64,000 bases of DNA from Oscillospiraceae bacterium (GTDB taxonomy: Bacteria; Bacillota; Clostridia; Oscillospirales; Ruminococcaceae). A model generated the notes under the pieces. That model did not search any database. It was given only the letters and a program-made list of their open reading frames with translations, and was not told the DNA's origin. Both the position numbers and the translations under genes were made by a program. The stretch covers positions 62,001 through 126,000 of the forward strand of contig JAFRTG010000036.1 in the NCBI GenBank assembly GCA_017427265.1. The letters run 5' to 3'. This document shows positions 1-64,000 of the stretch, in pieces. Numbering within the stretch: the first letter of the stretch is position 1; every line of letters begins with the position of its first letter.

Positions 1-63
1 GTTGATACGAACACGAATCTTCCGGTGTTTATCGGAACCGTGCAGGATCTGCAAGGGGCGTAA
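1..63 (+). CDS. C-terminal end of an unidentified plus-strand gene
   Basis: The first 20 codons read open in frame 1 and end with TAA at 61-63, followed 22 bases later by a strong hairpin at 86-113, as expected at the end of a transcription unit. The fragment is too short to identify. The gene starts outside the window, so only the tail and the stop can be seen. It would be convergent with the minus-strand mnmA operon. Confidence 0.45.
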   Translation, partial: VDTNTNLPVFIGTVQDLQGA

Positions 64-85
64 AATATAAAGACAGATAAAAGGC

Positions 86-113
86 AAGGCGCTGATATCA
101 AAATCAGCGCCTT
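86..113. terminator. Bidirectional Rho-independent terminator
   Basis: A perfect 11-bp stem (AAGGCGCTGAT / ATCAGCGCCTT) with a 6-base loop sits between the end of the plus-strand fragment and the stop of mnmA on the minus strand. The A/T-rich flanks let it serve both convergent transcripts. Confidence 0.8.
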
Positions 114-120
114 TGCATAT

Positions 121-1188
121 TTATCGTATCATTCCGCCGCAGAGGACATGTCCCGCATTGTCATACACAACTGCGGACTGCCCCGGCGCGGCAGCTCTGA
201 CCGGCTCCTGAAACCGGATGCGCAGGATTCTGTGTTCCTGCATCTCACAGACCGCGGCTTGTGCAGGATGATGATACCGGATTTTTGCTTCTGCTGCGAG
301 CTGTTCGCCGGGCTTCATTTCCGGGATGCCCATGAAGCACAGATTATGACAATATACTTCATGCGTCAGCAGAGCGGCCGCATCGCCGAGAACGATCCGG
401 TTCGATGCAGCGTCAATTTTCTGCACATACGCCGGTTTTCCGGCTGCGATTCCAAGCCCGCGCCGCTGCCCGACCGTATAGCGGTAAATGCCGTGATGCC
501 GTCCGAGCACCGCGCCGCTTTCATCGGTAAAATCGCCGTCCGGCGGAAGCGCCTGCTCTACGTTTCCTTCAATGAAATCGGCATATTCTCCGTCCGGGAC
601 AAAGCAGATTTCCTGCGAATCGGGCTTATCTGCAACCGAAATGCCTGCATATTTTGCCAGCTCGCGAACCTCTGCTTTCGAGAGCCTGCCGAGCGGCATC
701 ATGGTACGCGCCAGCTGTTCCTGCGTCAGCCGGTACAGCATATAGGACTGATCCTTCTGACTGTATGCGCCCTTTTGCACCGTCAGTCTGTCGGCGGGCA
801 TCTGCACAACAGAGGCATAATGCCCGGTCGCAATGAAATCCGCCTGCATTGCGTCTGCGGCTTCCAGCAGCTTTTTCCACTTGACAGCACAGTTGCAGAT
901 TACACAGGGATTCGGCGTTCTGCCGCAGAGATATTCCTGCACAAACGGCTTGATGATCTGCTCCCGGAACTCCGGCAGACAGTTCTGCACATAGTACGGG
1001 ATATCGAGCTGCCCGCAGATCGCCTGTGCATCGCTGATTTCACAGCAGCGGCTCTCTGCACCGTTCTCGCCGACCCATGTTTTCAGCGTCATGCCGATCA
1101 CATCATAACCCGCGGTTTTCAGCAGATATGCGGTGACTGCACTGTCAACGCCGCCGGACATTCCGACAATCACACGCGGCTTGCTCAT
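121..1188 (-). CDS. mnmA: tRNA-specific 2-thiouridylase MnmA
   Basis: Cytoplasmic ATP-dependent enzyme that thiolates uridine 34 of Glu, Gln and Lys tRNAs with sulfur from a cysteine desulfurase. The 355-residue length is normal. The N-terminal PP-loop GMSGGVDSAV is at residues 9-18. The nucleophile region TPNPCVICN (Cys98 aligned with the family nucleophile) and the second cysteine in SQEICFVPDG (Cys195) are intact. Its ATG overlaps the stop of the Rrf2 gene by 4 bases (ATGA), so it is translationally coupled as the last gene of the suf operon. SufS from the same operon is the obvious sulfur donor (inference; in Bacillus subtilis MnmA pairs with a dedicated desulfurase, YrvO). Confidence 0.96.
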   Translation of the reverse strand: MSKPRVIVGMSGGVDSAVTAYLLKTAGYDVIGMTLKTWVGENGAESRCCEISDAQAICGQLDIPYYVQNCLPEFREQIIKPFVQEYLCGRTPNPCVICNCAVKWKKLLEAADAMQADFIATGHYASVVQMPADRLTVQKGAYSQKDQSYMLYRLTQEQLARTMMPLGRLSKAEVRELAKYAGISVADKPDSQEICFVPDGEYADFIEGNVEQALPPDGDFTDESGAVLGRHHGIYRYTVGQRRGLGIAAGKPAYVQKIDAASNRIVLGDAAALLTHEVYCHNLCFMGIPEMKPGEQLAAEAKIRYHHPAQAAVCEMQEHRILRIRFQEPVRAAAPGQSAVVYDNAGHVLCGGMIR

Positions 1189-1619
1189 ATGACGTAGCTT
1201 CCGCTGTCATCCGGGCAGATGCCCTGTTCAATCAGCTCTGCCAGCGTCATATGATCGGTGTAATTGCGCATAGCACCGTTCATTTTATCCCACAGGCAGC
1301 TCTTGATATTTCTGCGCAGGCCGCTGTTTTCTTCTATTTCGGGAACATCCGCGAGAATGCTGCTGTCCAGCGCGTTCAGGACATCGGAAATGTGAATGAC
1401 GGATGCGGGCTGCATCAGCGAATAGCCGCCCTTCTGTCCCTTGGATGCACGAATCAGATTGGCCTGACGCAGCTGCAGCAGAATCTGCTCTAAATATTTA
1501 TGCGAAATATTCTGCCGCTGTGCGATTTCAATCGTTGTTGCCTTTTCGCCCTGCTCGGAATGAATCGCAATATCCGCCAAGGCCGCAAGCCCGTATTCGG
1601 CTTTTGTTGTGAATTTCAC
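1185..1619 (-). CDS. Rrf2-family transcriptional regulator
   Basis: DNA-binding regulator of 144 residues. The start is a GTG at 1619, preceded by an AGGAGG Shine-Dalgarno; the longer upstream frame overlaps sufU and lacks a better site. The winged-helix region (residues 1-70, with FTTKAEYGLAAL and KGQKGGYSL) is typical of IscR/CymR/NsrR proteins. Only two cysteines are present, Cys108 and Cys135, not the three-Cys cluster of IscR, so a canonical IscR [2Fe-2S] site is not evident. It lies between sufU and mnmA, so it probably regulates its own operon. Candidate dyad operators occur at the suf promoter (6323-6383) and at two other minus-strand promoters. The effector is unknown: cysteine-synthase partnering as in CymR, or an Fe-S cluster, are both possible. 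Confidence 0.88.
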   Translation of the reverse strand: MKFTTKAEYGLAALADIAIHSEQGEKATTIEIAQRQNISHKYLEQILLQLRQANLIRASKGQKGGYSLMQPASVIHISDVLNALDSSILADVPEIEENSGLRRNIKSCLWDKMNGAMRNYTDHMTLAELIEQGICPDDSGSYVI

Positions 1620-1635
1620 GTTCGCCTCCTGTCTG

Positions 1636-2061
1636 TCAACTGCTCTCATGCAGCAGGAGCTCAAGGGTTTTCCAAGCAAGTACGGCACATTTTACCCGTG
1701 CCGGCATTTTGGAGATATTCTGTAAAGCACCTGCTTCCTCAAGCTCGTCCAGTTCGTCATCTGTGATTTCTCCGGCAATCATTTTTTTGAAAAGGGATGC
1801 AAGATGCATCGCTTCATCCTTGCTCCTGCCGATAATCAGATCAAGCATAATATCCGCAGATGCTTGCGAAATCGCGCATCCGACGCCGGTGAAGGAGCCG
1901 CTCTGTACGATATTGTTTTCAACCTGCAGATGCAGTGTGATCTCGTCGCCGCAGCTTGGATTCAGCCCGGCGTGCGAGCAGGTCGCACATGGCAGGTCAT
2001 GCAGATGCTGCGGGTGCAGATTGTGGTCAAGCAGAACCTCATTATAAAAATTATCCGTCAT
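1636..2061 (-). CDS. sufU: SufU-type iron-sulfur scaffold / sulfurtransferase
   Basis: A 141-residue IscU/SufU-like protein. In Gram-positive SUF systems SufU is a zinc-containing sulfur acceptor that takes persulfide from SufS and feeds the SufBCD scaffold. The expected ligands are present: Cys37 and Asp39 in NPSCGDE, Cys62 in GVGCAISQASADIM, and Cys125 in ARVKCAVLAW. The insertion between the second and third cysteines is the usual SufU length. It overlaps sufS by 11 bases, consistent with tight coupling in the operon. Confidence 0.93.
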   Translation of the reverse strand: MTDNFYNEVLLDHNLHPQHLHDLPCATCSHAGLNPSCGDEITLHLQVENNIVQSGSFTGVGCAISQASADIMLDLIIGRSKDEAMHLASLFKKMIAGEITDDELDELEEAGALQNISKMPARVKCAVLAWKTLELLLHESS

Positions 2062-3259
2062 AGCCCATGCGCCTCCTGACTGATTTTAACGTCGTTATGA
2101 ATCTTTCGATATCCTGCTCATCATTATATAGCCCGAGGCTCATGCGGGCGGTAGAGGGGACACCGAGAAACTGATGCAGCGGCTGCGCACAGTGATGCCC
2201 TGCACGGATCGCAACATTGTCTGCATCGAAAATTGCTGCAATATCATGCGGATGAACACCGTCTACTGCAAACGTAATGATACCGTGATGCTGTTCTGCA
2301 TTCTCCGCGCCGATGATCTGCACGCCCGGAATTTCACGCATCTGCGCAAATGCAAGTGCGGTCAGATCGTTTTCGAGCTTCTGAATCTGCTCAAAACCGA
2401 TCCGGTTGATATAGTTGATTGCTGCGTGCAGTCCGACCGCACCGCCGACGTTGACGGTGCCGGCCTCGAATTTATGCGGCAGCTCCGCGTAGGTTGCGGA
2501 TTCGCGCTGCACGTATTCGATCATCTCTCCGCCGGATAAAAACGGCGGCATTTCTTCAAGCAATTCGCGTTTGCCGTACAGCACGCCGATGCCCATCGGC
2601 GCATACATTTTATGGCCGGAGAACGCAAGAAAGTCCACATCCAGCGCCTGTACATCAACCGGCATGTGCGGAACGCTCTGTGTGCCGTCACATACAATCA
2701 GCGTGTTGTTTTGGTGGCAGATTTCTGCGAACTTCTGTATCGGGTTCAAATCGCCGAATACATTGGAAATCTGCGCAACCGCAAAGATTTTCGTGTGCGG
2801 TGTTAAAGCATTGCGAAGCGATTCTTCTGTATATAAACCGGTTTTGTCACATTCCAGATACCGGAGCTTTGCCCCTGTTTTCTGGGACACAATCTGCCAC
2901 GGGACGAGATTGCTGTGGTGCTCCGATATTGCGACTAAAATTTCATCGCCCCGGCAGAGATTCTCACGGCCCCAGCTGTATGCAACGAGGTTCAGGCTTT
3001 CGGTCGCGTTGCGTGTAAAAATGATTTCCTTTGTGCTGTGTGCATGAATAAAATCACGCACGGCGGCACGCGCGTTTTCGTAGGCATCCGTTGCCCTGAC
3101 GCTCAGATCGTAGAGCCCGCGCAGAGGATTGGCGTTCTCTGTTGCATAATACTGCGCGACCGCATCGGTCACGGCCTTCGGCTTCTGCGAGGTCGCGGAG
3201 GTGTCGAGATATACCGTGTCCGGGTATGCTGCAAAGATCGGAAAATCCTGTTTAAGCAT
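2051..3259 (-). CDS. sufS: Cysteine desulfurase SufS
   Basis: PLP enzyme (402 residues) that converts cysteine to alanine and a protein-bound persulfide. The PLP lysine is Lys217 in FSGHKMYAP and the catalytic cysteine is Cys357 in AGHHCAQPL, the short active-site loop of group II (SufS) desulfurases. The ATG at 3259 was chosen because GGGAGG sits 6 bases upstream; an in-frame start 11 codons earlier lies inside sufD and has no better site. It overlaps sufD by 8 bases. It is likely to supply sulfur both to SufU/SufB and to MnmA (inference from the operon). Confidence 0.95.
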   Translation of the reverse strand: MLKQDFPIFAAYPDTVYLDTSATSQKPKAVTDAVAQYYATENANPLRGLYDLSVRATDAYENARAAVRDFIHAHSTKEIIFTRNATESLNLVAYSWGRENLCRGDEILVAISEHHSNLVPWQIVSQKTGAKLRYLECDKTGLYTEESLRNALTPHTKIFAVAQISNVFGDLNPIQKFAEICHQNNTLIVCDGTQSVPHMPVDVQALDVDFLAFSGHKMYAPMGIGVLYGKRELLEEMPPFLSGGEMIEYVQRESATYAELPHKFEAGTVNVGGAVGLHAAINYINRIGFEQIQKLENDLTALAFAQMREIPGVQIIGAENAEQHHGIITFAVDGVHPHDIAAIFDADNVAIRAGHHCAQPLHQFLGVPSTARMSLGLYNDEQDIERFITTLKSVRRRMGYDG

Positions 3260-4133
3260 CCTGTTCCTCCCTTCCGAGCAGAGCGGCTGCATATTGCTCC
3301 GTTTCTGTATCGCCGATCTGCTTCAGAACGCTGCCGAGCTGCGACTGCGCAAGAATCTCATAAATCTGCGCTTCCGGAATGCCGCGCGACTGCATATAAA
3401 AGATGTGCTTCGGGTCGATTTGTCCGATTGTTGCACCGTGAGAACCTGCGACATCCTCCTCTGCACAGAGGATCACCGGCACCGTTTTGTTGACGACCGT
3501 TTCATCCAGCAGCAGAACATTTTCCTGCTCCGTACCGGATGCACCTGCGGCGCCGTTCCGGAAGTCAATCGTGCCGCGGAAGATCTTTTTTGCATGTCCG
3601 CGCAGCACACCTCTGACGGCTGTATCGGATTCGGTTTTCTTGCCGTTTTGTACGATGTTCAGGTTGATATCCAGTGCATTTTCATCCGCAAACGCGTAGC
3701 CGATATTTGACGTAAACACGGATTTTCTGCCGTTCATATTTACGGTGATTGCGCTGACGGCATCTGCACAGTTCAAATAAATTTGTACAAGCTCCAGCGC
3801 AGCCTGATCGGCAAGATCTGCCTGCAGATCGGCAATGACCGCACCGCCGGTGATAATCTGCACCAGCTTCACATGCGTGCCGGATTCTGCATGAATTGTT
3901 GTCTTAACAGCCGCGTTTTCTGCATGGAGATGCTCGATCACAAACTGCGGTTCCTTTCCGCCGTTGATATGAACATTTGCAGATTGGCTGATCTCAATTT
4001 TGGATACGGAATGATCGTTTGCGTCGATGACAATTTCATCCGCAAGATCGTCCGATATTTCGCGTGCCGTTCCGTTGACGCCGAGCCATGAAAAGGTCGG
4101 CGCGGGGAGCTGATTCAGTTGTGTTGTTGCCAT
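3252..4133 (-). CDS. sufD: Fe-S cluster assembly protein SufD
   Basis: A 293-residue SufB/SufD-family protein, shorter than many SufD homologues (about 400). The right-handed beta-helix core region and the conserved C-terminal block around GSHGATIGQIDPKHIFYMQSRGI (read here as GSHGATIGQID then HIFYMQSRG) are clear. SufD forms the SufBC2D scaffold with SufB and the ATPase SufC and is needed for iron entry in the known complex. AAGGAGG precedes its ATG. The N-terminal part is reduced compared with proteobacterial SufD, as is common in Clostridia. Confidence 0.9.
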   Translation of the reverse strand: MATTQLNQLPAPTFSWLGVNGTAREISDDLADEIVIDANDHSVSKIEISQSANVHINGGKEPQFVIEHLHAENAAVKTTIHAESGTHVKLVQIITGGAVIADLQADLADQAALELVQIYLNCADAVSAITVNMNGRKSVFTSNIGYAFADENALDINLNIVQNGKKTESDTAVRGVLRGHAKKIFRGTIDFRNGAAGASGTEQENVLLLDETVVNKTVPVILCAEEDVAGSHGATIGQIDPKHIFYMQSRGIPEAQIYEILAQSQLGSVLKQIGDTETEQYAAALLGREEQDA

Positions 4134-4142
4134 AAGCCCTCC

Positions 4143-5552
4143 TTATCCGACCGAGCCGGTCATTTCCATGCGGATGAGATTGTTCATCTCGACCGCGTAT
4201 TCAAGCGGCAGTTCCTTTGAGACATTGCCCGCAAATCCGCTGACGATCATCGCGCGCGCAGACTGCTCGTCCATGCCGCGGGACATCAGATAAAACACCG
4301 CATCATCGCTGATTCTGCCGATTTTCGCCTCATGACCGATATCGCATTTGTCCGTGCGGATATCCATGGCGGGGATCGTGTCGGAACGGGAAATCTGATC
4401 CAGCATCAGCGATTCGCAGCTGACGGATGAACGGCTCCCGACTGCGTTTTCATGCACTGTGACCGCGCTGCGGAAGGTGCTGATGCCGCCGCTTTTCGAG
4501 ATGGATTTTGTATCAATATGCGACGAGGTTTCCGGTGCATTGTGCACGATTTTCGCGCCGGTATCGAGGTTCTGTCCTTCACCGGCGAAGGTGATGCCGG
4601 TGAATTCCGCGGATGCGCCGCGCCCGTTCAGAATGCTCATCGGGTAGAGGTACGACACATGCGAGCCGAAGCTGCCGGAGACCCATTCGATGCGTCCGCC
4701 TTCCTCGACCAGCGCGCGCTTCGTGTTGAGATTGTACATGTTTTTCGACCAGTTTTCGATCGTCGAATAACGCAGCTTTGCGCCCTTTCCGACATACAGC
4801 TCCACGCATCCGGCGTGCAGGCCGGCTTCGTAGTATTTCGGTGCCGAGCATCCCTCGATGAAGTGCAGGTCGCTGTTTTCCTCAAGGATAATCAGCGTGT
4901 GCTCGAACTGTCCTGCGCCCTTTGCGTTGAGCCGGAAATACGATTGCAGCGGGATTTCCAGCTTGACGCCTGCGGGAACATAGACGAAGGATCCGCCTGA
5001 CCAGACTGCGCCGTGCAGCGCCGCAAATTTGTGATCGGTCGGCGGGACGAGCTTCATGAAGTGCTTGCGGATAATCTCCGCATATTTCGGATCGTGCATA
5101 GCGCTTTCAAGATCGGTGTACACGACACCGGATTCCGCGACCTCCTTGCGGACGTTGTGATAGACAAGCTCGCTGTCATACTGTGCGCCGACGCCCGCGA
5201 GCGATTCCCGCTCTGCCTGCGGAATGCCAAGCCGCTCGAATGTTTCCTTGATGTGCTCAGGCACATCGTTCCAGTCGGTGTTCATGCGGGATTTCGGGCG
5301 GATATATGTGACGATATTGCGCATATCGAGACCGTCAACCGGCGGTCCCCAGATCGGCATGTTCGTCCGGGAAAAGATTTCGAGGGATTTCAGCCGGAAT
5401 TCGCGCATCCAGTCCGGATCATTTTTTTCTTCAGATATTTCGCGGATAATCTCCGGTGTGATGCCGCTGCTGAGAAAGTCCGCCGCGTCCTCGTCATACC
5501 GGAAATCGTACAGTGAACGGTCGATATCCGCGACCTGTGTTTTCTGCTTCAT
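4143..5552 (-). CDS. sufB: Fe-S cluster assembly scaffold SufB
   Basis: A 469-residue SufB of normal length, the main scaffold on which nascent Fe-S clusters are built. Recognisable blocks are FRLKSLEIF near residue 52, the beta-helix core, and the C-terminal CDIGHEAKIGRISDDAVFYL block. A conserved cysteine lies in RSSVSCESLMLD, at the position used for sulfur transfer in the family. The start ATG overlaps the sufC stop (ATGA, 5549-5552). It partners with SufC and SufD encoded on either side. Confidence 0.96.
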   Translation of the reverse strand: MKQKTQVADIDRSLYDFRYDEDAADFLSSGITPEIIREISEEKNDPDWMREFRLKSLEIFSRTNMPIWGPPVDGLDMRNIVTYIRPKSRMNTDWNDVPEHIKETFERLGIPQAERESLAGVGAQYDSELVYHNVRKEVAESGVVYTDLESAMHDPKYAEIIRKHFMKLVPPTDHKFAALHGAVWSGGSFVYVPAGVKLEIPLQSYFRLNAKGAGQFEHTLIILEENSDLHFIEGCSAPKYYEAGLHAGCVELYVGKGAKLRYSTIENWSKNMYNLNTKRALVEEGGRIEWVSGSFGSHVSYLYPMSILNGRGASAEFTGITFAGEGQNLDTGAKIVHNAPETSSHIDTKSISKSGGISTFRSAVTVHENAVGSRSSVSCESLMLDQISRSDTIPAMDIRTDKCDIGHEAKIGRISDDAVFYLMSRGMDEQSARAMIVSGFAGNVSKELPLEYAVEMNNLIRMEMTGSVG

Positions 5553-6298
5553 ACTGCGTCCTTTCCGGTCAGATGCTCAAAGCCGTTTTCATTGATCTCC
5601 GCAATCAGCTCCGCGCCGCCCTCTTTGACGATTTTTCCGTCTGCGATGATATGTGCACGGTCAACATGAAGCGCATCAAGAATTTTCGTATTGTGCGTGA
5701 TGATGAGCAGGGAGCCGCCGCAGCTTTCGCGGTATGCCGCAATGCCGGCCGAGACCGTCCGCACGGCGTCCACGTCGAGGCCGGAATCCGTTTCGTCAAG
5801 GATTGCGAGCTTTGGCTTCAGCATCAGTAATTGCAGAATCTCCGCCTTTTTCTTTTCGCCGCCGGAGAATCCGACGTTCAGATCGCGTTCTGCATAGGAA
5901 GCGTCCATTTGCAGAACCTCCATTGCCGCTTTCAGCTGCTTTTTGAAATCCCACAGCTTGAGGCGCTGGCCGGTGACCTGCTCCAGCGCATTCCGCAGAA
6001 AATCCGAGAGCGTGATGCCCGGAATTTCAACCGGATTCTGGAATGAAAGAAAAATGCCGCGTTTAGCGCGTTTATCCGGTGTCTCATTTGTGATATCGGC
6101 ACCGTCAAATACGATGCTGCCGCCGGTCACGCGGTATTCCGGGCTGCCCATGACCGTATAGCCGAGCGTTGATTTGCCCGCGCCGTTCGGTCCCATCAAA
6201 ACGTGTGTCTCACCGCTGCCGACCTCCATGGAAACGCCGTGCAGCAGTTCCTTTTCCTCGATCTCAACGGACAGATTATTGATTGTCAGCAATGCCAT
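5549..6298 (-). CDS. sufC: SufC ABC-type ATPase of Fe-S assembly
   Basis: A soluble 249-residue ATPase that drives conformational change of the SufBCD scaffold. The Walker A motif GPNGAGKST, the signature FSGGEKKKAEIL (with the FSGGE variant characteristic of SufC), the Walker B segment KLAILDETDSGLD and the H-loop ITHNTKIL are all visible. The ATG at 6298 has AGGATGGAG upstream; an earlier ATG six codons upstream lies too close to the hairpin-free leader and has a poorer site. It is the first gene of the operon and is read from the promoter at 6350-6378. Confidence 0.97.
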   Translation of the reverse strand: MALLTINNLSVEIEEKELLHGVSMEVGSGETHVLMGPNGAGKSTLGYTVMGSPEYRVTGGSIVFDGADITNETPDKRAKRGIFLSFQNPVEIPGITLSDFLRNALEQVTGQRLKLWDFKKQLKAAMEVLQMDASYAERDLNVGFSGGEKKKAEILQLLMLKPKLAILDETDSGLDVDAVRTVSAGIAAYRESCGGSLLIITHNTKILDALHVDRAHIIADGKIVKEGGAELIAEINENGFEHLTGKDAV

Positions 6299-6322
6299 AT
6301 TGCTCCATCCTTTCATATTATC

Positions 6323-6383
6323 CCTATCGAAAATATAGGCTATGTTATTATTATACTACATTTATCCTACCTTGTCAATAGGA
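6323..6383 (-). promoter_or_regulatory. suf operon promoter with two dyad operators
   Basis: On the minus strand TTGACA (plus coordinates 6373-6378) and TATAAT (6350-6355) are separated by exactly 17 bp, a consensus sigma-A promoter. Two short inverted repeats flank it: TCCTA-N9-TAGGA (6365-6383) covers the -35 box and CCTAT-N7-ATAGG (6323-6339) lies just downstream of the start point. Both positions suit a repressor. Given the rrf2 gene in the operon, Rrf2 autoregulation is the simplest inference. Confidence 0.8.
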
Positions 6384-6390
6384 AAAGCGA

Positions 6391-6435
6391 AAAATCAAGC
6401 GGATATGCCATTTTCGACATATCCGCCATGATTTT
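6391..6435 (-). terminator. Rho-independent terminator after the ECF S-component gene
   Basis: A stem GCGGATATG/CATATCCGC with a 10-base loop is extended by AAAATCA/TGATTTT arms. It lies between the stop at 6470 and the suf promoter, and ends in a T-rich run on the minus strand. It separates the transporter operon from the suf operon. Confidence 0.75.
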
Positions 6436-6469
6436 ATAAATATTCTGTGTTTTTTGTGCGATTTGCCAA

Positions 6470-6988
6470 TCAGAAAAATGCACTCAGTCTGGTGCTTCTT
6501 TTGCGGAGCGCTGCATACAGAACAGAGGAGACGGCCGCGCCGAATACACCCTGCACAATATTCTCCGGAACAGACAGCAGTGCGGAGGCGAATGAACCGT
6601 ACAAAACGCCCGCAAATACTGCGTAACCGAGGATCATAACGATTTCAGCTGCGATTGCGCCGGCCAGCAGCGCCCAGTAGGATTTCTGTTCCCGCGCAAA
6701 CCGTTTGTAGACCACAAAGGATACAACGGCCATGCCCGCCTTGATGACCAGTGTGGCCGGGGCATAGACTGTGTAGCCGGAGATCAGATCGGCCATTGCA
6801 GAACCGATGCCCGCAGCGGCACTGCCGTAGATTGGCCCCAGAATCCATGCGGACAGATTGACCAGTACATCACCGATGTTGATATAGCCCTTGGTGGGGG
6901 AGGGAATCTGGATAAACAGGGTCGCAACAGTCGTCAGAGCTGCAAGCGCACCTGCAAGCGTCAGCTTTTTCAGCTTCTCAGAATTCAT
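6470..6988 (-). CDS. ECF-transporter S component (substrate-binding membrane subunit)
   Basis: A 172-residue hydrophobic protein with five to six predicted membrane helices. The segment GYINIGDVLVNLSAWILGP followed by YGSAAAGIGSAMADLISGY and YAPATLVIKAGMA matches the vitamin-uptake S-component family that includes riboflavin, hydroxymethylpyrimidine and pyridoxine specific members. The substrate cannot be told from sequence. No energising A or T subunits lie in the window, so it would use a shared ECF module. It follows the ABC importer by 15 bases and is probably the last gene of that operon, which suggests a related substrate. Confidence 0.82.
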   Translation of the reverse strand: MNSEKLKKLTLAGALAALTTVATLFIQIPSPTKGYINIGDVLVNLSAWILGPIYGSAAAGIGSAMADLISGYTVYAPATLVIKAGMAVVSFVVYKRFAREQKSYWALLAGAIAAEIVMILGYAVFAGVLYGSFASALLSVPENIVQGVFGAAVSSVLYAALRKRSTRLSAFF

Positions 6989-7003
6989 GTAATATCATCC
7001 TTT

Positions 7004-8080
7004 TCATTTCGCTGCCTGTACCGGCGTGAAGGTATCTCCTTCAATCTTGTAGGTATCCGGTACATCGTCAAAGAATTTGAACGAGCGCGCGATCAGCGCA
7101 TCCACATCGGTTGCATCCTTCAGCAGACCGATCGTTTTGAGGTCATTGGCGACATTGACCAGTGCATCGTAGCCGCCCTGCACGCTCGGCTTGAACTCAT
7201 ATGTTTTCAGAATGGCAGCATTGTCCTCGGCGTTGCCGCTGACCCACTGCTTTTCGACCTGAATCTTTGCGGTTTCATCGGGATGCTCTGCGACCCATGC
7301 GGATGCTTTCAGGCAGGCATCAGTGAACTTTGCTGCGATATCCGGGTGCTTTTCAACCAGCTCCTGCGAAACAAATGTCACGCAGCAGTATTCCGAACCG
7401 TAAGGCTCCGTCGTTGCAGTATCCAGCAGAACGGCAAGGTCATATTCGTTCTCTGCCGTTGTCGCAATGGGGTCATTGAGAATAATCGCATCGACTGCGT
7501 CGTTCTGCAGTGCGGCGGGCATATCGGCCATGCCGTAGACCAGAAATTCCACTTCGGAGCTTGCCGTGCTGATGTCAACGCCGACATTGTACAGCGCGCG
7601 CTTTGCCGTTACCGTTTCGGAGCCTGCCAGCGAGGAAACGGCGAGCTTTTTGCCTCTGAGATCTTCGAGCTTCGTGATGCCGGAATCCTTTTTAGTCAGC
7701 ATCTTGGTGCATCCGGTGTGCATACCGGCGGTCATGACCATGTTCAGACCGTTTTCAATCGGCTGCACGAACTTGCCGACCAGACCGAAGCCGCAGTCTA
7801 TGGTTCCCGCGCCGAGCGCAGCCTGAATATCGCTCTTGCCGAAATCAACGCGCTCCCACTTGATGCCTTCGTCATCGAAGTAGCCGTTTTCCATTGCAAT
7901 CTGCAGCGGTGCGTGGCAGAGCGCGCCCTGTGCCTCACCGATTTTCAGAACATATTCGCCGTTATCGGCAGCATTATCGCCGGCGAGTGCGGTACCCTGA
8001 CCGTTGTTTGCGCCGCAGCCGGCAGTACAGAGCAGCAGTGCTGCGGATGCAGCAACCGAAAGAATTTTCTTGATTTCCAT
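7004..8080 (-). CDS. ABC importer substrate-binding lipoprotein (NitT/TauT/NMT1 class)
   Basis: A 358-residue exported protein: basic N-terminus, hydrophobic core and lipobox LLCTAGC place it as a lipoprotein anchored outside the membrane. The mature part begins YVLKIGEAQGALCHAP and contains IAMENGYFDDEGIKWERV and the LRGKKLAVSSLAGSE segment typical of SsuA/TauA/NMT1-like binding proteins for sulfonates, nitrate or thiamine precursors. The ligand is not identifiable. It works with the ATPase and permease genes directly upstream. Cysteines in the mature domain (ALCHAP, DCGFG, GCTKM, YCCVTF) are unusually frequent for an exported protein. Confidence 0.88.
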   Translation of the reverse strand: MEIKKILSVAASAALLLCTAGCGANNGQGTALAGDNAADNGEYVLKIGEAQGALCHAPLQIAMENGYFDDEGIKWERVDFGKSDIQAALGAGTIDCGFGLVGKFVQPIENGLNMVMTAGMHTGCTKMLTKKDSGITKLEDLRGKKLAVSSLAGSETVTAKRALYNVGVDISTASSEVEFLVYGMADMPAALQNDAVDAIILNDPIATTAENEYDLAVLLDTATTEPYGSEYCCVTFVSQELVEKHPDIAAKFTDACLKASAWVAEHPDETAKIQVEKQWVSGNAEDNAAILKTYEFKPSVQGGYDALVNVANDLKTIGLLKDATDVDALIARSFKFFDDVPDTYKIEGDTFTPVQAAK

Positions 8081-8095
8081 TTCAAATAACTCCTA

Positions 8096-8875
8096 TCAGA
8101 TATTGTATTCGGGGGTCGCTTCCTTGCCTGCAAAATCGAGAATTTTCAGGATCTCGCTGCGCAGGCGGATGAATTCCGGATTGTTCCGGTCACGCGGCTG
8201 TGAGAGTTTCACATCCAGCACCTTTTCGATTTTGGCGGGACGCGGCGTCATCACGACGATCTGATCGGCGAGATAAACGGCCTCGTCCACATCATGTGTG
8301 ACCATAATCATGGTCATGTTCTGCTCTTTTTTGATGCGCAGCAGCTCGTCCTGCATGTTCATGCGCGTGAACGCATCGAGCGCACCGAGCGGCTCATCGA
8401 GCAGCAGAGCCTGCGGGTTTCCGATCAGCGCACGGGCAAGCGACGCACGCTGGCACATGCCGCCGGAGAGCTGATGCGGGAACGAACGCTCAAAGCCCTT
8501 GAGTCCGACCAGCTCCATGAAATCAGATACATCGCCGCGGCGCTTTTTGAACATGCCGCGCGCCTTCAGTCCGAATGCGATGTTGTCATAGATCGTCAGC
8601 CACGGGAACAGGTTCGGATCCTGGAATACCAGACCGCGGTCGCTGCCGGGCTTTGTGACCTTTTTATCGTTGAGATACACAGCGCCCTCAGAGGGCGTAT
8701 CGAGTCCCGCAAGAATGCGCAGCATCGTCGATTTGCCGCATCCGGACGGGCCGATCAGGCAGATGAACTTGCCCTGTTCAATTTCGAGATTGACGCCGCT
8801 CAGTGCATTAACCTTTTCGCCGTCAATCGTTGTAAAAGTCTTTTTGACATTGTCAAAGCGAATCGAGCTTACCAT
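8096..8875 (-). CDS. ABC importer ATP-binding protein (NitT/TauT class)
   Basis: A 259-residue ATPase with Walker A GPSGCGKST, Q-loop FQDPNLFPW, signature LSGGMCQRASLARAL, Walker B ALLLDEPLGALD and the H-loop MVTHDVDEAVYLAD. The FPWLT and DEA(V/L)YLAD signatures are those of SsuB/TauB/NrtD ATPases, which energise uptake of small anionic or aromatic solutes. Its stop-side neighbour is the binding lipoprotein. Its start overlaps the permease stop by 7 bases, so all three are translated from one message. Confidence 0.94.
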   Translation of the reverse strand: MVSSIRFDNVKKTFTTIDGEKVNALSGVNLEIEQGKFICLIGPSGCGKSTMLRILAGLDTPSEGAVYLNDKKVTKPGSDRGLVFQDPNLFPWLTIYDNIAFGLKARGMFKKRRGDVSDFMELVGLKGFERSFPHQLSGGMCQRASLARALIGNPQALLLDEPLGALDAFTRMNMQDELLRIKKEQNMTMIMVTHDVDEAVYLADQIVVMTPRPAKIEKVLDVKLSQPRDRNNPEFIRLRSEILKILDFAGKEATPEYNI

Positions 8876-9831
8876 TTGATCACACCCTTCTGCCAGCCGA
8901 GTACACGGTTCCGCACCTTGAACAGCAGCGTGATGATGAGATAGAACATCACGGCAATCACAATCAGGCCGGCGTATACATTTGCATATGCCATCATTTC
9001 CTTCTGGAAGTTCACATACCAGCCGATGCCGTATTTTGCACCGATCATTTCTGCGGTCATCAGCGCGACGAACGAGCCGCAGATGCCGTTGAACAGTCCG
9101 AGGAAGATATGCGGCATGGCAGCCGGCACGCCGATGCGGAAGATCTTGTAAAATGTACCCGCGCCGAGCGTGGAGGATACCTCAAAATAGGAATTCTTGA
9201 CATTCGCAATGCCGCTTGATGTCAGCACGACGGTCGGGAACCAGACCGAAATGCCGATGATGAATGCGCTCGCATTGCGCGCTTCGGTAAAGACAATCAG
9301 CAGAATCGGAATCCATGCGGTCGAGGGAATCGGTCCGAGAATGCGGATCAGCGGATTGATCCAGTATTCAGCCGTCTTGCTGAAGCCGATGGCCAGACCG
9401 GTAAAGAATCCGACAAGCAGTCCGCCGAGCACACCCTTCAACAGAATTCCAAGCGAAAAGCCGATGCACTTTGTAATCAGCTCTCTGTCCTCGACCAGCG
9501 TACCGAAAACGCGGTCCAGCGAGGGAAAATACAGCACCGGGAAGATTGCGGTCTTGATTGTGAAAATATTCAGCAGATTGCCGAACAGAATCACGCCTGC
9601 AAGAAACGGCGCACGGTAAAAGAGCGGATGCTCACGCGGCGTTTTCCGGCGCTTTGCAAAATGGTTGCTCAGCAGTGCAAAAATGTAATACAGAGCAGTT
9701 ACCACAACCAGCAGAACTGCGAAATACGGATGATTTGCAGGCTGATGCAGCGGCGAATCCGGCACTGCCAGTGCAACAATCTCCGCAGCCGCCAGAGACA
9801 GAAGCGGCAGCAGCGGTCTCAGATATTTCAT
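8869..9831 (-). CDS. ABC importer permease (NitT/TauT class)
   Basis: A 320-residue inner-membrane permease, longer than a typical SsuC/TauC (about 250-270) because of an N-terminal extension with two extra hydrophobic segments. The EAA-type cytoplasmic loop is visible in GAGTFYKIFRIGVPAAMPHIFLGL. The ATG at 9831 is preferred because AAGGAG lies 11 bases upstream; a GTG at 9843 overlaps the previous stop but its Shine-Dalgarno would be too close. It pairs with the adjacent ATPase as a homodimeric channel. Confidence 0.9.
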   Translation of the reverse strand: MKYLRPLLPLLSLAAAEIVALAVPDSPLHQPANHPYFAVLLVVVTALYYIFALLSNHFAKRRKTPREHPLFYRAPFLAGVILFGNLLNIFTIKTAIFPVLYFPSLDRVFGTLVEDRELITKCIGFSLGILLKGVLGGLLVGFFTGLAIGFSKTAEYWINPLIRILGPIPSTAWIPILLIVFTEARNASAFIIGISVWFPTVVLTSSGIANVKNSYFEVSSTLGAGTFYKIFRIGVPAAMPHIFLGLFNGICGSFVALMTAEMIGAKYGIGWYVNFQKEMMAYANVYAGLIVIAVMFYLIITLLFKVRNRVLGWQKGVIKW

Positions 9832-9839
9832 GGGAAAGG

Positions 9840-10556
9840 TCACTCCTTCGTTGATTCCTCCGTGTCCGCACCGGGGGAGAGCTTCGATCTGTCGAGCTCT
9901 GCGCCGACGGGTGCGTGCAGCAGTTTTTTGTAGTAAGCCCGTGCCTGATAGAGCGCACCGGCGGGATTGTGGGCAAGCATTCTGTCCTTGGTGATGAGCG
10001 TTGTGGTCAGACCTTTCGCATATTTATAGAAGAGGCTGTCGTGTCCGACGCACAGACCGACAACGACGTTCAGGTCAACCTTGGCTTTTGCAAGCAGCTT
10101 TGCCTGCATGATCGGATTGCACATGACCGGGCCGGTGATACATGTGTATTCCTCCGCAACGCCGATTGTTGTCTTGTTGACCGAACCGACCTTGCAGCTG
10201 ATGCCGTAGACCTCGAAGCCGTTCAGACGCAGGATGCGCGCAAAGATGCGGCTTTCTTCGATCAGGCCGACGCAGGTTGCAATGCCGATCTTCTTGGCAC
10301 CGATGCGGCGTGCAAACTCGATGATCTCCTCGACACGGGTATATTTCCCGTAAAATTCGCCTTCGATTTCAGCGGATGCAACCGCGACCTTCTTGTTGAT
10401 GCGGCTGTTCATGTAAAGTGCAACAACCTCGTTGATTTCATCGTCAGTCAGCTCCGCAGTGGGACAGAATTCCGGGTAGCTGCCCTTTCTGCTCAGACAG
10501 TTCATTACGCCGCAATCCGCGCAGCTTCTGCAAATTTTATCATGCTCTGTGGACAT
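9840..10556 (-). CDS. DUF1847 cysteine-rich protein
   Basis: A 238-residue soluble protein of the DUF1847 family, function not established. The N-terminus carries a dense cysteine cluster (Cys9, Cys12, Cys15, Cys20, Cys31, in the pattern CRSCADCGVMNC...FCPT) that looks like a metal or Fe-S site, and further conserved cysteines occur in IATCVGL, GISCKVG, ITGPVMCNP and VGLCVGHDS. The C-terminal half has an alpha/beta fold with repeated IGIATC/VVVGLC strands. It is the first gene of the ABC importer operon, so it may handle the imported compound. The promoter carries a dyad like that of suf, pointing to sulfur or Fe-S metabolism (inference). Confidence 0.85.
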   Translation of the reverse strand: MSTEHDKICRSCADCGVMNCLSRKGSYPEFCPTAELTDDEINEVVALYMNSRINKKVAVASAEIEGEFYGKYTRVEEIIEFARRIGAKKIGIATCVGLIEESRIFARILRLNGFEVYGISCKVGSVNKTTIGVAEEYTCITGPVMCNPIMQAKLLAKAKVDLNVVVGLCVGHDSLFYKYAKGLTTTLITKDRMLAHNPAGALYQARAYYKKLLHAPVGAELDRSKLSPGADTEESTKE

Positions 10557-10585
10557 TGTAATCGCTCCTCTTTCCTTTATTTAGT

Positions 10586-10634
10586 TATCCTATCGGGATA
10601 GTATGATTATAGCACAAATGATCCGAAATGTCAA
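10586..10634 (-). promoter_or_regulatory. Promoter and dyad operator of the DUF1847/ABC importer operon
   Basis: On the minus strand TTGACA (10629-10634) and TATAAT (10606-10611) are 17 bp apart. Immediately downstream is TATCC-N5-GGATA (10586-10600), positioned over the transcription start like the downstream dyad at the suf promoter. The half-site TATCC/GGATA is close to the TCCTA/TAGGA and CCTAT/ATAGG sites there. Confidence 0.78.
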
Positions 10635-10725
10635 GACTGTTTCCGTACTTTTCCGACCAATCCGGTAGGTTCTATGTTATCAACAAATATTATACCCTTT
10701 GATGTATTTTTTTCTGTAATATGAA

Positions 10726-10756
10726 GATGCCCGGAAGCACGGCGGCCTCCGGGATC
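10726..10756 (-). terminator. Possible terminator of the DUF4418-permease-ATPase operon
   Basis: A hairpin with a CCCGGA/TCCGGG core plus GAT/ATC flanks follows the ATPase stop on the minus strand. The T-tract behind it is weak, so this is only a candidate. Confidence 0.4.
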
Positions 10757-10767
10757 TCTTGCCGGTC

Positions 10768-11397
10768 TCAGGAATTCTCCATGCAGATGACCGCATCTGC
10801 TCTGACAAGCAGCTGTTTGTCATGCGTTGCAATCAGCAGCGTCACGCCGGCTTCCCTGCGTTCTGTCAGCACTTCCCGCACGAGCTCGGCACTGGCGCTG
10901 TCCAGATTCGAGGTCGGCTCATCTGCAATCAGAACCGGCGTATCGAGCAGCAGAATGCGGGCGAGCATCACCCTGCGGTATTCGCCGCCGGAAATCTCTG
11001 CCGGATACGAGCCGAGAATATTGGTAATTTTCAGCTTTTCCGCGTGTGCTGCAGCCTGCTCCGTCTGGACGCTTTTGCCTGCCAGCTGCGCCGGAAACAG
11101 CAGATTCTGCATGACGGTCAGATCAGGCAGCAGCACATTGCCCTGCATCATATAGCCGATTTTTTTCGACCGCAGTGCTGCAAGCTCTTTTCCGCGCAGT
11201 GTTTGCAGATCGGTGCCGTCCACCAGAACCGTGCCGCTGTCCGGCTTCAGCATGCCCGTCAGAATGTTGAGCAGCGTTGTCTTGCCGCAGCCGGAGGTGC
11301 CGGTCAGGCCGGTCAGCTGACCCACAGGCACGGAAAAGCTGATCGGGTCAAAGCCGTTTTTCCCGAAGTGCTTTGTAATCTTGTTCGCAGTTATCAT
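10768..11397 (-). CDS. ABC transporter ATP-binding protein (LolD/MacB type)
   Basis: A 209-residue ATPase with Walker A GTSGCGKTT, signature ISGGEYRRVMLARIL, Walker B VLIADEPTSNLDSAS and H-loop ATHDKQLL. This is the class that pairs with FtsX-fold permeases in lipoprotein release, peptide or antibiotic export and mechanotransduction. Its ATG overlaps the stop of the FtsX-type permease (ATGA at 11394-11397), so the pair forms one transporter. The cargo is unknown. The signature has an unusual YRR after SGGE in place of the common QQR. Confidence 0.92.
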   Translation of the reverse strand: MITANKITKHFGKNGFDPISFSVPVGQLTGLTGTSGCGKTTLLNILTGMLKPDSGTVLVDGTDLQTLRGKELAALRSKKIGYMMQGNVLLPDLTVMQNLLFPAQLAGKSVQTEQAAAHAEKLKITNILGSYPAEISGGEYRRVMLARILLLDTPVLIADEPTSNLDSASAELVREVLTERREAGVTLLIATHDKQLLVRADAVICMENS

Positions 11398-12581
11398 AAT
11401 GTATCCTCCGCCAGCAGTGCGGGTTCTGTTTTCATGATCTTCCGGAATGTGAAGGACAGTGCCGCAGCCAGCATCGCAAGATCAATCAGCAGTGTTTTCG
11501 CCGTGATGACTGCGGCACCGCCGGGGGAGATCAGCTTATACGGCAGCTCCAGTGCGGTTTTGATGACGTCATGCAGCGGCAGCAGCAGAATGCAGACAAG
11601 CAGAATGCCGGCCGCTGCGCCGAGCACGAACAGACAGAGATATTCCGCTGAAAACAGCTTCAGAATCTGACCCTTTGTGCAGCCGACCGACAGCAGACTG
11701 CCGGCTGTTTTCCTGCGCTGATGGAAGGTCAGCGTAACCATTGCAAACAGCGAAACAGACGCAATGACAACCGCAAACACGTTCATAATCCTGACTGCGG
11801 CCGTCAGTGTCCGGATATTGCTTTTCATTCCGGCGGTCAGATCGTCGATGGCGTAGGCCGCGAGCCCGGAGCCGTCCAGCGCTGTTTTCACGGATTTCGT
11901 CAATGCTGCAAGATCAGTTCCCGCTTTCTGACGAATGAGCAGCATTGAGACAAGCCCTGTTTTCTCTCCGAACATGTAGCTGTATTCTGCGGAGGACGTA
12001 ATGTCGTCAGCAGCTTCATAGGTCAGGAACAGGCTCTGGTCGTAGCCCATGCCGGTTTCCTCAAGAATCCCGGCGACAGTAAAAGTCCGGCCGAACAGAT
12101 CGACCGTTTCCCCGACGGAAAAGGCGCCTGCAGAACCGGCCAGGATTTCGTCGGAACCGAGCCGCTGCGTTTGATCCGTCCATTTGCGCACGGCAAAATC
12201 CGTTTCCGGGTCAAATGCAATGACCTGCAGTCCGCCCACTGCACAGCAGCTCAGCTCCAGCGTTTCCAGATAGAGCTGTCTGCTGACAGCCTCTGCGCCG
12301 TCCAGCTCTGCAATTTTATCGTATACATCCGTCTTGAACGGAATCATGCAGGCCTTGCCCTTGAACAGCAGATCCTTTGTGTCTTCGAGATATTCCTGCG
12401 GAACTATGTAAAGATCGGTGCCGGTGTTGCCGTAGATTCTGTCAGCGCCTGTCCGGATATTATCGGTAAACAGCGCCGTTCCGAATACGCAGACTGTCGT
12501 GACGAAAACAAGCAAAAACACGGTGATACTGCGGAATCTGCTGTGCGAGATGACCTGAAACGCATAGCGTGCCGTATTCAT
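11394..12581 (-). CDS. FtsX-like ABC permease (MacB fold)
   Basis: A 395-residue permease with one N-terminal membrane helix (SRFRSITVFLLVFVTTVCVFG), a large extracytoplasmic domain at residues about 40-250, and three C-terminal helices, the layout of type VII (MacB/FtsX) ABC exporters. The ATG at 12581 overlaps the DUF4418 stop (ATGA), and the reading frame continues open upstream only through the antiparallel frame of the DUF4418 gene. Together with the downstream ATPase and the upstream DUF4418 gene it forms a three-gene unit of unknown substrate. Confidence 0.88.
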   Translation of the reverse strand: MNTARYAFQVISHSRFRSITVFLLVFVTTVCVFGTALFTDNIRTGADRIYGNTGTDLYIVPQEYLEDTKDLLFKGKACMIPFKTDVYDKIAELDGAEAVSRQLYLETLELSCCAVGGLQVIAFDPETDFAVRKWTDQTQRLGSDEILAGSAGAFSVGETVDLFGRTFTVAGILEETGMGYDQSLFLTYEAADDITSSAEYSYMFGEKTGLVSMLLIRQKAGTDLAALTKSVKTALDGSGLAAYAIDDLTAGMKSNIRTLTAAVRIMNVFAVVIASVSLFAMVTLTFHQRRKTAGSLLSVGCTKGQILKLFSAEYLCLFVLGAAAGILLVCILLLPLHDVIKTALELPYKLISPGGAAVITAKTLLIDLAMLAAALSFTFRKIMKTEPALLAEDTL

Positions 12582-12976
12582 GCGGCACTCGCCTGCGGCT
12601 TTCTGAGGAATCCTGCAATCAGCGCAATGAGTGCGAATATAAACAGCAAGGCTCCGACGATCCGGAATGCGGGCATGGTGTGTGTATTGCAGTGCATCAA
12701 GGCACCGCCGCAGTGACCGAGTGCCGGCAGAAAGAACGCTGCTGCGCTGCCGATGACGGACAGAGCCGCCAGCGCTTTGTTTGCAGCTGCATTTTTGACG
12801 AACAGCGCTGCAATGCTCAGGATGGCCAGAACGGCCAGCAGAACGGTTCCGACCTGTGTTGTATGGTTGCACTTCATCGCCATTTCTCCGCTGCACGGAT
12901 GCAGCACCGTATTGACAGCGACCGCAGCCGCGGCAGAAAGAACAGCATTCAGAATGAACAAGGATTTGGTTTTCAT
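12578..12976 (-). CDS. DUF4418-family small membrane protein
   Basis: A 132-residue protein with four hydrophobic segments. It matches DUF4418 in its pattern: a first helix ending in NTVLHPCSGEMAMKCNHTTQ, then helices, then GHCGGALMHCNTHTMP and a last helix. The paired Cys/His motifs (HPC, MKCNH, GHC, MHCNTH) face the same side of the membrane and could bind a metal or heme-like ligand (inference). The start is the ATG after AAAGGAG. It is the first gene of the operon with an FtsX-type permease and ATPase and is read from a promoter with an ATTCC-N4-GGAAT dyad. Confidence 0.78.
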   Translation of the reverse strand: MKTKSLFILNAVLSAAAAVAVNTVLHPCSGEMAMKCNHTTQVGTVLLAVLAILSIAALFVKNAAANKALAALSVIGSAAAFFLPALGHCGGALMHCNTHTMPAFRIVGALLFIFALIALIAGFLRKPQASAA

Positions 12977-13025
12977 CTTTTTTTCTCCTTTGGGATGGAA
13001 TGAGAGAGGATTTCTCTGTTTCCAT

Positions 13026-13054
13026 ATTATAGCACAATTCCCATCGGAATACTA
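13026..13054 (-). promoter_or_regulatory. Promoter and palindromic operator of the DUF4418 operon
   Basis: On the minus strand a TATAAT box (13026-13031) has only a poor -35 (TAGTAT, 13049-13054). The palindrome ATTCC-N4-GGAAT (13037-13050) fills the spacer and abuts the -35. Its half-sites resemble those at the suf and DUF1847 promoters. The rest of the 12977-13183 stretch shows nothing else recognisable. Confidence 0.65.
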
Positions 13055-13183
13055 GTCTTTTTGAAGAAAAAAATGAAAATCTGTATTGCATATGAAAGTT
13101 ATAGGTGTTGATCGGGACAATTTGGGCAATCCGCGAATGCCGCCTGCATATGCCGAAAGGGGCGGAATAACGTGTAAAAGGAA

Positions 13184-13217
13184 GCAGAGGCGCTGATTTT
13201 CATATCAACGCCTCTGC
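13184..13217 (-). terminator. Rho-independent terminator of the exonuclease III gene
   Basis: A long stem pairs GCAGAGGCG with CGCCTCTGC and continues with TGAT/ATCA around a short loop. It sits 10 bases past the stop at 13228 in the minus direction and is followed by a T-containing tract. Confidence 0.75.
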
Positions 13218-13227
13218 CGTCTGTTCC

Positions 13228-13992
13228 TCAAATGCTGATTTGCAGCTCAAGCGGGCAGTGGTCGCTGCCCATCGTATCCTTATGGATGATGACATCCGCA
13301 ATGCGGTCTGCAATGCGGTTCGAGAGAATCCAGTAGTCAATCCGCCATCCGACGTTTTTTTCGCGTGCTCTGCCCATATATGACCACCATGTATAGGCAT
13401 CGGTGCGGTCGGGATACTTGCAGCGGAATGCATCGGTAAAGCCGCTTGCGAGCAGCTCGGTCATTTTGGCGCGCTCCTCAGCGGTATAGCCCGCATTGCC
13501 CTCATTGGCCTTTGCGTTTTTCAGGTCGATCGGCTGATGCGCGACATTCAGGTCGCCGCAGTAGAGCACCGGCTTTTTTGCATCCAGTGCCAGCAGATGC
13601 GCACGCAGCGCGTCCTCCCATTCCATCCGCAGCGGAATGCGGATCAGGTCGCGGCGCACATTCGGCACATAGGCATTGACCAGATAAAATGACGGATATT
13701 CCAGTGTGAGCACCCGTCCTTCATTGGAGATGCCGCCGGTCGTCATCTCTTTGGTGACGGAAAGCGGTGCTTCCTTTGCAAAGACGGCAGTACCCGAATA
13801 ACCTTTTTTCTCGGCGCTGTTCCAGAACTGGTGCCAGCCCTCCGCCGACCACTGCAGCGCAGAGAGCTGATCCTCCTGCATCTTTGTCTCCTGAATGCAG
13901 AAGAAATCCGCGTTCATCTCCGCGAAAAATTCAGCAAAGCCTTTCTTTTCACAGGCCCGCAGGCCGTTGACGTTCCATGTGACAGCACGCAT
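13228..13992 (-). CDS. xth: Exodeoxyribonuclease III / AP endonuclease
   Basis: A 254-residue DNA repair nuclease of the ExoIII family, which cuts at abasic sites and removes 3' blocks. Motifs seen are TWNVNGLRA (residues 4-12), the metal-binding glutamate in FCIQETKMQ, the GYSGTAVF loop, LVNAYVPN, YCGDLNVAH with the catalytic Asp and Asn, and the terminal GSDHCPLEL. The ATG at 13992 follows GGAGG; the open frame continues upstream without support. It follows the peptide-binding protein gene by 46 bases on the same strand. All catalytic residues appear present. Confidence 0.95.
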   Translation of the reverse strand: MRAVTWNVNGLRACEKKGFAEFFAEMNADFFCIQETKMQEDQLSALQWSAEGWHQFWNSAEKKGYSGTAVFAKEAPLSVTKEMTTGGISNEGRVLTLEYPSFYLVNAYVPNVRRDLIRIPLRMEWEDALRAHLLALDAKKPVLYCGDLNVAHQPIDLKNAKANEGNAGYTAEERAKMTELLASGFTDAFRCKYPDRTDAYTWWSYMGRAREKNVGWRIDYWILSNRIADRIADVIIHKDTMGSDHCPLELQISI

Positions 13993-14038
13993 ACTGTTCC
14001 TCCGTTTGATTGTACTTCTGTCTGATCCGGCGAACGGG

Positions 14039-15682
14039 TCAGTTGACACATTTTGCTTCTGAGAATTGTACCTGCCCGCTGAACGGGTTGAATACGACAT
14101 CAGAGACGCCGCGCTTGCAGAGCAGATATCGCTGCTTATAGAACAGCGGCAGGAAGCAGCCGTCAGAGAGGATTGCTTCCTCTGCCTGCCGGTAGAGCTC
14201 CACGCAGTCCGTCAGATTCGGGACAGATGCTGCGCGTTCCAGCAGCTTGCGGACCTCCGCTTCCTTTGTACAGTGCAGATACGGATCCGCAAGGAAACTC
14301 TCGAACACAGAGGGCGCGTCGTGATAGCTGCCCGTGACCGGATAGAGCGCGAGCGAATAGTCGCCGGAATCCAGCCGCGCTTCGTATTCCTGCTCCGTGA
14401 CCTCCTCGATGCTGAAATGCAGATCAAGCTCTGTCAGCCAGATATTCAGCACCTCGGCCAGCAGAGAATAGTCCATCATGCCGGCACAGACGAGGATTTT
14501 GCCCTCCTCCAGCTCGGAAATGCGGAGCTTGCGCATGGCCTTGTGATAGAGGCGGTCCGCCTCTGGCGGGTCATAGCGCTGATAGGCGGAATCGGCAATC
14601 AGCTCGCGGCAGCTTTTGTTGAGCAGCATGATGCCCGGCGGCAGAATGCCGGAAGCCTGCCGGATATCGGGTTCGCCGTCCGGGAACTGCGTCCGGTCGA
14701 GCGTCAGTGCCATGGCACTGCGGACACTCGGATCCGCAAAATGAGAATCCGGATTGGCAATCAGGCCGAGCGTGATGCTGTAGCTGCTCTGCACCGAATA
14801 ATCCGAGCGGCCGATCAGCGTGTTCTGCGTCGTGACGTAGCAGTCCGCATTGCCGTCTGTGAAAATCGAAGCGGCATCTGCATCGGATTCCTCGATATAG
14901 AAATTGATATCGGTCGGGAAGATTTTCTTGACGCTGTGGTTCAGCGGATTGCGCACCATCTGCACCACATTGTATTTTCCGTATGGGTCATAGAGCCAGC
15001 GCAGCACGGAAAAGCTGCCGTTTCCCATCACGGATGCCTCATCGAGCCCGTAGCGTCCCTTGCTGTTCTCAAAGAACGCTTTGCTGCAGGGGAGTGCTGC
15101 CGGCGCGGTCAGCAGCATGAGAAAGCCCGTGTTCGGATAGTCGAGCGTGAATTCCAGCTCATAATCGGATTTTGCGGTCACGCCGATCTGGTCGGCACCG
15201 CATTCGCCGTTCATGATGCGCTGTGCGTTTGCAATGCAGGCATAGGCGCTGCAGTTCGGCGAATGATAGGCCGGATCGAACAGCCGGCGGAATGCGAACA
15301 CAAAATCCTCAGCCTTGACGTTCTTTTTCGCATCCTCACTGAAGGCACTTCCGGATTCTCCGTAGGCCTGATACCAGTAGGAATCCTGCCGGAGCCTGAA
15401 GGTATAGTGCAGCTGATCGGATGAAATCTGATAGGATTCCGCAACGCCGTTCTGAATGCTGCCGTTTTCATCGAGCACGAGCAGCCCCTCAAACAGATTG
15501 GCCAGAACGGTCTTTGCGGAAGCGTTGGCCGCAAGCTGCGGATCCAGTGTATCCGGATTGCCGACCAGCGTATAGGAGAATGAATGCCCCGCACCCTTGA
15601 CGATACTTTCGTCATCGCCGCAGCCGCAGCAGAACAGTGCCGTCAGCAGCAGCGCGAGCAGCAGGGAAATGCTTCTGCGCAT
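14039..15682 (-). CDS. Peptide ABC transporter substrate-binding lipoprotein (SBP family 5)
   Basis: A 547-residue exported lipoprotein: MRRSISLLLALLLTALFCCGC gives a signal peptide with a lipobox ending at Cys21. The mature part has the family-5 features YTLVGNPDTLDPQLA, LFEGLLVLDENG and YHYTFRL-like segments (LHYTFRLRQDSYW) of OppA/DppA binding proteins for oligopeptides or dipeptides. No permease or ATPase gene for it lies nearby, so it is an orphan subunit that must use a transporter encoded elsewhere, or it has another role. GAAGGGTGAT precedes the ATG. Confidence 0.88.
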   Translation of the reverse strand: MRRSISLLLALLLTALFCCGCGDDESIVKGAGHSFSYTLVGNPDTLDPQLAANASAKTVLANLFEGLLVLDENGSIQNGVAESYQISSDQLHYTFRLRQDSYWYQAYGESGSAFSEDAKKNVKAEDFVFAFRRLFDPAYHSPNCSAYACIANAQRIMNGECGADQIGVTAKSDYELEFTLDYPNTGFLMLLTAPAALPCSKAFFENSKGRYGLDEASVMGNGSFSVLRWLYDPYGKYNVVQMVRNPLNHSVKKIFPTDINFYIEESDADAASIFTDGNADCYVTTQNTLIGRSDYSVQSSYSITLGLIANPDSHFADPSVRSAMALTLDRTQFPDGEPDIRQASGILPPGIMLLNKSCRELIADSAYQRYDPPEADRLYHKAMRKLRISELEEGKILVCAGMMDYSLLAEVLNIWLTELDLHFSIEEVTEQEYEARLDSGDYSLALYPVTGSYHDAPSVFESFLADPYLHCTKEAEVRKLLERAASVPNLTDCVELYRQAEEAILSDGCFLPLFYKQRYLLCKRGVSDVVFNPFSGQVQFSEAKCVN

Positions 15683-15771
15683 GGGATCACCCTTCTTTTG
15701 TTGTTTTTTCTTTATTTTGTATCAATATGATGAGATTGCAGGATTGCTGTTTTGACCTGCTGCATAAAAAC

Positions 15772-15813
15772 AGAGGCAAGAGGCATGGGCATTTGCCCTT
15801 GCTTCCTGCCTCT
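15772..15813 (-). terminator. Terminator of the cytidine deaminase gene
   Basis: A long imperfect stem pairs AGAGGCA with TGCCTCT and GGGC with GCCC around an AAAT/ATTT loop. On the minus strand it is followed by TGTTTTTATG and lies 18 bases past the stop at 15831. Confidence 0.75.
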
Positions 15814-15830
15814 TTGCAGCCGGTTACGTA

Positions 15831-16412
15831 TCAGAGTTCAAAGGAATGCGGCAGCAGACCGCCGAGCGAATACACGCCGTCTGCCAGAATGACCGGGAAA
15901 TCCGGCCCGCAGAATTCTGCAAGCACCTGCCGGCAGATGCCGCAGGGATAACAGGGCTCGCCCTTTTCCCCGCCGACAATGGCGATCGCGGAGAACGACC
16001 GCTCTCCGGCCGAGATTGCAGCGCAGATCGCGGAGCGCTCCGCGCAGATGCCCGCCGGATAGGATGCGTTTTCGATATTGACGCCGAGATAGACCTGACC
16101 GGATTCCGCGACCAGCGCTGCGCCGACGCGGAAGCCGGAATATTTAGCATAGGCCTTGTCCCGGACTGCGTTTGCGAGCTCCAGCAGCGCGCGGGATTCG
16201 TCATCCAGCGGAAGCATATCCGGGATTTCCGCCGCTTTGGGATTGTTCTTTTCGTCTTTGCCGCGGCTCCGTGTCCGGAAGCTGTGCTGGACGGCCTTGA
16301 CGGTGCCCATCGGGCGGATCAGCTTGCCGCTTTCATCCAGCGGCAGAACAAAATCGTCTTCTCCCTGATCTGCACTGAAAAATTCCTTCAGTACGTCTTT
16401 GACCTTTGCCAT
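15831..16412 (-). CDS. cdd: Cytidine deaminase with an N-terminal extension
   Basis: A 193-residue protein whose C-terminal 120 residues form a complete zinc cytidine deaminase: Cys123-Ala-Glu125 and PCGIC with Cys157 and Cys160, plus FRVGAALV and NIENASYPAGICAERSA. It salvages cytidine and deoxycytidine. Tetrameric bacterial Cdd proteins are about 130 residues, so the first 70 residues are an additional, charged, probably disordered segment. The ATG at 16412 has GGAGG 9 bases upstream; an earlier ATG 17 codons upstream would lengthen the extension further but has a poorer site. Confidence 0.9.
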   Translation of the reverse strand: MAKVKDVLKEFFSADQGEDDFVLPLDESGKLIRPMGTVKAVQHSFRTRSRGKDEKNNPKAAEIPDMLPLDDESRALLELANAVRDKAYAKYSGFRVGAALVAESGQVYLGVNIENASYPAGICAERSAICAAISAGERSFSAIAIVGGEKGEPCYPCGICRQVLAEFCGPDFPVILADGVYSLGGLLPHSFEL

Positions 16413-16483
16413 ACGCTTCGGCCTCCGTTTCTCTGTTCTTTTCTGCACATTTTTGTCTGTCAATTTTCAACAGAAATTTTTGT

Positions 16484-16526
16484 GCAAAACAGCAAGATAA
16501 AACGCCTTGCATTCTCGCTGTTTTGC
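16484..16526 (-). terminator. Probable terminator of ackA
   Basis: GCAAAACAGC pairs perfectly with GCTGTTTTGC across a 23-base loop, 19 bases past the ackA stop on the minus strand, followed by an A/T tract. The loop is long, so efficiency is uncertain. Confidence 0.55.
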
Positions 16527-16545
16527 GTGCTATAATATAGATATC

Positions 16546-17745
16546 TTATTTGGAGATCAGTTCGAGGGTATCGCGTGCGATCAGCAGCTCCTCATTGGTC
16601 GGCACGATCCAGACCTCGGTCTTGGAGCCTTCCTTGGAGATTTTCATGAGCTTGCCGCGTGTTTTCTTGTTGAGCTCCTCGTCAATTTCAATGCCGAAAT
16701 AGCTCATATCGCGGCAGACGCGCTCGCGGACTTCCCACGAATTCTCGCCGATACCGCCGGTGAAGAGCACAGCGTCCACGCCGTTCATGGCAGCGGTGTA
16801 AGCGCCGATGTAGCGCTGAATCTGATATGCGAGCATTTCGCTTGCAAGGATTGCACGCTCATTGCCCTGCTCAGCAGCGGCGGTGATGTCGCGGTTATCC
16901 GAAGAAATGCCGGAAACGCCGAGGAAGCCGGACTTCTTGTTCATGTACTGGCTCATCTCGTCCGGAGTAAAGCCGTGCTTATCTGCGACGAAGGTAACGG
17001 CAGACGGGTCAACTGCGCCGCAGCGGGTGCCCATCAGGATGCCGTCCAGCGGGGTGAAGCCCATCGAGGTGTCGATGCACTTGCCGCCCTGCACAGCGGT
17101 AATCGAAGAACCGTTGCCGAGGTGGCAGGAGACGATCTTCAGATCCTTGATGTCCTTGCCCATTGCCTTTGCAAGTGCTGCGGAGACAAAGCGGTGAGAT
17201 GTGCCGTGGAATCCGTATTTACGGACATGATACTTCTCGTAATCCTCGTAGGGGAGTGCGAACATGAATGCCTTCGGCGGCATGGTCTGATGGAATGCCG
17301 TATCGAACACAACGACCTGCGGCGTGGTTTTCGGAATGACGGCGGTGCAGGCACGGAGCGCCAGCGCATGTGCATGGTTGTGAACCGGAGCCAGCTCGCG
17401 GAGCTCGTCGATCTTGTCGATGACCTCCGGAGTCACGAGGCACGGACGGTCAAAGACCTCGGCGCCCTGAACGATGCGGTGGCCGACAGCGGAGATCTCG
17501 TCCATGCTCTTGATGACGGCAGCGTCGCCGGTGGTGAGCACCTCAACGAGCTTTTCAAATGCTTCGGTGTGCGTCGGGAATGTGCAGTCAGCATCAATGC
17601 TTCTGCCGTCAGCGGTCTTGTGGGAGACATGACCGTCAATGCCGATGCGGTCGCAGTTGCCCTTTGCGAGGACGCTTTCATCCTCCATATTGATGAGCTG
17701 ATACTTCAGCGAGGAACTGCCTGCGTTGACTACGAGAATTAACAT
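16546..17745 (-). CDS. ackA: Acetate kinase
   Basis: A 399-residue ASKHA-fold kinase that interconverts acetyl phosphate plus ADP and acetate plus ATP, the ATP-yielding last step of mixed-acid fermentation. Motifs are VVNAGSSSLKYQL at the N-terminus, VVFDTAFHQTMP, YGFHGTSHRFVS, SCHLGNGSSITA and FTGGIGEN. No phosphotransacetylase gene is adjacent. It has its own strong promoter (17819-17847). It is divergent from tmcAL, whose enzyme consumes acetate and ATP. Confidence 0.97.
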   Translation of the reverse strand: MLILVVNAGSSSLKYQLINMEDESVLAKGNCDRIGIDGHVSHKTADGRSIDADCTFPTHTEAFEKLVEVLTTGDAAVIKSMDEISAVGHRIVQGAEVFDRPCLVTPEVIDKIDELRELAPVHNHAHALALRACTAVIPKTTPQVVVFDTAFHQTMPPKAFMFALPYEDYEKYHVRKYGFHGTSHRFVSAALAKAMGKDIKDLKIVSCHLGNGSSITAVQGGKCIDTSMGFTPLDGILMGTRCGAVDPSAVTFVADKHGFTPDEMSQYMNKKSGFLGVSGISSDNRDITAAAEQGNERAILASEMLAYQIQRYIGAYTAAMNGVDAVLFTGGIGENSWEVRERVCRDMSYFGIEIDEELNKKTRGKLMKISKEGSKTEVWIVPTNEELLIARDTLELISK

Positions 17746-17818
17746 AGTTCAAACTTCCTTTCAACAAAATGTTCTTTATATAGATGTCCGTTCGGCTGAA
17801 CGGTCTATCGCATCCATT

Positions 17819-17847
17819 ATTATACACGATAATCCCGCAACATGCAA
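17819..17847 (-). promoter_or_regulatory. ackA promoter
   Basis: On the minus strand TTGCAT (17842-17847) and TATAAT (17819-17824) are 17 bp apart. The leader contains a small hairpin CCGTTC/GAACGG (about 17788-17803) between the start point and the Shine-Dalgarno. No promoter for the divergent tmcAL gene is obvious in the remainder of this gap. Confidence 0.78.
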
Positions 17848-17970
17848 GAGGGTTTATAAAAAAATGCGCATTTCGCATTGTCCATTCCGCAAAGAGCTGT
17901 TCCGGTTTGTCCGGAATGACGGCTTTCGGCGGAAATTCAGGGGGATCACGACAGCGAAGGAGGCTATTAC

Positions 17971-19161
17971 ATGAAAATCAGCGGCATCATCTGCGAATAC
18001 AATCCGTTCCACAACGGGCATTTGTATCATATCGAGCAGACGCGCAGAAACGGTGCAACGCATATTGTGGCATTGATGAGCGGCAACTTTGTCCAGCGCG
18101 GCGATGTGGCGGTCATCAATAAATTTGAACGTGCCAAGACGGCGGTGCGCTGCGGTGCGGATCTTGTCATCGAACTGCCCGTCGCATACTGTCTGAGCTC
18201 GGCGGAAACCTATGCAAGGGGCGCGATGTATATTCTGAAGGGACTCGGCTGCGTCGATGAGCTGTCCTTCGGCAGCGAATGCGGCGATCTTTCGCTGCTG
18301 ACGGCAGCGGTCAAGGCAAGCTATGCCTGCGCCAAGCGCCCGGAGCTTGAAGATCTGATGAAGCTCGGCAATTCCTATCCCAAGGCTTTGCAGATTCTGA
18401 TCCGGCAGACCTACGGCGACGAGATCGGACGGCTGTTCAGCTATCCGAACAATACGCTTGCCATCGAATATCTCAAGGCGATGGTCGCCGTCAAGCTGAA
18501 GATTCAGCCGTTTACCGTCAAGCGCAACGAGATGCACGATGCGCTGGCCGCATCCGGCAAGATCGCAAGCGCCTCGCTGATCCGGCAGCTGATGGAGAAC
18601 CACAGTGACGACTTCGACGATCTTGTGCCGGACAATTCCTCCGATACGATCAGCGCGTGCGCCGCGGCCGGCATGATCGCAAGATTTGAGCAGCTGGAAC
18701 GTGTGCTGCTTTATAAGCTGCGCACCACGACTGCGGAGGAAATCGCGGCGCTGCCGGAGGTCGGACAGGGGCTTGAAAACAAGATTCTGGCCGCCCGCAA
18801 TGAAACGTCACTGGAATCCATGCTGCTTTCGATCAAGAGCAAGCGCTATCCGATGTCGCGCATCCGGCGTATTCTGCTGGATCTGCTCATCGGCATCCGG
18901 CCGGAGGACACGCAGAATCCGCCGCCCTACGGCAGAATCCTTGCGATTTCGGAACGCGGACGCGATATTCTGACTGCGGCAAAAAAAGCCGGTACCATTC
19001 TGCCCTACGGCACCTCGCTTGCAAAGCTCGCGGAGCTCGGTCCTGCACAGAAGGCCTGTGCCGATCTGGAAGCGCGCGCAACCTCGGTCTACGGTCTTGC
19101 GCAGCGCCGGATCAATCCCGCGGACGCGGATTATAAAGCCATGATCGGCATGGTCAAGTAA
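17971..19161 (+). CDS. tmcAL: tRNA(Met) cytidine acetate ligase TmcAL
   Basis: A 396-residue nucleotidyltransferase-like enzyme (formerly YlbM) that activates acetate with ATP and acetylates the wobble cytidine of elongator tRNA-Met. The N-terminus IICEYNPFHNGHLYHIEQTR holds the HxGH motif, and MSGNFVQRGDVAVINKFERA, ELPVAYCLSSAE and SFGSECGD are family hallmarks. GAAGGAGG lies 7 bases before the ATG. It reads divergently from ackA and is followed after 34 bases by the YigZ gene. Confidence 0.94.
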   Translation: MKISGIICEYNPFHNGHLYHIEQTRRNGATHIVALMSGNFVQRGDVAVINKFERAKTAVRCGADLVIELPVAYCLSSAETYARGAMYILKGLGCVDELSFGSECGDLSLLTAAVKASYACAKRPELEDLMKLGNSYPKALQILIRQTYGDEIGRLFSYPNNTLAIEYLKAMVAVKLKIQPFTVKRNEMHDALAASGKIASASLIRQLMENHSDDFDDLVPDNSSDTISACAAAGMIARFEQLERVLLYKLRTTTAEEIAALPEVGQGLENKILAARNETSLESMLLSIKSKRYPMSRIRRILLDLLIGIRPEDTQNPPPYGRILAISERGRDILTAAKKAGTILPYGTSLAKLAELGPAQKACADLEARATSVYGLAQRRINPADADYKAMIGMVK

Positions 19162-19195
19162 TTGCATCATAATTCAGATAATACGGAGATTTTAT

Positions 19196-19816
19196 ATGAT
19201 TGAATTCACAACGGTTTCTGCGCCCTGCGAGGGCAGCATCACGGAAAAGCGCTCTGAGTTCATTGCGCAGCTGTTTCCCGCGCAGAGCGAAGAAATCTGC
19301 CGCAGCATCATTGAGGATGTGAAGGCGAAGCATCACAAGGCGCGGCACAATGTCTGGGCCTATATCCTGCGGGACGGCGGCGTCACGCGCTACAGCGACG
19401 ACGGGGAACCGCAGGGTACCGGCGGCCTCCCCGTGCTCGGTGTGCTGCAGAAATCTGAGCTGACCGATGTCTGCTGTGTTGTCACGCGCTATTTCGGCGG
19501 CGTGCTGCTCGGCGCGTCGGGTCTGACAAGAGCCTATTCCTCTGCGGCGGCGGAGGCTGTTCAGAACGCGGAGCTGCTGCATTTCCGCGAATCGTTCCGC
19601 ATCCGCTTAGAGACTGATTACAGCTATTACGGCACACTGAGCCATATGCTGCCCGAATACGGCATCAAGGATGCAGGCAGCGATTTCAGCGACAAGGTGA
19701 CGCTGCTGTTCGATATTCCGGCAGCGGATTATCCCGCGCTGGAAGCGCGTCTGACCGAGCTTTATAACGGAAAACCGGCGCTGGAGCAGCTCGAAACCCA
19801 TTTCGTCAGTTATTAA
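19196..19816 (+). CDS. YigZ / IMPACT-family protein
   Basis: A 206-residue protein with an N-terminal UPF0029 (IMPACT) domain (residues 18-125, with KHHKARHNVWAYI, SDDGEPQGTGGLPVL and VVTRYFGGVLLGASGL) and a C-terminal DUF1949 domain. IMPACT relatives regulate translation stress kinases in eukaryotes; the bacterial role is unresolved, with a possible ribosome or nucleic-acid link. Its TAA and the sigG stop overlap by 3 bases in a convergent arrangement, with no terminator between them. Confidence 0.93.
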   Translation: MIEFTTVSAPCEGSITEKRSEFIAQLFPAQSEEICRSIIEDVKAKHHKARHNVWAYILRDGGVTRYSDDGEPQGTGGLPVLGVLQKSELTDVCCVVTRYFGGVLLGASGLTRAYSSAAAEAVQNAELLHFRESFRIRLETDYSYYGTLSHMLPEYGIKDAGSDFSDKVTLLFDIPAADYPALEARLTELYNGKPALEQLETHFVSY

Positions 19817-20589
19817 AGCTGTTCCTTGATTTTTCCGATCGCAGCCTTTTCGATACGGGAAACCTGCGCCTGAGAAATGCCGACTTCCTGCGCGACCTCC
19901 ACCTGCGTTTTGCCCTGCCAGAAACGCCGGCGGAGGATATTTTTTTCCCTGTCGCTGAGCGACTGCAGCGCATCCCGGAGCGCGAGCTCTGACATCCAGC
20001 TGCTGCTGGTGCTGTCCGGGTCACCGATCTGGTCAATCAGATAGAGCGGGTCGCCGGAATCCGAATAGACAGGCTCGTACAGCGAGACCGGATCGCTGAT
20101 GCTTTCCAGTGCCGTGACAACATCGCAGGTCTCCGCACCGATCTCTGCGGCGATTTCTCCGGCGGTCGGCTCCCGGTTGAGCGATGCAGTCAGTTTTTCG
20201 CGTGCCTGCAGCGCTTTATAGGCGGTATCCCGCATGGAACGGCTGACCTTGACTGCGTGGAAATCCCGCAGATGCCGCCGCAGCTCGCCTGCGATCATCG
20301 GGACGCAGTAGGTTGAAAACCGCACATCCTTTGAAAGATCAAAGTTGCTGATTGCCTTCATCAGGCCGATGACGCCGATCTGAAAGAGATCGTCCGCATC
20401 CTCGCCGCGGCCGGTAAAACGCTGAATCACGCTGAGCACGAGCCGCAGATTCCCCAGAATCAGCTTTTCGCGTGCTTCTGCGCTGCCGTTCTGCTGCATT
20501 TCGCGGAGCAGCTGCATTTTTTCTTCCTCGGTCAGAACGGTGAGCTTGCTTGTGTCCAGACCTGCAATGACGACCTTCTGATATGCCAT
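19813..20589 (-). CDS. sigG: Sporulation sigma factor SigG
   Basis: A 258-residue RNA polymerase sigma factor of the SigF/SigG group, active late in the forespore. The N-terminus VVIAGLDTSKLTVLT corresponds to the VEICGVNTSKLPVL signature that identifies SigG. Region 2 (DLFQIGVIGLMKAISNFD, RFSTYCVPMIAGELRRHLRD), region 3 and region 4 (LRRRFWQGKTQVEVAQEVGISQAQVSRIEK) are complete. The ATG at 20589 has AAGGAG 9 bases upstream; the open frame upstream is non-coding. In Bacillus and Clostridium sigG usually follows spoIIGA-sigE; here those genes are not adjacent. It is convergent with the YigZ gene. Confidence 0.9.
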   Translation of the reverse strand: MAYQKVVIAGLDTSKLTVLTEEEKMQLLREMQQNGSAEAREKLILGNLRLVLSVIQRFTGRGEDADDLFQIGVIGLMKAISNFDLSKDVRFSTYCVPMIAGELRRHLRDFHAVKVSRSMRDTAYKALQAREKLTASLNREPTAGEIAAEIGAETCDVVTALESISDPVSLYEPVYSDSGDPLYLIDQIGDPDSTSSSWMSELALRDALQSLSDREKNILRRRFWQGKTQVEVAQEVGISQAQVSRIEKAAIGKIKEQL

Positions 20590-20751
20590 TTGCCGCATCT
20601 CCTTTGCATTTGGATGGAAACAGTATGCCCGGAAACCGGCCGGAATAATCCGTACAGCAGGAAAACGATGCATTCTTTTGCAGCCAGAGAGCTTCGGGAT
20701 CCGGAGAAGCCGGATCTGAGCAAAACGGGTGCGGCGCTGCCTGTACGATGC

Positions 20752-20780
20752 TTGACAGGCAGGGGAAAATGTGGTATGAT
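20752..20780 (+). promoter_or_regulatory. uppP promoter
   Basis: TTGACA (20752-20757) and TATGAT (20775-20780) are 17 bp apart, 49 bases before the uppP ATG. A perfect small hairpin GATCCGG/CCGGATC (20698-20716) lies just upstream, in the sigG-uppP gap, with no assigned role. Confidence 0.8.
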
Positions 20781-20828
20781 ATATAAGTATATCTATGTAC
20801 ATCAAAACCATTATCAGGAGGACATTTT

Positions 20829-21656
20829 ATGACCATTTTTGATGCAATTATCCAGGCAATCATTCAGGGACTGACGGAATTCCTGCCGGTTTCAAGCTCC
20901 GGACACCTCAAGCTCTATCAGACCATTACCGGACAGAGTGTGGAGGAGGGCACGTTCCTGCTCGTGATCCTGCACCTCGGTACGCTTGTTGCCGTCTGTA
21001 TTGCGTTCCGGGAAACGATCTGGGCGCTGCTCAAAGAGTTTTTTGTAATGGTCAAAGATATCTTTACCGGAAAATTCAAGTGGAAAACCATGAATCCGGA
21101 ACGCCGGATGCTTGTCATGCTGTTTATTTCGCTTGTGCTGCTTGTTCCGTTTTATCTGATTAAGGACGTATTTGAGAATGTCTCGCTCCCGGTTTTGGGA
21201 CTCTGCTTCCTGTTTACTTCCGTGGTTCTGTTCCTCGCAAGCAGAATCCGCAATACCAAGAAAACAGCCGGCGATATTACCGTGAAGGATGCCGTTGTGA
21301 TCGGTCTGTTCCAGTGTGCGGCACTTTTCCCCGGCGTTTCCCGCTCCGGTTCGACAATCTCCGGCGGCCTGTTCTCCGGCCTTGAAAAAGAAACTGCTGT
21401 CCGCTATTCCTTCGTGCTCGGCATTCCGGCCATTCTCGGCGGATGTCTCGTTGAGCTCAAAGATGCGCTTGAAGGCACGATTCAGGTCAATTTCGGTGCT
21501 GCAGCAATCGGTTTTGTCGTTGCGGCAATCGTCGGCGTTCTTGCCATCAAGCTGGTGCAGTGGCTGATCCGCTCTGACAACTTCATCGTTTTTTCGATCT
21601 ATACCTTTGCTGTCGCGGTGTTCACGCTCGGCTACTGGGCTATTTTTGCAAGATAA
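20829..21656 (+). CDS. uppP: Undecaprenyl-diphosphatase UppP
   Basis: A 275-residue integral membrane phosphatase that recycles undecaprenyl diphosphate to the monophosphate carrier for peptidoglycan and other wall polymers; also linked to bacitracin tolerance. The family motifs are QGLTEFLPVSSSGHL (residues 13-27) and FPGVSRSGSTISGGLF, which hold the catalytic Glu, His, Arg and Ser residues. About eight membrane helices are seen. AGGAGG precedes the ATG. It is followed after 53 bases by ftsK. Confidence 0.97.
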   Translation: MTIFDAIIQAIIQGLTEFLPVSSSGHLKLYQTITGQSVEEGTFLLVILHLGTLVAVCIAFRETIWALLKEFFVMVKDIFTGKFKWKTMNPERRMLVMLFISLVLLVPFYLIKDVFENVSLPVLGLCFLFTSVVLFLASRIRNTKKTAGDITVKDAVVIGLFQCAALFPGVSRSGSTISGGLFSGLEKETAVRYSFVLGIPAILGGCLVELKDALEGTIQVNFGAAAIGFVVAAIVGVLAIKLVQWLIRSDNFIVFSIYTFAVAVFTLGYWAIFAR

Positions 21657-21709
21657 TCTGAACCTCTCGCATCCTTGAAAGAAAGATACAGAGAAAGAAA
21701 GGGTACATC

Positions 21710-24436
21710 ATGGCAGAGAAAAAAAATTCCGGAAAATCCGGTGCAAAGAAAAATACATCTGCTGCCGATGCACGGACAAAATCGACAGTCAGGCGCGTCA
21801 ACGGCGCGGCCGCACGCGGCGGGAAACCATCGGGCGCAAAGGCTTCCAAATCGCAGCCGGCTCCCAAGCCGCCGAATAATCAGCTTCGCTCTGTTCTGCT
21901 GATCGCAGCCGGCATTATGGTTGCAGCGTTTGCATTTGTTCCGGGTACGCGCGGCTGGGCGATGGCACAGGGATTTCTGCGCGGCGCATTCGGCGTCGGC
22001 GTTGCATTTGTGCCGCTGATCCTGATTTATACCGGCTGGCTGATCGGTCAGGAGCGGAGCCGTCAGGCTTCCGGCAGAGCCGTCTGGGGCATTCTGCTGA
22101 CGCTGGCGGTCAGTGCGCTGGTGCAGGTTTATTTCGGTGACGATCTGCTGAAGGTGCAGCCTGAGGACATTGAGCGCAACCGTTTTCTGCAGGCAATCAC
22201 ACTGCTGTGCAATAACGGAAAGGAGCTGCGCGGCGGCGGTCTGCTCTCCGGCATTCTGGTTGTGCCGATGATTGCGCTGTTCGATGTTGTCGGTGCAAGA
22301 ATCGTCATCACGCTGCTTGTTGTCGTGCTGCTGATGCTGCTGACGAACCGCAGCCTTGTCGAGATGCTTGCGGTCATGTCCAAACCGTTTGTCTGGATCG
22401 GTCACGGCGTTGTCAATGCAGCGACCCGCGGCATCGACGGTTTTATGGACGACTTCAATGACCGCTATGACGATGAGGATGACGAAGACGACGAGGAATT
22501 CGAGGATGAAGAGGATCCTCCGCAGAAATATATCCGCAGCAGCAAGCGTGCTGCGCTCCCGCTTTCCGAGCAGGATGAAGATATTCCGAAATCGGCGCGC
22601 CGGCGCAGACGCGAGGATGAGGAGCATCTGCGGGAAATCGCGTTCATGCTTGAAAACAATGCAAATGAGCCTGTTGCCGACCGCAGCTTCCTGCATAATA
22701 TTGAAACCGATGTGCCGATCTACGATCACAGCAGCGAGCCGGTGCCGGAAACGCAGATGAACCGTCTGGCACCCGAAAAGCAGAGCGGTGCTGACGGATT
22801 CAAAATGTCACTGGAGGACGAAGCGCGTCTTGAAGCGCTTGCCGAGCAGGCTTCGATGGAAGCGGATGAGCAGTCCAACCGGCTGCCGTGGCTGACCGAT
22901 GACGAAGCGCAGACGCAGGATGAAAGCATCTATGACGAGGAGCCGGAGATTCCCTATATTCCGCCTGCGCTCGGACTGCTGCACCGTGCGGACAACTCCG
23001 CAAATGATGCGGATAAATCCATGGAGCTGCGTGAAAAAGGCAAGCTGCTTGTTGATACGCTGGCCAGCTTCGGCGTCAGTGTCCGGATTACCGGCATCTG
23101 TCGCGGACCGGCCGTCACGCGCTACGAGATTCAGCCGGCTGCCGGTGTCAAAATCTCAAAAATTACCTCTCTGGCTGACGATATCGGTCTGAATCTCGGC
23201 GGAAAATCTGTCCGTATCGAGGCGCCGATTCCCGGCAAGCCTGCCGTCGGCGTTGAGGTGCCGAACAACCACAAGGATACGGTTTCTCTGCGTGAAATTC
23301 TCGAATCTCCTGAATTTCAGGAATCCAAGAGCAAGCTGACCTTTGCAGTCGGAAAGGATATCGACGGTCATGTGATTCTCGGCGATATTGCCAAGATGCC
23401 GCACATGATTATTGCAGGTACGACGGGCTCCGGCAAGTCTGTGTGTACGAATTCCATCATCATGAGCATTCTGTTCCATGCCTCGCCGGACGAGGTGCGC
23501 CTGATTCTGATTGACCCGAAGGTCGTCGAATTCCAGCCCTACGACGGCATTCCGCATTTGCTGATTCCGGTTGTGACGCAGCCGCAGAAGGCTGCGGGCG
23601 CCCTGAACTGGGCTGTGCTCGAAATGGAACGCAGATACATGCTTTGTGCGACCTACGGCGTCCGTGACCTGAAGGGCTATAATGCAGTTGCCGACAAAAA
23701 TCCGGAGCTGAAACGGCTCCCGCAGATTGTCATTATCATTGACGAGTTTGCAGACCTGATGATGAGCAGCGGCAAGGAAGTCGAAGCCGCGGTTATCCGG
23801 ATTGCGCAGAAGGCGCGTGCGGCGGGCATTCACCTGATTATTGCAACGCAGCGCCCGACCGTGGATGTCATCACCGGCCTGATTAAATCCAATGTTCCGA
23901 GCCGGATCGGCATGAGCGTGAAATCCGCGGTGGATTCGCGTACCATTCTGGATACGACCGGTGCAGAGACGCTGCTCGGCAACGGCGACCTGCTGTTCTA
24001 TCCGAACGGCTGGCGTGAGCCGAAGCGTGTGCAGGGCTGCTTTGTCTCCGATGCTGAGGTTGAGGCGGTTGCAAAATTCCTGAAGAACAACGGCGTCTCT
24101 GAGTATGACGCGGATATCATTGAGGCTGTTGAGCAGGCCTGCCCTGTACAGAAGGGCGAAAAATCCGGCGACGATGTTCCGGGCGAGCTGACCGGTGACG
24201 AGGCACTTGTCCTCAAGGCGGCAGAGCTTGCGGTCGATGCGGGACAGCTTTCTACGACGGCGCTGCAGCGGCGGCTCAAGCTGGGCTATGCCAAGGCTGC
24301 GCGAATTGTGGACGAGCTTGAAGAACGCGGAATCGTCGGGCCGTCTGAGGGCGCAAAGCCGCGCAAGGTTATCATGACACCGCAGCAGCTGACTGAATGG
24401 AAGCTGCAGCTTGCGTCTAACGGGAACAAGGTGTAA
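21710..24436 (+). CDS. ftsK: FtsK/SpoIIIE DNA translocase
   Basis: A 908-residue septal DNA pump that moves chromosomes across closing division or sporulation septa. The N-terminal 60 residues are basic and disordered; four membrane helices span about 62-240; an acidic linker (residues about 250-430, with runs of Asp/Glu) follows; the RecA-like motor has Walker A AGTTGSGKSVCTNS near residue 570 and Walker B IIIDEFADLMM; the C-terminal winged-helix gamma domain begins near LVLKAAELAVDAGQLST. All motor motifs are intact. Which of the FtsK or SpoIIIE roles it fills cannot be decided here; the lineage has sporulation genes, so it could do both. Confidence 0.96.
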   Translation: MAEKKNSGKSGAKKNTSAADARTKSTVRRVNGAAARGGKPSGAKASKSQPAPKPPNNQLRSVLLIAAGIMVAAFAFVPGTRGWAMAQGFLRGAFGVGVAFVPLILIYTGWLIGQERSRQASGRAVWGILLTLAVSALVQVYFGDDLLKVQPEDIERNRFLQAITLLCNNGKELRGGGLLSGILVVPMIALFDVVGARIVITLLVVVLLMLLTNRSLVEMLAVMSKPFVWIGHGVVNAATRGIDGFMDDFNDRYDDEDDEDDEEFEDEEDPPQKYIRSSKRAALPLSEQDEDIPKSARRRRREDEEHLREIAFMLENNANEPVADRSFLHNIETDVPIYDHSSEPVPETQMNRLAPEKQSGADGFKMSLEDEARLEALAEQASMEADEQSNRLPWLTDDEAQTQDESIYDEEPEIPYIPPALGLLHRADNSANDADKSMELREKGKLLVDTLASFGVSVRITGICRGPAVTRYEIQPAAGVKISKITSLADDIGLNLGGKSVRIEAPIPGKPAVGVEVPNNHKDTVSLREILESPEFQESKSKLTFAVGKDIDGHVILGDIAKMPHMIIAGTTGSGKSVCTNSIIMSILFHASPDEVRLILIDPKVVEFQPYDGIPHLLIPVVTQPQKAAGALNWAVLEMERRYMLCATYGVRDLKGYNAVADKNPELKRLPQIVIIIDEFADLMMSSGKEVEAAVIRIAQKARAAGIHLIIATQRPTVDVITGLIKSNVPSRIGMSVKSAVDSRTILDTTGAETLLGNGDLLFYPNGWREPKRVQGCFVSDAEVEAVAKFLKNNGVSEYDADIIEAVEQACPVQKGEKSGDDVPGELTGDEALVLKAAELAVDAGQLSTTALQRRLKLGYAKAARIVDELEERGIVGPSEGAKPRKVIMTPQQLTEWKLQLASNGNKV

Positions 24437-24458
24437 TGAGTCTAAAGGAGAAAAACTG

Positions 24459-26330
24459 ATGGAACAAAATACCCCAAAGGAGCATCGCAAGGCTGAACTC
24501 TGGATTCTGTTTATCCTGATTGCAGCACAGCTTGCTGTTGCTGTTTACGGCATGGCGTTTGTCAAGAACACGCTGTTTATAGATGAAATCGTGACTTACG
24601 GACTTGCGAACAGCGTGGAGAAGCCGTTCATGAACGGCACGGACTTTACCAATTCGGTTGAAACAGATTACTGGACTACCGGTCAGGCGATGCGGAATTA
24701 TCTGACTGTAGAGCCTGGGACACAATTTGATTATTCGACTGTATGGCGCAATCAGGCATATGATTTTACGCCGCCGATGTATTTTGTTTTACTGCATACG
24801 CTCTGTTCTCTGTTTCCGGGGGTATTCTCTTTCTGGTTCGGCTATGTCATCAATCTTTTTGCGATTGTCGTGACAGATATTGCCCTGTACTGTATGATGC
24901 GAAGGCTTACGCATTCCGGCACAGTCGCTTTGCTGACGGTATTCTGGTACGTCTTTACGCTCGGTGCACAGTGCGGCGCTGTATTTCTGCGTTCCTATGC
25001 GCTTTGTGTCATGATGACGGTTTTGTTTGCGGCTTCTTTGTATCGTTTCTGTGATGAAGAGAAAATCCGCTTGTCTGATGCAGTGCTTCTTGCTTTGGCT
25101 GCGTTTTTCGGCACCCTGACACATGATTCTTTTCTGATTTTTGCCTTTTTCTTTACGCTGTTCCTTTGTGTGACACTTCTGATCCGCAAGAAAATCAGAA
25201 AAATGTTCATAGCAGGGGGAACGATTTTAGCCGGAACCGCAGCAGCCCTACTTGCGTTCCCGGCCACGCTGATGAGCTTTTTCGCCGCGACGGATGCAAG
25301 TACCAGCAAGCTGTTTCTGTTTTCCGCAGATATGGAAAAAATCAGATGGTTTGTTTATCTTCTCATCAGACTGCTGATCTATGACACGACCGGAATTGCA
25401 ATCAACCAGTTCCGTCGGGGCAATTATTCGTATGTCATTGCTGCTGTTGTCTTACTGTCTGCCGTGCTGATTCCGCTTGCTTTTCTGTTTCGGAAGGAAG
25501 CGTGGATGCGAAAGCTGCGCGGGAAGATCGCCGCACTGCTGAAGCAATATTTCCGCAATACACGTTTTATTTTTATCTCCTGGCTGCTGACAGCAGTGTG
25601 TTTTCTTTTTGTTCTGGGAGTTTCGCTGCCAAACGTATTCGTTTGGTCTTTGCTGAGACTTGATTATGTGTGTGACCGGTATATTTATCTGTTGATTCCG
25701 TTTTTCTGCGGCCTTGTTACATGGTGTATATACGGCATGATTTCATACATTCAGAGAATAAGAAATTCTGCTTTGCTGAAAAAGCTGTCGGTTGCAGTTC
25801 CTGCTGTTTGTATCGTCGGATCACTGCTGCTGCAGAACATCTGCGGTTATAATCATTTCCTGATTCGGGTAGAAAATCAGAACGGCAAGATAAACGACCG
25901 GATTACCGGAGCGGACTGCATCGTGCTGACGAACAATCCGACCGTTCAGAACTATATTCCGGGTCTGACAATGGATGCGGATGATCTTTTTTTGTCACTT
26001 TATTGGGGAAACCACTATCTAGTGCAGGAAAAGGAATATGAGAAACTGAAAGGATCTGAAGAGCCGGTTTATCTGCTGTTTGATTTAGCAGGAATGGCGA
26101 ATCCTTCGGAAGATTCTGAATCGGATCAAACATTTGTATTTGATGACCTTGAGTTCAGTCAGCAATCGGAACAGGACAGCGGGAACAGTTCGGAAGTGCA
26201 GAAAAAAACTGAGATACTGGATTATTTTGAAGAATTTTTCGGTTTCACGCCGGAATACTGCTTGACAGAAAAGGCGGGCTTTTGTTCATTTGAACTGTAT
26301 CTTCTGAAGCCTGCGGGAACCGAATCTTAA
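24459..26330 (+). CDS. Multi-pass membrane protein, GT-C/GT39-like glycosyltransferase candidate
   Basis: A 623-residue membrane protein with about 11-12 hydrophobic segments up to residue 470 and a C-terminal extracytoplasmic part. The first loop after helix 1 holds LFIDEIVTYGLANS, a DE motif at the position of the catalytic acidic residues in PMT/ArnT-type GT-C transferases, which use polyprenyl-linked sugars. The assignment rests on layout and this motif, so the function is tentative. Its ATG at 24459 follows AAAGGAG. Base composition is clearly more A/T-rich than the flanking ftsK and kptA genes, hinting at different ancestry. Confidence 0.6.
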   Translation: MEQNTPKEHRKAELWILFILIAAQLAVAVYGMAFVKNTLFIDEIVTYGLANSVEKPFMNGTDFTNSVETDYWTTGQAMRNYLTVEPGTQFDYSTVWRNQAYDFTPPMYFVLLHTLCSLFPGVFSFWFGYVINLFAIVVTDIALYCMMRRLTHSGTVALLTVFWYVFTLGAQCGAVFLRSYALCVMMTVLFAASLYRFCDEEKIRLSDAVLLALAAFFGTLTHDSFLIFAFFFTLFLCVTLLIRKKIRKMFIAGGTILAGTAAALLAFPATLMSFFAATDASTSKLFLFSADMEKIRWFVYLLIRLLIYDTTGIAINQFRRGNYSYVIAAVVLLSAVLIPLAFLFRKEAWMRKLRGKIAALLKQYFRNTRFIFISWLLTAVCFLFVLGVSLPNVFVWSLLRLDYVCDRYIYLLIPFFCGLVTWCIYGMISYIQRIRNSALLKKLSVAVPAVCIVGSLLLQNICGYNHFLIRVENQNGKINDRITGADCIVLTNNPTVQNYIPGLTMDADDLFLSLYWGNHYLVQEKEYEKLKGSEEPVYLLFDLAGMANPSEDSESDQTFVFDDLEFSQQSEQDSGNSSEVQKKTEILDYFEEFFGFTPEYCLTEKAGFCSFELYLLKPAGTES

Positions 26331-26385
26331 ACAATATGGGAAAGGCTTTTTACGGTACTAAAACCGAAAGAAAGGATGTGTCAAT

Positions 26386-26952
26386 ATGCCCGATCTGGTG
26401 CGCTGCAGCAAATTCATGAGTCTGGTTCTGCGGCATCAGCCGGATGCAGCTGGCATTACGCTCGATGCGCACGGCTGGGCAGATGTTCCCAAGCTGCTGG
26501 AAGGAATGCGGCGGGCTAATCATGCGATTACTGCTGAAATGCTGGAGGAAATCGTCCGGACGGACAACAAGCAGCGCTATTCCTTCAATGCGGATCACAC
26601 AAAAATCCGTGCAAATCAGGGGCATTCTGTTCCGGTTGATCTGGAACTGCAGCCGGTTCAGCCGCCGGAATATCTCTGGCACGGAACCGCAGAACGCTTC
26701 CTCGGCAAGATTTTTGCAGAGGGTCTGCGGCCGATGTCACGGCAGTACGTGCATCTTTCTCCGGATCAGGAAACGGCTTATAAGGTCGGTGTACGACACG
26801 GAAAGCCGGTGATTCTGCGCGTAAAAGCAGGTGATCTTTCCGGCACAGGCACGCAGTTTTATCTTTCGGAGAACGGCGTCTGGCTGACGGATGCTGTTCC
26901 GCCGGAATATCTGGAAATCGTATCAGCGGATACGGATAACGGAAAGGGATAA
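26386..26952 (+). CDS. kptA: RNA 2'-phosphotransferase KptA (Tpt1 family)
   Basis: A 188-residue enzyme of the Tpt1/KptA family, which transfers an internal RNA 2'-phosphate to NAD+. Conserved motifs seen are KFMSLVLRHQPDAAGI (catalytic Arg and His), DAHGWADVPKLL, YSFNADHTKIRANQGHS, LWHGTAERFL and SRQYVHLSPD. In eukaryotes it finishes tRNA splicing; bacteria lack that pathway, so its natural substrate here is unknown, with NAD-dependent RNA or phosphate capping repair proposed. The next gene starts 2 bases after its stop, suggesting co-translation. Confidence 0.93.
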   Translation: MPDLVRCSKFMSLVLRHQPDAAGITLDAHGWADVPKLLEGMRRANHAITAEMLEEIVRTDNKQRYSFNADHTKIRANQGHSVPVDLELQPVQPPEYLWHGTAERFLGKIFAEGLRPMSRQYVHLSPDQETAYKVGVRHGKPVILRVKAGDLSGTGTQFYLSENGVWLTDAVPPEYLEIVSADTDNGKG

Positions 26953-26954
26953 CG

Positions 26955-27287
26955 ATGGGAATGTTTGGAAAAAAGCCGCAGGCGGATATTCCGCAGGGGC
27001 GCAATGAAATCGGAAACAAACAGCTGAAGGAAGCAATCGCCACGACGGCGCTGCGTTTTCTGGAGCAGGGGACCGATTATCACGAGCTTGCGTATACCAA
27101 GGCGGAGTTCGGCTATCTGTTCGATTTTGACGGCCACGGCGTTGAGGCGCTGCTGAAAATTATCACGGACTGCACCACGGCTTATTTTGCGGTGCAGGGG
27201 CAGAAAATGATGCGGCTGGATTTTTCGGAAGAATTGTTCCGCACCACAACGGAAGGCTTTCTGGAGCTGCACGGCGGCGGAAACTGA
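26955..27287 (+). CDS. Hypothetical protein
   Basis: A 110-residue soluble protein that I do not recognise. It begins MGMFGKKPQADIPQGRNEIG and contains TDYHELAYTKAEFGYLFDF and LDFSEELFRTTTEGFLELHG, compatible with a small alpha/beta fold; there is no signal peptide or membrane segment. Its ATG lies 2 bases after the kptA stop, with GGAAAGGGATAACG upstream overlapping the kptA end, so it is probably made together with KptA. The reading frame shows normal codon use. Confidence 0.65.
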   Translation: MGMFGKKPQADIPQGRNEIGNKQLKEAIATTALRFLEQGTDYHELAYTKAEFGYLFDFDGHGVEALLKIITDCTTAYFAVQGQKMMRLDFSEELFRTTTEGFLELHGGGN

Positions 27288-27332
27288 TCCGGAATCCTTG
27301 ATTGATCTGACACAAAGGAAAGGAGCATCGGC

Positions 27333-29267
27333 ATGTCCGGTTTTATCCCGGTGACGATGGACGAGCTGCTTGCGCAGGGCGTCACACAGCCGGATTTTGT
27401 CTATGTAAACGGCGATGCATACGTCGATCACCCGAGCTTCGGTGCGGCGATCATCTGCCGGATTCTTGAACATGCGGGCTATTCGGTTGCAATGCTCGCA
27501 CAGCCTGACTGGAAAACTGACCGCGATTTCACAAGATTCGGATGTCCGAAGCTGGGCTTTCTGGTCAGCGCGGGGAATATTGACAGCATGGTCGCACACT
27601 ATACATCTGCAAAGAAAAAACGCTCGGACGACGCCTATTCCGCGGGCTGCAAGGCCGGAAAGCGTCCGGACAGAGCTGTCATTGTATATTGCAAAAAAAT
27701 CCGCAGCATCTACGGAAACAGTGTCCCGATTCTCATCGGCGGACTGGAGGCGTCTCTGCGGCGTTTTGCACATTATGACTACTGGGATGACAGCGTGCAC
27801 CCTTCGGTTCTGCTGGAAAGCGGCGCTGATATCCTCAGCTTCGGCATGGGCGAGCACAGTATGCTGGAAATGGCTGCGATGCTCCGCGACGGCGTGCCGG
27901 TTTCCGAGATCCGCGATGTCCGCGGCACATGCTATCTCTGTGATCCGGCGGATACGCCGTTCGGCGCGGCGGAATGTCCGTCCTTTGAGCAGGTGCGCGA
28001 CAAAAAGGAAGCCTATGCCAAGGCCTGCCGGATTCAGTATGACCAGCAGGACGAGGTCTACGGCAAGCGCATCATTCAGCGCCACGGAAACAAAATGCTT
28101 GTGCAGAATCCGCCTGCGCTGTCGCTGACGCAGCAGGAGTTCGACGACCTCTATAAACTGCCGTTTCAGCGTACCTATCATCCGATGTACGAGGCAGAGG
28201 GCGGCGTTCCGGCCATCCGGGAGGTGCGCTTTTCGATCACCCATAACCGCGGATGCTTCGGCTTCTGCAATTTCTGCTCGATCGCGCTGCATCAGGGGCG
28301 GCGCATGACCGTCCGTTCCGAGGAATCGGTTATCGAGGAGGCCAAATATCTGACGACACTGCCCGATTTCAAGGGCTATCTGCACGATGTCGGCGGCCCG
28401 ACGGCGAACTTCCGGCATCCCTCCTGTGAGAAACAGCTGCAGCACGGACTCTGCAAGGGACGCAAATGTCTTGCGCCGGAGCCGTGCAAAAATCTGCGTG
28501 TCGATCATCAGGATTATCTGCGTCTGCTGAGAAAACTCCGTGCACTGCCGAAGGTCAAGCGCGTGTTTATCCGTTCGGGTATCCGCTATGACTATCTGCT
28601 CGCAGATAAAGACGACGAATTCTTCCGTGAGCTTGTGCGCCATCATGTTTCCGGACAGCTGAAGGTTGCACCGGAGCACTGCTCGAATCATGTGCTCGAT
28701 AAAATGGGCAAGCCGCATATCGAGACATATAAGGCATTTCAGAAGCGGTTCTATGAGCTGACAAAATCCATGAACATGGAGCAGTATCTTGTGCCGTACC
28801 TGATGAGCAGTCATCCGGGCAGCACGATCAAGGATGCCATTCAGCTTGCCTGTTTCCTCAAGGAGGAGGGCATCCATCCGGAGCAGGTGCAGGATTTTTA
28901 CCCGACGCCCGGCACGATCTCAACCTGCATGTTTTATACGGGGCTTGACCCCTATACACTGGAACCGGTCTATGTGCCGAAAACGCCGAAGGAAAAGGCA
29001 GAGCAGCGTGCAATGCTGCAGTATTTCAAGCCGGAAAACCAGCCGCTGATCCGGCAGGCGCTGATCCGTGCGGGTCGCCGCGACCTGATCGGCAGCGGAC
29101 CGCACTGTCTGGTACCGGCAGAGCCCGGCGCAGGACGCGCGCAGCATCAGAATGCGCAGAAGCAAGGGCGCGGGCAGCAGAAATCTGCCGCCCGACCGCA
29201 GAAGGGCAGCCGTCCGGGCGACCGCCGGAAGCCCGCTGCAAAACAGCCGAAGCACAAAGGAAAATGA
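27333..29267 (+). CDS. YgiQ-family radical SAM protein
   Basis: A 644-residue protein of the YgiQ (UPF0313) family. The N-terminal domain resembles a B12-binding-like fold (DYVN-type start: DFVYVNGDAYVDHPSFG), and the radical SAM core holds the CxxxCxxC motif in NRGCFGFCNFCSIALHQGR. A second cysteine-rich stretch (CEKQLQHGLCKGRKCLAPEPC) may bind another cluster. The C-terminal 60 residues are a basic, glycine/proline-rich tail (QGRGQQKSAARPQKGSRPG) suggesting RNA or ribosome contact. The reaction catalysed is not established. AAAGGAG lies 7 bases before the ATG. Confidence 0.92.
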   Translation: MSGFIPVTMDELLAQGVTQPDFVYVNGDAYVDHPSFGAAIICRILEHAGYSVAMLAQPDWKTDRDFTRFGCPKLGFLVSAGNIDSMVAHYTSAKKKRSDDAYSAGCKAGKRPDRAVIVYCKKIRSIYGNSVPILIGGLEASLRRFAHYDYWDDSVHPSVLLESGADILSFGMGEHSMLEMAAMLRDGVPVSEIRDVRGTCYLCDPADTPFGAAECPSFEQVRDKKEAYAKACRIQYDQQDEVYGKRIIQRHGNKMLVQNPPALSLTQQEFDDLYKLPFQRTYHPMYEAEGGVPAIREVRFSITHNRGCFGFCNFCSIALHQGRRMTVRSEESVIEEAKYLTTLPDFKGYLHDVGGPTANFRHPSCEKQLQHGLCKGRKCLAPEPCKNLRVDHQDYLRLLRKLRALPKVKRVFIRSGIRYDYLLADKDDEFFRELVRHHVSGQLKVAPEHCSNHVLDKMGKPHIETYKAFQKRFYELTKSMNMEQYLVPYLMSSHPGSTIKDAIQLACFLKEEGIHPEQVQDFYPTPGTISTCMFYTGLDPYTLEPVYVPKTPKEKAEQRAMLQYFKPENQPLIRQALIRAGRRDLIGSGPHCLVPAEPGAGRAQHQNAQKQGRGQQKSAARPQKGSRPGDRRKPAAKQPKHKGK

Positions 29268-29306
29268 ATCAGCATATAACCGTCTGCTGCAGAAAGGAGC
29301 CGCATC

Positions 29307-29546
29307 ATGACCACAATACTGGAACGATTTGAGGGCGATTTTGCCGTACTGGAACTCCATGACGATTCAACCGGCGAGGTGCTGTATAAAAATCTCCCGG
29401 CCGACTGGCTGCCGGAGGATGCCGCCGAGGGCGATGTTCTGATTAAAGCGGACGGCAAATATGCCGTAGATACGAAGGAAACCATGAAGCGCAGAGCGGC
29501 CTCCGCAGAGAAGCTGCGAGCGCTGCAGGAGATTGAAAATGCCTGA
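29307..29546 (+). CDS. DUF3006 small protein
   Basis: A 79-residue protein matching DUF3006: LERFEGDFAVLE at the start, LPADWLPEDAAEGDVL in the middle, and a charged helical C-terminus. The family is a small beta-rich domain found in Firmicutes, often next to metallo-beta-lactamase or unrelated enzymes, with no firm function. Its end overlaps the start of the flavoprotein gene by 8 bases, so the two are likely coupled. GAAAGGAG precedes the ATG. Confidence 0.8.
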   Translation: MTTILERFEGDFAVLELHDDSTGEVLYKNLPADWLPEDAAEGDVLIKADGKYAVDTKETMKRRAASAEKLRALQEIENA

Positions 29547-30780
29547 TATTCTCGTTGTCGGCTGCGGTGCGGCCGGCATGTATGCAGCCGTTCATGCTGC
29601 GCGGCTTGGCTGCCGGGTCACGGTGCTCGATGCGAACGACCGTCCGGGGCATAAGCTGTCGATTACTGGAAAAGGACGCTGCAATGTTACAAATGCGTGT
29701 GACCGCGATACCTTTCTGCAAAATGTGCCGCGGAATCCGCGCTTTTTGTATTCGGCGCTTTCCCGGTGCAGTCCCGCCGATGTGCAGGCCTTTTTTGAGG
29801 CTGAGGGCGTTCCGCTGAAAACGGAGCGCGGGCGGCGCGTGTTTCCGCAGAGTGACCGCGCACAGGATATCGTGCAGGCGCTGCTGAACGCGATGAAAGC
29901 GGCGGGCGTATCGGTTCGGTTCGGTGCGCGTGTGAAAAAGCTCGTGATTGCTGACGGCATCTGCACCGGCGTACAGCTTGCAGACGGGCAGATCTGTCAT
30001 GCGGATGCGGTTTTGCTTGCAACAGGCGGCATGAGCTATCCGCGCACGGGCTCCCGCGGGGACGGCTACCGTCTTGCAGAGCAGGCCGGCGTGACGGTCA
30101 TTCCGCCGCAGCCGTCTCTGATTCCGCTGGAGACTGTTGAAACGGATCCGACGGAGATGCAGGGACTCTCCCTGAAAAATGTCACGCTGACTGTAAAGGC
30201 GGGCAAAAAAGTCATATTTTCGGAGCTCGGCGAGATGCTGTTTACGCATTTCGGCATTTCCGGGCCGCTGGTGCTTTCGGCTTCCTGCCGGATGGATCCG
30301 CAGAAGCTCGGTGATTATCTTCTGACCGTGGATCTGAAACCGGGTCTGACGCCGGAGCAGCTCGATCAGCGGCTGCAGCGTGATTTTTCCGCGCAGCTGA
30401 ACCGCGATGCGGGCAATGCGCTGCACGGCCTGCTGCCGGTTTCGATGATTCCCGTGATGCTGCGCCGTGCCGGAATTCCGGCTTCGCAGAAGATTCACGA
30501 TGTCACAAAAGAGCAGCGCAGAGCACTCGGCGCTGCGGTCAAGGGCTATACGATGCATGCTTCCGCGATGCGTCCCATTGCAGAGGCGATTGTCACAAGA
30601 GGCGGTGTCTCGGTGCGGGACGTCAATCCGAATACAATGGAATGCAAGAAAATACGCGGTTTATACTTTGCAGGCGAGCTGCTGGACGTCGATGCCTATA
30701 CAGGCGGCTACAATTTGCAGATCGCGTTTGCGACCGGATATGCTGCGGCTGCGGCGATGGCGCTGTGCAGCCCGGATTAA
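29539..30780 (+). CDS. NAD(P)/FAD-dependent oxidoreductase, HI0933/BaiN family
   Basis: A 413-residue flavoprotein with the dinucleotide-binding motif LVVGCGAAGMYAA at residues 5-17, the family segment KLSITGKGRCNVTN and the C-terminal block FAGELLDVDAYTGGYNLQIAFATGYAA. These are typical of HI0933-like proteins, a family that includes BaiN; the substrate is unknown for most members. The ATG at 29539 was chosen because AGGAG lies 7 bases upstream; a TTG two codons earlier is possible. It overlaps the DUF3006 gene. Confidence 0.92.
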   Translation: MPDILVVGCGAAGMYAAVHAARLGCRVTVLDANDRPGHKLSITGKGRCNVTNACDRDTFLQNVPRNPRFLYSALSRCSPADVQAFFEAEGVPLKTERGRRVFPQSDRAQDIVQALLNAMKAAGVSVRFGARVKKLVIADGICTGVQLADGQICHADAVLLATGGMSYPRTGSRGDGYRLAEQAGVTVIPPQPSLIPLETVETDPTEMQGLSLKNVTLTVKAGKKVIFSELGEMLFTHFGISGPLVLSASCRMDPQKLGDYLLTVDLKPGLTPEQLDQRLQRDFSAQLNRDAGNALHGLLPVSMIPVMLRRAGIPASQKIHDVTKEQRRALGAAVKGYTMHASAMRPIAEAIVTRGGVSVRDVNPNTMECKKIRGLYFAGELLDVDAYTGGYNLQIAFATGYAAAAAMALCSPD

Positions 30781-30798
30781 CGGAGGAGGCGAACAGGA

Positions 30799-31455
30799 AT
30801 GGCAAACGGAAACGGCGATCCCGTCGGTTTTTTGATGTCAATGATCTTCCGGATGCTGGTTCTGACAGTGGCCGTGACGCTGATTATCTCGGCCTGTGTG
30901 ACGGCAATCGGCGGCGTTGTCAGTAACTTTTCTGAGCGGAAAAAGCGCCGCGAAGCGCTCCGGAAAACAACGGGTGCGGTACCGGCAGAGGGCTTCCTTG
31001 CGGATGTCCGCATGGCCGATGTGCCGGAGCGGTCGCAGAAGCAATTTCATTATAAATTGTCCGTGCATTACCGCGATACCTCGAATACGGTACGGCGTGC
31101 GCTGATCGGCGTTGTTTCAAAATATCCGATTGCATTTCAGGAGGGGCAGTCAATTCCGCTGCGGATTTTCCGTCAGCCCTTGCTGCAGCCGCTTTCGGAT
31201 GCGTATGATCCTTCCCGCGGTGCAGACGGCCGTCTGCCGTCTGTGATTGCGTTCCGGTCGTGGCTCGGCCGGCCTGTCGATGAGACCGGCACGGTTATGC
31301 GCGAAGAGGACTTTGTCTCCGTGACCATGGATTTGCAGCAGAAGATCGAGCGTTCGCGCAAAGCACTGCTGATCTGGATTATCGCGGGCGTCATCGGCAA
31401 TCTCCTGACAATCAGAATGGCGCTTCTGATGATCGGCGCAGATCCCTATGCCTGA
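30799..31455 (+). CDS. Two-helix membrane protein of unknown function
   Basis: A 218-residue protein with a hydrophobic helix near residues 13-42 ([20 protein letters not shown] region) and another at about 190-212 ([20 protein letters not shown]). The middle section ([31 protein letters not shown]) looks like a small beta-rich soluble domain, somewhat like DUF3592 proteins, but this is not certain. The ATG has a GGAGGAGGCGAACAGGA leader. It lies between the flavoprotein gene and uvrA and may be in their operon. Confidence 0.65.
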
Positions 31456-31481
31456 TTTATTCCCGAAAGGATTTCATTTTT

Positions 31482-34301
31482 ATGCTGGATAAGATTATCA
31501 TCCGCGGTGCCAGAGAGCACAATCTCAAAAATGTCGATCTGGAGATTCCGCGTGATAAACTGGTAGTATTTACGGGGCTTTCCGGCTCCGGAAAATCCTC
31601 ACTTGCGTTTGATACGATTTACGCAGACGGACAGCGGCGCTATATGGAGTCGCTGTCCTCTTATGCGCGGCAGTTTCTCGGACAGATGGAAAAGCCCGAT
31701 GTGGACAGCATCGAGGGGCTCTCTCCGGCGATTTCGATTGACCAGAAAACGACATCCAAAAATCCGCGTTCGACGGTCGGAACGGTGACGGAGATCTACG
31801 ATTATCTGCGTCTGCTCTATGCGCGGATCGGTATTCCGCACTGTCCGGTCTGCGGCCGTGAGATTCTGCAGCAGACCGTCGATCAGATCACAGATCAGAT
31901 CATGGCGCTGCCGGAGGGCACCAAGCTGCAGCTGCTTGCGCCGATCGTCCGCGGCAGAAAGGGCGAATATACAAAGGAACTCGAACAGGCGAAAAAGGCA
32001 GGCTATGTCCGTGTGCGTGCGGACGGCGTTGTCTACGACCTTTCTGAAAAAATCAAGCTGAACAAGAACCAGAAGCACTCGATCGAGATCATCGTGGACA
32101 GACTGGTCGTCAAGGAGAGCATCCGCTCCCGTCTGGCTGACAGCATTGAAACGACGACCGCGCTGACGGACGGCCTTGTGCTCGTCGATGTGATCGGCGG
32201 TGAGGAACAGCTCTTTTCGCTGTCCTATGCCTGCCCGGAGCACGGCATTTCCGTTGAGGAGCTGACGCCGCGGATGTTCTCGTTCAACAATCCGTTCGGT
32301 GCCTGCGAGACCTGTACGGGACTCGGCGTATTCCGCGAATTTGATCCCGAGCTGCTGATGCCGAACAAGTCGCTGTCTGTTCATGAGGGCGGTTTCAAGG
32401 TGCTCGGCTGGAACTGGAAGGATCCGAAGTCTGTCGCAAATATGTATGCAAATGCGCTGCAGGAGACCTACGGTGTGCCGCTGGATGTACCGATCAAAAA
32501 GCTGACGCAGGCGCAGCGCGATCTGTTCCTTTGGGGAACCGGCGATACGGAGCTGACGCTGCATCAGGCGCCGGAATACGGCGGCGCGACCTATGTGCAC
32601 CCGTTTGAGGGCCTGATCCCGAATCTTCGCCGCCGCTATCAGACGGCCGGTCAGTGGGCAAAGGATGAGCTCGAACAGTATATGAGCGAAGTGCCGTGCC
32701 CGGACTGCAAGGGCAGACGTCTGAAGCCGGTTTCGCTTGCCGTGACGGTCGGCGGGCTGGATATTGACACACTCTGTCACCGGAGCGTGCGGGATCTTGT
32801 CGCATTCTTCTCAGAGCTGCATCTGACGGAGCGTGAAATGCTCATCGCACGCCTGATTATCAAAGAGATTCGCGCAAGACTGGGCTTTCTGGAAAGTGTC
32901 GGTCTGGGTTATCTGACGCTTGCACGCGCAGCAGGCTCGCTTTCGGGCGGCGAAAGCCAGCGCATCCGGCTTGCAACGCAGATCGGTTCCTCGCTGATGG
33001 GTGTGCTTTATATTCTGGATGAGCCGAGCATCGGTCTGCATCAGCGTGATAATGAAAAGCTGATTGCAACGCTGAAGCGTCTGCGTGACTGCGGCAATAC
33101 GCTGATTGTTGTGGAGCACGATGACGATACCATGCGCGCAGCGGATTATATTGTGGATATCGGCCCGGGCGCGGGCGTGCACGGCGGAGAGATCGTCTGC
33201 GCCGGTACTGTGGATGAGATCATGGCCTGCGAAAAATCGGAGACAGGTGCCTATCTGAGCGGGCGGAAGAAGGTTCCGGTGCCGGAAACCCGCAGGAGCG
33301 GTTCCGGTGAGGAGCTTGTCATTTACGGAGCGGAGGTCAACAATCTCAAAAAGATAGATGTGCATTTTCCGCTCGGAAAACTGATCTGCGTGACCGGTGT
33401 ATCCGGTTCGGGCAAATCCTCTCTGGTCAATGAGGTGCTTTATAAATATCTTGCGTCGCATCTGAACCGTGCCAAGATTCGTTCGTCTGGCTATGACAGC
33501 ATTACCGGAACGGAATATCTCGACAAGGTCATTTGCATCGACCAGTCACCGATCGGCCGCACGCCGCGCTCGAATCCGGCGACTTATACCGGCGTGTTCG
33601 GGGATATCCGCACACTGTTTGCGGAAACGAAGGACGCAAAAACCCGCGGCTACGGACCGGGGCGGTTCTCGTTCAATGTCAAGGGCGGACGCTGTGAGGC
33701 CTGCGAGGGCGACGGCATCGTGAAGATTGAGATGCATTTTCTGCCGGATGTCTACGTGCCGTGCGATGTATGCAAGGGTGCGCGCTATAACCGCGAAACA
33801 CTGGAGGTCAAATACAAGGGCAAGTCGATCTATGATGTGCTGGAAATGACGGTCGAGGAAGGCTGCGAATTCTTTTCAGCGATTCCGAAGATCGCACGCA
33901 AGCTCAATACGCTGCGGGATGTCGGTCTTGGCTATATCAAGATCGGGCAGTCCGCAACGACGCTTTCCGGCGGAGAGGCGCAGCGCGTCAAGCTCTCCAC
34001 AGAACTGCAGAAACGTGCGACCGGCCGGACGATCTACATTCTCGATGAGCCGACGACCGGTCTGCACAATGCCGATGTACACCGGCTGATTGATGTGCTG
34101 CAGCAGCTTGCGGATGCCGGCAATACGCTGGTTGTGATCGAGCACAATATGGATGTCATCAAAGTCGCGGATCATATCATTGATCTCGGGCCGGAAGGCG
34201 GTGACGGCGGCGGTACCATTGTTGCAGCGGGTACGCCGGAGGAGATTGCAGCGTGTGAAGCATCCTATACAGGCCGGTTCCTGCGGGATTATCTGAAATG
34301 A
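31482..34301 (+). CDS. uvrA: UvrABC excinuclease subunit UvrA
   Basis: A 939-residue DNA-damage recognition ATPase of nucleotide excision repair. Two ABC modules are complete: Walker [15 protein letters not shown] (about residues 31-44) and [15 protein letters not shown] (about 638-652), signatures [11 protein letters not shown] and [11 protein letters not shown], and Walker [10 protein letters not shown] and ILDEPTTGL. The zinc fingers CPVC...C and CEACEGDG...CDVCKGARY are present. Neither uvrB nor uvrC is nearby. The Shine-Dalgarno is CGAAAGGATTTC. Confidence 0.98.
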
Positions 34302-34347
34302 GACATGTTTTCTTCCGCTGCTGCATAGAATAAGGCAGGTGAACGGA

Positions 34348-34752
34348 ATGATCGAATTACACGGCTGGATGACGGTTCTGGAAACGCCCGGCGATGAGGA
34401 TGCAATTCCGCAGCAGGAACTGGACCGCATCCGCAGTACAGTGCAGGCAGTGCTTTCCGAGACGGACTGCGGCGTTGAACTGCAGTATCGGAACGGGCAG
34501 GCGTTTCTCAGTACGCTGTACTGCGGCAATCACCGTACACCGCAGACCGATGCGATCATAAACACATATCGGCGCATTGCGGAAGCAGCGCCCGGAAGCT
34601 ACGGAATGCTCTGCATCCGGGACGATGCCGACAACGCTTTCCGCAATGCATTTCAGATTCTGGTGTTCAAACGGGGCGGCTGTCACCGGCGGACGGATAC
34701 GGATTTTTCGCCCTGCATTCCCGTGATCGAGGATGCATCTGCCGGACAGTGA
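34348..34752 (+). CDS. Imm7-like immunity protein
   Basis: A 134-residue protein starting MIELHGWMTVLETPGDED and ending in a Cys/Asp-rich tail. The MIELHGW opening, an internal Leu-rich region and the length resemble immunity protein 7 (Imm7) of polymorphic toxin systems; this is a family resemblance, not a proven match. No toxin with a recognisable C-terminal domain lies next to it. The ATG at 34348 is preferred over a GTG 9 bases upstream because AAGGCAGGTG gives better spacing. It sits between uvrA and yabP, 19 bases from the latter. Confidence 0.6.
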   Translation: MIELHGWMTVLETPGDEDAIPQQELDRIRSTVQAVLSETDCGVELQYRNGQAFLSTLYCGNHRTPQTDAIINTYRRIAEAAPGSYGMLCIRDDADNAFRNAFQILVFKRGGCHRRTDTDFSPCIPVIEDASAGQ

Positions 34753-34771
34753 GCAGAATGAAGGGTGATTC

Positions 34772-35035
34772 ATGGAAACAGTACACAGCGCAATACTGGA
34801 AAACCGCGAAAAACTGCAGCTCAGCGGCGTGACGGCGATTGACAGCTTTGACGACCGCACGGTGATTCTGTATACGGGCTGCGGACAGCTTACGGTTATC
34901 GGCAGAAATCTGCAGATGCAGCAGCTGAGTGTCGAATCCGGTGCAGTGACCGTAGAGGGCGAGGTGCAGGCACTCCGTTACAGCGACCGCGACCGCACAG
35001 AACCCGCTGGATTCTTCGGACGGCTTCTGCGATGA
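34772..35035 (+). CDS. yabP: Sporulation protein YabP
   Basis: An 87-residue protein with the YabP pattern: NREKLQLSGVTAIDSFDDRT, LTVIGRNLQMQQLSVESG and VEGEVQALRYSDRD with a C-terminal basic FGRLLR. YabP is a sigma-E-type sporulation protein that helps assemble the spore coat/cortex region with YabQ. Its last bases overlap the yabQ ATG (ATGA, 35032-35035). The order yabP-yabQ-divIC-yabR is the conserved Bacillus/Clostridium block. Confidence 0.86.
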   Translation: METVHSAILENREKLQLSGVTAIDSFDDRTVILYTGCGQLTVIGRNLQMQQLSVESGAVTVEGEVQALRYSDRDRTEPAGFFGRLLR

Positions 35036-35445
35036 TTGCTTCGCTCGGACATCTGACGGTTGCTGAAGAATTGCTGCGCTTTCTGCGCAGTATCCTGCTG
35101 GGGCTTCCGGCGGGCATTTTGCTGGATCTGTTCCGCACACTCCGCATACTGCTGCCGCATCATCCTGCAGCAGTATTTCTGGAGGATGCACTCTATGCAT
35201 TTGCACTTTGCTTTTTTCTGCAGTGTTATGCGTGGATGTATGCAGATACGGTCTTTCGCTGGCCGTATGCGGCCGGGGAGATCCTGGGGCTAGCTGCATA
35301 TATGCTGACAGTCGGCGCAGTCTGGATGCGTATGCTCCGCAGAATCCGCTGCCGTATCTCCCGAATCCGGTCGTTTTTCTGCAGAGCAGTGTCCGGCCGG
35401 AACGAATCCGGTGCGAAATCGAAAAAAATCTCTGAAAGCCCTTGA
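35032..35445 (+). CDS. yabQ: Spore cortex protein YabQ
   Basis: A 137-residue membrane protein with three or four hydrophobic helices (SILLGLPAGILLDLFRTLRIL, FLEDALYAFALCFFLQCYA, LGLAAYMLTVGAVWM) and a basic C-terminal tail. This is the YabQ layout; YabQ localises to the forespore membrane and is required for cortex formation. The start overlaps the yabP stop. The promoter of divIC overlaps its final codons. Confidence 0.82.
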   Translation: MIASLGHLTVAEELLRFLRSILLGLPAGILLDLFRTLRILLPHHPAAVFLEDALYAFALCFFLQCYAWMYADTVFRWPYAAGEILGLAAYMLTVGAVWMRMLRRIRCRISRIRSFFCRAVSGRNESGAKSKKISESP

Positions 35446-35470
35446 CGGATTTGCCGCTTTGCGGTATAAT
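35442..35470 (+). promoter_or_regulatory. divIC-yabR promoter
   Basis: TTGACG (35442-35447) and TATAAT (35465-35470) are 17 bp apart. The -35 overlaps the last bases of yabQ, so the division gene can be expressed in vegetative cells independently of yabPQ. Confidence 0.82.
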
Positions 35471-35561
35471 AAAACTGTATCCCGCTGCGGATACTGATAG
35501 AGAGATTGTGCGGCAGTGCAAAGACGCCTTCCGCACCCGAGATAGAACGGAGAAATCGGCA

Positions 35562-35888
35562 ATGGAACGCAACAAGGGCACCCGCCGTCAGGCAGCGAGG
35601 TATCGCAGGCGTGCGGTTTTTGACTGGGTCATCAATCGGCTTGTCGCAATCATTCTGCTGATCGCATGTATCATTTCCTTTGTTTCAACGCAGGCCACAC
35701 TGAACGAAAAACGGCAGGAGGCTGCAGAACTGGAAGCTGCCATAGAGCAGGCACGCGATGAGAATGTGGAGCTTGAAAAGTTTATTGATTCGGATGATCT
35801 GAAGGGATATATGGAAAAGGCAGCGATCGAGGATCTGAATTATGCGTATCCGAATGAGCGCCGCTTTTACGATACATCCAGAAATTGA
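35562..35888 (+). CDS. divIC: Septum formation protein DivIC (FtsB-like)
   Basis: A 108-residue bitopic protein: basic N-terminus, one membrane helix (VAIILLIACIISFVS) and an extracytoplasmic coiled coil (NEKRQEAAELEAAIEQARDE). This layout is that of DivIC/FtsB, which acts with FtsL and DivIB at the divisome. It follows yabQ and precedes yabR in the conserved order. The ATG at 35562 follows CGGAGAAATCGGCA; the open frame extends upstream through the promoter and is not coding there. Confidence 0.87.
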   Translation: MERNKGTRRQAARYRRRAVFDWVINRLVAIILLIACIISFVSTQATLNEKRQEAAELEAAIEQARDENVELEKFIDSDDLKGYMEKAAIEDLNYAYPNERRFYDTSRN

Positions 35889-35912
35889 TGATAGACGGCA
35901 GAAAGGGTTTTT

Positions 35913-36356
35913 ATGCAGCTGGAAAACGGGCAGATCTATGAAGGTCAGGTGCGCAGTATCACACAGTACGGCGCATTTGTGGAAGTGGCAGACGGAGAAT
36001 CGGGCGAATCCGTGACGGGAATGGTGCATATTTCCGAGGTGGCAAATACGTTTGTAAAGGATATTCATGATTTTCTTCATGAGAATGATACCGTGCGCGT
36101 GAAGGTGCTCGGTGTGAATCCGCAGGGGAAGGTCAGCATGTCCGTCAAGCAGGCTGAGGAACGGCCGGAGAAAAAACAGCCGCGCAAGCCCCGCGATCCG
36201 CAGAAGCCGCGTGTCTATGAGCCGAAGCGCTCTGTGCCGCAGTCCGAGATGAGCTTTGAGGATAAGCTGCTGCATTTTAAGCAGGCGAGTGAGGAAAAGA
36301 TCTGTGATCTGAAGCGCGGAAGTGAACGAAGAGGCGGCTCCCGCAGCAGACGCTGA
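35913..36356 (+). CDS. yabR: S1 RNA-binding domain protein (YabR family)
   Basis: A 147-residue protein with an N-terminal S1 domain (residues 1-75: YEGQVRSITQYGAFVEVADG, GMVHISEVA, VKVLGVNPQGKVSMSVKQA) and a C-terminal basic, proline-rich tail ending RGGSRSRR. Members of this family (YabR, general stress protein 13) bind RNA or the ribosome in Firmicutes. Location after divIC matches the Bacillus order. A terminator follows 14 bases after its stop. Confidence 0.88.
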   Translation: MQLENGQIYEGQVRSITQYGAFVEVADGESGESVTGMVHISEVANTFVKDIHDFLHENDTVRVKVLGVNPQGKVSMSVKQAEERPEKKQPRKPRDPQKPRVYEPKRSVPQSEMSFEDKLLHFKQASEEKICDLKRGSERRGGSRSRR

Positions 36357-36370
36357 GAAACACAAAAAAC

Positions 36371-36417
36371 AGCCACCGTATTTTTGATGCAGAAATCAGA
36401 AGTACGGCGGCTTTTTC
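36371..36417 (+). terminator. Rho-independent terminator after yabR
   Basis: AGCCACCGTA pairs with TACGGCGGCT (one mismatch) around a 22-base loop and is followed by TTTTTCGTT. Confidence 0.82.
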
Positions 36418-36437
36418 GTTATGACTGAGGATTGGAT

Positions 36438-37190
36438 ATGAAGGACGATTTTTTCCGGAAGCGTGTGCGCGATCTTGCCGAACAGGCGGACCGCACAGGG
36501 CGCTTTACGTTTACCGATTTTCTGACGGAAGCAGAATTTGCAGAATTCTGTGCGGTCAAAGAGCAGCTTCCGCCCTGCGGCTGGTCGGTCTGGGGCGGAC
36601 ATGAGGATGCGGACCGTGTGATGCTGCGCTTCGGCAGCGAGGAGCAGCTCGGTTATGCAGAGGATTTTCCGATTGTGACGGTTGCGGTCACGCCGCTGCA
36701 GGAAAAATTTGCAGAGGCACTGACGCACCGCGATATTCTGGGGGCGATCATGCATCTCGGCATCGAGCGCAGTGAGATCGGGGATATTCTGATCGGCGGC
36801 AAGCAGGGCTTTGTATTCTGCAGGCCGGCAATGGGGGCGTATATCTGCCGGGAGCTGGAGCGCATCCGGCATACGTCGGTGCAGTGTGCGCTGACGGATA
36901 CGCTGCCCGAATCTCTCGGTACGCATTTTGAGGAGATGTCCGTGCAGGCTGCCTCGGAGCGGATTGACGGCGTAATCGCAAAGCTGTATCACATATCCCG
37001 CGGAAACTGTCTGGAGCTGTTCCGGAGCGGGCGAGTGTTTGTCGGCGGTGCGGTGATTGAGAACACCAGCTATCAGTTGAAACCGGGGGACAAGGTCTCT
37101 GTGCGCGGCTGCGGCAAGTTCCGGTACGGCGGAATTGCCGGCACGACCCGCAAGGGCAACCTCATCCTGACCGTTGAAAAATATGTATAA
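36438..37190 (+). CDS. ylmH: YlmH-family S4 RNA-binding protein
   Basis: A 250-residue protein of the YlmH family: an N-terminal alpha/beta part (FTDFLTEAEFAEF), a middle region (LTHRDILGAIMHLGIERSEIGDI) and a C-terminal S4 domain (RIDGVIAKLYHISRGNCLELFRSGRVFVGG). YlmH proteins act in ribosome quality control or division in Firmicutes and normally lie near ftsZ/divIVA; here the neighbours are different. The ATG at 36438 has GAGG 7 bases upstream; a TTG two codons earlier is possible. Confidence 0.9.
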   Translation: MKDDFFRKRVRDLAEQADRTGRFTFTDFLTEAEFAEFCAVKEQLPPCGWSVWGGHEDADRVMLRFGSEEQLGYAEDFPIVTVAVTPLQEKFAEALTHRDILGAIMHLGIERSEIGDILIGGKQGFVFCRPAMGAYICRELERIRHTSVQCALTDTLPESLGTHFEEMSVQAASERIDGVIAKLYHISRGNCLELFRSGRVFVGGAVIENTSYQLKPGDKVSVRGCGKFRYGGIAGTTRKGNLILTVEKYV

Positions 37191-37192
37191 TG

Positions 37193-37235
37193 AAGCCCGC
37201 CCCGGAGCAGATTTTTCTGTTCCGGGGCGGGCTTT
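37193..37235. terminator. Strong bidirectional terminator
   Basis: A 14-bp GC-rich stem (AAGCCCGCCCCGGA / TCCGGGGCGGGCTT) with T-rich tails separates ylmH from the convergent acyltransferase-fusion gene on the minus strand. Confidence 0.88.
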
Positions 37236-37257
37236 GCTGTTCGGATGTGCGAATACG

Positions 37258-40203
37258 TCAGGAACCTGAGGAAAGGACAGCTTCTGAATAGAGAATGACA
37301 CCTTCTGCTGCATTCGGATGAATGTGGTCAAGCAGATAGGTTCTGTCCGGAACGGTTTTCAGAGCCTCCCGGATTGTACCGTTTGCATTGATATATCCGA
37401 GGTTCAGCTTGCTGCAGAACGATTCCAGTGCGTCGGAATATTTTTCGTTGAGAGCAGTTTTCTGCGCGTATGACATGGAGCAGAATTCGTCGCCGTCTGT
37501 GGAATACCACGGCGCAATAAAAATGAAATCTGCATCGGGATTGCGGGATGCAAGCCCGTTTTTCAGCTCGCCGAGCGCTGCTGTATAGGCATTGGCGTCC
37601 ATTGCACAGACGCTTTCATCGCGGTAACGGACATCGTTGGTTCCGAGCGCAATCACATAGAGCGCTGCGTCCGGAATTTCTGAAACCCGTCCGTTCATGT
37701 AGGATACCGTGCAGCCGCCTTTGGAATAATTGCTGATTGTTTTGTCCGGGAAATATTCCAAAATGGGTTCGTACCACGGACAGCCGCCGTTTTTGGTGCC
37801 TTCCGTGACGCTGTCGCCGATAAAGCAAACCGATGATGCCTGTTTTATCGCCTGATAGAGCGTGCCTTTTTTCATCTGATCGGTCAGTTTCAATCCTGTT
37901 GCAGGTGTTCGCAGCAGACCGCTTGCATCAAAGTACATCTCCTCTGTGACCGCGGACATATCGAGTGCATGTCCGAATACGACCTCTGTGACGGTGGCGC
38001 AGGCGGTTTGGGCACGCGCGATATCATCCGTGCTGAAATGCGATCGCAGCTCTGTATCACGCCGGATGTCGCAGATCGGAATGGCACGGTAATTGCCGTC
38101 AGCGCTGGCCTGTGTATACAGCGGAACAATGCTGCCGCCGATGACCTGCTTGCTGATACGGTCGATATAGACATCCACCAGCATACTGGTATCTCCCTGA
38201 TGATTGCGGTAGAGATTGCAGAAGTTGCCCGGACAATAGGCCTCGAATACCGTTTTTCCGTTTTCCTCTGTAATCTGTACCGGCTGAACGGCATGGGCGT
38301 GGTCTCCGAGGATAATATCGGCACCGTTTTCACGGAAAATCCGGAACCAGACCTCCTGCTCCTCATCTGCTTCATTGGCAAACTGTGTGCCGAGATGCGG
38401 CAGTACGATAATCAGATCGGGGGAGAGCGCCTTTGCATCGCGGAAGTCCTGCTCGACGGCAGCCTTCATCTGTTCAAACTGATTACCTTCGGTACCGGAA
38501 ATGACCGAGGTCAGATAGGAGAGATCGCCGTTGAACAGAATGCTGTTGTCGTAATTGTTGGTACCGTAGGTATAGGAGAGAAAGACCATTTTGATGCCGT
38601 CACAGGTTACGGCCTTGATGTGTTCACGCTGTTTTTCAGCAGCGTCGCGGTAAGAGCCGGTGTGGTCAAGCCCAATCTGATTAAGGACATCCAGTGTGCG
38701 TGCTGCGCCTTCTGTACCGCGGTCAAGCACATGGTTATTAGCGGTCGTGACTAGGTCGAATCCTGCATCCTTTACGGCTTCCGCAAAGGAATCCGGAAAG
38801 TTCAGATACAATTCCTTGCCGTCATCAAAATTGCTTGAGGAATAGCCTGCTTCCGCACCGGCTGTCGGTCCTTCAAAGACGCCGACTGCAAAATCCGAAC
38901 CGGAAATATACGGCTTGGCATAGGCAAAAACGGGAGAGAAGTCATATTCTTCTCCGGTATATGCGCGCTTGACCTGATCCTCCAGCAGAATCAGATCACC
39001 GGCGAAGGTCAGCTTAAATGCGTCGGAGAACTGTTTCTGCTGCTGTGCGGTCATTGCAGGATAGATTGCGTCGGAGCCTGACTTGATTTCCTGCTCGGTT
39101 TCTTCTGTGTATTCGCCGTGCAGCAGCTTTTTCAGATCTTTCAGACTGACGCCGGAATATGCATTTGCAACGACTGTCACAATGAATCCGAGCGAGACGG
39201 CGAGTGCCGCCAGCTGTGAAAAATCGGTTTTCTTTTTCTCAGGATTGTGCTCTGTGAAGATTGCAGCACCTTTTTGCATAAACCGGTTCAGAAGTCCTGC
39301 AATCAGGTTGTTGCCGAAAAGCAGACAGATCAGTACGGCTGCCGCCGCTGCTGCTGCAAGGATGATGCCGGGCTGCTGCAGCTTCAAACGGTCACTGAGC
39401 AGCAGTGTAAACGGTCTGTGGAGGATAAAAATCCACAGGGAATTCCGGCCGAACACGGAAAGCAGCGGGATCGCCTTCCGGGGTGTCAGGCAGCGCAGGG
39501 CATAGATTGCAAGGAACGCGATGATGTAGAGTACAATCCGTCCGAAGGCATCCAGCGGCTCCGAATATGCACCCATTTGCAGAGCCAAATCTGTATAGCG
39601 GAAAAAACTGTACGCAAAATAAGCGGCTGCTGCGGCGGCTGCAAGCGCGGCGATGCCGGGAATGATCCGTTTGGGTGCGGGCTTTGCCGTAAAAGCCGCC
39701 TCCTGTTCGCCGGAGAGCAGAAAGCCTGCCATATAGTACGGATAAAAACCAATAATTCTGGCTGCTGCGAAGGTATTGTCTACCGAAGGATAAAAGCCGA
39801 TAAACAGCGCGACTGCAAACAGGATCAGCCGGATCTCTCTGAATTTTGCAATATGGTGAGCGGTCAGGCGCCAGACAATGAGTGCGGGCAGATACCAGAA
39901 AGAATACATTGGAATCAGCAGGGAGCTGAATCCGTAAAGAAAACCCATTATGCTGTTGAAGATAAAGTAAAGAAAGATCAGCCGGATAATGCTCTCAAAG
40001 CTGTGTGCATGTTCGCGCTTTCCCCAGAAACCGGATATGAAAACGAATGCCGGCATATGGAACATATAGATGTAATCTACCGTGTTTTCGATGAAATGCG
40101 CGCGATCCTGCAGCTGGAACAGCACATGCGCAAAGACCGTAAGCAGCATCAGGAAGCCTTTCATGTTATCCCAGTAGCCGCTTCTGTTTTTCTCCAGATT
40201 CAT
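37258..40203 (-). CDS. Acyltransferase-3 / CapA / SGNH-hydrolase triple fusion
   Basis: A 981-residue protein with three recognisable parts. Residues 1-330 form a multi-helix acyltransferase 3 module (GYWDNMKGFLMLLTVFAHVL, FHMPAFVFISGFW) of OatA-type surface O-acyltransferases. Residues about 390-690 are a CapA/PgsA-like domain (LTFAGDLILLEDQV, TTANNHVLDRGTEGA, VLPHLGTQF, GDHAHAVQPVQI). Residues about 790-981 are an SGNH hydrolase (FIGDSVTEG with Ser near 797, IALGTNDVR, DHIHPNAAEG). The acyltransferase and SGNH parts together resemble OatA-type enzymes, but the inserted CapA domain is unusual. The ATG at 40203 follows AAGGGG. It is transcribed alone from the promoter at 40246-40274. Confidence 0.88.
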   Translation of the reverse strand: MNLEKNRSGYWDNMKGFLMLLTVFAHVLFQLQDRAHFIENTVDYIYMFHMPAFVFISGFWGKREHAHSFESIIRLIFLYFIFNSIMGFLYGFSSLLIPMYSFWYLPALIVWRLTAHHIAKFREIRLILFAVALFIGFYPSVDNTFAAARIIGFYPYYMAGFLLSGEQEAAFTAKPAPKRIIPGIAALAAAAAAAYFAYSFFRYTDLALQMGAYSEPLDAFGRIVLYIIAFLAIYALRCLTPRKAIPLLSVFGRNSLWIFILHRPFTLLLSDRLKLQQPGIILAAAAAAAVLICLLFGNNLIAGLLNRFMQKGAAIFTEHNPEKKKTDFSQLAALAVSLGFIVTVVANAYSGVSLKDLKKLLHGEYTEETEQEIKSGSDAIYPAMTAQQQKQFSDAFKLTFAGDLILLEDQVKRAYTGEEYDFSPVFAYAKPYISGSDFAVGVFEGPTAGAEAGYSSSNFDDGKELYLNFPDSFAEAVKDAGFDLVTTANNHVLDRGTEGAARTLDVLNQIGLDHTGSYRDAAEKQREHIKAVTCDGIKMVFLSYTYGTNNYDNSILFNGDLSYLTSVISGTEGNQFEQMKAAVEQDFRDAKALSPDLIIVLPHLGTQFANEADEEQEVWFRIFRENGADIILGDHAHAVQPVQITEENGKTVFEAYCPGNFCNLYRNHQGDTSMLVDVYIDRISKQVIGGSIVPLYTQASADGNYRAIPICDIRRDTELRSHFSTDDIARAQTACATVTEVVFGHALDMSAVTEEMYFDASGLLRTPATGLKLTDQMKKGTLYQAIKQASSVCFIGDSVTEGTKNGGCPWYEPILEYFPDKTISNYSKGGCTVSYMNGRVSEIPDAALYVIALGTNDVRYRDESVCAMDANAYTAALGELKNGLASRNPDADFIFIAPWYSTDGDEFCSMSYAQKTALNEKYSDALESFCSKLNLGYINANGTIREALKTVPDRTYLLDHIHPNAAEGVILYSEAVLSSGS

Positions 40204-40245
40204 TTTTTTTTCGCCCCTTGTATACAAAATACCGTGTTGATATGT

Positions 40246-40274
40246 ATTATATCATATTATATAGAAAAAAGCAA
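40246..40274 (-). promoter_or_regulatory. Promoter of the acyltransferase-fusion gene
   Basis: On the minus strand TTGCTT (40269-40274) and TATAAT (40246-40251) are 17 bp apart. A second TATAAT (40256-40261) lies within the spacer, so the active -10 may be either. Confidence 0.7.
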
Positions 40275-40317
40275 GCAGAGAGCTGTGTACTATAGTAATA
40301 TGCTCCTGAAAAAAATA

Positions 40318-40343
40318 CGGCCTCTGCCGGGAAGCAGAGGCCG
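40318..40343 (-). terminator. Terminator of the polysaccharide deacetylase gene
   Basis: CGGCCTCTGC pairs with GCAGAGGCCG around a 6-base loop, 6 bases past the stop, and on the minus strand is followed by TATTTTTTT. Confidence 0.88.
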
Positions 40344-40348
40344 TGGCT

Positions 40349-41074
40349 TCAGACTGTATAACCTTTGGCACGGAGTGTGTCGATCAGGTCGCCGAGGATT
40401 TCCGCATTTGTCGATGAGACCGAATGCAGCAGATACACAGCGCCGCCGTGTGCCATATCTGTCAGCTGCCGGAGCGCGGCAGAAGGCTCAGGCTGATCGT
40501 CAGTTTTCCAGTCCTCGTAGGCTGCACTCCAGAAGATCGTCCGGTAGCCGAGTGTGCGGATTTTTTCCAGCGCGGCTGCGTCGTATTCCCCGCACGGCGG
40601 CCGGAAATACTGCATTGCGACACCGTATTGCTGCAGCACATAGCTGTGCAGCGACATCACTTCTTTTTCCAGATCGGAAAAGCTGAGCGCGGTAATCGCA
40701 GCATGTGTCATGCCGTGATTGCCGAGCATGTGGCCTTCCGCGACCATGCGCCGGACGAGCGCCGGTTCTTTTTTTGCGTAATCGCCGGTCAGAAAGAATA
40801 TTGCGGTCACATGCTTCTCGCGGAGTGTATCGAGAATCTGCGCGGTGTATCCGTTTTCGTATCCCTGATCGAAGGTCAGAACGATTCTTTCAGGATCTTC
40901 CGAAAGCGCATATGCACCGGCATCTGCATACTGTTCCTGAAACATGCGTGCACCGACCGGACAGTTCTGCGTATCGCGCTCTTTTCCCTGCCCGTAGCCT
41001 GCCGCATAAGCAGACGGAACCGGACAGAGCATCAGCGCAGTCAGCACAGAGATTATTTGCAAGAGATGCTTCAT
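40349..41074 (-). CDS. Secreted polysaccharide deacetylase, PdaA-like
   Basis: A 241-residue exported protein: signal peptide (MKHLLQIISVLTALMLCPVPSAYA) followed by a NodB-type deacetylase domain. Motifs seen are TFDQGYENGYTAQILDTL, the HMLGNHGMTHA zinc site, YFRPPCGEYD, and FWSAAYEDWKT. The FDxGYENGYT variant and spacing match PdaA, which deacetylates N-acetylmuramic acid when making the muramic delta-lactam of spore cortex. TFD has Gln where most NodB proteins have Asp (TFDQG versus TFDDG), as is common in PdaA (usually Asn). GTG or other starts upstream are unlikely; AAAGGAG lies 6 bases before this ATG. Confidence 0.87.
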   Translation of the reverse strand: MKHLLQIISVLTALMLCPVPSAYAAGYGQGKERDTQNCPVGARMFQEQYADAGAYALSEDPERIVLTFDQGYENGYTAQILDTLREKHVTAIFFLTGDYAKKEPALVRRMVAEGHMLGNHGMTHAAITALSFSDLEKEVMSLHSYVLQQYGVAMQYFRPPCGEYDAAALEKIRTLGYRTIFWSAAYEDWKTDDQPEPSAALRQLTDMAHGGAVYLLHSVSSTNAEILGDLIDTLRAKGYTV

Positions 41075-41133
41075 GCCATTCTCCTTTCCTGCGGCGGATG
41101 ACCGCAGCAATAGGATGTGAGCAGACTGCGCGG

Positions 41134-41334
41134 TTATACGCGGGGATTTTCGGAAGTATGCTGACGGAGATAATAACCGGCAAGAAAGGAAACGGCTGTC
41201 AGCAGCGGCGGCAGTGCCGTCAGAAGCTGCGCGGTTTTGGAAACAGCGGAAAACGGCTCTGCATCGTTGAAAAGCAGCCGGTAGATGCCGATAAACGGTG
41301 CATTCAGCAGCAAAAACAGATTCTGCATCAGCAC
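41134..41334 (-). CDS. Small membrane protein
   Basis: A 66-residue hydrophobic protein with one or two helices (QNLFLLLNAPFIGIYRLLF, LLTALPPLLTAVSFLAGYYL) and a short polar C-terminus. I do not recognise a family. It starts 6 bases after the stop of the upstream small membrane gene and has no clear Shine-Dalgarno, so expression would depend on translational coupling. It may be the second half of a two-protein membrane unit. Confidence 0.5.
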   Translation of the reverse strand: MLMQNLFLLLNAPFIGIYRLLFNDAEPFSAVSKTAQLLTALPPLLTAVSFLAGYYLRQHTSENPRV

Positions 41335-41340
41335 ACTGCT

Positions 41341-41646
41341 TCAGAAAATCAGAAGCAGCAGATACAACAGATACGCAGGCAGCACGGCAGCAAGACTCAG
41401 CAGCAGCGGTCTGACAGCCGGGAACGTCTTTCCGGTAAGCCGTTCCGTCCGGCGGCTGTCAGCCGAAATTTTTGCTGCACCGTCCGCGGTCAGCAGAATA
41501 TGCGCAGTCAGGCAGCAGACGGTCTGCAGAAGCTGCAGCGGTTTTGCATGTCCGAGCAGTGCAAATGAGAACGACAGCACCAGACATAGTATTTCTGAGA
41601 GCAGCTGCCGCAGCAGGCAGCTTCCGAGATGTTTCCGGAAATGCAT
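41341..41646 (-). CDS. Small membrane protein
   Basis: A 101-residue protein with a basic N-terminus (MHFRKHLGSCLLRQLL) and three hydrophobic segments, the last close to the C-terminus (LLLSLAAVLPAYLLYLLLLIF). No family recognised. The ATG at 41646 is chosen because GGAGG lies 7 bases upstream, and the open frame further upstream lacks a good start. It is followed by the 66-residue membrane protein, and both lie between the deacetylase gene and rpe. Confidence 0.55.
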   Translation of the reverse strand: MHFRKHLGSCLLRQLLSEILCLVLSFSFALLGHAKPLQLLQTVCCLTAHILLTADGAAKISADSRRTERLTGKTFPAVRPLLLSLAAVLPAYLLYLLLLIF

Positions 41647-41736
41647 GATATTTCCTCCGTGTATTTGTACGCGCCTGCGGCATACTGTTTTTGCGGACAG
41701 CTTTTTCAGACGCTGCCGCTGAGAGGAGTATGGAGC

Positions 41737-41910
41737 ATGGAAGAGCGCGAATCCGATATCAGAATTTTTATTCCGCAGCACAGAACGCCGGGAAAGCCGC
41801 AGACGGAATACGCCGGTTCTGCTCCGGAGGTGCTGCCGGTCTGGGAGCCGGGAACGCCGCGGGAGACGCCGCAGGAACCGGAGCAGCCGATGCCTGTCTG
41901 CGGACCGTGA
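41737..41910 (+). CDS. Possible small acidic protein
   Basis: A 57-residue frame preceded by AGGAG 8 bases before the ATG and divergent from the small membrane genes. The product starts MEERESDIRIFIPQHRTPG and is Pro/Glu-rich toward the end (PVWEPGTPRETPQEP), which looks disordered. Codon use is plausible but nothing else supports it. The rest of the gap to rpe (41911-42015) shows no further gene. Confidence 0.35.
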   Translation: MEERESDIRIFIPQHRTPGKPQTEYAGSAPEVLPVWEPGTPRETPQEPEQPMPVCGP

Positions 41911-42015
41911 ACGGATTCATTATACATGATTTTCACAGAATTGTAAAGTGCTGCCAGGAAAGTTTCGGGAATCCTTCCAAAAAAGGAATCCGGATTGCCG
42001 GAAAGGCCGGAATGC

Positions 42016-42044
42016 TTGACGAAAATACGTTTTTGCGATATAAT
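42016..42044 (+). promoter_or_regulatory. rpe promoter
   Basis: TTGACG (42016-42021) and TATAAT (42039-42044) are 17 bp apart and lie 43 bases before the rpe ATG. Confidence 0.83.
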
Positions 42045-42086
42045 ATGTAATGGGTTTACATGCATTCCGGTGATTGGAGGATCAAA

Positions 42087-42746
42087 ATGGCTTTGGTATC
42101 AGTCTCTATTCTGAACGGCGATTTGTCGCATCTTGCGCAGGTGGCCGATACAATCGCAGATGCGGACGCGGATCTGCTGCATTATGATGTGATGGACGGC
42201 AATTTTGTTGACAACCTGTCGTTCGGACTTCCCGTGCTGAGCAGTCTGAAGCCGCATGTTCGTGTGCCGGTGGATGTACATCTGATGATACGGGAGCCGC
42301 TCCGCTATGCGGAACGGTTTGTCAGAGCAGGTGCAGATCTGCTTTCTTTTCATATTGAATCTGATTCCGATCCGGCGGAAACCGTGCGCGAGATTCACCG
42401 TCTCGGCATTCATGCGGGCATTGCGGTCTCACCGGAAACGCCTGCGGAATCGGTATTTCCGCTGCTCGGAATTCTGGAGCCGGATGATTTTATTCTGATG
42501 ATGACGGTGCATCCGGGACTCGGCGGACAGCAGTTTATGCCGGAGGTGCTCCCGAAAATCCGGACACTCCGCCGGAGAATGGAAGCGGAGCAGCTGCCGC
42601 TGCATATTGAAGTGGACGGCGGCATCAATGAAGTAACCGGTGCCGCCTGCCGGGAAGCCGGCGCGGATTATCTGGTTGCGGGTTCGTTTGTGCTTTGTAC
42701 GGAGGATCCGGCTGCGGCTGTGCGTGCGCTGAAAAAGCCGCTCTGA
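42087..42746 (+). CDS. rpe: Ribulose-phosphate 3-epimerase
   Basis: A 219-residue TIM-barrel epimerase that interconverts ribulose 5-phosphate and xylulose 5-phosphate in the pentose phosphate pathway. Motifs are VSILNGDLSHL, HYDVMDGNFVDNLSFG (metal His/Asp), VDVHLMIREP, MTVHPGLGGQQF and IEVDGGIN. An allulose-6-phosphate epimerase is a closely related alternative. The ATG at 42087 follows TTGGAGG; the open frame begins 9 codons earlier over the promoter region. It stands alone, convergent with the MecA-like gene. Confidence 0.93.
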   Translation: MALVSVSILNGDLSHLAQVADTIADADADLLHYDVMDGNFVDNLSFGLPVLSSLKPHVRVPVDVHLMIREPLRYAERFVRAGADLLSFHIESDSDPAETVREIHRLGIHAGIAVSPETPAESVFPLLGILEPDDFILMMTVHPGLGGQQFMPEVLPKIRTLRRRMEAEQLPLHIEVDGGINEVTGAACREAGADYLVAGSFVLCTEDPAAAVRALKKPL

Positions 42747-42750
42747 TCTG

Positions 42751-43296
42751 TTAAATCAACTGCACGGCGTCCTTTTCGAGCAGGCAGCTGCCGTATTCTG
42801 AGAGCCGTGCGCGGTTCATTGCCGATAAGCGGAACGGCCTGCCGTATTCCAGCAGCAGATGATGCACGGCGGAGGCTTTTTCCCGCTTCAGCTTCAGGGA
42901 AAGGATCCACTGCCTGCGGTACTGATACAGCTGACTGCCGAGGATTGCATCGGATTGCTGACGCAGCAGTGCACAGCATGTTTTCAGGGTGCAGCGGTCT
43001 GCAAATCCGGCTGCCGTGCGGACGGTTCTGCTTCGTTTGCAGGACGGCTCCTCTGCGGTCTGCGCGGTGAAATACGCAGCAAGACTGCCGTCCTCACCGG
43101 TGAGCAGCTCGACCGTGACCGGCAGCGATGTGAACGGAATGCCGCTTGCAAGCTCTGCTTTTGCAAGCATAAATGAAATGAGCTGCAGCATCTGCGGAGA
43201 ATCCGGCGCTGCTGCGGCATCATGAAGAAAGACAGCCAGCTCTTCCGCTGAGAGCTGGACTTTGACGGACTGTGCGGAGAGCCGCTGTACGGTCAT
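42751..43296 (-). CDS. mecA: MecA-like adaptor protein (divergent)
   Basis: A 181-residue protein whose N-terminus MTVQRLSAQSVKVQLSAEEL resembles the MecA opening, and whose C-terminal half (LTGEDGSLAAYFTAQ, then a region rich in Leu and Tyr with LYQYRRQWILSLKL) fits the ClpC-adaptor domain layout. MecA delivers substrates such as ComK to ClpCP in Bacillus. Similarity is limited, so this is a tentative call. Cys-rich stretches (KTCCALLRQQ) are not typical of MecA. It is divergent from the Rnf-like operon with only 58 bases between the starts. Confidence 0.5.
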   Translation of the reverse strand: MTVQRLSAQSVKVQLSAEELAVFLHDAAAAPDSPQMLQLISFMLAKAELASGIPFTSLPVTVELLTGEDGSLAAYFTAQTAEEPSCKRSRTVRTAAGFADRCTLKTCCALLRQQSDAILGSQLYQYRRQWILSLKLKREKASAVHHLLLEYGRPFRLSAMNRARLSEYGSCLLEKDAVQLI

Positions 43297-43354
43297 ATAC
43301 AGTATCCTTTCTGCCGGAGCGGTCCGGCGGTGTCGGAGAGGAGGGGGAAGCGGC

Positions 43355-44332
43355 GTGTCAGAACAATCTCAGAACCGAATCCTGTTTGACCGTGCCTGCG
43401 CACTGCTTGCGATTCTGACTGCGGCAGCATACGGCTACGGAATACGGATCTGGCTGCTTGCAGGGACTGCGGCCGGCGTTTCGCTCCTGACGGAATGGAC
43501 TTGCCTTTATCTGCGGCGGAAGCATTTTACGCGGCAGCATCTGGATGCCGGTCTGAGCGGAATCATCCTGATGATGCTGATGCCGCCGACGGTTTCGTTT
43601 TCACTGCTTATCATGTCCTGTATTTTTGCAATTATCATCGGCAGACAGCTGTTCGGCGGCAAGGAAAATCCGGTAATTCATCCTGCAGCCGCAGGCTATT
43701 GCTTTGCCGTTCTCTGCCAGCGCGGTGAAATGATGCAGTTCCCGAAGGAATTCGGTTCGCTGCCGTTATCCGGTCTTGCTGCAGAGCAGCTCTGTGACGG
43801 TGTGAGTACAGTCTGGAACCGGGGCGGCGGGCTTTCCGGTTATCTGACGGACTGGCTCATCGGGCTGCCGAATCAGCCTGTCGGAACAGGCTCTGTTGTG
43901 TTGCTGGCAGTTGCCGCACTGGTTCTGGTCTGCAGACGTTCTGCGTCGGGATGGGTTGTGCTGCCTGCCGTGAGCTTTGCGATGTTCTGCAGTGTGCTGT
44001 TCGGCAGATTCCAGCATCCGGCCGCGCAGATGATCGGCTGCTGTCTGACGAATCAGATGCTGTTCGCAGTTTTGTTTCTCCATGCGGATCCGGATTATGC
44101 CCCGCCGCAGCTTGCAGGCTCGCTGTACGGCATCATTCTGGCCGGAACGGTCATCGTTCTGACGCGGATGCTCCGTGTGACGGATGCGCCTGTCACGGCG
44201 GCAGTGATTCTCTCGCCGGCGGCAATCGCTCTGCGGGAGCTGATGCAGCTTGCAGAACCCGTCAGCGAGGAGAAAGGAGGCGGTGACCGGAATGCGGAAA
44301 AACATCCCGGAAGCACGGCAGCCTTACCGTGA
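43355..44332 (+). CDS. RnfD-like membrane subunit lacking the flavinylation motif
   Basis: A 325-residue protein with about nine membrane helices. It aligns with RnfD/NqrB in DAGLSGIILMMLMPPTVSF, AIIIGRQLFGGKENPVIHPA and TWNR-GYLTDWLIGLPNQPVG-type segments. In functional RnfD a threonine in an SGAT motif carries covalently bound FMN; here the corresponding stretch reads EQLCDGVSTVW with no SGAT, though Thr152 is nearby. The start is a GTG at 43355, just behind a GGAGGGGGAAG Shine-Dalgarno. It overlaps the RnfE-like gene by 41 bases. The rnfC, rnfG and rnfB genes are absent. Confidence 0.78.
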   Translation: MSEQSQNRILFDRACALLAILTAAAYGYGIRIWLLAGTAAGVSLLTEWTCLYLRRKHFTRQHLDAGLSGIILMMLMPPTVSFSLLIMSCIFAIIIGRQLFGGKENPVIHPAAAGYCFAVLCQRGEMMQFPKEFGSLPLSGLAAEQLCDGVSTVWNRGGGLSGYLTDWLIGLPNQPVGTGSVVLLAVAALVLVCRRSASGWVVLPAVSFAMFCSVLFGRFQHPAAQMIGCCLTNQMLFAVLFLHADPDYAPPQLAGSLYGIILAGTVIVLTRMLRVTDAPVTAAVILSPAAIALRELMQLAEPVSEEKGGGDRNAEKHPGSTAALP

Positions 44333-44885
44333 TCCGTTTTTGCTGCAGGGATTGCTGGTCGCACCGGCTGCTGCCTTTGCGGACGCCCTTGCACCGGCAC
44401 TGCTGATTGCGTTCAGCTATGTATGCTTTCTGCTGGCGGTGGTGCCGCTCTCTCTGCTGATTCCGAAGCGCGTGCCGTTTCCGGTTCGCATTTTATTGTA
44501 TTCTGTACTGGGTGGGTTGGTGTATATCCCGGTTGCACTTGGCTGTATGTTTTTGTTCCCGGATGTGACGCCGGGGCTGTATCTGCCGCTTTTGCCGATG
44601 ATGCCGGTTCTGACATTTGCACATGACCGTTATTTTGCGGAAAAGGGTGCGATGCGGAATCTTCTGCGGATGACAGTGAGTGCTCCGCCGGTGCTGATCG
44701 GATTCGGCATCGTGCGTGAGTTGCTCGGAAGCGGAACGCTCTCCGGACGGACGCTGCTGCAGAAGCCGCCGCTTCCGGTTCTGACGACGCCTGCGGGCGG
44801 TCTGCTGCTGCTGACGCTTGTGATGATTGCAGCCGCAGTGCTGACGGGTGAGAACAGAAAGGAGACTGCGGATGCTGACAGCTGA
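44292..44885 (+). CDS. RnfE-like membrane subunit without Fe-S cysteines
   Basis: A 197-residue protein with six membrane helices in the RnfE/NqrD arrangement (PFLLQGLLVAPAAAFADA, VRILLYSVLGGLVYI, LPLLPMMPVLTFAHDRYF, AEKGAMRNLLRM, GIVRELLGSGTLSG). In true RnfE a Cys in the first helix (GLCP) and one in VNCIILG bind the intramembrane [2Fe-2S] cluster with RnfA. Here those positions read LLVAP and MMPVLTF. The C-terminal signature GIVRELLGSGT is well kept, supporting the family call. The ATG is at 44292, after GGAGG. It overlaps the next gene by 14 bases. Confidence 0.78.
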   Translation: MRKNIPEARQPYRDPFLLQGLLVAPAAAFADALAPALLIAFSYVCFLLAVVPLSLLIPKRVPFPVRILLYSVLGGLVYIPVALGCMFLFPDVTPGLYLPLLPMMPVLTFAHDRYFAEKGAMRNLLRMTVSAPPVLIGFGIVRELLGSGTLSGRTLLQKPPLPVLTTPAGGLLLLTLVMIAAAVLTGENRKETADADS

Positions 44886-45432
44886 TCTCTTTCTGATTCT
44901 TGCGCAGAATGTGGTATTTTCGGAGCTGCTCGGTCTGCCGTCGCTTGCAGAGACGGGCAGACGCGGCAAGGGTCTGATTCGCAGCGGCGTGCTTGTGCTG
45001 CTGTTTTGTACTGCCGGCGCGGGTGCGCTGTGCGGTCTGCGGATGCTGATGCCTTCGCAGTATGAGCGTCTGCTGTTTCCGCTCTGCACGGCAGTTGTCT
45101 GCGGTGTTCTGGATCTGCTGGCGATGCTGCTTTGCCGGATTCTTTCCAGCCGGATTGCAGCGGCAGCAGCCCCGTGGATTCATGCTGCGGCATTTTCCTC
45201 GGCTGTGCTCGGAACATTGCTGCACAGCACAGATTATACACATGCAGTCTCCGTCGCATTCCGGTACGGATTTCGGCTCGGCGGCGGGTATTTTCTGGTC
45301 TGCGTGCTGCTGCGGCTTGCAGCGCCCGTTCTGTTCAGCGAAAAGATGCCTGCTGCAGTACGCGGCTGGCGCGGGATCTTTCTCTATGCCGCGCTGCTTG
45401 CGATGGCGGGGGCGTGCATGTTCCCGTCATAA
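44872..45432 (+). CDS. RnfA-like membrane subunit without Fe-S cysteines
   Basis: A 186-residue protein with six membrane helices. It aligns with RnfA/NqrE in LFLILAQNVVFSELLGLPSL and WIHAAAFSSAVLGTLL. The family Cys in GICPFLG and in NCAILG, which coordinate the [2Fe-2S] cluster, are replaced (GLPSLAE and SSAVLG). The start ATG at 44872 follows GGAG 7 bases upstream and overlaps the RnfE-like gene. The layout of RnfA and RnfE as an inverted pair is retained. The other redox subunits are missing, so electron transfer seems unlikely. Confidence 0.75.
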   Translation: MLTADLFLILAQNVVFSELLGLPSLAETGRRGKGLIRSGVLVLLFCTAGAGALCGLRMLMPSQYERLLFPLCTAVVCGVLDLLAMLLCRILSSRIAAAAAPWIHAAAFSSAVLGTLLHSTDYTHAVSVAFRYGFRLGGGYFLVCVLLRLAAPVLFSEKMPAAVRGWRGIFLYAALLAMAGACMFPS

Positions 45433-45458
45433 AACGAACGAGAGAGGAGTTCTTTCCC

Positions 45459-46790
45459 TTGAAACACAGAAAAAAAGGAAGACGCATTTATACATACCGT
45501 GCGCGGAACCGCCGTGTGTTCAGCCGGAATCACCCGATGCGCTCTGCATTCGGAACGGCTGTGCTGCTGATTCTGCTGGGCGTCTGCGGAATCACGGGAT
45601 ACAATATCGTCGGGCCGGTCATGGAGCGGATGCAGCTGGAAGCGGAGACGCCGACCACAACGCCGGATCCCTACTTTGAGACGGAGCATCCTGTGCAGAC
45701 CACAGAGGCGTCTCCTGCAGAAACCGATGTCACGGCGCCGGTCACGACGGTTACCGCATCGGAAGCGACAACAACTGTCACCACCACAACAACGCAGCCT
45801 GCCAAATACGGCGAGGGCGCAACGGTTGCCTATCTGGTTTCCCCGGATGCACTGAGCAACCGCGAAACGCTTGAAGCAGCTGCCAGAAAGATCAGCGCGG
45901 ACGGCTATACATCCATGATTCTGCCGCTGAAGCTGAAGGGCGGTATGCTGACCTTTGCGTCCGAAAATCCGCGCGCGAAGGAATGCGGCGCCTGCAATGA
46001 CGGTATGCTGAAGCTGCGGCAGATGTATAATCTTGCCAAGCGCTGCGGACTGACCTGCATCGGTCAGCTGAGTACGCTCGAAGATCATGTGTATCCCAAT
46101 GTGTATATGGAGGGCTCGTATACATTCCAGAACGGCGCGACCCGCTGGCTCGACAATAAGCCGGAGCAGGGCGGCAAGCCGTGGCTGAATCCCTTTGACG
46201 ATGCATCCGGCAATTATCTTTCGGAGCTTGCCGCGGAGATTGAAAAGGCGGGATTTAAAGGCGTGATCTGCACGGATACCGTGTTCCCGCATTTCTTCAA
46301 TTCCGATGCGGAGCTGCTCGGCAACCGCATTCAGGACGCTGTACAGCGGAAGCAGGCGCTTTCGTCTGTTTTGAACAGAATCTCGGCAGCGGCTTCCGGT
46401 GCATCCTGCTATGTGACGCTGGAAGGACTCGCGGCGGGAACAGAGGAGGCTTTTGATTCCGAGCAGCTGCTGATGCGGCCGGTCGTTGTAGAGATGGATC
46501 CGGCTGCGTATACACAGCCCTTTTCCGTGGGCGAGCAGCGATACGATCCGGCTGCGCTTGCAGAGGACGACCGGCTTGCGATGCTGGCGGCCGCTGCCAA
46601 GCAGGCAATCGGCAATCATGATCTGATTCCGTGTATTTCCGCGGGCGGAAAGACTGCCGCGGAGCTTGACCATATCATCTGCACATTTATTGATGCAGGA
46701 TATCAGACCGTTTACGTGACAGGAGAAACCGGTCAGGCGGAGCCGGCTGAGGACGGCACCACAGAAAGCGAAAGCGCAGATTCCAACTGA
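45459..46790 (+). CDS. Membrane-anchored TIM-barrel-like protein (DUF4015-type glycoside hydrolase candidate)
   Basis: A 443-residue exported protein: basic N-terminus, one membrane helix (AFGTAVLLILLGVCGITGYN), a Thr-rich linker (TTTVTTTTTQPAKYG) and a C-terminal domain of about 330 residues. The domain shows TMILPLKLKGGMLTFASENP-like and FKGVICTDTVFPHFF segments, compatible with a TIM barrel as in DUF4015-type putative glycoside hydrolases; catalytic residues were not identified. The start is a TTG at 45459 behind GAGAGGAG. It is 26 bases downstream of the RnfA-like gene and ends at a strong terminator, so it is likely the last gene of that operon. Confidence 0.6.
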   Translation: MKHRKKGRRIYTYRARNRRVFSRNHPMRSAFGTAVLLILLGVCGITGYNIVGPVMERMQLEAETPTTTPDPYFETEHPVQTTEASPAETDVTAPVTTVTASEATTTVTTTTTQPAKYGEGATVAYLVSPDALSNRETLEAAARKISADGYTSMILPLKLKGGMLTFASENPRAKECGACNDGMLKLRQMYNLAKRCGLTCIGQLSTLEDHVYPNVYMEGSYTFQNGATRWLDNKPEQGGKPWLNPFDDASGNYLSELAAEIEKAGFKGVICTDTVFPHFFNSDAELLGNRIQDAVQRKQALSSVLNRISAAASGASCYVTLEGLAAGTEEAFDSEQLLMRPVVVEMDPAAYTQPFSVGEQRYDPAALAEDDRLAMLAAAAKQAIGNHDLIPCISAGGKTAAELDHIICTFIDAGYQTVYVTGETGQAEPAEDGTTESESADSN

Positions 46791-46791
46791 C

Positions 46792-46834
46792 AGAGCGCAC
46801 CCTGTCCGGATTGCCGGCAGGGTGCGCTCTTTTG
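46792..46834 (+). terminator. Rho-independent terminator of the Rnf-like operon
   Basis: GAGCGCACCCTG pairs with CAGGGTGCGCTC around a 13-base loop and is followed by TTTTG, directly after the stop at 46790. Confidence 0.88.
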
Positions 46835-46874
46835 ACTGTTTGACAGACTGATTCTGATTACGGAGGTGTGCGGA

Positions 46875-49800
46875 ATGAACAGAATACGCAGACGGCTTGC
46901 CGGTTTTCTGGCCGGTACGGTTCTTCTGACCGGATGGAACGGCGGATTGCAGCTCCGGAGCCTTGCACCGGCGGAACCGATGTCCGCAGAGCACTTTTGG
47001 GCGCAGCTGCAGACGCGGCCGCCGCAGGAGCATACCGGACGGTTTACGGAGCTTTGCTATTCGCAGGCTGATGAAACGCTGCAATGTGACGGAAAGACAG
47101 TCGGCGCGGATTTCGGCGGGTTTTCTGTCCGGAACGGAATGCTCAAAGCTGAACAGCGTGCTGTTCTGACACAGGCAGAGCTGGATCAGGGGCTGCCGCA
47201 GGACGGTTTTGTTTCGCTTGAAGCAGCTGCGGAGCGAATCGGCTGCACGGTGACACAGCGCGGCGGCAGCCTTTGCGTGACATCGCCGTTTCAGACCGGC
47301 ACGCTGATCGTGAAAGCCGGCGGCAGCTTTGATGCCTGCGGCGGGCAGTCTGTTGCGGCGGACGGCCGCGGTCTGCATGTGCTGCAGTATCCGACGGCAG
47401 CGGATGCCTATTCGGCTTATCAGCAGATTGTGAAGGAACCGCATGTGATTTATGCAGAGCCGGAACGGATTCTGCATACGGCTGAGGCGCCTGCCGGGTT
47501 CAGTTCTGCGGATGCAGAAGCGGATGTGTTCATGTGGGGCTATGCAGCCGTCGATACAGATGCATTCAAGGCGCAGCTCGATGCAGACGGGAATCCGGCC
47601 AATGAGGTCGTTGTCGCTCTGATCGACACCGGTGTCAACGAAAAGCACGACTGGCTGAAAGGACGGATTGCGCCGGGCGGCATGTCCTTTACGGAGGAAG
47701 GCGTCGGCTATACAGATGACCACGGGCACGGTTCGCATACCGGCGGCATCATCGCGCATTCTACCAGAGAAAACGTGAAAATACTCCCGCTGAAAGCACT
47801 GGACGCGAGCGGAAACGGTACTTCGCTGGAGGTTTACTGCGCGATGCTGTATGCAGCGGAATACGGCGCGGACGTTGTCAACATGAGCCTCGGCGGAATC
47901 GGCGATTCGCTGCTGATTCAGGAGGCGGCTGCCGTTCTGGATCGGCAGGAGATTCCCTGCGTGGTCGCTGCCGGAAATGATGCCGCGAACTGCAAATACG
48001 GCAGCCCGGCATGTATAGATTCCGTGGTAACGGTTTCTGCGGTGAAAACGGATATCAATCTGCTGGAACAGTTCGGCTTTTTCGAGCCGGAGCCGGAGAT
48101 GTATTCGCTTGCAGATTTCAGCGATTTCGGCGATGGCATTGATTTTGCCGCGCCGGGTGACAGTATCCTCAGTGCATCGTTCAAATCCTTCGGCGAACTG
48201 TATCTGAAAAGCGGAACCAGTATGGCAGCGCCTTATGTGGCAGCCTGCTTTGCAAATCTTGCGGACTACGACCCGGAGCTGACCTTTGCAGAGCGGTACG
48301 ACCTGCTGAAAAAATATGCGGTCGATCTTGGAGAGCCGGGTTTTGACGATCAGTTCGGTCACGGGATGGTCTGTCTGCGCGGCATCGGCGGCGGTGCGGT
48401 GCAGCAGCTTATCAGTGCGCCGTCGGCTTCTGTGACCGGCGGCACCTATGACGGCCCGTTTCCCGTTACGCTCAGCTGCGATGAGCCCGGCGCCGTGATT
48501 TACTATACGACAGACGGCAGCGTACCGGATCTGGAAAACGGAATGCTGTACGAGGAAGGGGCGGAAATCGAAATCGCCTGCGATACCGTGCTGAACGCGG
48601 TTGCCTTTACCGAAACGCAGCAAAGCCGGATGCTTTCCGTTTCCTATGTGATTGAACTGAAAGCACCGGGATTTTCGGCTGCACCGGGCAGATATGAAGC
48701 AGGAACAGAGCTTGACATCACCCTTTATGCGGCTGCGGGTACGGACATTTACTATACGCTGGACGGCTCTGAGCCGGATCCGGAAACAGCACACAAATAT
48801 GACGGCAGGGAAATCCCCGTGCGTGAAACGACGGTGATCCGGGCGATTGCCGTGCTCGGTTCCCGCCAAAGCCCTGAGGCCGGCGCCGGATATATGATCG
48901 GTGAAGAAGGCGCCGACCGTCTGATTCTTCTCCGCGGAACCGTGCTGGAAGGCTATTACGGCGGCTGGGATGTCCTGAATCTTTCCGAACTGGTTCCGGA
49001 TACTGCGCTGACGGAGCTTGCACCGCGTGTACTGGCCGGACACAGAGAGCTTGAAACCGTGATTCTGCCGGATTCCGTTACAAAAATCGGTGCGGAATGC
49101 TTTGTGGACTGCTTTTCGCTCAAAACAGTGACTGCAAAAGGTGTGACGGAGATCGGCGCGGGGGCATTTGAAAACTGCCGCGGATTGGTGCAGGCAGAGC
49201 TCCCGCTCGTGACGGTGATTCCGGATGCTGCATTCCGGAACTGCACCAATCTGGAAGCTGAGTATCTTTCGGCGGAGCAGATTGTATCCGTCGGGGAATA
49301 TGCGTTTTCGGGCGCGGGACTGAAGGGTGAAATCCGGCTGCCGAATCTGGAATCGGCAGGAGAGGGCGCCTTTTCTCTGATAAAGGCGAGCGTGAATCTG
49401 ATCTTTTCGGAGAAGCTGACGGAAATCCCCGACAAAATGTGCGCCGGAACTGCATTGGAAGACATGACTGCCCCCGGTGTGACCGTCATCGGTGATTATT
49501 ACCTCGGTGATGAGGAAACAGGGCGGGAATTCAACAATCCGGGCGCCTTTGCACTGACATATGAAAAAATCACCCGTGCCGGCGCATACGCATTCGGCGG
49601 AGCCTGTTTCGGGGAAGGTGCGGAATTCGGCACGGCGAATATCCGTTTTGATGCGCTGGAATCCGCGGGAAAGGGTGCGTTTCAGAATTCCAGCTTCGGA
49701 ATCGGTTATTTTCCGCGGCTGAAAAATGTGCCGGATGAAATGTTCCGGGATACCGATTACACCGCCGTTTATCTGGAGCGGGCGGAAACCGTCGGCGACT

Positions 49801-52800
49801 ACGCATTCTGCAGCAGCTGGTGTAAACCAATCGTTGTGCTCGGAGACAGCCTCACCAGAATCGGGAAGCTCACTGCGGGAGCGTTCGAGCAAATCCGGCT
49901 GATTGCCGGCCCGGATCACGAATTTATCCGGGAGATGGTCAGTTACACGGATATTCCGTATGTTGTGACGCCTTCTCTGATGATAACAGACGAAATTGAC
50001 GATGTGCTGCATCTGAATGAAGATCGGTATGTTTCTGCGATTCCGCTGGGATTCGGCGCAGAAGTCGTCTGGGAGCAGGAAGAGAATCAGTCCGGCGACG
50101 GCAGCTGCCGGAAGTTCCGTCTGCCGACGGAGCAGGCCGGTACCTTCGACTGCAAATGCTTTCTGATGAGAAACGGTGAAAAGCTGGCAGAGAAAACACT
50201 GACCTTTACCGTTGAGGATCAGAACGGAACCGTCATCTTTGCGGTCGGAAAGCCGTATCTGATTCCGATGCCGAAGCAGCATTCGACGTCTGCACGCATG
50301 GCGTATCTGCAGTTCTGGGCGGAAGATGACGGAACCTATTATTTCAGCAGCAATGCGGGAACAACAAAAATTTATCTCAGCACGAGCACGCCGGACTCTG
50401 CGGATTATCAGCTTGTACAGTGTGATACGGCACCGGTTTCATGTGACTTAAAATGCGGTGACATCGCTTTTCTGGCGCTGGAGCAGCTGGATGATGCTGA
50501 ATACACATCCTTCTGCGTTTCGGCGGAGCCGCCGGAGCATTCGCTTGGTGCAGACGGTTCCATGAAGCTGGAACATCAGTATTATCCTGCGGGCAGTGAT
50601 TTGACAAAGCTCTCCGCAGCGGTTACGGCCGGCGGGGAAACGCTGACCGAAGGGAAGGACTATGTGCTCTGCACGGCGGAGACTGAGAACGGCGCGTCCG
50701 TTTGCTGTGCGCTGGGAACCGGCCGCTTTTACGGAATGCTCTCGGATGAGATTCGCTTTTATGAGGATTATCAGGCGGGAACGGAGCTGCAGCTGAAAAA
50801 CATCGGCCGGAGCAGGCAGTATTTCCGGATCACGGATGCGCCGGCAGGTACGCTGATCTGCAGCCTGACGCTCCGGGAGAATGCGCTGCGGAGACTGGCA
50901 AACGGCGGTGATGCTGCAAACAGGCTGCTGCGGACGGTTTCCGTTCAGACGGAAATCTGTGATGAAAACGGAAAGAACATCGGCAGGCTTCCGGATGCAG
51001 AAAACGGCACGGCTGTTTCCTTTACGGCTGCGTCGGACGGAGAATACTATCTCAGCGTGTGGAATACATCGGACGGGTGTCTGGAAGATGCAGTGCTGAA
51101 ATCTGTTTCCGGCAAGGCCAATTACTGTATTGCAAACTGCGAAATCAGCAGTACGGAATGCCGCTTTACCGGCTCGCCGTGCGATCCCGGTCTCAAAATC
51201 CGGAACAGCAGCGGCATTGTGCTGAAGGAGGGAACGGATTATCAGGTTGTGACGGTCAGCAATGTTCTGCCCGGCTTCATGACCTCGGTTATTACCGGAA
51301 CCGGACAGTATTACGGCATGGCCGCTGTGAAAACAGGCATCAGCCATGTGTTCCGGAATGCGGCAAGTATTTCGGCGGACAGTACGTTTTCCTGCGGCAG
51401 CGGATGTCACCTGTTTCTGATCTGGACGGAGCATGGCAGGCAATATCTGCTGAACAGCGAGCAAGACGGCCGGGAATATGATATCTGTTACTATCCGGTC
51501 GGTGACGCCGCACTGCAGGATACGGAGGAATCCGCATGGCGGAATGACAATGTCATCTGCAGCGGCGATGTTGTGGAGGGCTGCGGCTATGCCTACCTGA
51601 TGATCCGGAATCAGTATGAACCAACGCTGTTTTCGTTCTCAGCTATTGACGATTCCGCTTCGATCAACGATTTTTCGGCGGCATCTGTCATAATGAATGA
51701 CATGGTCTTTACCGGTGCGGCATTGACGCCGAAGCCGACGGTGATGCTTGACGGCAAAGTGCTGCAGGAAGGCGTTGACTATACGGTGAATGTGCCGGAG
51801 CTGGTCGCGGCCTGCGGAACCTATCAGCTGACGCTGGTCGGAACGGGCTCACTGACCGGAATCCGGAAGGTCGTATTCAGCGTTGTCATGCCGGAGCAGA
51901 CGGAAATCCCGCTTCTGCGCGGCGATCTGGAAAAAACAGAAACCGCTGCGGCAAATCACGCGCTTCTTTACCGCTGGATTCCGGAAACATACAGCTACGT
52001 GATGAAGAAAAAAAGCGCCGTGTATGTCCGGCTGCAGGTGCTCAACGAAAACGGCATGGCCGTCGGAGACTGCAGCGGCATCGGAACGGATGCATCCGAA
52101 GTGAAAACGGAACCCGGCAAGGTTTACTATATTACCGTTTCCCCGAAGGTCCCGGAACAGGAAGCTGAGCTGGAATTCTCGCTGCATATGGCAGGGAAGC
52201 TGATCGCGGACTGTGAGATTACCGGCGAAACATTTCTGCCGTACAGCGCGGACAGGCCGTATCCGGACATTACGGTGCGGGACGGCGGGCGTCTGCTGAC
52301 GGAGGGAACGGACTATACGCTTCTGCGCAATCAGTTCCTGCGCACCGGCTACAATGAGATTCTTGTGCGCGGGGCAGGGGATTATGCGGGTGAAACGACA
52401 TTTTCCTATGTGCTGTATCCCGATCTGCAGGAGCTGCTGCCGGAACTGACACCGGAGTATATTTCTGCGGGAGAATCCTGCACGGCAACATGCAGCGATC
52501 CGGAGGACCGAGGGCTTTATGTGTTCACAGCGCCGTCAGACGGCACATATTATCTGGAGGCACCTGCGCATGAGAACTGCGGTGTGGTTTTTCTCGTATA
52601 TGACGAAAATATGCAGGTTTACCCTTATCATCAGATCGGTTTTTCTATGAAGAAGGGCGAATCAATCCGTGTGCTCGTGCTCCGCGACTGGCTCGAAAAC
52701 GACTTCGGTCAGACTGTGTTCTTCAGGATCACCGAGAATGCACCGGTTGTTCAGTTTGAGTCCGACGGCTACGGCTACCTCATTGAGGACGGCTATGCTT

Positions 52801-53222
52801 CTGTCATCAGTCTGCCGCCGAACCAGCTCGGTTATGTTCTGCCGGATGTCGTTACGGACCCGGAAACCGGGATCAGCGGCGAGGTCAACAATATCATGAA
52901 CTTTCTGACGATGCGCGGCCGGAAGGATATTTTCTACGGAAATGTGACGATCTACGGGAATAAGGGCGGCAGCGTCGAAGCGTATTGCAGAGAATACGGA
53001 TATTGTTTTGCAGCGCTGGATCCGGTCTGCAGGGTGCGCGGCGATATCACCGGCGACGACCTTGTCAATGAGGACGATATCCGCACGCTGATCCGGTTTA
53101 TTACGGAGTGTGCAGGCATCATGCTGCCCGGCAAAGCGGCGGAAGCGGCCGATCTGGACGGCGACGGCATCATCACGATTCTTGATGCGGCGATTATGGC
53201 AAAAATTGCTTCTCAGACATAA
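46875..53222 (+). CDS. Secreted subtilase with LRR repeats and type I dockerin
   Basis: A 2115-residue exported protein. After a signal peptide comes an I9-like propeptide (to about residue 210, YAEPERILHT), then a complete S8 peptidase: Asp251 in ALIDTGVN, His285 in HGSHTGG, Asn368 in AAGNDAAN and Ser449 in SGTSMAAPY. Two CHB_HEX_C_1-like domains (about 514 and 596, each with YYTTDG/YYTLDG), BspA-type leucine-rich repeats (about 690-1010) and four repeats with an L(T/K/Q)EGxDY motif (near residues 1259, 1452, 1632 and 1810) follow. The last 64 residues are a dockerin with two Ca-binding loops (GDITGDDLVNEDDI and ADLDGDGIITILDA). A cellulosome or cohesin partner is implied. The ATG at 46875 follows CGGAGG 8 bases upstream. 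Confidence 0.9.
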   Translation: MNRIRRRLAGFLAGTVLLTGWNGGLQLRSLAPAEPMSAEHFWAQLQTRPPQEHTGRFTELCYSQADETLQCDGKTVGADFGGFSVRNGMLKAEQRAVLTQAELDQGLPQDGFVSLEAAAERIGCTVTQRGGSLCVTSPFQTGTLIVKAGGSFDACGGQSVAADGRGLHVLQYPTAADAYSAYQQIVKEPHVIYAEPERILHTAEAPAGFSSADAEADVFMWGYAAVDTDAFKAQLDADGNPANEVVVALIDTGVNEKHDWLKGRIAPGGMSFTEEGVGYTDDHGHGSHTGGIIAHSTRENVKILPLKALDASGNGTSLEVYCAMLYAAEYGADVVNMSLGGIGDSLLIQEAAAVLDRQEIPCVVAAGNDAANCKYGSPACIDSVVTVSAVKTDINLLEQFGFFEPEPEMYSLADFSDFGDGIDFAAPGDSILSASFKSFGELYLKSGTSMAAPYVAACFANLADYDPELTFAERYDLLKKYAVDLGEPGFDDQFGHGMVCLRGIGGGAVQQLISAPSASVTGGTYDGPFPVTLSCDEPGAVIYYTTDGSVPDLENGMLYEEGAEIEIACDTVLNAVAFTETQQSRMLSVSYVIELKAPGFSAAPGRYEAGTELDITLYAAAGTDIYYTLDGSEPDPETAHKYDGREIPVRETTVIRAIAVLGSRQSPEAGAGYMIGEEGADRLILLRGTVLEGYYGGWDVLNLSELVPDTALTELAPRVLAGHRELETVILPDSVTKIGAECFVDCFSLKTVTAKGVTEIGAGAFENCRGLVQAELPLVTVIPDAAFRNCTNLEAEYLSAEQIVSVGEYAFSGAGLKGEIRLPNLESAGEGAFSLIKASVNLIFSEKLTEIPDKMCAGTALEDMTAPGVTVIGDYYLGDEETGREFNNPGAFALTYEKITRAGAYAFGGACFGEGAEFGTANIRFDALESAGKGAFQNSSFGIGYFPRLKNVPDEMFRDTDYTAVYLERAETVGDYAFCSSWCKPIVVLGDSLTRIGKLTAGAFEQIRLIAGPDHEFIREMVSYTDIPYVVTPSLMITDEIDDVLHLNEDRYVSAIPLGFGAEVVWEQEENQSGDGSCRKFRLPTEQAGTFDCKCFLMRNGEKLAEKTLTFTVEDQNGTVIFAVGKPYLIPMPKQHSTSARMAYLQFWAEDDGTYYFSSNAGTTKIYLSTSTPDSADYQLVQCDTAPVSCDLKCGDIAFLALEQLDDAEYTSFCVSAEPPEHSLGADGSMKLEHQYYPAGSDLTKLSAAVTAGGETLTEGKDYVLCTAETENGASVCCALGTGRFYGMLSDEIRFYEDYQAGTELQLKNIGRSRQYFRITDAPAGTLICSLTLRENALRRLANGGDAANRLLRTVSVQTEICDENGKNIGRLPDAENGTAVSFTAASDGEYYLSVWNTSDGCLEDAVLKSVSGKANYCIANCEISSTECRFTGSPCDPGLKIRNSSGIVLKEGTDYQVVTVSNVLPGFMTSVITGTGQYYGMAAVKTGISHVFRNAASISADSTFSCGSGCHLFLIWTEHGRQYLLNSEQDGREYDICYYPVGDAALQDTEESAWRNDNVICSGDVVEGCGYAYLMIRNQYEPTLFSFSAIDDSASINDFSAASVIMNDMVFTGAALTPKPTVMLDGKVLQEGVDYTVNVPELVAACGTYQLTLVGTGSLTGIRKVVFSVVMPEQTEIPLLRGDLEKTETAAANHALLYRWIPETYSYVMKKKSAVYVRLQVLNENGMAVGDCSGIGTDASEVKTEPGKVYYITVSPKVPEQEAELEFSLHMAGKLIADCEITGETFLPYSADRPYPDITVRDGGRLLTEGTDYTLLRNQFLRTGYNEILVRGAGDYAGETTFSYVLYPDLQELLPELTPEYISAGESCTATCSDPEDRGLYVFTAPSDGTYYLEAPAHENCGVVFLVYDENMQVYPYHQIGFSMKKGESIRVLVLRDWLENDFGQTVFFRITENAPVVQFESDGYGYLIEDGYASVISLPPNQLGYVLPDVVTDPETGISGEVNNIMNFLTMRGRKDIFYGNVTIYGNKGGSVEAYCREYGYCFAALDPVCRVRGDITGDDLVNEDDIRTLIRFITECAGIMLPGKAAEAADLDGDGIITILDAAIMAKIASQT

Positions 53223-53235
53223 TCATGATCCTTGG

Positions 53236-53274
53236 AACAGGAGTACCGTGTGCAGTGCGGTGCTCCTGTTTTTG
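53236..53274 (+). terminator. Terminator of the dockerin-protease gene
   Basis: AACAGGAG-ACCG pairs with CGGT-CTCCTGTT (one mismatch) with a short loop, followed by TTTTTG, 13 bases after the stop. Confidence 0.8.
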
Positions 53275-53399
53275 TTCAGAATCTTTCCCTTTATCGGATA
53301 ATTCGTACAAATCATGCAATGCTATTGCAGTGGTTCATCGGCTTTTTGCGCTTTTTTGCTGTTTTTGAAAAAACTTTCTTTGAAATTGCGGGAAAGCCC

Positions 53400-53428
53400 T
53401 TGCAAATTGTGTCGAAATATGGTATACT
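53400..53428 (+). promoter_or_regulatory. cmk-plsC promoter
   Basis: TTGCAA (53400-53405) and TATACT (53423-53428) are 17 bp apart, 39 bases before the cmk ATG. The rest of 53275-53399 holds nothing recognisable. Confidence 0.75.
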
Positions 53429-53467
53429 ATATGGGAATATCAATGCTCTTTGCTGTGGAGGATCGTA

Positions 53468-54139
53468 ATGAAGACGATTAATATTGCCGTTGACGGACCG
53501 TCGGGCGCCGGGAAAAGCACACTTGCCCGCCGCATTGCCGCCCGTCTTGGCTATATTTATGTTGATACCGGTGCGCTTTACCGTGCAATTGCATATGATA
53601 TGCTGCAGCATCATGCTGAAACCGAGCAGGAAATTGCCGAACGTCTGCCGCAGCTCCGCATCTCGATTGCCTATGAGGACGGCGTACAGCATGTCCTTGT
53701 GAACGGGACGGATGTTTCCGGCAGGATCCGGACGCCGGAGGTTTCTATGGGGGCTTCCCGTGTTTCCGCGATCCCTGCGGTCCGGCAGTTTTTGTTTGCA
53801 CTGCAGCAGCAGCTGGCAAGGGATCATTCCGTCGTGATGGACGGCCGCGATATCGGCACCGTTGTGCTGCCGGATGCGGATGTCAAGATCTTTCTGACAG
53901 CTTCTCCCGAAAAGCGCGCAATGCGCCGGTTCCTTGAGCTTGAGGAGAAACAGCCCGGCGTTCAGACCTATGATGAGGTACTTGCAGATGTAATTCGGCG
54001 TGATGAACAGGATATGACCAGAGAGATCTCTCCGCTTCGTCAGGCAGAAGATGCAGTGCTCGTCGATACTTCAGATGCGGATCTGGAGCAGTCGGAGCAG
54101 ATGCTGCTCGACGTATGTAAGGAGAAACTCAAATTATGA
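53468..54139 (+). CDS. cmk: Cytidylate kinase
   Basis: A 223-residue kinase that phosphorylates CMP and dCMP. The P-loop VDGPSGAGKST (residues 8-18), the CMP-binding region (YVDTGALYRA, MDGRDIGTVVLPDAD) and the lid region with RRFLELEEKQP are all present. Its ATG follows TTTGCTGTGGAGG. The downstream gene overlaps it by 4 bases (ATGA), giving the common cmk-plsC pair of Firmicutes. Confidence 0.96.
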   Translation: MKTINIAVDGPSGAGKSTLARRIAARLGYIYVDTGALYRAIAYDMLQHHAETEQEIAERLPQLRISIAYEDGVQHVLVNGTDVSGRIRTPEVSMGASRVSAIPAVRQFLFALQQQLARDHSVVMDGRDIGTVVLPDADVKIFLTASPEKRAMRRFLELEEKQPGVQTYDEVLADVIRRDEQDMTREISPLRQAEDAVLVDTSDADLEQSEQMLLDVCKEKLKL

Positions 54140-56862
54140 ATCGGTTTTATAAATTTGCCATAGCCGTGCTGCGCAGGGTTATGCCGCTGTGGTATAAGCT
54201 GGAGACCGACGGACTTGAAAATCTGCCGGAGGACAGCGGATACCTGTTTGTCAGTAATCACCGCAGCAATGCGGACCCGATTCTGATCGGCGTGCAGAAT
54301 CCCGAAACGCAGTTCTGCTTCCTTGCCAAGCAGGAGCTCTTTTCCGACGGACTGGTCGGATGGCTGCTCAGAAAGCTCGGCGCGGTTGCAGTTGACCGCG
54401 GTGCCGGCGATGTCGATGCACTGGAGGAAATTGCCTACCGTCTGCAAAACGGAGAAAACGCACTGATTTTTCCGGAAGGGACAAGATCCAAGGACGGTAC
54501 ACTCGGGCATTTCAAAACCGGTGCGGCACTGATCGCCGCGCAGACAGGCGTTCCGGTTGTTCCGGTCGCCATTTCATTTGAGGATGAGCTGCATTTCCGG
54601 AGCACAATCTATATCCGGTACGGTGCACCCTTTGAGATTCCGACAACGGACGTCAGCGATCCGTCGCCGGCAGTGCTCAAGCAGGTGCGGCGTGAGATGC
54701 AGTCACATGTTGCTGCGCTGCTGGAGCTGAATGAAAAAGCAATGACAGACGCGCAGCTTGCCGCATTGCCCGATTTCGGAGAGCCGGAGGCGGAGACGCC
54801 CGAACCGGAGCCGCGAAACCGGAAATCTGCGGCCGAAGCGGATCAGCAGAAGCCGGAGAAACAGGCTGAGACCGGATCTCCGAAGCAGAACCGTCCGCAG
54901 AAGGATCCCGAAACGGAATCCGATGAGAAAAAGAAGACTGTTCCGATGCCCGCTGCCAGACCGAAGGCCGTCAAAAAGCCTGTGGCTGTGGTGGCTGCTT
55001 CCCGGAGCAAGGGCGAAAACGATGCGGCGGAAAAGCCCGCCGGAACCGCTGCGGACAGAATCATGAAAACAGAAGAAACAAAGAAATCAGAGGAGAGCGA
55101 ACTGAAAATGAGCAAGAATCATCTGCAGGATCAGCCCGAGGATCAGATCAAAGAGAACAAAACGGGCGAGGAGATCATCGAAAAGACAAAGAAAAAGGCT
55201 GATTCCGTAACCGGTGAACTGGAAGAGATCATCAGCGGCGTCGAGAAGGAAGTTTCCGAGACCGCAGAAAAGGTCAGCGGCAAGGTGAAGAAGCAGGCTG
55301 ATAAGGCTGCGGAAAAGGCAAAGGATAAGATCGGCAAGCTGAAGGATGAAACCGCAGAGGAGCTGAGCGATGCTGCGAATGATGCAGCTGATGAGATCGA
55401 CGAATTCATCGACGATGCAGAGACCGTTGCGGATGATGCGGATTATGATCCGGAGGCCGAGGATTATATCGACGAGGGTGATGATTATATCACCGATGAA
55501 GAGGATTATGATCCGGATGAGGATATCCGTCAGGCGATGGAGGAAGCAAATGCAGAGTCTCTGCCGTTCCGCCTGAAGAATCCCTTCAAGAAAAAGCGCA
55601 ATGCCGATGCGGAGCCTGTTGATGATGTGGATGTTCCGCTCGATGACGAATATGATGACGGCGCCGGAAAGTCCGGCCTGCTCGGCGGTCTCTCCCTCAA
55701 GAATCCGTTCCGTAAAAAGGATGCTGACGAGTACGATGAAGAGTACGACGAGGATTATGACGAAGAGTACGACGAAGAATATGACGATGAAGAGTATGAC
55801 GATGAGGAGGGCGGTCACCGCTTTGATTACGGCAGACTTGCACTGATCCTTACGTTTGCAATTCTCGGCATCTTTGCGATTGACTTTGCACGCCGCGTCA
55901 TTCACCAGTGGCGGAATGACAAGGGCAATCTGGAAATCTCAAGCATGGAGTCTGCTTCCGTTGAATCCATGAATACACCGGAAACCACGCTCCCGGTTGA
56001 AGGAACAACGGCAATTCCGGAGCAGACCAAGATGACCATTCCGATTACGACCATGACCACGACTGCGCTGACGACGACCGCTTCCGGCGGCTCGACCGGT
56101 GTCGGCACTGTGATCGACAACAGAGAGACCGAAACGCAGGTTGTTCCGAATGATGCAGTCCGCAGCGGCAGCCTTGTTCTGATCGACAACGATCATCCGC
56201 AGGGCTTTACGCCGACACTCGTTCCGTTCTCGAACATTCCTTATCAGCATCTGCGTCTGGTCAGAACCGAGGATGTTGTGGATTCTTCTGTTTCCACGCC
56301 GCTCTGCACGATGTTCAATGACTTCTTCAATGCGACCGGCATCGGCAATATCATGGTCTACAACACGACCGGCGCCCCGACTTATCCGCCGTATTCCGTT
56401 TCTCTGCCGGAGCGCGCAAGCGGTCTGACGCTTGACTTTGCAATCCTGAACGAAGCAGCACAGAGCCACGTTCCGTATACGCCGGACGGCAATTACGCAT
56501 GGCTGACGGAACATGCTGCGGATTACGGCTTTATCGTCCGTTATCCGGCTGACAAGGCTGAGGTCACGGGTCAGAACGGTATGACATGGCATTTCCGTTA
56601 TGTCGGTGCACCGCACGCAAGATACATGGCTGATAACGGCATTTGCCTGGAAGAATACCTGAAGCTGATCGCACAGCATACCTGGAACACCGAGCATCTG
56701 AAGGCAACTGTTCTCGGTACGGAGTATGAAATGTATTATGTTCCGGCCGACGAGACGAATGCAACAACCGAAATCAAGTTCCCGAAGAATGAGGACGGCA
56801 TTGTTCCGATGATCTCCGGCGATAACATTGACGGCTTCGTTGTTGCGATTGCCAAGCACTGA
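54136..56862 (+). CDS. PlsC acyltransferase fused to a VanY-like membrane domain
   Basis: A 908-residue protein. Residues 1-205 are a complete PlsC-type 1-acyl-glycerol-3-phosphate acyltransferase (NHRSNADPILI, FPEGTRSKDGTLGHFK, GVPVVPVAIS), which makes phosphatidic acid. Residues 205-560 are a Lys/Glu/Pro linker with amphipathic heptads and a very acidic stretch. A membrane helix spans about 567-589, followed by a Thr-rich linker. Residues 680-908 resemble VanY D-Ala-D-Ala carboxypeptidase (PERASGLTLD at 758-767, TWHFRYVG with His819), but the metal His is Arg760 and the catalytic Glu is Met816, so it may be inactive. An internal ATG at 55108 with GAGGAG upstream could also give a separate product. 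Confidence 0.82.
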   Translation: MNRFYKFAIAVLRRVMPLWYKLETDGLENLPEDSGYLFVSNHRSNADPILIGVQNPETQFCFLAKQELFSDGLVGWLLRKLGAVAVDRGAGDVDALEEIAYRLQNGENALIFPEGTRSKDGTLGHFKTGAALIAAQTGVPVVPVAISFEDELHFRSTIYIRYGAPFEIPTTDVSDPSPAVLKQVRREMQSHVAALLELNEKAMTDAQLAALPDFGEPEAETPEPEPRNRKSAAEADQQKPEKQAETGSPKQNRPQKDPETESDEKKKTVPMPAARPKAVKKPVAVVAASRSKGENDAAEKPAGTAADRIMKTEETKKSEESELKMSKNHLQDQPEDQIKENKTGEEIIEKTKKKADSVTGELEEIISGVEKEVSETAEKVSGKVKKQADKAAEKAKDKIGKLKDETAEELSDAANDAADEIDEFIDDAETVADDADYDPEAEDYIDEGDDYITDEEDYDPDEDIRQAMEEANAESLPFRLKNPFKKKRNADAEPVDDVDVPLDDEYDDGAGKSGLLGGLSLKNPFRKKDADEYDEEYDEDYDEEYDEEYDDEEYDDEEGGHRFDYGRLALILTFAILGIFAIDFARRVIHQWRNDKGNLEISSMESASVESMNTPETTLPVEGTTAIPEQTKMTIPITTMTTTALTTTASGGSTGVGTVIDNRETETQVVPNDAVRSGSLVLIDNDHPQGFTPTLVPFSNIPYQHLRLVRTEDVVDSSVSTPLCTMFNDFFNATGIGNIMVYNTTGAPTYPPYSVSLPERASGLTLDFAILNEAAQSHVPYTPDGNYAWLTEHAADYGFIVRYPADKAEVTGQNGMTWHFRYVGAPHARYMADNGICLEEYLKLIAQHTWNTEHLKATVLGTEYEMYYVPADETNATTEIKFPKNEDGIVPMISGDNIDGFVVAIAKH
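55723..55811 (+). repeat. Acidic Asp/Glu/Tyr repeat tract
   Basis: In-frame short repeats of GATGAAGAGTACGACGAGGA-type units encode alternating Tyr, Asp and Glu residues ahead of the membrane helix of the PlsC fusion protein. They form an imperfect tandem repeat and could vary in length between strains. Confidence 0.6.
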
Positions 56863-56872
56863 TTTTGATAAG

Positions 56873-56907
56873 AAAACCGCCTGTATTGCACAATACGGGC
56901 GGTTTTT
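56873..56907. terminator. Bidirectional terminator between plsC fusion and feoB
   Basis: AAAACCGCCTGTATT pairs with AATACGGGCGGTTTT (one G-T pair) and is followed by T-runs. It lies between two convergent genes. Confidence 0.85.
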
Positions 56908-56915
56908 CTATGCTT

Positions 56916-58958
56916 TCAGATCAGTACGGCGGCCGCGTGCAGGATACTGCAAAGGATGATGCCCGTGAGCAGCGGGAGAAGCCATGCGGCCAGTGTTGCA
57001 CGGAGACTGCCGGTTTCTTTCCGGATGGTGAGGAGCGTTGTCGCGCACGGCGCGTGAAACAGCGTAAACACGAGAAAACATGCCGCTGTCAGTTTTGTCC
57101 AGCCGCTTGCAAGCAGCAGCATATGCAGACTTTCCAGTGAGCCGTAATCCGTCAGCGTACCGGCGCCGAGATAGGCTGTGAGCGCTGCGGGCAGGATGAT
57201 TTCATTCGCAGGCAAACCGAGGATAAACGCCAGCAGCAGCTCGCCGTCAAGACCGATGAAATTTCCGGCAGGCTGCAGGAAGGCCGCAATTCCGCGCAAA
57301 AGACTGCGGTTTCCGATGTGCAGATTGGCCAGAATCCAGATCAGCAGACTGACCGGCGCTGCGACTGCAACCGCTCTGCAAAGAACCAGAATTGTCCGGT
57401 CCAGCAGCGAGCGTACAAGGATTTTTCCGATCTGCGGTCTGCGATAGGGCGGAAGCTCCAGAATGCAGCTGCCGGGATTTCCGCGCAGAACCGTTCTGCC
57501 GAGCAGTGCGGAGATGCCGAATGATACCGCAATACTCAGCGCAATCAGAAGCGTCATCAGCAGCGCGGCGTAAAGCGATTTCTGCGGCGAGCTCCCTGCG
57601 AAAAAGATCGTCACGACAGCGAGCAGTGCCGGAAATCTGCCGTTGCAGGGCACAAAGGAATTTGTCAGCACAGCAATGAGCCGTTCCTTTTTTCCTTCGA
57701 TAATCCGGCAGCCCGTCACGCCGACTGCATTGCAGCCGAATCCCATTGTCATGGTGAGCGCCTGCTTTCCGCAGGCTTTGCAGCGTGCACAGCAGCGATC
57801 CATGTTGAATGCGATGCGCGGCAGCAGGCCGGTATCCTCCAAAACAGTAAAAAGCGGAAAAAAGACGGCCATCGGCGGGAGCATCACTGCTATGACCCAG
57901 CCGGTTCCGCGCAGAACGCCGTCTATCAGCGCGCCGGACAGCCATTGCGGGATGCCAAGCTGCTGTGATTGATCCAGAAGAAATGAACACAATGCCGAAA
58001 ATCCCCGCGACAGGAGTTCCGACGGTGCATTGACGCCGACCATCGTCAGCCAGAAAACTGCCGTCAGCAACAGCAGCATCAGCGGCAGACGAACCCATCT
58101 GCATGTTAGTATGCGGTCGGCGCGTTCCGTTCCGCGGTGCGGGTACTGCGGAATGCGAAAGAATTCCTGTGTGAGAGCGGCGGCTTCCTCCAGCAGTTCC
58201 CTGTGCGAACGATGTGTGCGGCAGGGCGGAGATTTCTGCATGACCGATTCCGCAGCCTGCCCGACGGCGCGCAGCGATGCACGCTCCCGCGCAGAGATTC
58301 CGATAACCGGAACGCCCAGCTTCTCAGAAAGCCCTTGCATGTTGATTTCGATGTGCTTTTTCCGTGCGGTGTCCATCATGTTCAGGCAGAGCACCGCTGC
58401 GGGATCTGTTTCCATGATTTCCAGCAGCAGAGCGATGCCGCGAACCGGTGCTGCTGCATCGCAGATACAAAGAATGCAGTCGTGCGGCTCACTGCGGATG
58501 ATCTGACCGGTGACGGCTTCCTCTGCGGTCTCTGAATTGACGGAATATGTCCCCGGCGTGTCGATCAGCCGGACGGATTCGCCGTTCAGATGCATGATTC
58601 CCTCTGCTCCCGAAACAGTTTTGCCGCACCAGTTTCCGGTATGCTGCCGCAGACCCGTCAGCGCATTGAACACAGAGCTTTTGCCGACGTTCGGGTTTCC
58701 GGCCAGCAGGATTGTTCTGACCGGACGGAGCAGTTTTACGGTGATGCTGCGGCAGATTTCCACCCGCAGCGCAAGCGTAATGCCGTGGACAGAGAAGGCG
58801 GCGGGCGATCCGCCGGGCGCGCGCAGTCTGCAGCAAATCTCTGCGCCTTCTGTCAAACCGAGCTCTGCGAGATGCCGCCGGTCAGCTTCTTCCGCACGGA
58901 TTCCGGTGATCTCTGCGGCCTGCCCGACCGGCAGATCTGCCAGTGTTTGTGTTGCCAA
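56916..58958 (-). CDS. feoB: FeoA-FeoB fusion, ferrous iron transporter
   Basis: A 680-residue Fe(II) transporter. Residues 1-75 form a FeoA-like SH3 domain (TQTLADLPVGQAAEITGI, LGLTEGAEI, ALRVEICRSITV). FeoB follows with the G-domain motifs GNPNVGKSSVFNALTG, DTPGTYSV and NMMD, and the membrane core GFGCNAVGVTGCRIIEG and LTNSFVPCNGRFPALL. FeoB usually has a separate FeoA; here they are joined. The probable start is TTG at 58958 with AAGGGGTG in a hairpin 3' arm; ATG candidates further upstream lie inside the hairpin. See the hairpin entry. Confidence 0.92.
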   Translation of the reverse strand: MATQTLADLPVGQAAEITGIRAEEADRRHLAELGLTEGAEICCRLRAPGGSPAAFSVHGITLALRVEICRSITVKLLRPVRTILLAGNPNVGKSSVFNALTGLRQHTGNWCGKTVSGAEGIMHLNGESVRLIDTPGTYSVNSETAEEAVTGQIIRSEPHDCILCICDAAAPVRGIALLLEIMETDPAAVLCLNMMDTARKKHIEINMQGLSEKLGVPVIGISARERASLRAVGQAAESVMQKSPPCRTHRSHRELLEEAAALTQEFFRIPQYPHRGTERADRILTCRWVRLPLMLLLLTAVFWLTMVGVNAPSELLSRGFSALCSFLLDQSQQLGIPQWLSGALIDGVLRGTGWVIAVMLPPMAVFFPLFTVLEDTGLLPRIAFNMDRCCARCKACGKQALTMTMGFGCNAVGVTGCRIIEGKKERLIAVLTNSFVPCNGRFPALLAVVTIFFAGSSPQKSLYAALLMTLLIALSIAVSFGISALLGRTVLRGNPGSCILELPPYRRPQIGKILVRSLLDRTILVLCRAVAVAAPVSLLIWILANLHIGNRSLLRGIAAFLQPAGNFIGLDGELLLAFILGLPANEIILPAALTAYLGAGTLTDYGSLESLHMLLLASGWTKLTAACFLVFTLFHAPCATTLLTIRKETGSLRATLAAWLLPLLTGIILCSILHAAAVLI

Positions 58959-58964
58959 ATGAAA

Positions 58965-59009
58965 ACACCCCTTCATATGCATGATCGTTATCAGCATATG
59001 AAGGGGTGT
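58965..59009 (-). terminator. Perfect 16-bp hairpin between nspC and feoB
   Basis: ACACCCCTTCATATGC (58965-58980) and GCATATGAAGGGGTGT (58994-59009) are perfect inverses around a 13-base loop. On the minus strand the 3' arm runs into TTTTCATTTG, so it works as a terminator for nspC. The same 3' arm contains AAGGGGTG, the only Shine-Dalgarno-like sequence in front of the feoB TTG start, so it could also control feoB translation or readthrough. No separate feoB promoter is visible. Confidence 0.7.
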
Positions 59010-59022
59010 GCGATTCGGTGCA

Positions 59023-60144
59023 TTAGAAGCGGTTTTTATAGTCGCTGAAATTGAAAGCGCGCAGGATTTTGCAGTTGCCGTCCGGTTCCCGTACTGCGAC
59101 CGCAGGCATCGGCATTCCGGTATACATGCGGGCTTTTGTCAGCGTATTGATTGCCATATCCGAAAAAACGAGCCGTTCACCGATTGCAAGTTCATGGTCG
59201 AAGGAATAATCGCCGAAGATGTCCTCAGGCAGACAGCTTCTTCCGCCGAGCCGGTAGGTATACTGCAGAACATTTGCTTTTTCTGCGCCGAGCAGCGGCG
59301 GACGGTACCGCACCTCTGTGATGTCCGATGCGTGGCAGACTGCCGAGGCATCCAAGATTGCGATCGGCATGCCGTTGTCAATGATGTCAACTACCGTCGT
59401 GATGAAATAGCCGGCTTCCCAGACGATCGCTTCGCCGGGTTCCAGATAAATTTTCAGGCCGAACCGGCTCTGCAGAATGGAGATGATCTCCTCAAGCCGC
59501 TCAAAGTTATAGCCTTCTCTTGTGATATGATGGCCGCCGCCGAGGTTGATCCATTCCATCTCCGGCAGCAATGCGCCGAACTTGGAAAGCACTGCGTTGA
59601 CCAGATGATACAGCGCATCCGAATTCTGCTCGTAAAGGGCATGAACATGCAGGCCGTTGATCTGTCTGCGCAGATGCATCGGGAACTGCGCCTTGGTGGT
59701 GCCGAGCCTCGAAAACGGTGCGCAGGGATCAAATTCCTCGATTTGCTGGGACATATATTCCGGATTGACGCGGATACCGACGGAAACGCCGCGCTGATGG
59801 GCAGCGCCGGCATAGCGCTCCAGCTGCGAGGGCGAATTGAATGTGATATGGTCGCAGATCTTCAGCAGGTCGTTCATCTCCTCCGGGAGATAGGCTGTCT
59901 GGCAAATATGGTTTTCACCGTGAAAATAGAGATGCGCAAGCTCTGCCTCATATGCAGATGCTGAGGATGTTCCGTCCAGATAACGCGAGATCATGGAATA
60001 AAACGGAACAGAAGAAAACGCCTTCTGCGCAAACAGGATTCTGCAGCCGGAACGCTGACGCAGGTCATCCAGCACAGAAAGATTCTGCTTCAGTTTTGCC
60101 TGATCTATGAGATAGCAGGGGGAGGGAAGAGCCGATTCCAGCAT
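59023..60144 (-). CDS. nspC: Carboxynorspermidine decarboxylase
   Basis: A 373-residue PLP decarboxylase of the alanine-racemase-like fold. It makes spermidine or norspermidine from the carboxylated precursor. The start LESALPSPCYLIDQAKL, PLP lysine in ILFAQKAFS, HALYEQNSDA, INLGGGHHITREGYN, EPGEAIVW and the terminal CHASDITEVRY block are NspC signatures. The carboxynorspermidine dehydrogenase gene that normally pairs with it is not in the window. The ATG at 60144 follows AAAGGAG by 10 bases. Confidence 0.93.
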   Translation of the reverse strand: MLESALPSPCYLIDQAKLKQNLSVLDDLRQRSGCRILFAQKAFSSVPFYSMISRYLDGTSSASAYEAELAHLYFHGENHICQTAYLPEEMNDLLKICDHITFNSPSQLERYAGAAHQRGVSVGIRVNPEYMSQQIEEFDPCAPFSRLGTTKAQFPMHLRRQINGLHVHALYEQNSDALYHLVNAVLSKFGALLPEMEWINLGGGHHITREGYNFERLEEIISILQSRFGLKIYLEPGEAIVWEAGYFITTVVDIIDNGMPIAILDASAVCHASDITEVRYRPPLLGAEKANVLQYTYRLGGRSCLPEDIFGDYSFDHELAIGERLVFSDMAINTLTKARMYTGMPMPAVAVREPDGNCKILRAFNFSDYKNRF

Positions 60145-60187
60145 CGCGTTGACACTCCTTTGCTGCGGTAATAAAATGTTCATATTC

Positions 60188-60216
60188 AGTATAGCATATT
60201 CCGCCCGATTTTGCAA
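60188..60216 (-). promoter_or_regulatory. nspC promoter
   Basis: On the minus strand TTGCAA (60211-60216) and TATACT (60188-60193) are 17 bp apart, 43 bases upstream of the nspC ATG. Confidence 0.8.
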
Positions 60217-60273
60217 GTGCTTCAAAAGACTTTCGCAAAAAAACGTCAGAATTCGGAAATCTTCCCCTGATAC

Positions 60274-60302
60274 TTGCATTTTTACGCAAGATGTGCTATA
60301 AT
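60274..60302 (+). promoter_or_regulatory. Promoter of the amidase-FkbH operon
   Basis: TTGCAT (60274-60279) and TATAAT (60297-60302) are 17 bp apart. It is back to back with the nspC promoter. Confidence 0.83.
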
Positions 60303-60357
60303 AATCCTGTATATAAAAATACATTTTCAGAAGATAAAACAGACAGGAGATAAATAT

Positions 60358-61152
60358 ATGGCAAAAAGGAGAAGGATCCGGTGGGATCGCGTGCTGATTG
60401 TATTCGGTCCGATTTTCCTGCTGATCCTGCTGATCCATGTAGGGTGCCGGCATCGCGGTGAGACGGAGTCGTCTGAGCCGGATGCGCTGACCTCGGTGGA
60501 TTCCATGGAACTGACGGAAAGCTCAGAGACCTCAGAAGCGGTTCCTGCACAGGCACCTTTCCGCGATCTGATTGTGGTGGTTGATCCCGGTCACGGCGGC
60601 AAGGATTCGGGCGCAACCACGAAGGATGAGAGCCGTCTGGAAAAGGACGATAATCTGCGGCTTGGTCTGGCCGTTGCCGAAAAGCTCCGTTCCTATCCGC
60701 ATATTCAGGTCATTATGACGCGCGATACGGATGTGTTTGTCGGACTGCAGGAGCGCTGTGATATCGCAAACAATGCGAATGCAGACTACTTCATCTCGCT
60801 GCACCGCAACGTCTCCAAGAACGGCAAGGGCGTCGAAATCTGGATCAATAACGATTATACCCCGATGGAAAAGCTGCTGGCTGAGTACATCATGGAATGG
60901 CTGGAGAAGGCCGGCATTTCGGATAACCGCGGTACGCAGACAGGCTTCCGGAACAATAACGGCGTTGATGACTATATGGTCAATTCCCATACCAATATGC
61001 CGAGCTGCCTGATTGAAATGGGCTTTATGAACTCGCTGGAGGATAACCGGAATTTCGATGACAAGCTCGACCAGTATGCAGATGCAATTTCCGGTGCGCT
61101 GATTGAACTGGTGACAGATAAGGGCATATATACGCAGGACGGTGTACAGTAA
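60358..61152 (+). CDS. N-acetylmuramoyl-L-alanine amidase (Amidase_3), membrane anchored
   Basis: A 264-residue amidase that cuts the bond between muramic acid and the peptide in peptidoglycan. An N-terminal membrane helix (VLIVFGPIFLLILLIHVGC) anchors it, a short Ser/Glu-rich linker follows, and the catalytic domain starts near residue 70. Zinc ligands and catalytic residues are His79 (DPGHGG), Glu95, His149 (SLHRN) and Glu220 (CLIEMGF). The size, the membrane anchor and the sporulation background fit a CwlD-like role, but that is a guess. AGGAG lies 8 bases before the ATG. Confidence 0.9.
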   Translation: MAKRRRIRWDRVLIVFGPIFLLILLIHVGCRHRGETESSEPDALTSVDSMELTESSETSEAVPAQAPFRDLIVVVDPGHGGKDSGATTKDESRLEKDDNLRLGLAVAEKLRSYPHIQVIMTRDTDVFVGLQERCDIANNANADYFISLHRNVSKNGKGVEIWINNDYTPMEKLLAEYIMEWLEKAGISDNRGTQTGFRNNNGVDDYMVNSHTNMPSCLIEMGFMNSLEDNRNFDDKLDQYADAISGALIELVTDKGIYTQDGVQ

Positions 61153-61177
61153 ACAGAAATCGTGAAGGAGAACAAAA

Positions 61178-62905
61178 TTGGAAACAGTCCGTTATTCTGA
61201 ACTCAAGCGGCTTGCAAAGCAGTGCGGCAATCCGAAGCAGAAGCTCGCAGTCATCGGCGACTGTGCAACACAGCAGCTTGCGACCGCGATCCGCGGCGAA
61301 TCCGTCCGGCGGGGATATGTCCTGCAGGTTTATGACGCAGATTATAACCAGATGGAGGCGCAGCTGCTGGATCCGGGCTCTGAGGTCTATGCCTTTCAGC
61401 CGGATTATATTCTGCTGTTTGCTTCTGTTGAAAAGCTGAAGCAGCGCTTTTATGATACGGTTCCTGCGGAACGTGCAGGATTTGCGGAACGGGAGCTGGC
61501 GCGCTTCTGCAGTCTCTGGCAGGCTGCTGCTGCACATTCCCGTGCAAAGATTCTGATGTTCGACTTTCCTGAGGAACCGGATGCGGTATTCGGCAGCTTT
61601 GCGCTCCGGACGCCGGTTTCCTTTTCGTTTCAGCTCCGGAAGCTGAATCTGCTGCTCAGTGAGACGATCGCGGCGGATTATCCGGCGGTGTATCCGATTG
61701 CACTCAGCGCCGTCCAGATCATGTGCGGCAGAAAAGAATTCTTTGAGAACCGCAGCTGGTATCTTGCCAAGATGGCTGTGCAGACGGAGACGCTTCCGGC
61801 TGTTGCGGCCCGGATTCTCGATACCGTGACAGCGCTTTCCGGCAGAGTGAAAAAATGCGTCGTGACCGATCTCGACAATACCCTCTGGGGCGGTGTCATC
61901 GGTGATGACGGCCTTGACGGCATTCAGCTCGGCGAGCTCGGCGACGGCCCGGCCTTTGCCGCGTTGCAGCGCTGGCTGCTGGAACTGAAACGCCGCGGTA
62001 TTCTGCTGGCGGTGTGCAGCAAAAATAATGACGATACGGCACGGGAGCCGTTTGAAAAGCATCCCGAATGCATTCTGCGTTTGGAGGACTTTGCGGCGTT
62101 CGTTGCAAACTGGGAGAATAAAGCGGACAACATCCGGCAGATTCAGCAGACGCTGAATATCGGCATGGACAGCTTTGTGTTCCTTGATGATAACCCGTTT
62201 GAGCGGAATCTGGTGCGGCAGATGCTCCCGGATGTGACGGTTCCGGAGCTGCCGGAGGATCCGGCCGCGGTGCCTGCCTATCTGGAATCGCTGCATCTGT
62301 TTGAGCCGGTCAGCTATTCGGAGGAGGATTCCGCCCGCACCGCCCAGTATCAGGCTGAGGCGAGCAGATCCGCTGCGCAGGCGAAATTCGCAAGCTATGA
62401 TGAATATTTGCAGGCGCTCGATATGCAGGGGCAGATTCTGCCGTTTGATTCGTTCCATTATCCGCGCATCGCGCAGCTGACGCAGCGCTCCAATCAGTTC
62501 AATCTGCGCACGGTTCGCTATTCCGAATCGGAAATCGAACAGATTGCCGGCGATCCGGATTACCTGACACGGTATATGACGCTCTCTGACCGCTACGGCG
62601 AGCACGGGCTGATTTCCGTTGTGATCTGCAAAAAGCAGAGCGAGGATACGCTGTTCATCGACACATGGCTCATGAGCTGCCGGGTGCTGCGGCGCGGTGT
62701 GGAAGGCTGTCTGTTCGACGCAATCGTGAAAATGGCGCTGGACAACGGCTTCCGGTATCTGACTGCGGAATATATCCCGACTGCAAAGAATAAAATGGTT
62801 GAACACTTCTACGAGGAGATCGGTATGCAGCCGGACGGCGAGCGAACCTACCGTCTGGACTGCACAAAACATCAGGAACATGCACATTTTATTCATTTGC
62901 CATAA
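61178..62905 (+). CDS. FkbH-like protein (HAD phosphatase domain plus GNAT-like domain)
   Basis: A 575-residue FkbH-like protein with three parts: an SGNH-like N-terminal domain (about 1-210), a HAD domain with DLDNTLW (Asp231, Asp233) and FLDDNPFERNLVRQ, and a C-terminal GNAT-like region (LISVVICKK, IDTWLMSCRVLRRGVE, KMVEHFYEEIGM). In FK506-type pathways FkbH loads a glycerate-derived unit onto an acyl carrier protein. No ACP, polyketide or NRPS gene lies nearby. The start is a TTG at 61178 behind GAAGGAG. It follows the amidase gene by 25 bases, so the two are probably co-transcribed and may act on a cell-surface polymer (inference). Confidence 0.88.
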   Translation: METVRYSELKRLAKQCGNPKQKLAVIGDCATQQLATAIRGESVRRGYVLQVYDADYNQMEAQLLDPGSEVYAFQPDYILLFASVEKLKQRFYDTVPAERAGFAERELARFCSLWQAAAAHSRAKILMFDFPEEPDAVFGSFALRTPVSFSFQLRKLNLLLSETIAADYPAVYPIALSAVQIMCGRKEFFENRSWYLAKMAVQTETLPAVAARILDTVTALSGRVKKCVVTDLDNTLWGGVIGDDGLDGIQLGELGDGPAFAALQRWLLELKRRGILLAVCSKNNDDTAREPFEKHPECILRLEDFAAFVANWENKADNIRQIQQTLNIGMDSFVFLDDNPFERNLVRQMLPDVTVPELPEDPAAVPAYLESLHLFEPVSYSEEDSARTAQYQAEASRSAAQAKFASYDEYLQALDMQGQILPFDSFHYPRIAQLTQRSNQFNLRTVRYSESEIEQIAGDPDYLTRYMTLSDRYGEHGLISVVICKKQSEDTLFIDTWLMSCRVLRRGVEGCLFDAIVKMALDNGFRYLTAEYIPTAKNKMVEHFYEEIGMQPDGERTYRLDCTKHQEHAHFIHLP

Positions 62906-62931
62906 GTTTTTCTTAAAATCACAAAAACATC

Positions 62932-62960
62932 TTGAAATCTTCTGAAATCTGTGGTATAAT
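62932..62960 (+). promoter_or_regulatory. Promoter of the small acidic anchored protein
   Basis: TTGAAA (62932-62937) and TATAAT (62955-62960) are 17 bp apart. The leader before the ATG at 63051 is about 85 bases with no obvious structure. Confidence 0.8.
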
Positions 62961-63050
62961 AGCTATATGAGGATCGCTGCATCCGCATGGGCAGCGATTG
63001 TACGGTTTTGCCGCTCAACAAAAGCACCTTGCGGAGAAAGAGGAATGATT

Positions 63051-63416
63051 ATGAAAAAATTAACTGCTCTTGCACTGTTCGCCGCTGCTGCTGCCGGTGC
63101 TGCTGTTGCTGTTATGATCGCAAAGCGCCGTCAGGATGAGGCTTGCTGCCGTTATGATGCAGATGAATTTGATGATGATGATGATTGCTTCTGCGAGGAC
63201 TGCGGTGTTTGCGGCGATGAGATCGAGGTTCCGGATGCGGTGAAGGAAGCTGCTGAGGATCTGGCCGATGAGGCTGAGGATGCTGCAGAGGCTGTGAAGG
63301 ACGGCGTTTCCGATCTGGCCGACAAGGCCGCGGATGCTGCGGAGGATCTCAAGGACGCTGCGGAAGATGTCATTGACGATATCAAGGATGCAGCGGACGA
63401 TCTGTTCGATAAGTAA
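63051..63416 (+). CDS. Membrane-anchored acidic amphipathic-repeat protein (YtxH-like)
   Basis: A 121-residue protein: short membrane helix (LALFAAAAAGAAVAVMIA) at residues 6-23, a Cys-rich, Asp-rich stretch (DDDDDCFCEDCGVCGDE), then a helical region with repeats of Ala, Asp, Glu and Lys (AAEDLADEAEDAAEAV, KDAAEDVIDDIKDAADD). Similar small anchored proteins are annotated YtxH-like. The repeat pattern resembles the linker of the PlsC fusion protein in this window. The ATG at 63051 with AGAGG 7 bases upstream is preferred to one 2 codons earlier. Confidence 0.7.
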   Translation: MKKLTALALFAAAAAGAAVAVMIAKRRQDEACCRYDADEFDDDDDCFCEDCGVCGDEIEVPDAVKEAAEDLADEAEDAAEAVKDGVSDLADKAADAAEDLKDAAEDVIDDIKDAADDLFDK

Positions 63417-63431
63417 TTCCAGTTCAAACGG

Positions 63432-63462
63432 AAACGGGATGGCGTCCGGTCATCCCGTTTTT
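63432..63462 (+). terminator. Rho-independent terminator after the acidic protein
   Basis: AAACGGGATG pairs with CATCCCGTTT around a 9-base loop and is followed by TTTTTC. Confidence 0.85.
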
Positions 63463-63494
63463 CATGTCTGATAATATGAAGGTTGGTTGGCAGT

Positions 63495-64000
63495 ATGCAA
63501 AAAATTCTGGGTTATCTGCGCCGTGCGGTGCAGGAATATGATCTGATTCAGAACGGCGATAAAATTGCGGTCGGCATTTCCGGCGGCAAGGACAGTCTGG
63601 TTCTGCTGGCGGCGCTGCGCGATTTTCAGCGGTTCGGGCTGCTGGATTATTCGCTGGTCGGCATCACACTGGATCCGCAGTTCGGCGGCATTCCGACGGA
63701 TTATTCTGCGGCGGCCGCATTTTGCGAGAGCATCGGCGTGGAATATCATCTGATCCCGACGCAGATCGGGCATATTGTCATTGATGTGCGGAAGGAATCC
63801 AGTCCGTGCAGCCTTTGTGCCAAGATGCGCCGCGGTGCGCTGCACGATCAGGCGAAGGCGTTCGGCTGCAACAAGCTGGCGCTCGGACATCATAATGATG
63901 ACGCGATCGAGACATTTTTGATGAATCTGTTTATCGAGGGGCGCATCGGCTGCTATGCACCGAAGTCCTATCTTTCCAGAAAGGATCTGACGCTGATCCG
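63495..64000 (+). CDS. ttcA: TtcA-like tRNA 2-thiocytidine synthetase, 5' part
   Basis: The first 168 residues of a PP-loop ATPase; the gene runs off the window. The P-loop is GISGGKDSL (residues 28-36). CSLCAKMRRGAL (near residue 112) and LGHHNDDAIETFLMNLF are TtcA/TilS-like motifs; a CxxC pair that binds the Fe-S cluster in TtcA is visible at SPCSLC. TtcA makes 2-thiocytidine at position 32 of some tRNAs. The TtcA-like family has several subgroups, and with only part of the protein the exact one cannot be decided. The Shine-Dalgarno is weak (GAAGGTTGG). Confidence 0.8.
   Translation, partial: MQKILGYLRRAVQEYDLIQNGDKIAVGISGGKDSLVLLAALRDFQRFGLLDYSLVGITLDPQFGGIPTDYSAAAAFCESIGVEYHLIPTQIGHIVIDVRKESSPCSLCAKMRRGALHDQAKAFGCNKLALGHHNDDAIETFLMNLFIEGRIGCYAPKSYLSRKDLTLI

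Follow-up and report, generated by a model that had tools for sequence, protein, structure and literature searches.

The DNA analysed here, a stretch of 64,000 nucleotides from an Oscillospiraceae genome (the window), carries three consecutive genes whose products resemble the membrane subunits RnfD, RnfE and RnfA. Work on Rnf treats it as a redox-driven Na+/H+ pump, and the locus raises the question of what such a membrane core may do when the residues that handle the electrons are replaced, as a first-pass annotation made from the sequence had claimed. The three genes, designated D' (43355..44332, 325 aa, GTG start), E' (44292..44885, 197 aa, ATG start) and A' (44872..45432, 186 aa, ATG start), all lie on the forward strand. 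D' and E' overlap by 41 nt and E' and A' by 14 nt, and by our reading of the sequence a purine-rich Shine-Dalgarno-like stretch stands 5' of each start. The coordinates and overlaps first given for the trio were correct, and rnfB, rnfC and rnfG are indeed absent beside it. Our scripted gene calls begin each open frame at its first start codon, which makes some overlaps appear larger than they are. The left neighbour of the module, conserved in relatives, is rpe, encoding ribulose-phosphate 3-epimerase (42060..42746, forward strand; PF00834, 208 bits). A gene for a MecA-like adaptor, also a frequent neighbour, lies between the two on the strand opposite to the module (42751..43296, reverse strand; PF05389, 48.4 bits). 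Downstream, positions 45462..46790 of the forward strand (TTG start) encode a protein with a DUF4015 putative glycosyl hydrolase domain (PF13200, 39.1 bits) and, as we read its sequence, a single N-terminal membrane anchor. The overlaps and the gene order suggest that D'E'A' form a single operon, of which the DUF4015 gene is probably the last gene. No promoter-like site was found in a scan for the sigma-70 consensus; there were 14 terminator-like sites, compared with 4.2 on average in shuffles, and by their coordinates most fall within genes.

D' matched PF03116 at 109.6 bits (Pfam cut-off 27.7), its only Pfam match at E up to 1. A' reached 25.5 bits with PF02508 (cut-off 23.8) and E' 23.0 bits, slightly below the same cut-off. 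Profile-profile alignment with hhalign agreed with these assignments (D': Prob 100, E 1e-56; E': 99.81, 4e-29; A' against canonical RnfA: 99.78, 3e-28), which removed the doubt over the identity of E'. For the E' model, Foldseek by itself returned only weak E-values (best 2.6e-3), and the fold assignment of E' is carried by VIA-align Z and hhalign. By these profile comparisons, D', E' and A' are identified as homologues of RnfD, RnfE and RnfA, and the modelled D' and E' are predicted to have the RnfD and RnfE folds, respectively.

According to the excerpted text of PMC11889175, the membrane [2Fe-2S] cluster of A. woodii is bound by C25 and C113 of RnfA and by C25 and C108 of RnfE, T156 of RnfD carries FMN, N123 and D249 of RnfD contact riboflavin, and mutations of the cluster cysteines abolish activity and growth. 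Alignment confirmed the proposed replacements at all of the cluster positions. In A', P23 (44938..44940, within GLPS) replaces RnfA C25 and S110 (45199..45201, within FSSAVLG) replaces C113, while in E', A24 (44361..44363, within LLVAP) stands for RnfE C25 and P105 (44604..44606, within MMPVLT) for C108; these codons, like all those given below, are on the forward strand. The FMN-threonine of D' is also absent: in the larger of our alignments T156 falls on G149 (43799..43801) of the motif DGVST, in a gappy region where other alignments place it at a different residue, also not a threonine. The riboflavin-contact N123 is replaced by H109 (43679..43681). We ruled out that the cysteines had shifted to other conserved positions, as no substitute set was found: E' has no invariant cysteine in the genus alignment (15 rows) and A' a single one (14 rows), C182, near the C-terminus.

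The same losses were observed in relatives. Once repeat copies of twice-fetched loci and matches below 50 bits were left out, RnfE C25 and C108 were each kept in 0 of 56 E' sequences and RnfA C25 in 0 of 55 A' sequences, RnfA C113 being kept in 25 of these 55; all four cysteines were present in 11/11 canonical RnfA/RnfE. The E' of one of ten order-level module loci (L203), which lies outside the 56-sequence set, still has the first cysteine. The assignment of T156 varies between our two alignments. In the larger one, which separates canonical (26) from orphan (15) RnfD, the position is Thr in 3/75 D' sequences, with Ser in 36/75, versus Thr in 26/26 canonical RnfD; in the smaller one, where the region is gappy and the canonical D and C sets (27 each) include orphan rnfC-rnfD loci, it is Thr in 5/65 D'. 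Within the window's genus this position is mostly Gly. N123 is kept in 34/50 D' sequences of the family and order and in 0/25 of the genus.

It had been proposed to look for rnfB, rnfC and rnfG elsewhere in the genome, and the search yielded a canonical rnfC-rnfD pair only. This pair lies on contig 33, where the genome's only RnfC over the cut-off (365 bits) is directly followed by its only other RnfD, with no G, E, A or B after them. PF02508 was matched in this genome by E' and A' only. No RnfB over the cut-off was found (best 37.7 vs 68.7 bits), and the one FMN_bind protein over the cut-off, encoded beside an ApbE, was not matched by the RnfG query, so that no RnfG-like protein was found in the genome. 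We therefore rejected the presence of a complete canonical Rnf at another place in the genome. The same orphan pair occurs in fourteen congeners with no canonical RnfA/E match in the genome, and six other congeners have canonical RnfA/E, the complete operon being read in G130 and G141 and up to the contig end in G126. With ferredoxin entry, extracytosolic shuttle, cluster ligands and FMN-threonine all missing, the D'E'A' module of the window is predicted to be unable to run the known Rnf electron path.

Searches of related genomes for the three-gene set, another check that had been suggested, revealed the module across the family and the order with conserved synteny. An RnfD-like match to D' (E up to 0.001) was obtained in 112 of 119 family genomes, a count in which D' and canonical RnfD are mixed. 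Among 39 D' loci read in the family outside the genus, E' was present at 38, A' at 37, the DUF4015 gene at 34, rpe at 36, a mecA-like gene at 25 and an upstream gene for an RnfC-like subunit, C', at 14; some of the absences concern short or contig-end loci, and the family and order loci were picked by score and not at random. C', defined as an RnfC-like protein scoring below 150 bits to the RnfC of the window's genome, keeps both CxxCxxCxxxCP [4Fe-4S] motifs in 14/14 sequences. None of the 14 has the initial glycine of GxGGAG or the NGAECE cysteine; they mostly read as DExDG-type at GxGGAG and as DDE at ECE. RnfB and RnfG were absent from the module loci read. In the window's genus, rpe and the mecA-like gene are each found at 21/22 loci and C' at 0/22. 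Eighteen of the 30 genomes of this genus have D'E'A' (split between contigs in one of them), five have D' followed directly by the DUF4015 gene without E'A', a further one shows a fragment of D' where a contig ends, and the remaining six, which are 75-96% complete, have no D' match. The module is thus probably dispensable, given the five congeners that keep D' without E'A' and the six that lack a D' match. Wherever the DUF4015 gene was detected (54 of 61 loci examined), it has the same orientation as the module, at a median gap of 30 bp; it was not detected, within the stretch fetched, at five module loci of family f5 (L185-L189).

A class-wide search gave a match at E up to 1e-20 in 288 of 391 genomes, and the 30 best-scoring loci comprised 9 modules and 21 canonical operons. 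A class-wide module was rejected because these 9 modules all come from the same order, namely the window, three more of its family and five of f5. The order-wide search (245 genomes, 20 loci read by score) gave 10 module-type loci, nine canonical operons and one case from genus g343, described below. In L200, from a related family, rpe and the DUF4015 gene flank a complete rnfCDGEAB operon; the DUF4015 gene follows rnfB in L193 and L199, and a mecA-like gene precedes rnfC in L197. From these arrangements, a full rnf operon at this rpe/mecA-DUF4015 address is the most likely ancestor of the module. Module-bearing genomes may have canonical RnfA/E elsewhere (e.g. G425, G352), so the order-wide paralogue can coexist with a canonical Rnf. 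All module sequences fell on one side of a 100/99 branch in the D tree (74 chosen rows, L192 being the only g343 row) and in the C tree (51 rows, without L186 and L196), and the support was weaker in the E (74/83) and A (93/66) trees. L205 and L207, being near-copies, were omitted from the E, A and C trees; the AU tests also omitted L203, L187, L190 and L186 and used fewer rows.

A second case was encountered in genus g343 of family f92. Four of the five genomes read from this genus (G539, G559, G575 and G614) carry a C-D-E-A set and the DUF4015 gene without G or B, and the ligand-less E and A are the only PF02508 matches of these four genomes; the fifth, G590, has a full operon and then the DUF4015 gene. 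The four cysteines are changed to R, V, F and G, T156 to N, and the RnfC glycine motif is lost. N123, D249 and both RnfC [4Fe-4S] motifs are kept. The g343 sequences were placed within the canonical clade of f92 by the C tree (100/98, 8 f92 rows) and by the D tree (98/96, with L193). They stood just outside the canonical sequences in the first A tree (95/97), and the A data did not reject a grouping with f92 (AU p 0.57). The E tree also put them outside the canonical sequences (canonical 100/99), and the E data, marked by long branches and unusual composition, rejected the grouping with f92 (AU p 0.0075). For E, a long N-terminal extension was cut, the last 230 residues being used for the trees and the last 205 codons for dN/dS, where the cut was applied to the control family too. 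Taken together, the trees suggest that the redox-site loss in g343 is likely independent of that in the order-wide module. In the g343 genes, dN/dS is 0.04-0.08 (C and D), 0.08-0.11 (A) and 0.17-0.31 (E).

The selection acting on the module was evaluated in the genus with YN00, or with NG86 where YN00 failed. Four congener pairs were closest (dS up to ~0.5); they represent five genomes in two clusters and do not involve the window's own genome, which has no close relative in the set. Their dN/dS was 0.10-0.21 for D', 0.13-0.23 for E' and 0.17-0.24 for A', compared with 0.08-0.20 for rpe and 0.10-0.24 for mecA. D' gave 0.157 at dS 0.9 in a pair without E'A'. The next pairs (dS 0.5-0.8) gave 0.31-0.40 for D', 0.40 for E' and 0.25 for A', and one A' pair of the genus reached 1.14. 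Over all genus pairs, many of them saturated (dS up to 2.5; these are outside the close-pair ranges), the medians were 0.43 for D', 0.54 for E' and 0.45 for A', versus 0.22 for rpe, 0.33 for mecA and 0.25-0.26 for orphan and canonical rnfC and rnfD. These data show that D'E'A' is under purifying selection in close congeners; the all-pair medians and the close-pair values together indicate that it evolves faster than its neighbours but is constrained. Conserved synteny, close-pair dN/dS and a second lineage with the same outcome all speak for the earlier proposal that the module was kept for another purpose and is not decaying.

We then considered which functional residues of Rnf remain. E' R66 (44487..44489) is found at the position of the gating R67 of RnfE, E' D112 (44625..44627) at that of E115, acidic as before, and D' D245 (44087..44089) at that of the conserved D249 of A. 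woodii RnfD. The residue matching D249 in C. tetanomorphum RnfD, D248, is a proposed Na+ site in the available extracts of PMC11889175 and PMC9588780. Position 67 of RnfE is Arg in 60/66 E' sequences (21/25 in canonical RnfE, the remainder being Lys) and position 115 is acidic in 44/66, the median retention in E' of canonically conserved RnfE columns being 0.30. For RnfD D249, Asp is found in 60/75 D' sequences (40/50 in those of the family and order) and an acidic residue in 67/75, with a median column retention of 0.37. The best-kept columns appear structural, namely RE and GG of RnfE and N, P and G of RnfA. Autotrophic growth of A. woodii is abolished by R67A and by E115K and was stopped by T110G, while E115A grows like the wild type (PMC11889175); position 115 is for this last reason a weak argument. 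Most D'E'A' sequences lack the other Na+-path residues of A. woodii: no Glu is among the residues listed for A' at RnfA E88, and RnfA T110 is Ala in 43/65 A'. RnfE N107 and RnfA N112 are lost in the window's genus and kept in most of the family.

These observations lead us to propose that D'E'A' may be the membrane core of a redox-dead Rnf derivative that forms a redox-independent pathway for a cation or solute, a reading we hold tentatively, at slightly less than an even chance. As the ancestor we picture a C-D-E-A set that arose from an rnfCDGEAB operon close to rpe/mecA and the DUF4015 gene. Gone from it would be RnfB, through which ferredoxin electrons enter, RnfG, which serves as the extracytosolic FMN shuttle, the membrane cluster, and the FMN/NADH exit site in RnfC; a later step in the window's genus would have removed RnfC' as well. 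Without the gating cluster, the A'E' pair and the D' subunit, which resembles an Amt/urea channel, could constitute a redox-independent membrane pathway for a cation or a small solute, and the membrane-anchored DUF4015 protein encoded just downstream is perhaps part of it.

In the main rival reading, D'E'A' would conduct nothing and would serve as a structural or assembly platform, either for the DUF4015 protein or for some other envelope protein. The constant presence of the DUF4015 gene downstream on the same strand (54/54 detected loci, five D'-only congeners included) would fit such a scaffold, as would the structural look of the best-kept columns. The DUF4015 gene, however, is also found after complete canonical rnf operons (L193, L199, L200, L208 and L210-L212), so that this link does not point to the apo form, it went undetected at the five f5 loci, and the R67 and D249 positions are kept above background. 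Passage of a cation or small solute is preferred over pure scaffolding, with modest confidence, on account of the residues retained at RnfE R67 and 115 and at RnfD D249, and we consider the scaffold rather unlikely. It is improbable that electrons still pass from a D' riboflavin to the two [4Fe-4S] clusters of C' in relatives, the ancestor being a reduced electron relay. Riboflavin does pass electrons to the RnfC clusters in Rnf, according to the excerpts of PMC9588780, and such a relay would be consistent with the intact cluster motifs of all 14 C', with the family and order D' sequences, in which N123 (34/50) and D249 (40/50) are kept and T156 is Ser in 34/50, and with the cysteine left in the E' of L203. 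Against it stand the altered glycine and ECE motifs of the same 14 C', the lack of both cysteines in 56/56 E' and of the first in 55/55 A', and the absence of RnfB and RnfG from the module loci. It can hardly hold for the window, whose genus has no C' (22/22 loci), has lost N123 (0/25) and has mostly Gly at T156.

Two further explanations appear very improbable. One is a remnant of the Rnf operon still to be lost. The graded losses (C' gone from the genus, E'A' from five congeners, no D' match in six) and an evolution faster than that of rpe might suggest this, but the frames are open in dozens of species across an order, and the apparent convergence in g343 comes with low dN/dS for C, D and A. 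Simple pseudogene decay was rejected on the dN/dS values of congeners (0.10-0.24 in close pairs) and g343 together with conserved synteny. The other, to which we give equally little weight, is a hybrid complex in which E'A', with or without D', would work with the canonical RnfC-RnfD of contig 33. It would account for the rnfC-rnfD pair kept in this genome and 14 congeners without a canonical RnfA/E match, and for the strong constraint on these orphan genes (dN/dS 0.05-0.11 in close pairs). The pair persists, however, where E'A' was not found (G119, G127, G128, G142 and G145), E'A' persists beside canonical RnfA/E (G125, G126, G129, G130 and G141), E'A' lacks the cluster ligands and no RnfB was found. 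Because several genomes have one and not the other, in both directions, an obligate partnership of E'A' with the orphan pair was rejected and the hybrid is unlikely.

The preferred reading, a redox-independent pathway, suggests that the Rnf membrane core can do an electron-free job, a redox-dead version having been kept by selection in gut and rumen bacteria of one order. It is possible, and we put it forward with somewhat more reserve than the pathway itself, that an electron-independent function of the core was selected at least twice in this order, once in the order-wide paralogue and once in the conversion of the only Rnf of a group of g343 species, the likeliest such function being a Na+/H+ or solute pathway. 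These naturally conserved cores without cluster ligands or FMN-threonine offer a direct test of electron-free ion translocation by RnfA/E and RnfD. They also call for caution in annotation: genomes of this order may be scored as Rnf-positive yet lack the residues for ferredoxin:NAD+ energy conservation, and metabolic models of the gut and the rumen would be misled by such mis-scored genes.

None of the literature matches listed, from a library short of most subscription papers, was recognised as dealing with an apo-Rnf or a C-D-E-A module. The closest known system is the Rnf complex (RnfABCDGE; A. woodii 9eri, C. tetanomorphum 7zc6, A. vinelandii 8ahx), a ferredoxin:NAD+ oxidoreductase. The module shares with it the homologous D, E and A subunits (and C' in relatives), the order C-D-E-A, the predicted folds of D' and E', and largely R67 and the acidic residue 115 of RnfE and D249 of RnfD. 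It differs in that RnfB and RnfG are missing, A'/E' have lost the [2Fe-2S] ligands and D' the FMN-threonine; unlike RnfC, the C' of relatives is devoid of the FMN/NADH motifs, and the window's genus has no C'. Na+-NQR (NqrABCDEF) recruited NqrF and kept the cluster and the covalent FMNs (compare PMC12174285), whereas a search of the present module turned up no redox subunit of this recruited kind. In the two-subunit NQR/RNF-like systems, an RnfG-like protein is paired with an RnfD that carries a fused PF00175 NAD-binding domain; their electron transfer is interpreted as one-way, and no E/A pair is described in the excerpts of PMC8238504 and PMC10979944. As far as these excerpts go, they resemble the module in being reduced Rnf derivatives that do not conserve the flavinylation threonine of the RnfD type; unlike them, D' has no PF00175 match, no RnfG-like gene was detected at the locus and E/A are kept. 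The Pfam matches listed for D' (E up to 1) include no Amt or urea-transporter family, and the Amt/Rh/urea transporters share its predicted fold with 4-13% identity in the rows shown.

The window's own genome carries a canonical rnfC-rnfD pair on contig 33, at about 81.9-84.2 kb (L035:5936-8187), and no rnfG, rnfE, rnfA or rnfB follows it at this locus. Such a pair, accompanied by the absence of any canonical RnfA/E match, was detected in 15 of the 30 genomes of the window's genus. Comparison of close pairs of these orphan rnfC-rnfD genes gave dN/dS values of 0.05-0.11. In the alignment, the riboflavin contacts N123 and D249 (A. woodii RnfD numbering) are retained in all 15 orphan RnfD proteins and the FMN-carrying T156 in 13 of the 15.

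D' is also encoded alone, without E'A' and with the DUF4015 gene immediately downstream, at loci L036, L099, L100, L102 and L103 of the same genus. For one pair among the genus loci devoid of E'A', the dN/dS of the lone D' was 0.157. D' may thus be capable of acting on its own. At a locus from the order-level set (L203:4480-8008), D' is followed by about 800 bp in which no gene was identified, then by E' and A'. The E' protein of this locus still contains the first cysteine (GLCP) and bears a long C-terminal extension; the locus is possibly an intermediate. Within the genus, A' (window 44872-45432) has a single invariant cysteine, C182, near its C-terminus (14 of 14 aligned rows), which does not lie at a cluster position.

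In the ligand-less Rnf set of genus g343, RnfE (L192:5352-6863 and L206:5153-6697) possesses a long N-terminal extension of about 280 residues, low-complexity and charged, which occupies the place of rnfG in canonical operons. Downstream of the D'E'A' module, window 46866-53222 encodes a subtilase of 2118 aa, in which BspA-type leucine-rich repeats occur together with chitobiase-type C-terminal domains and a type I dockerin; a partial relative was found at the same place in genome G108.
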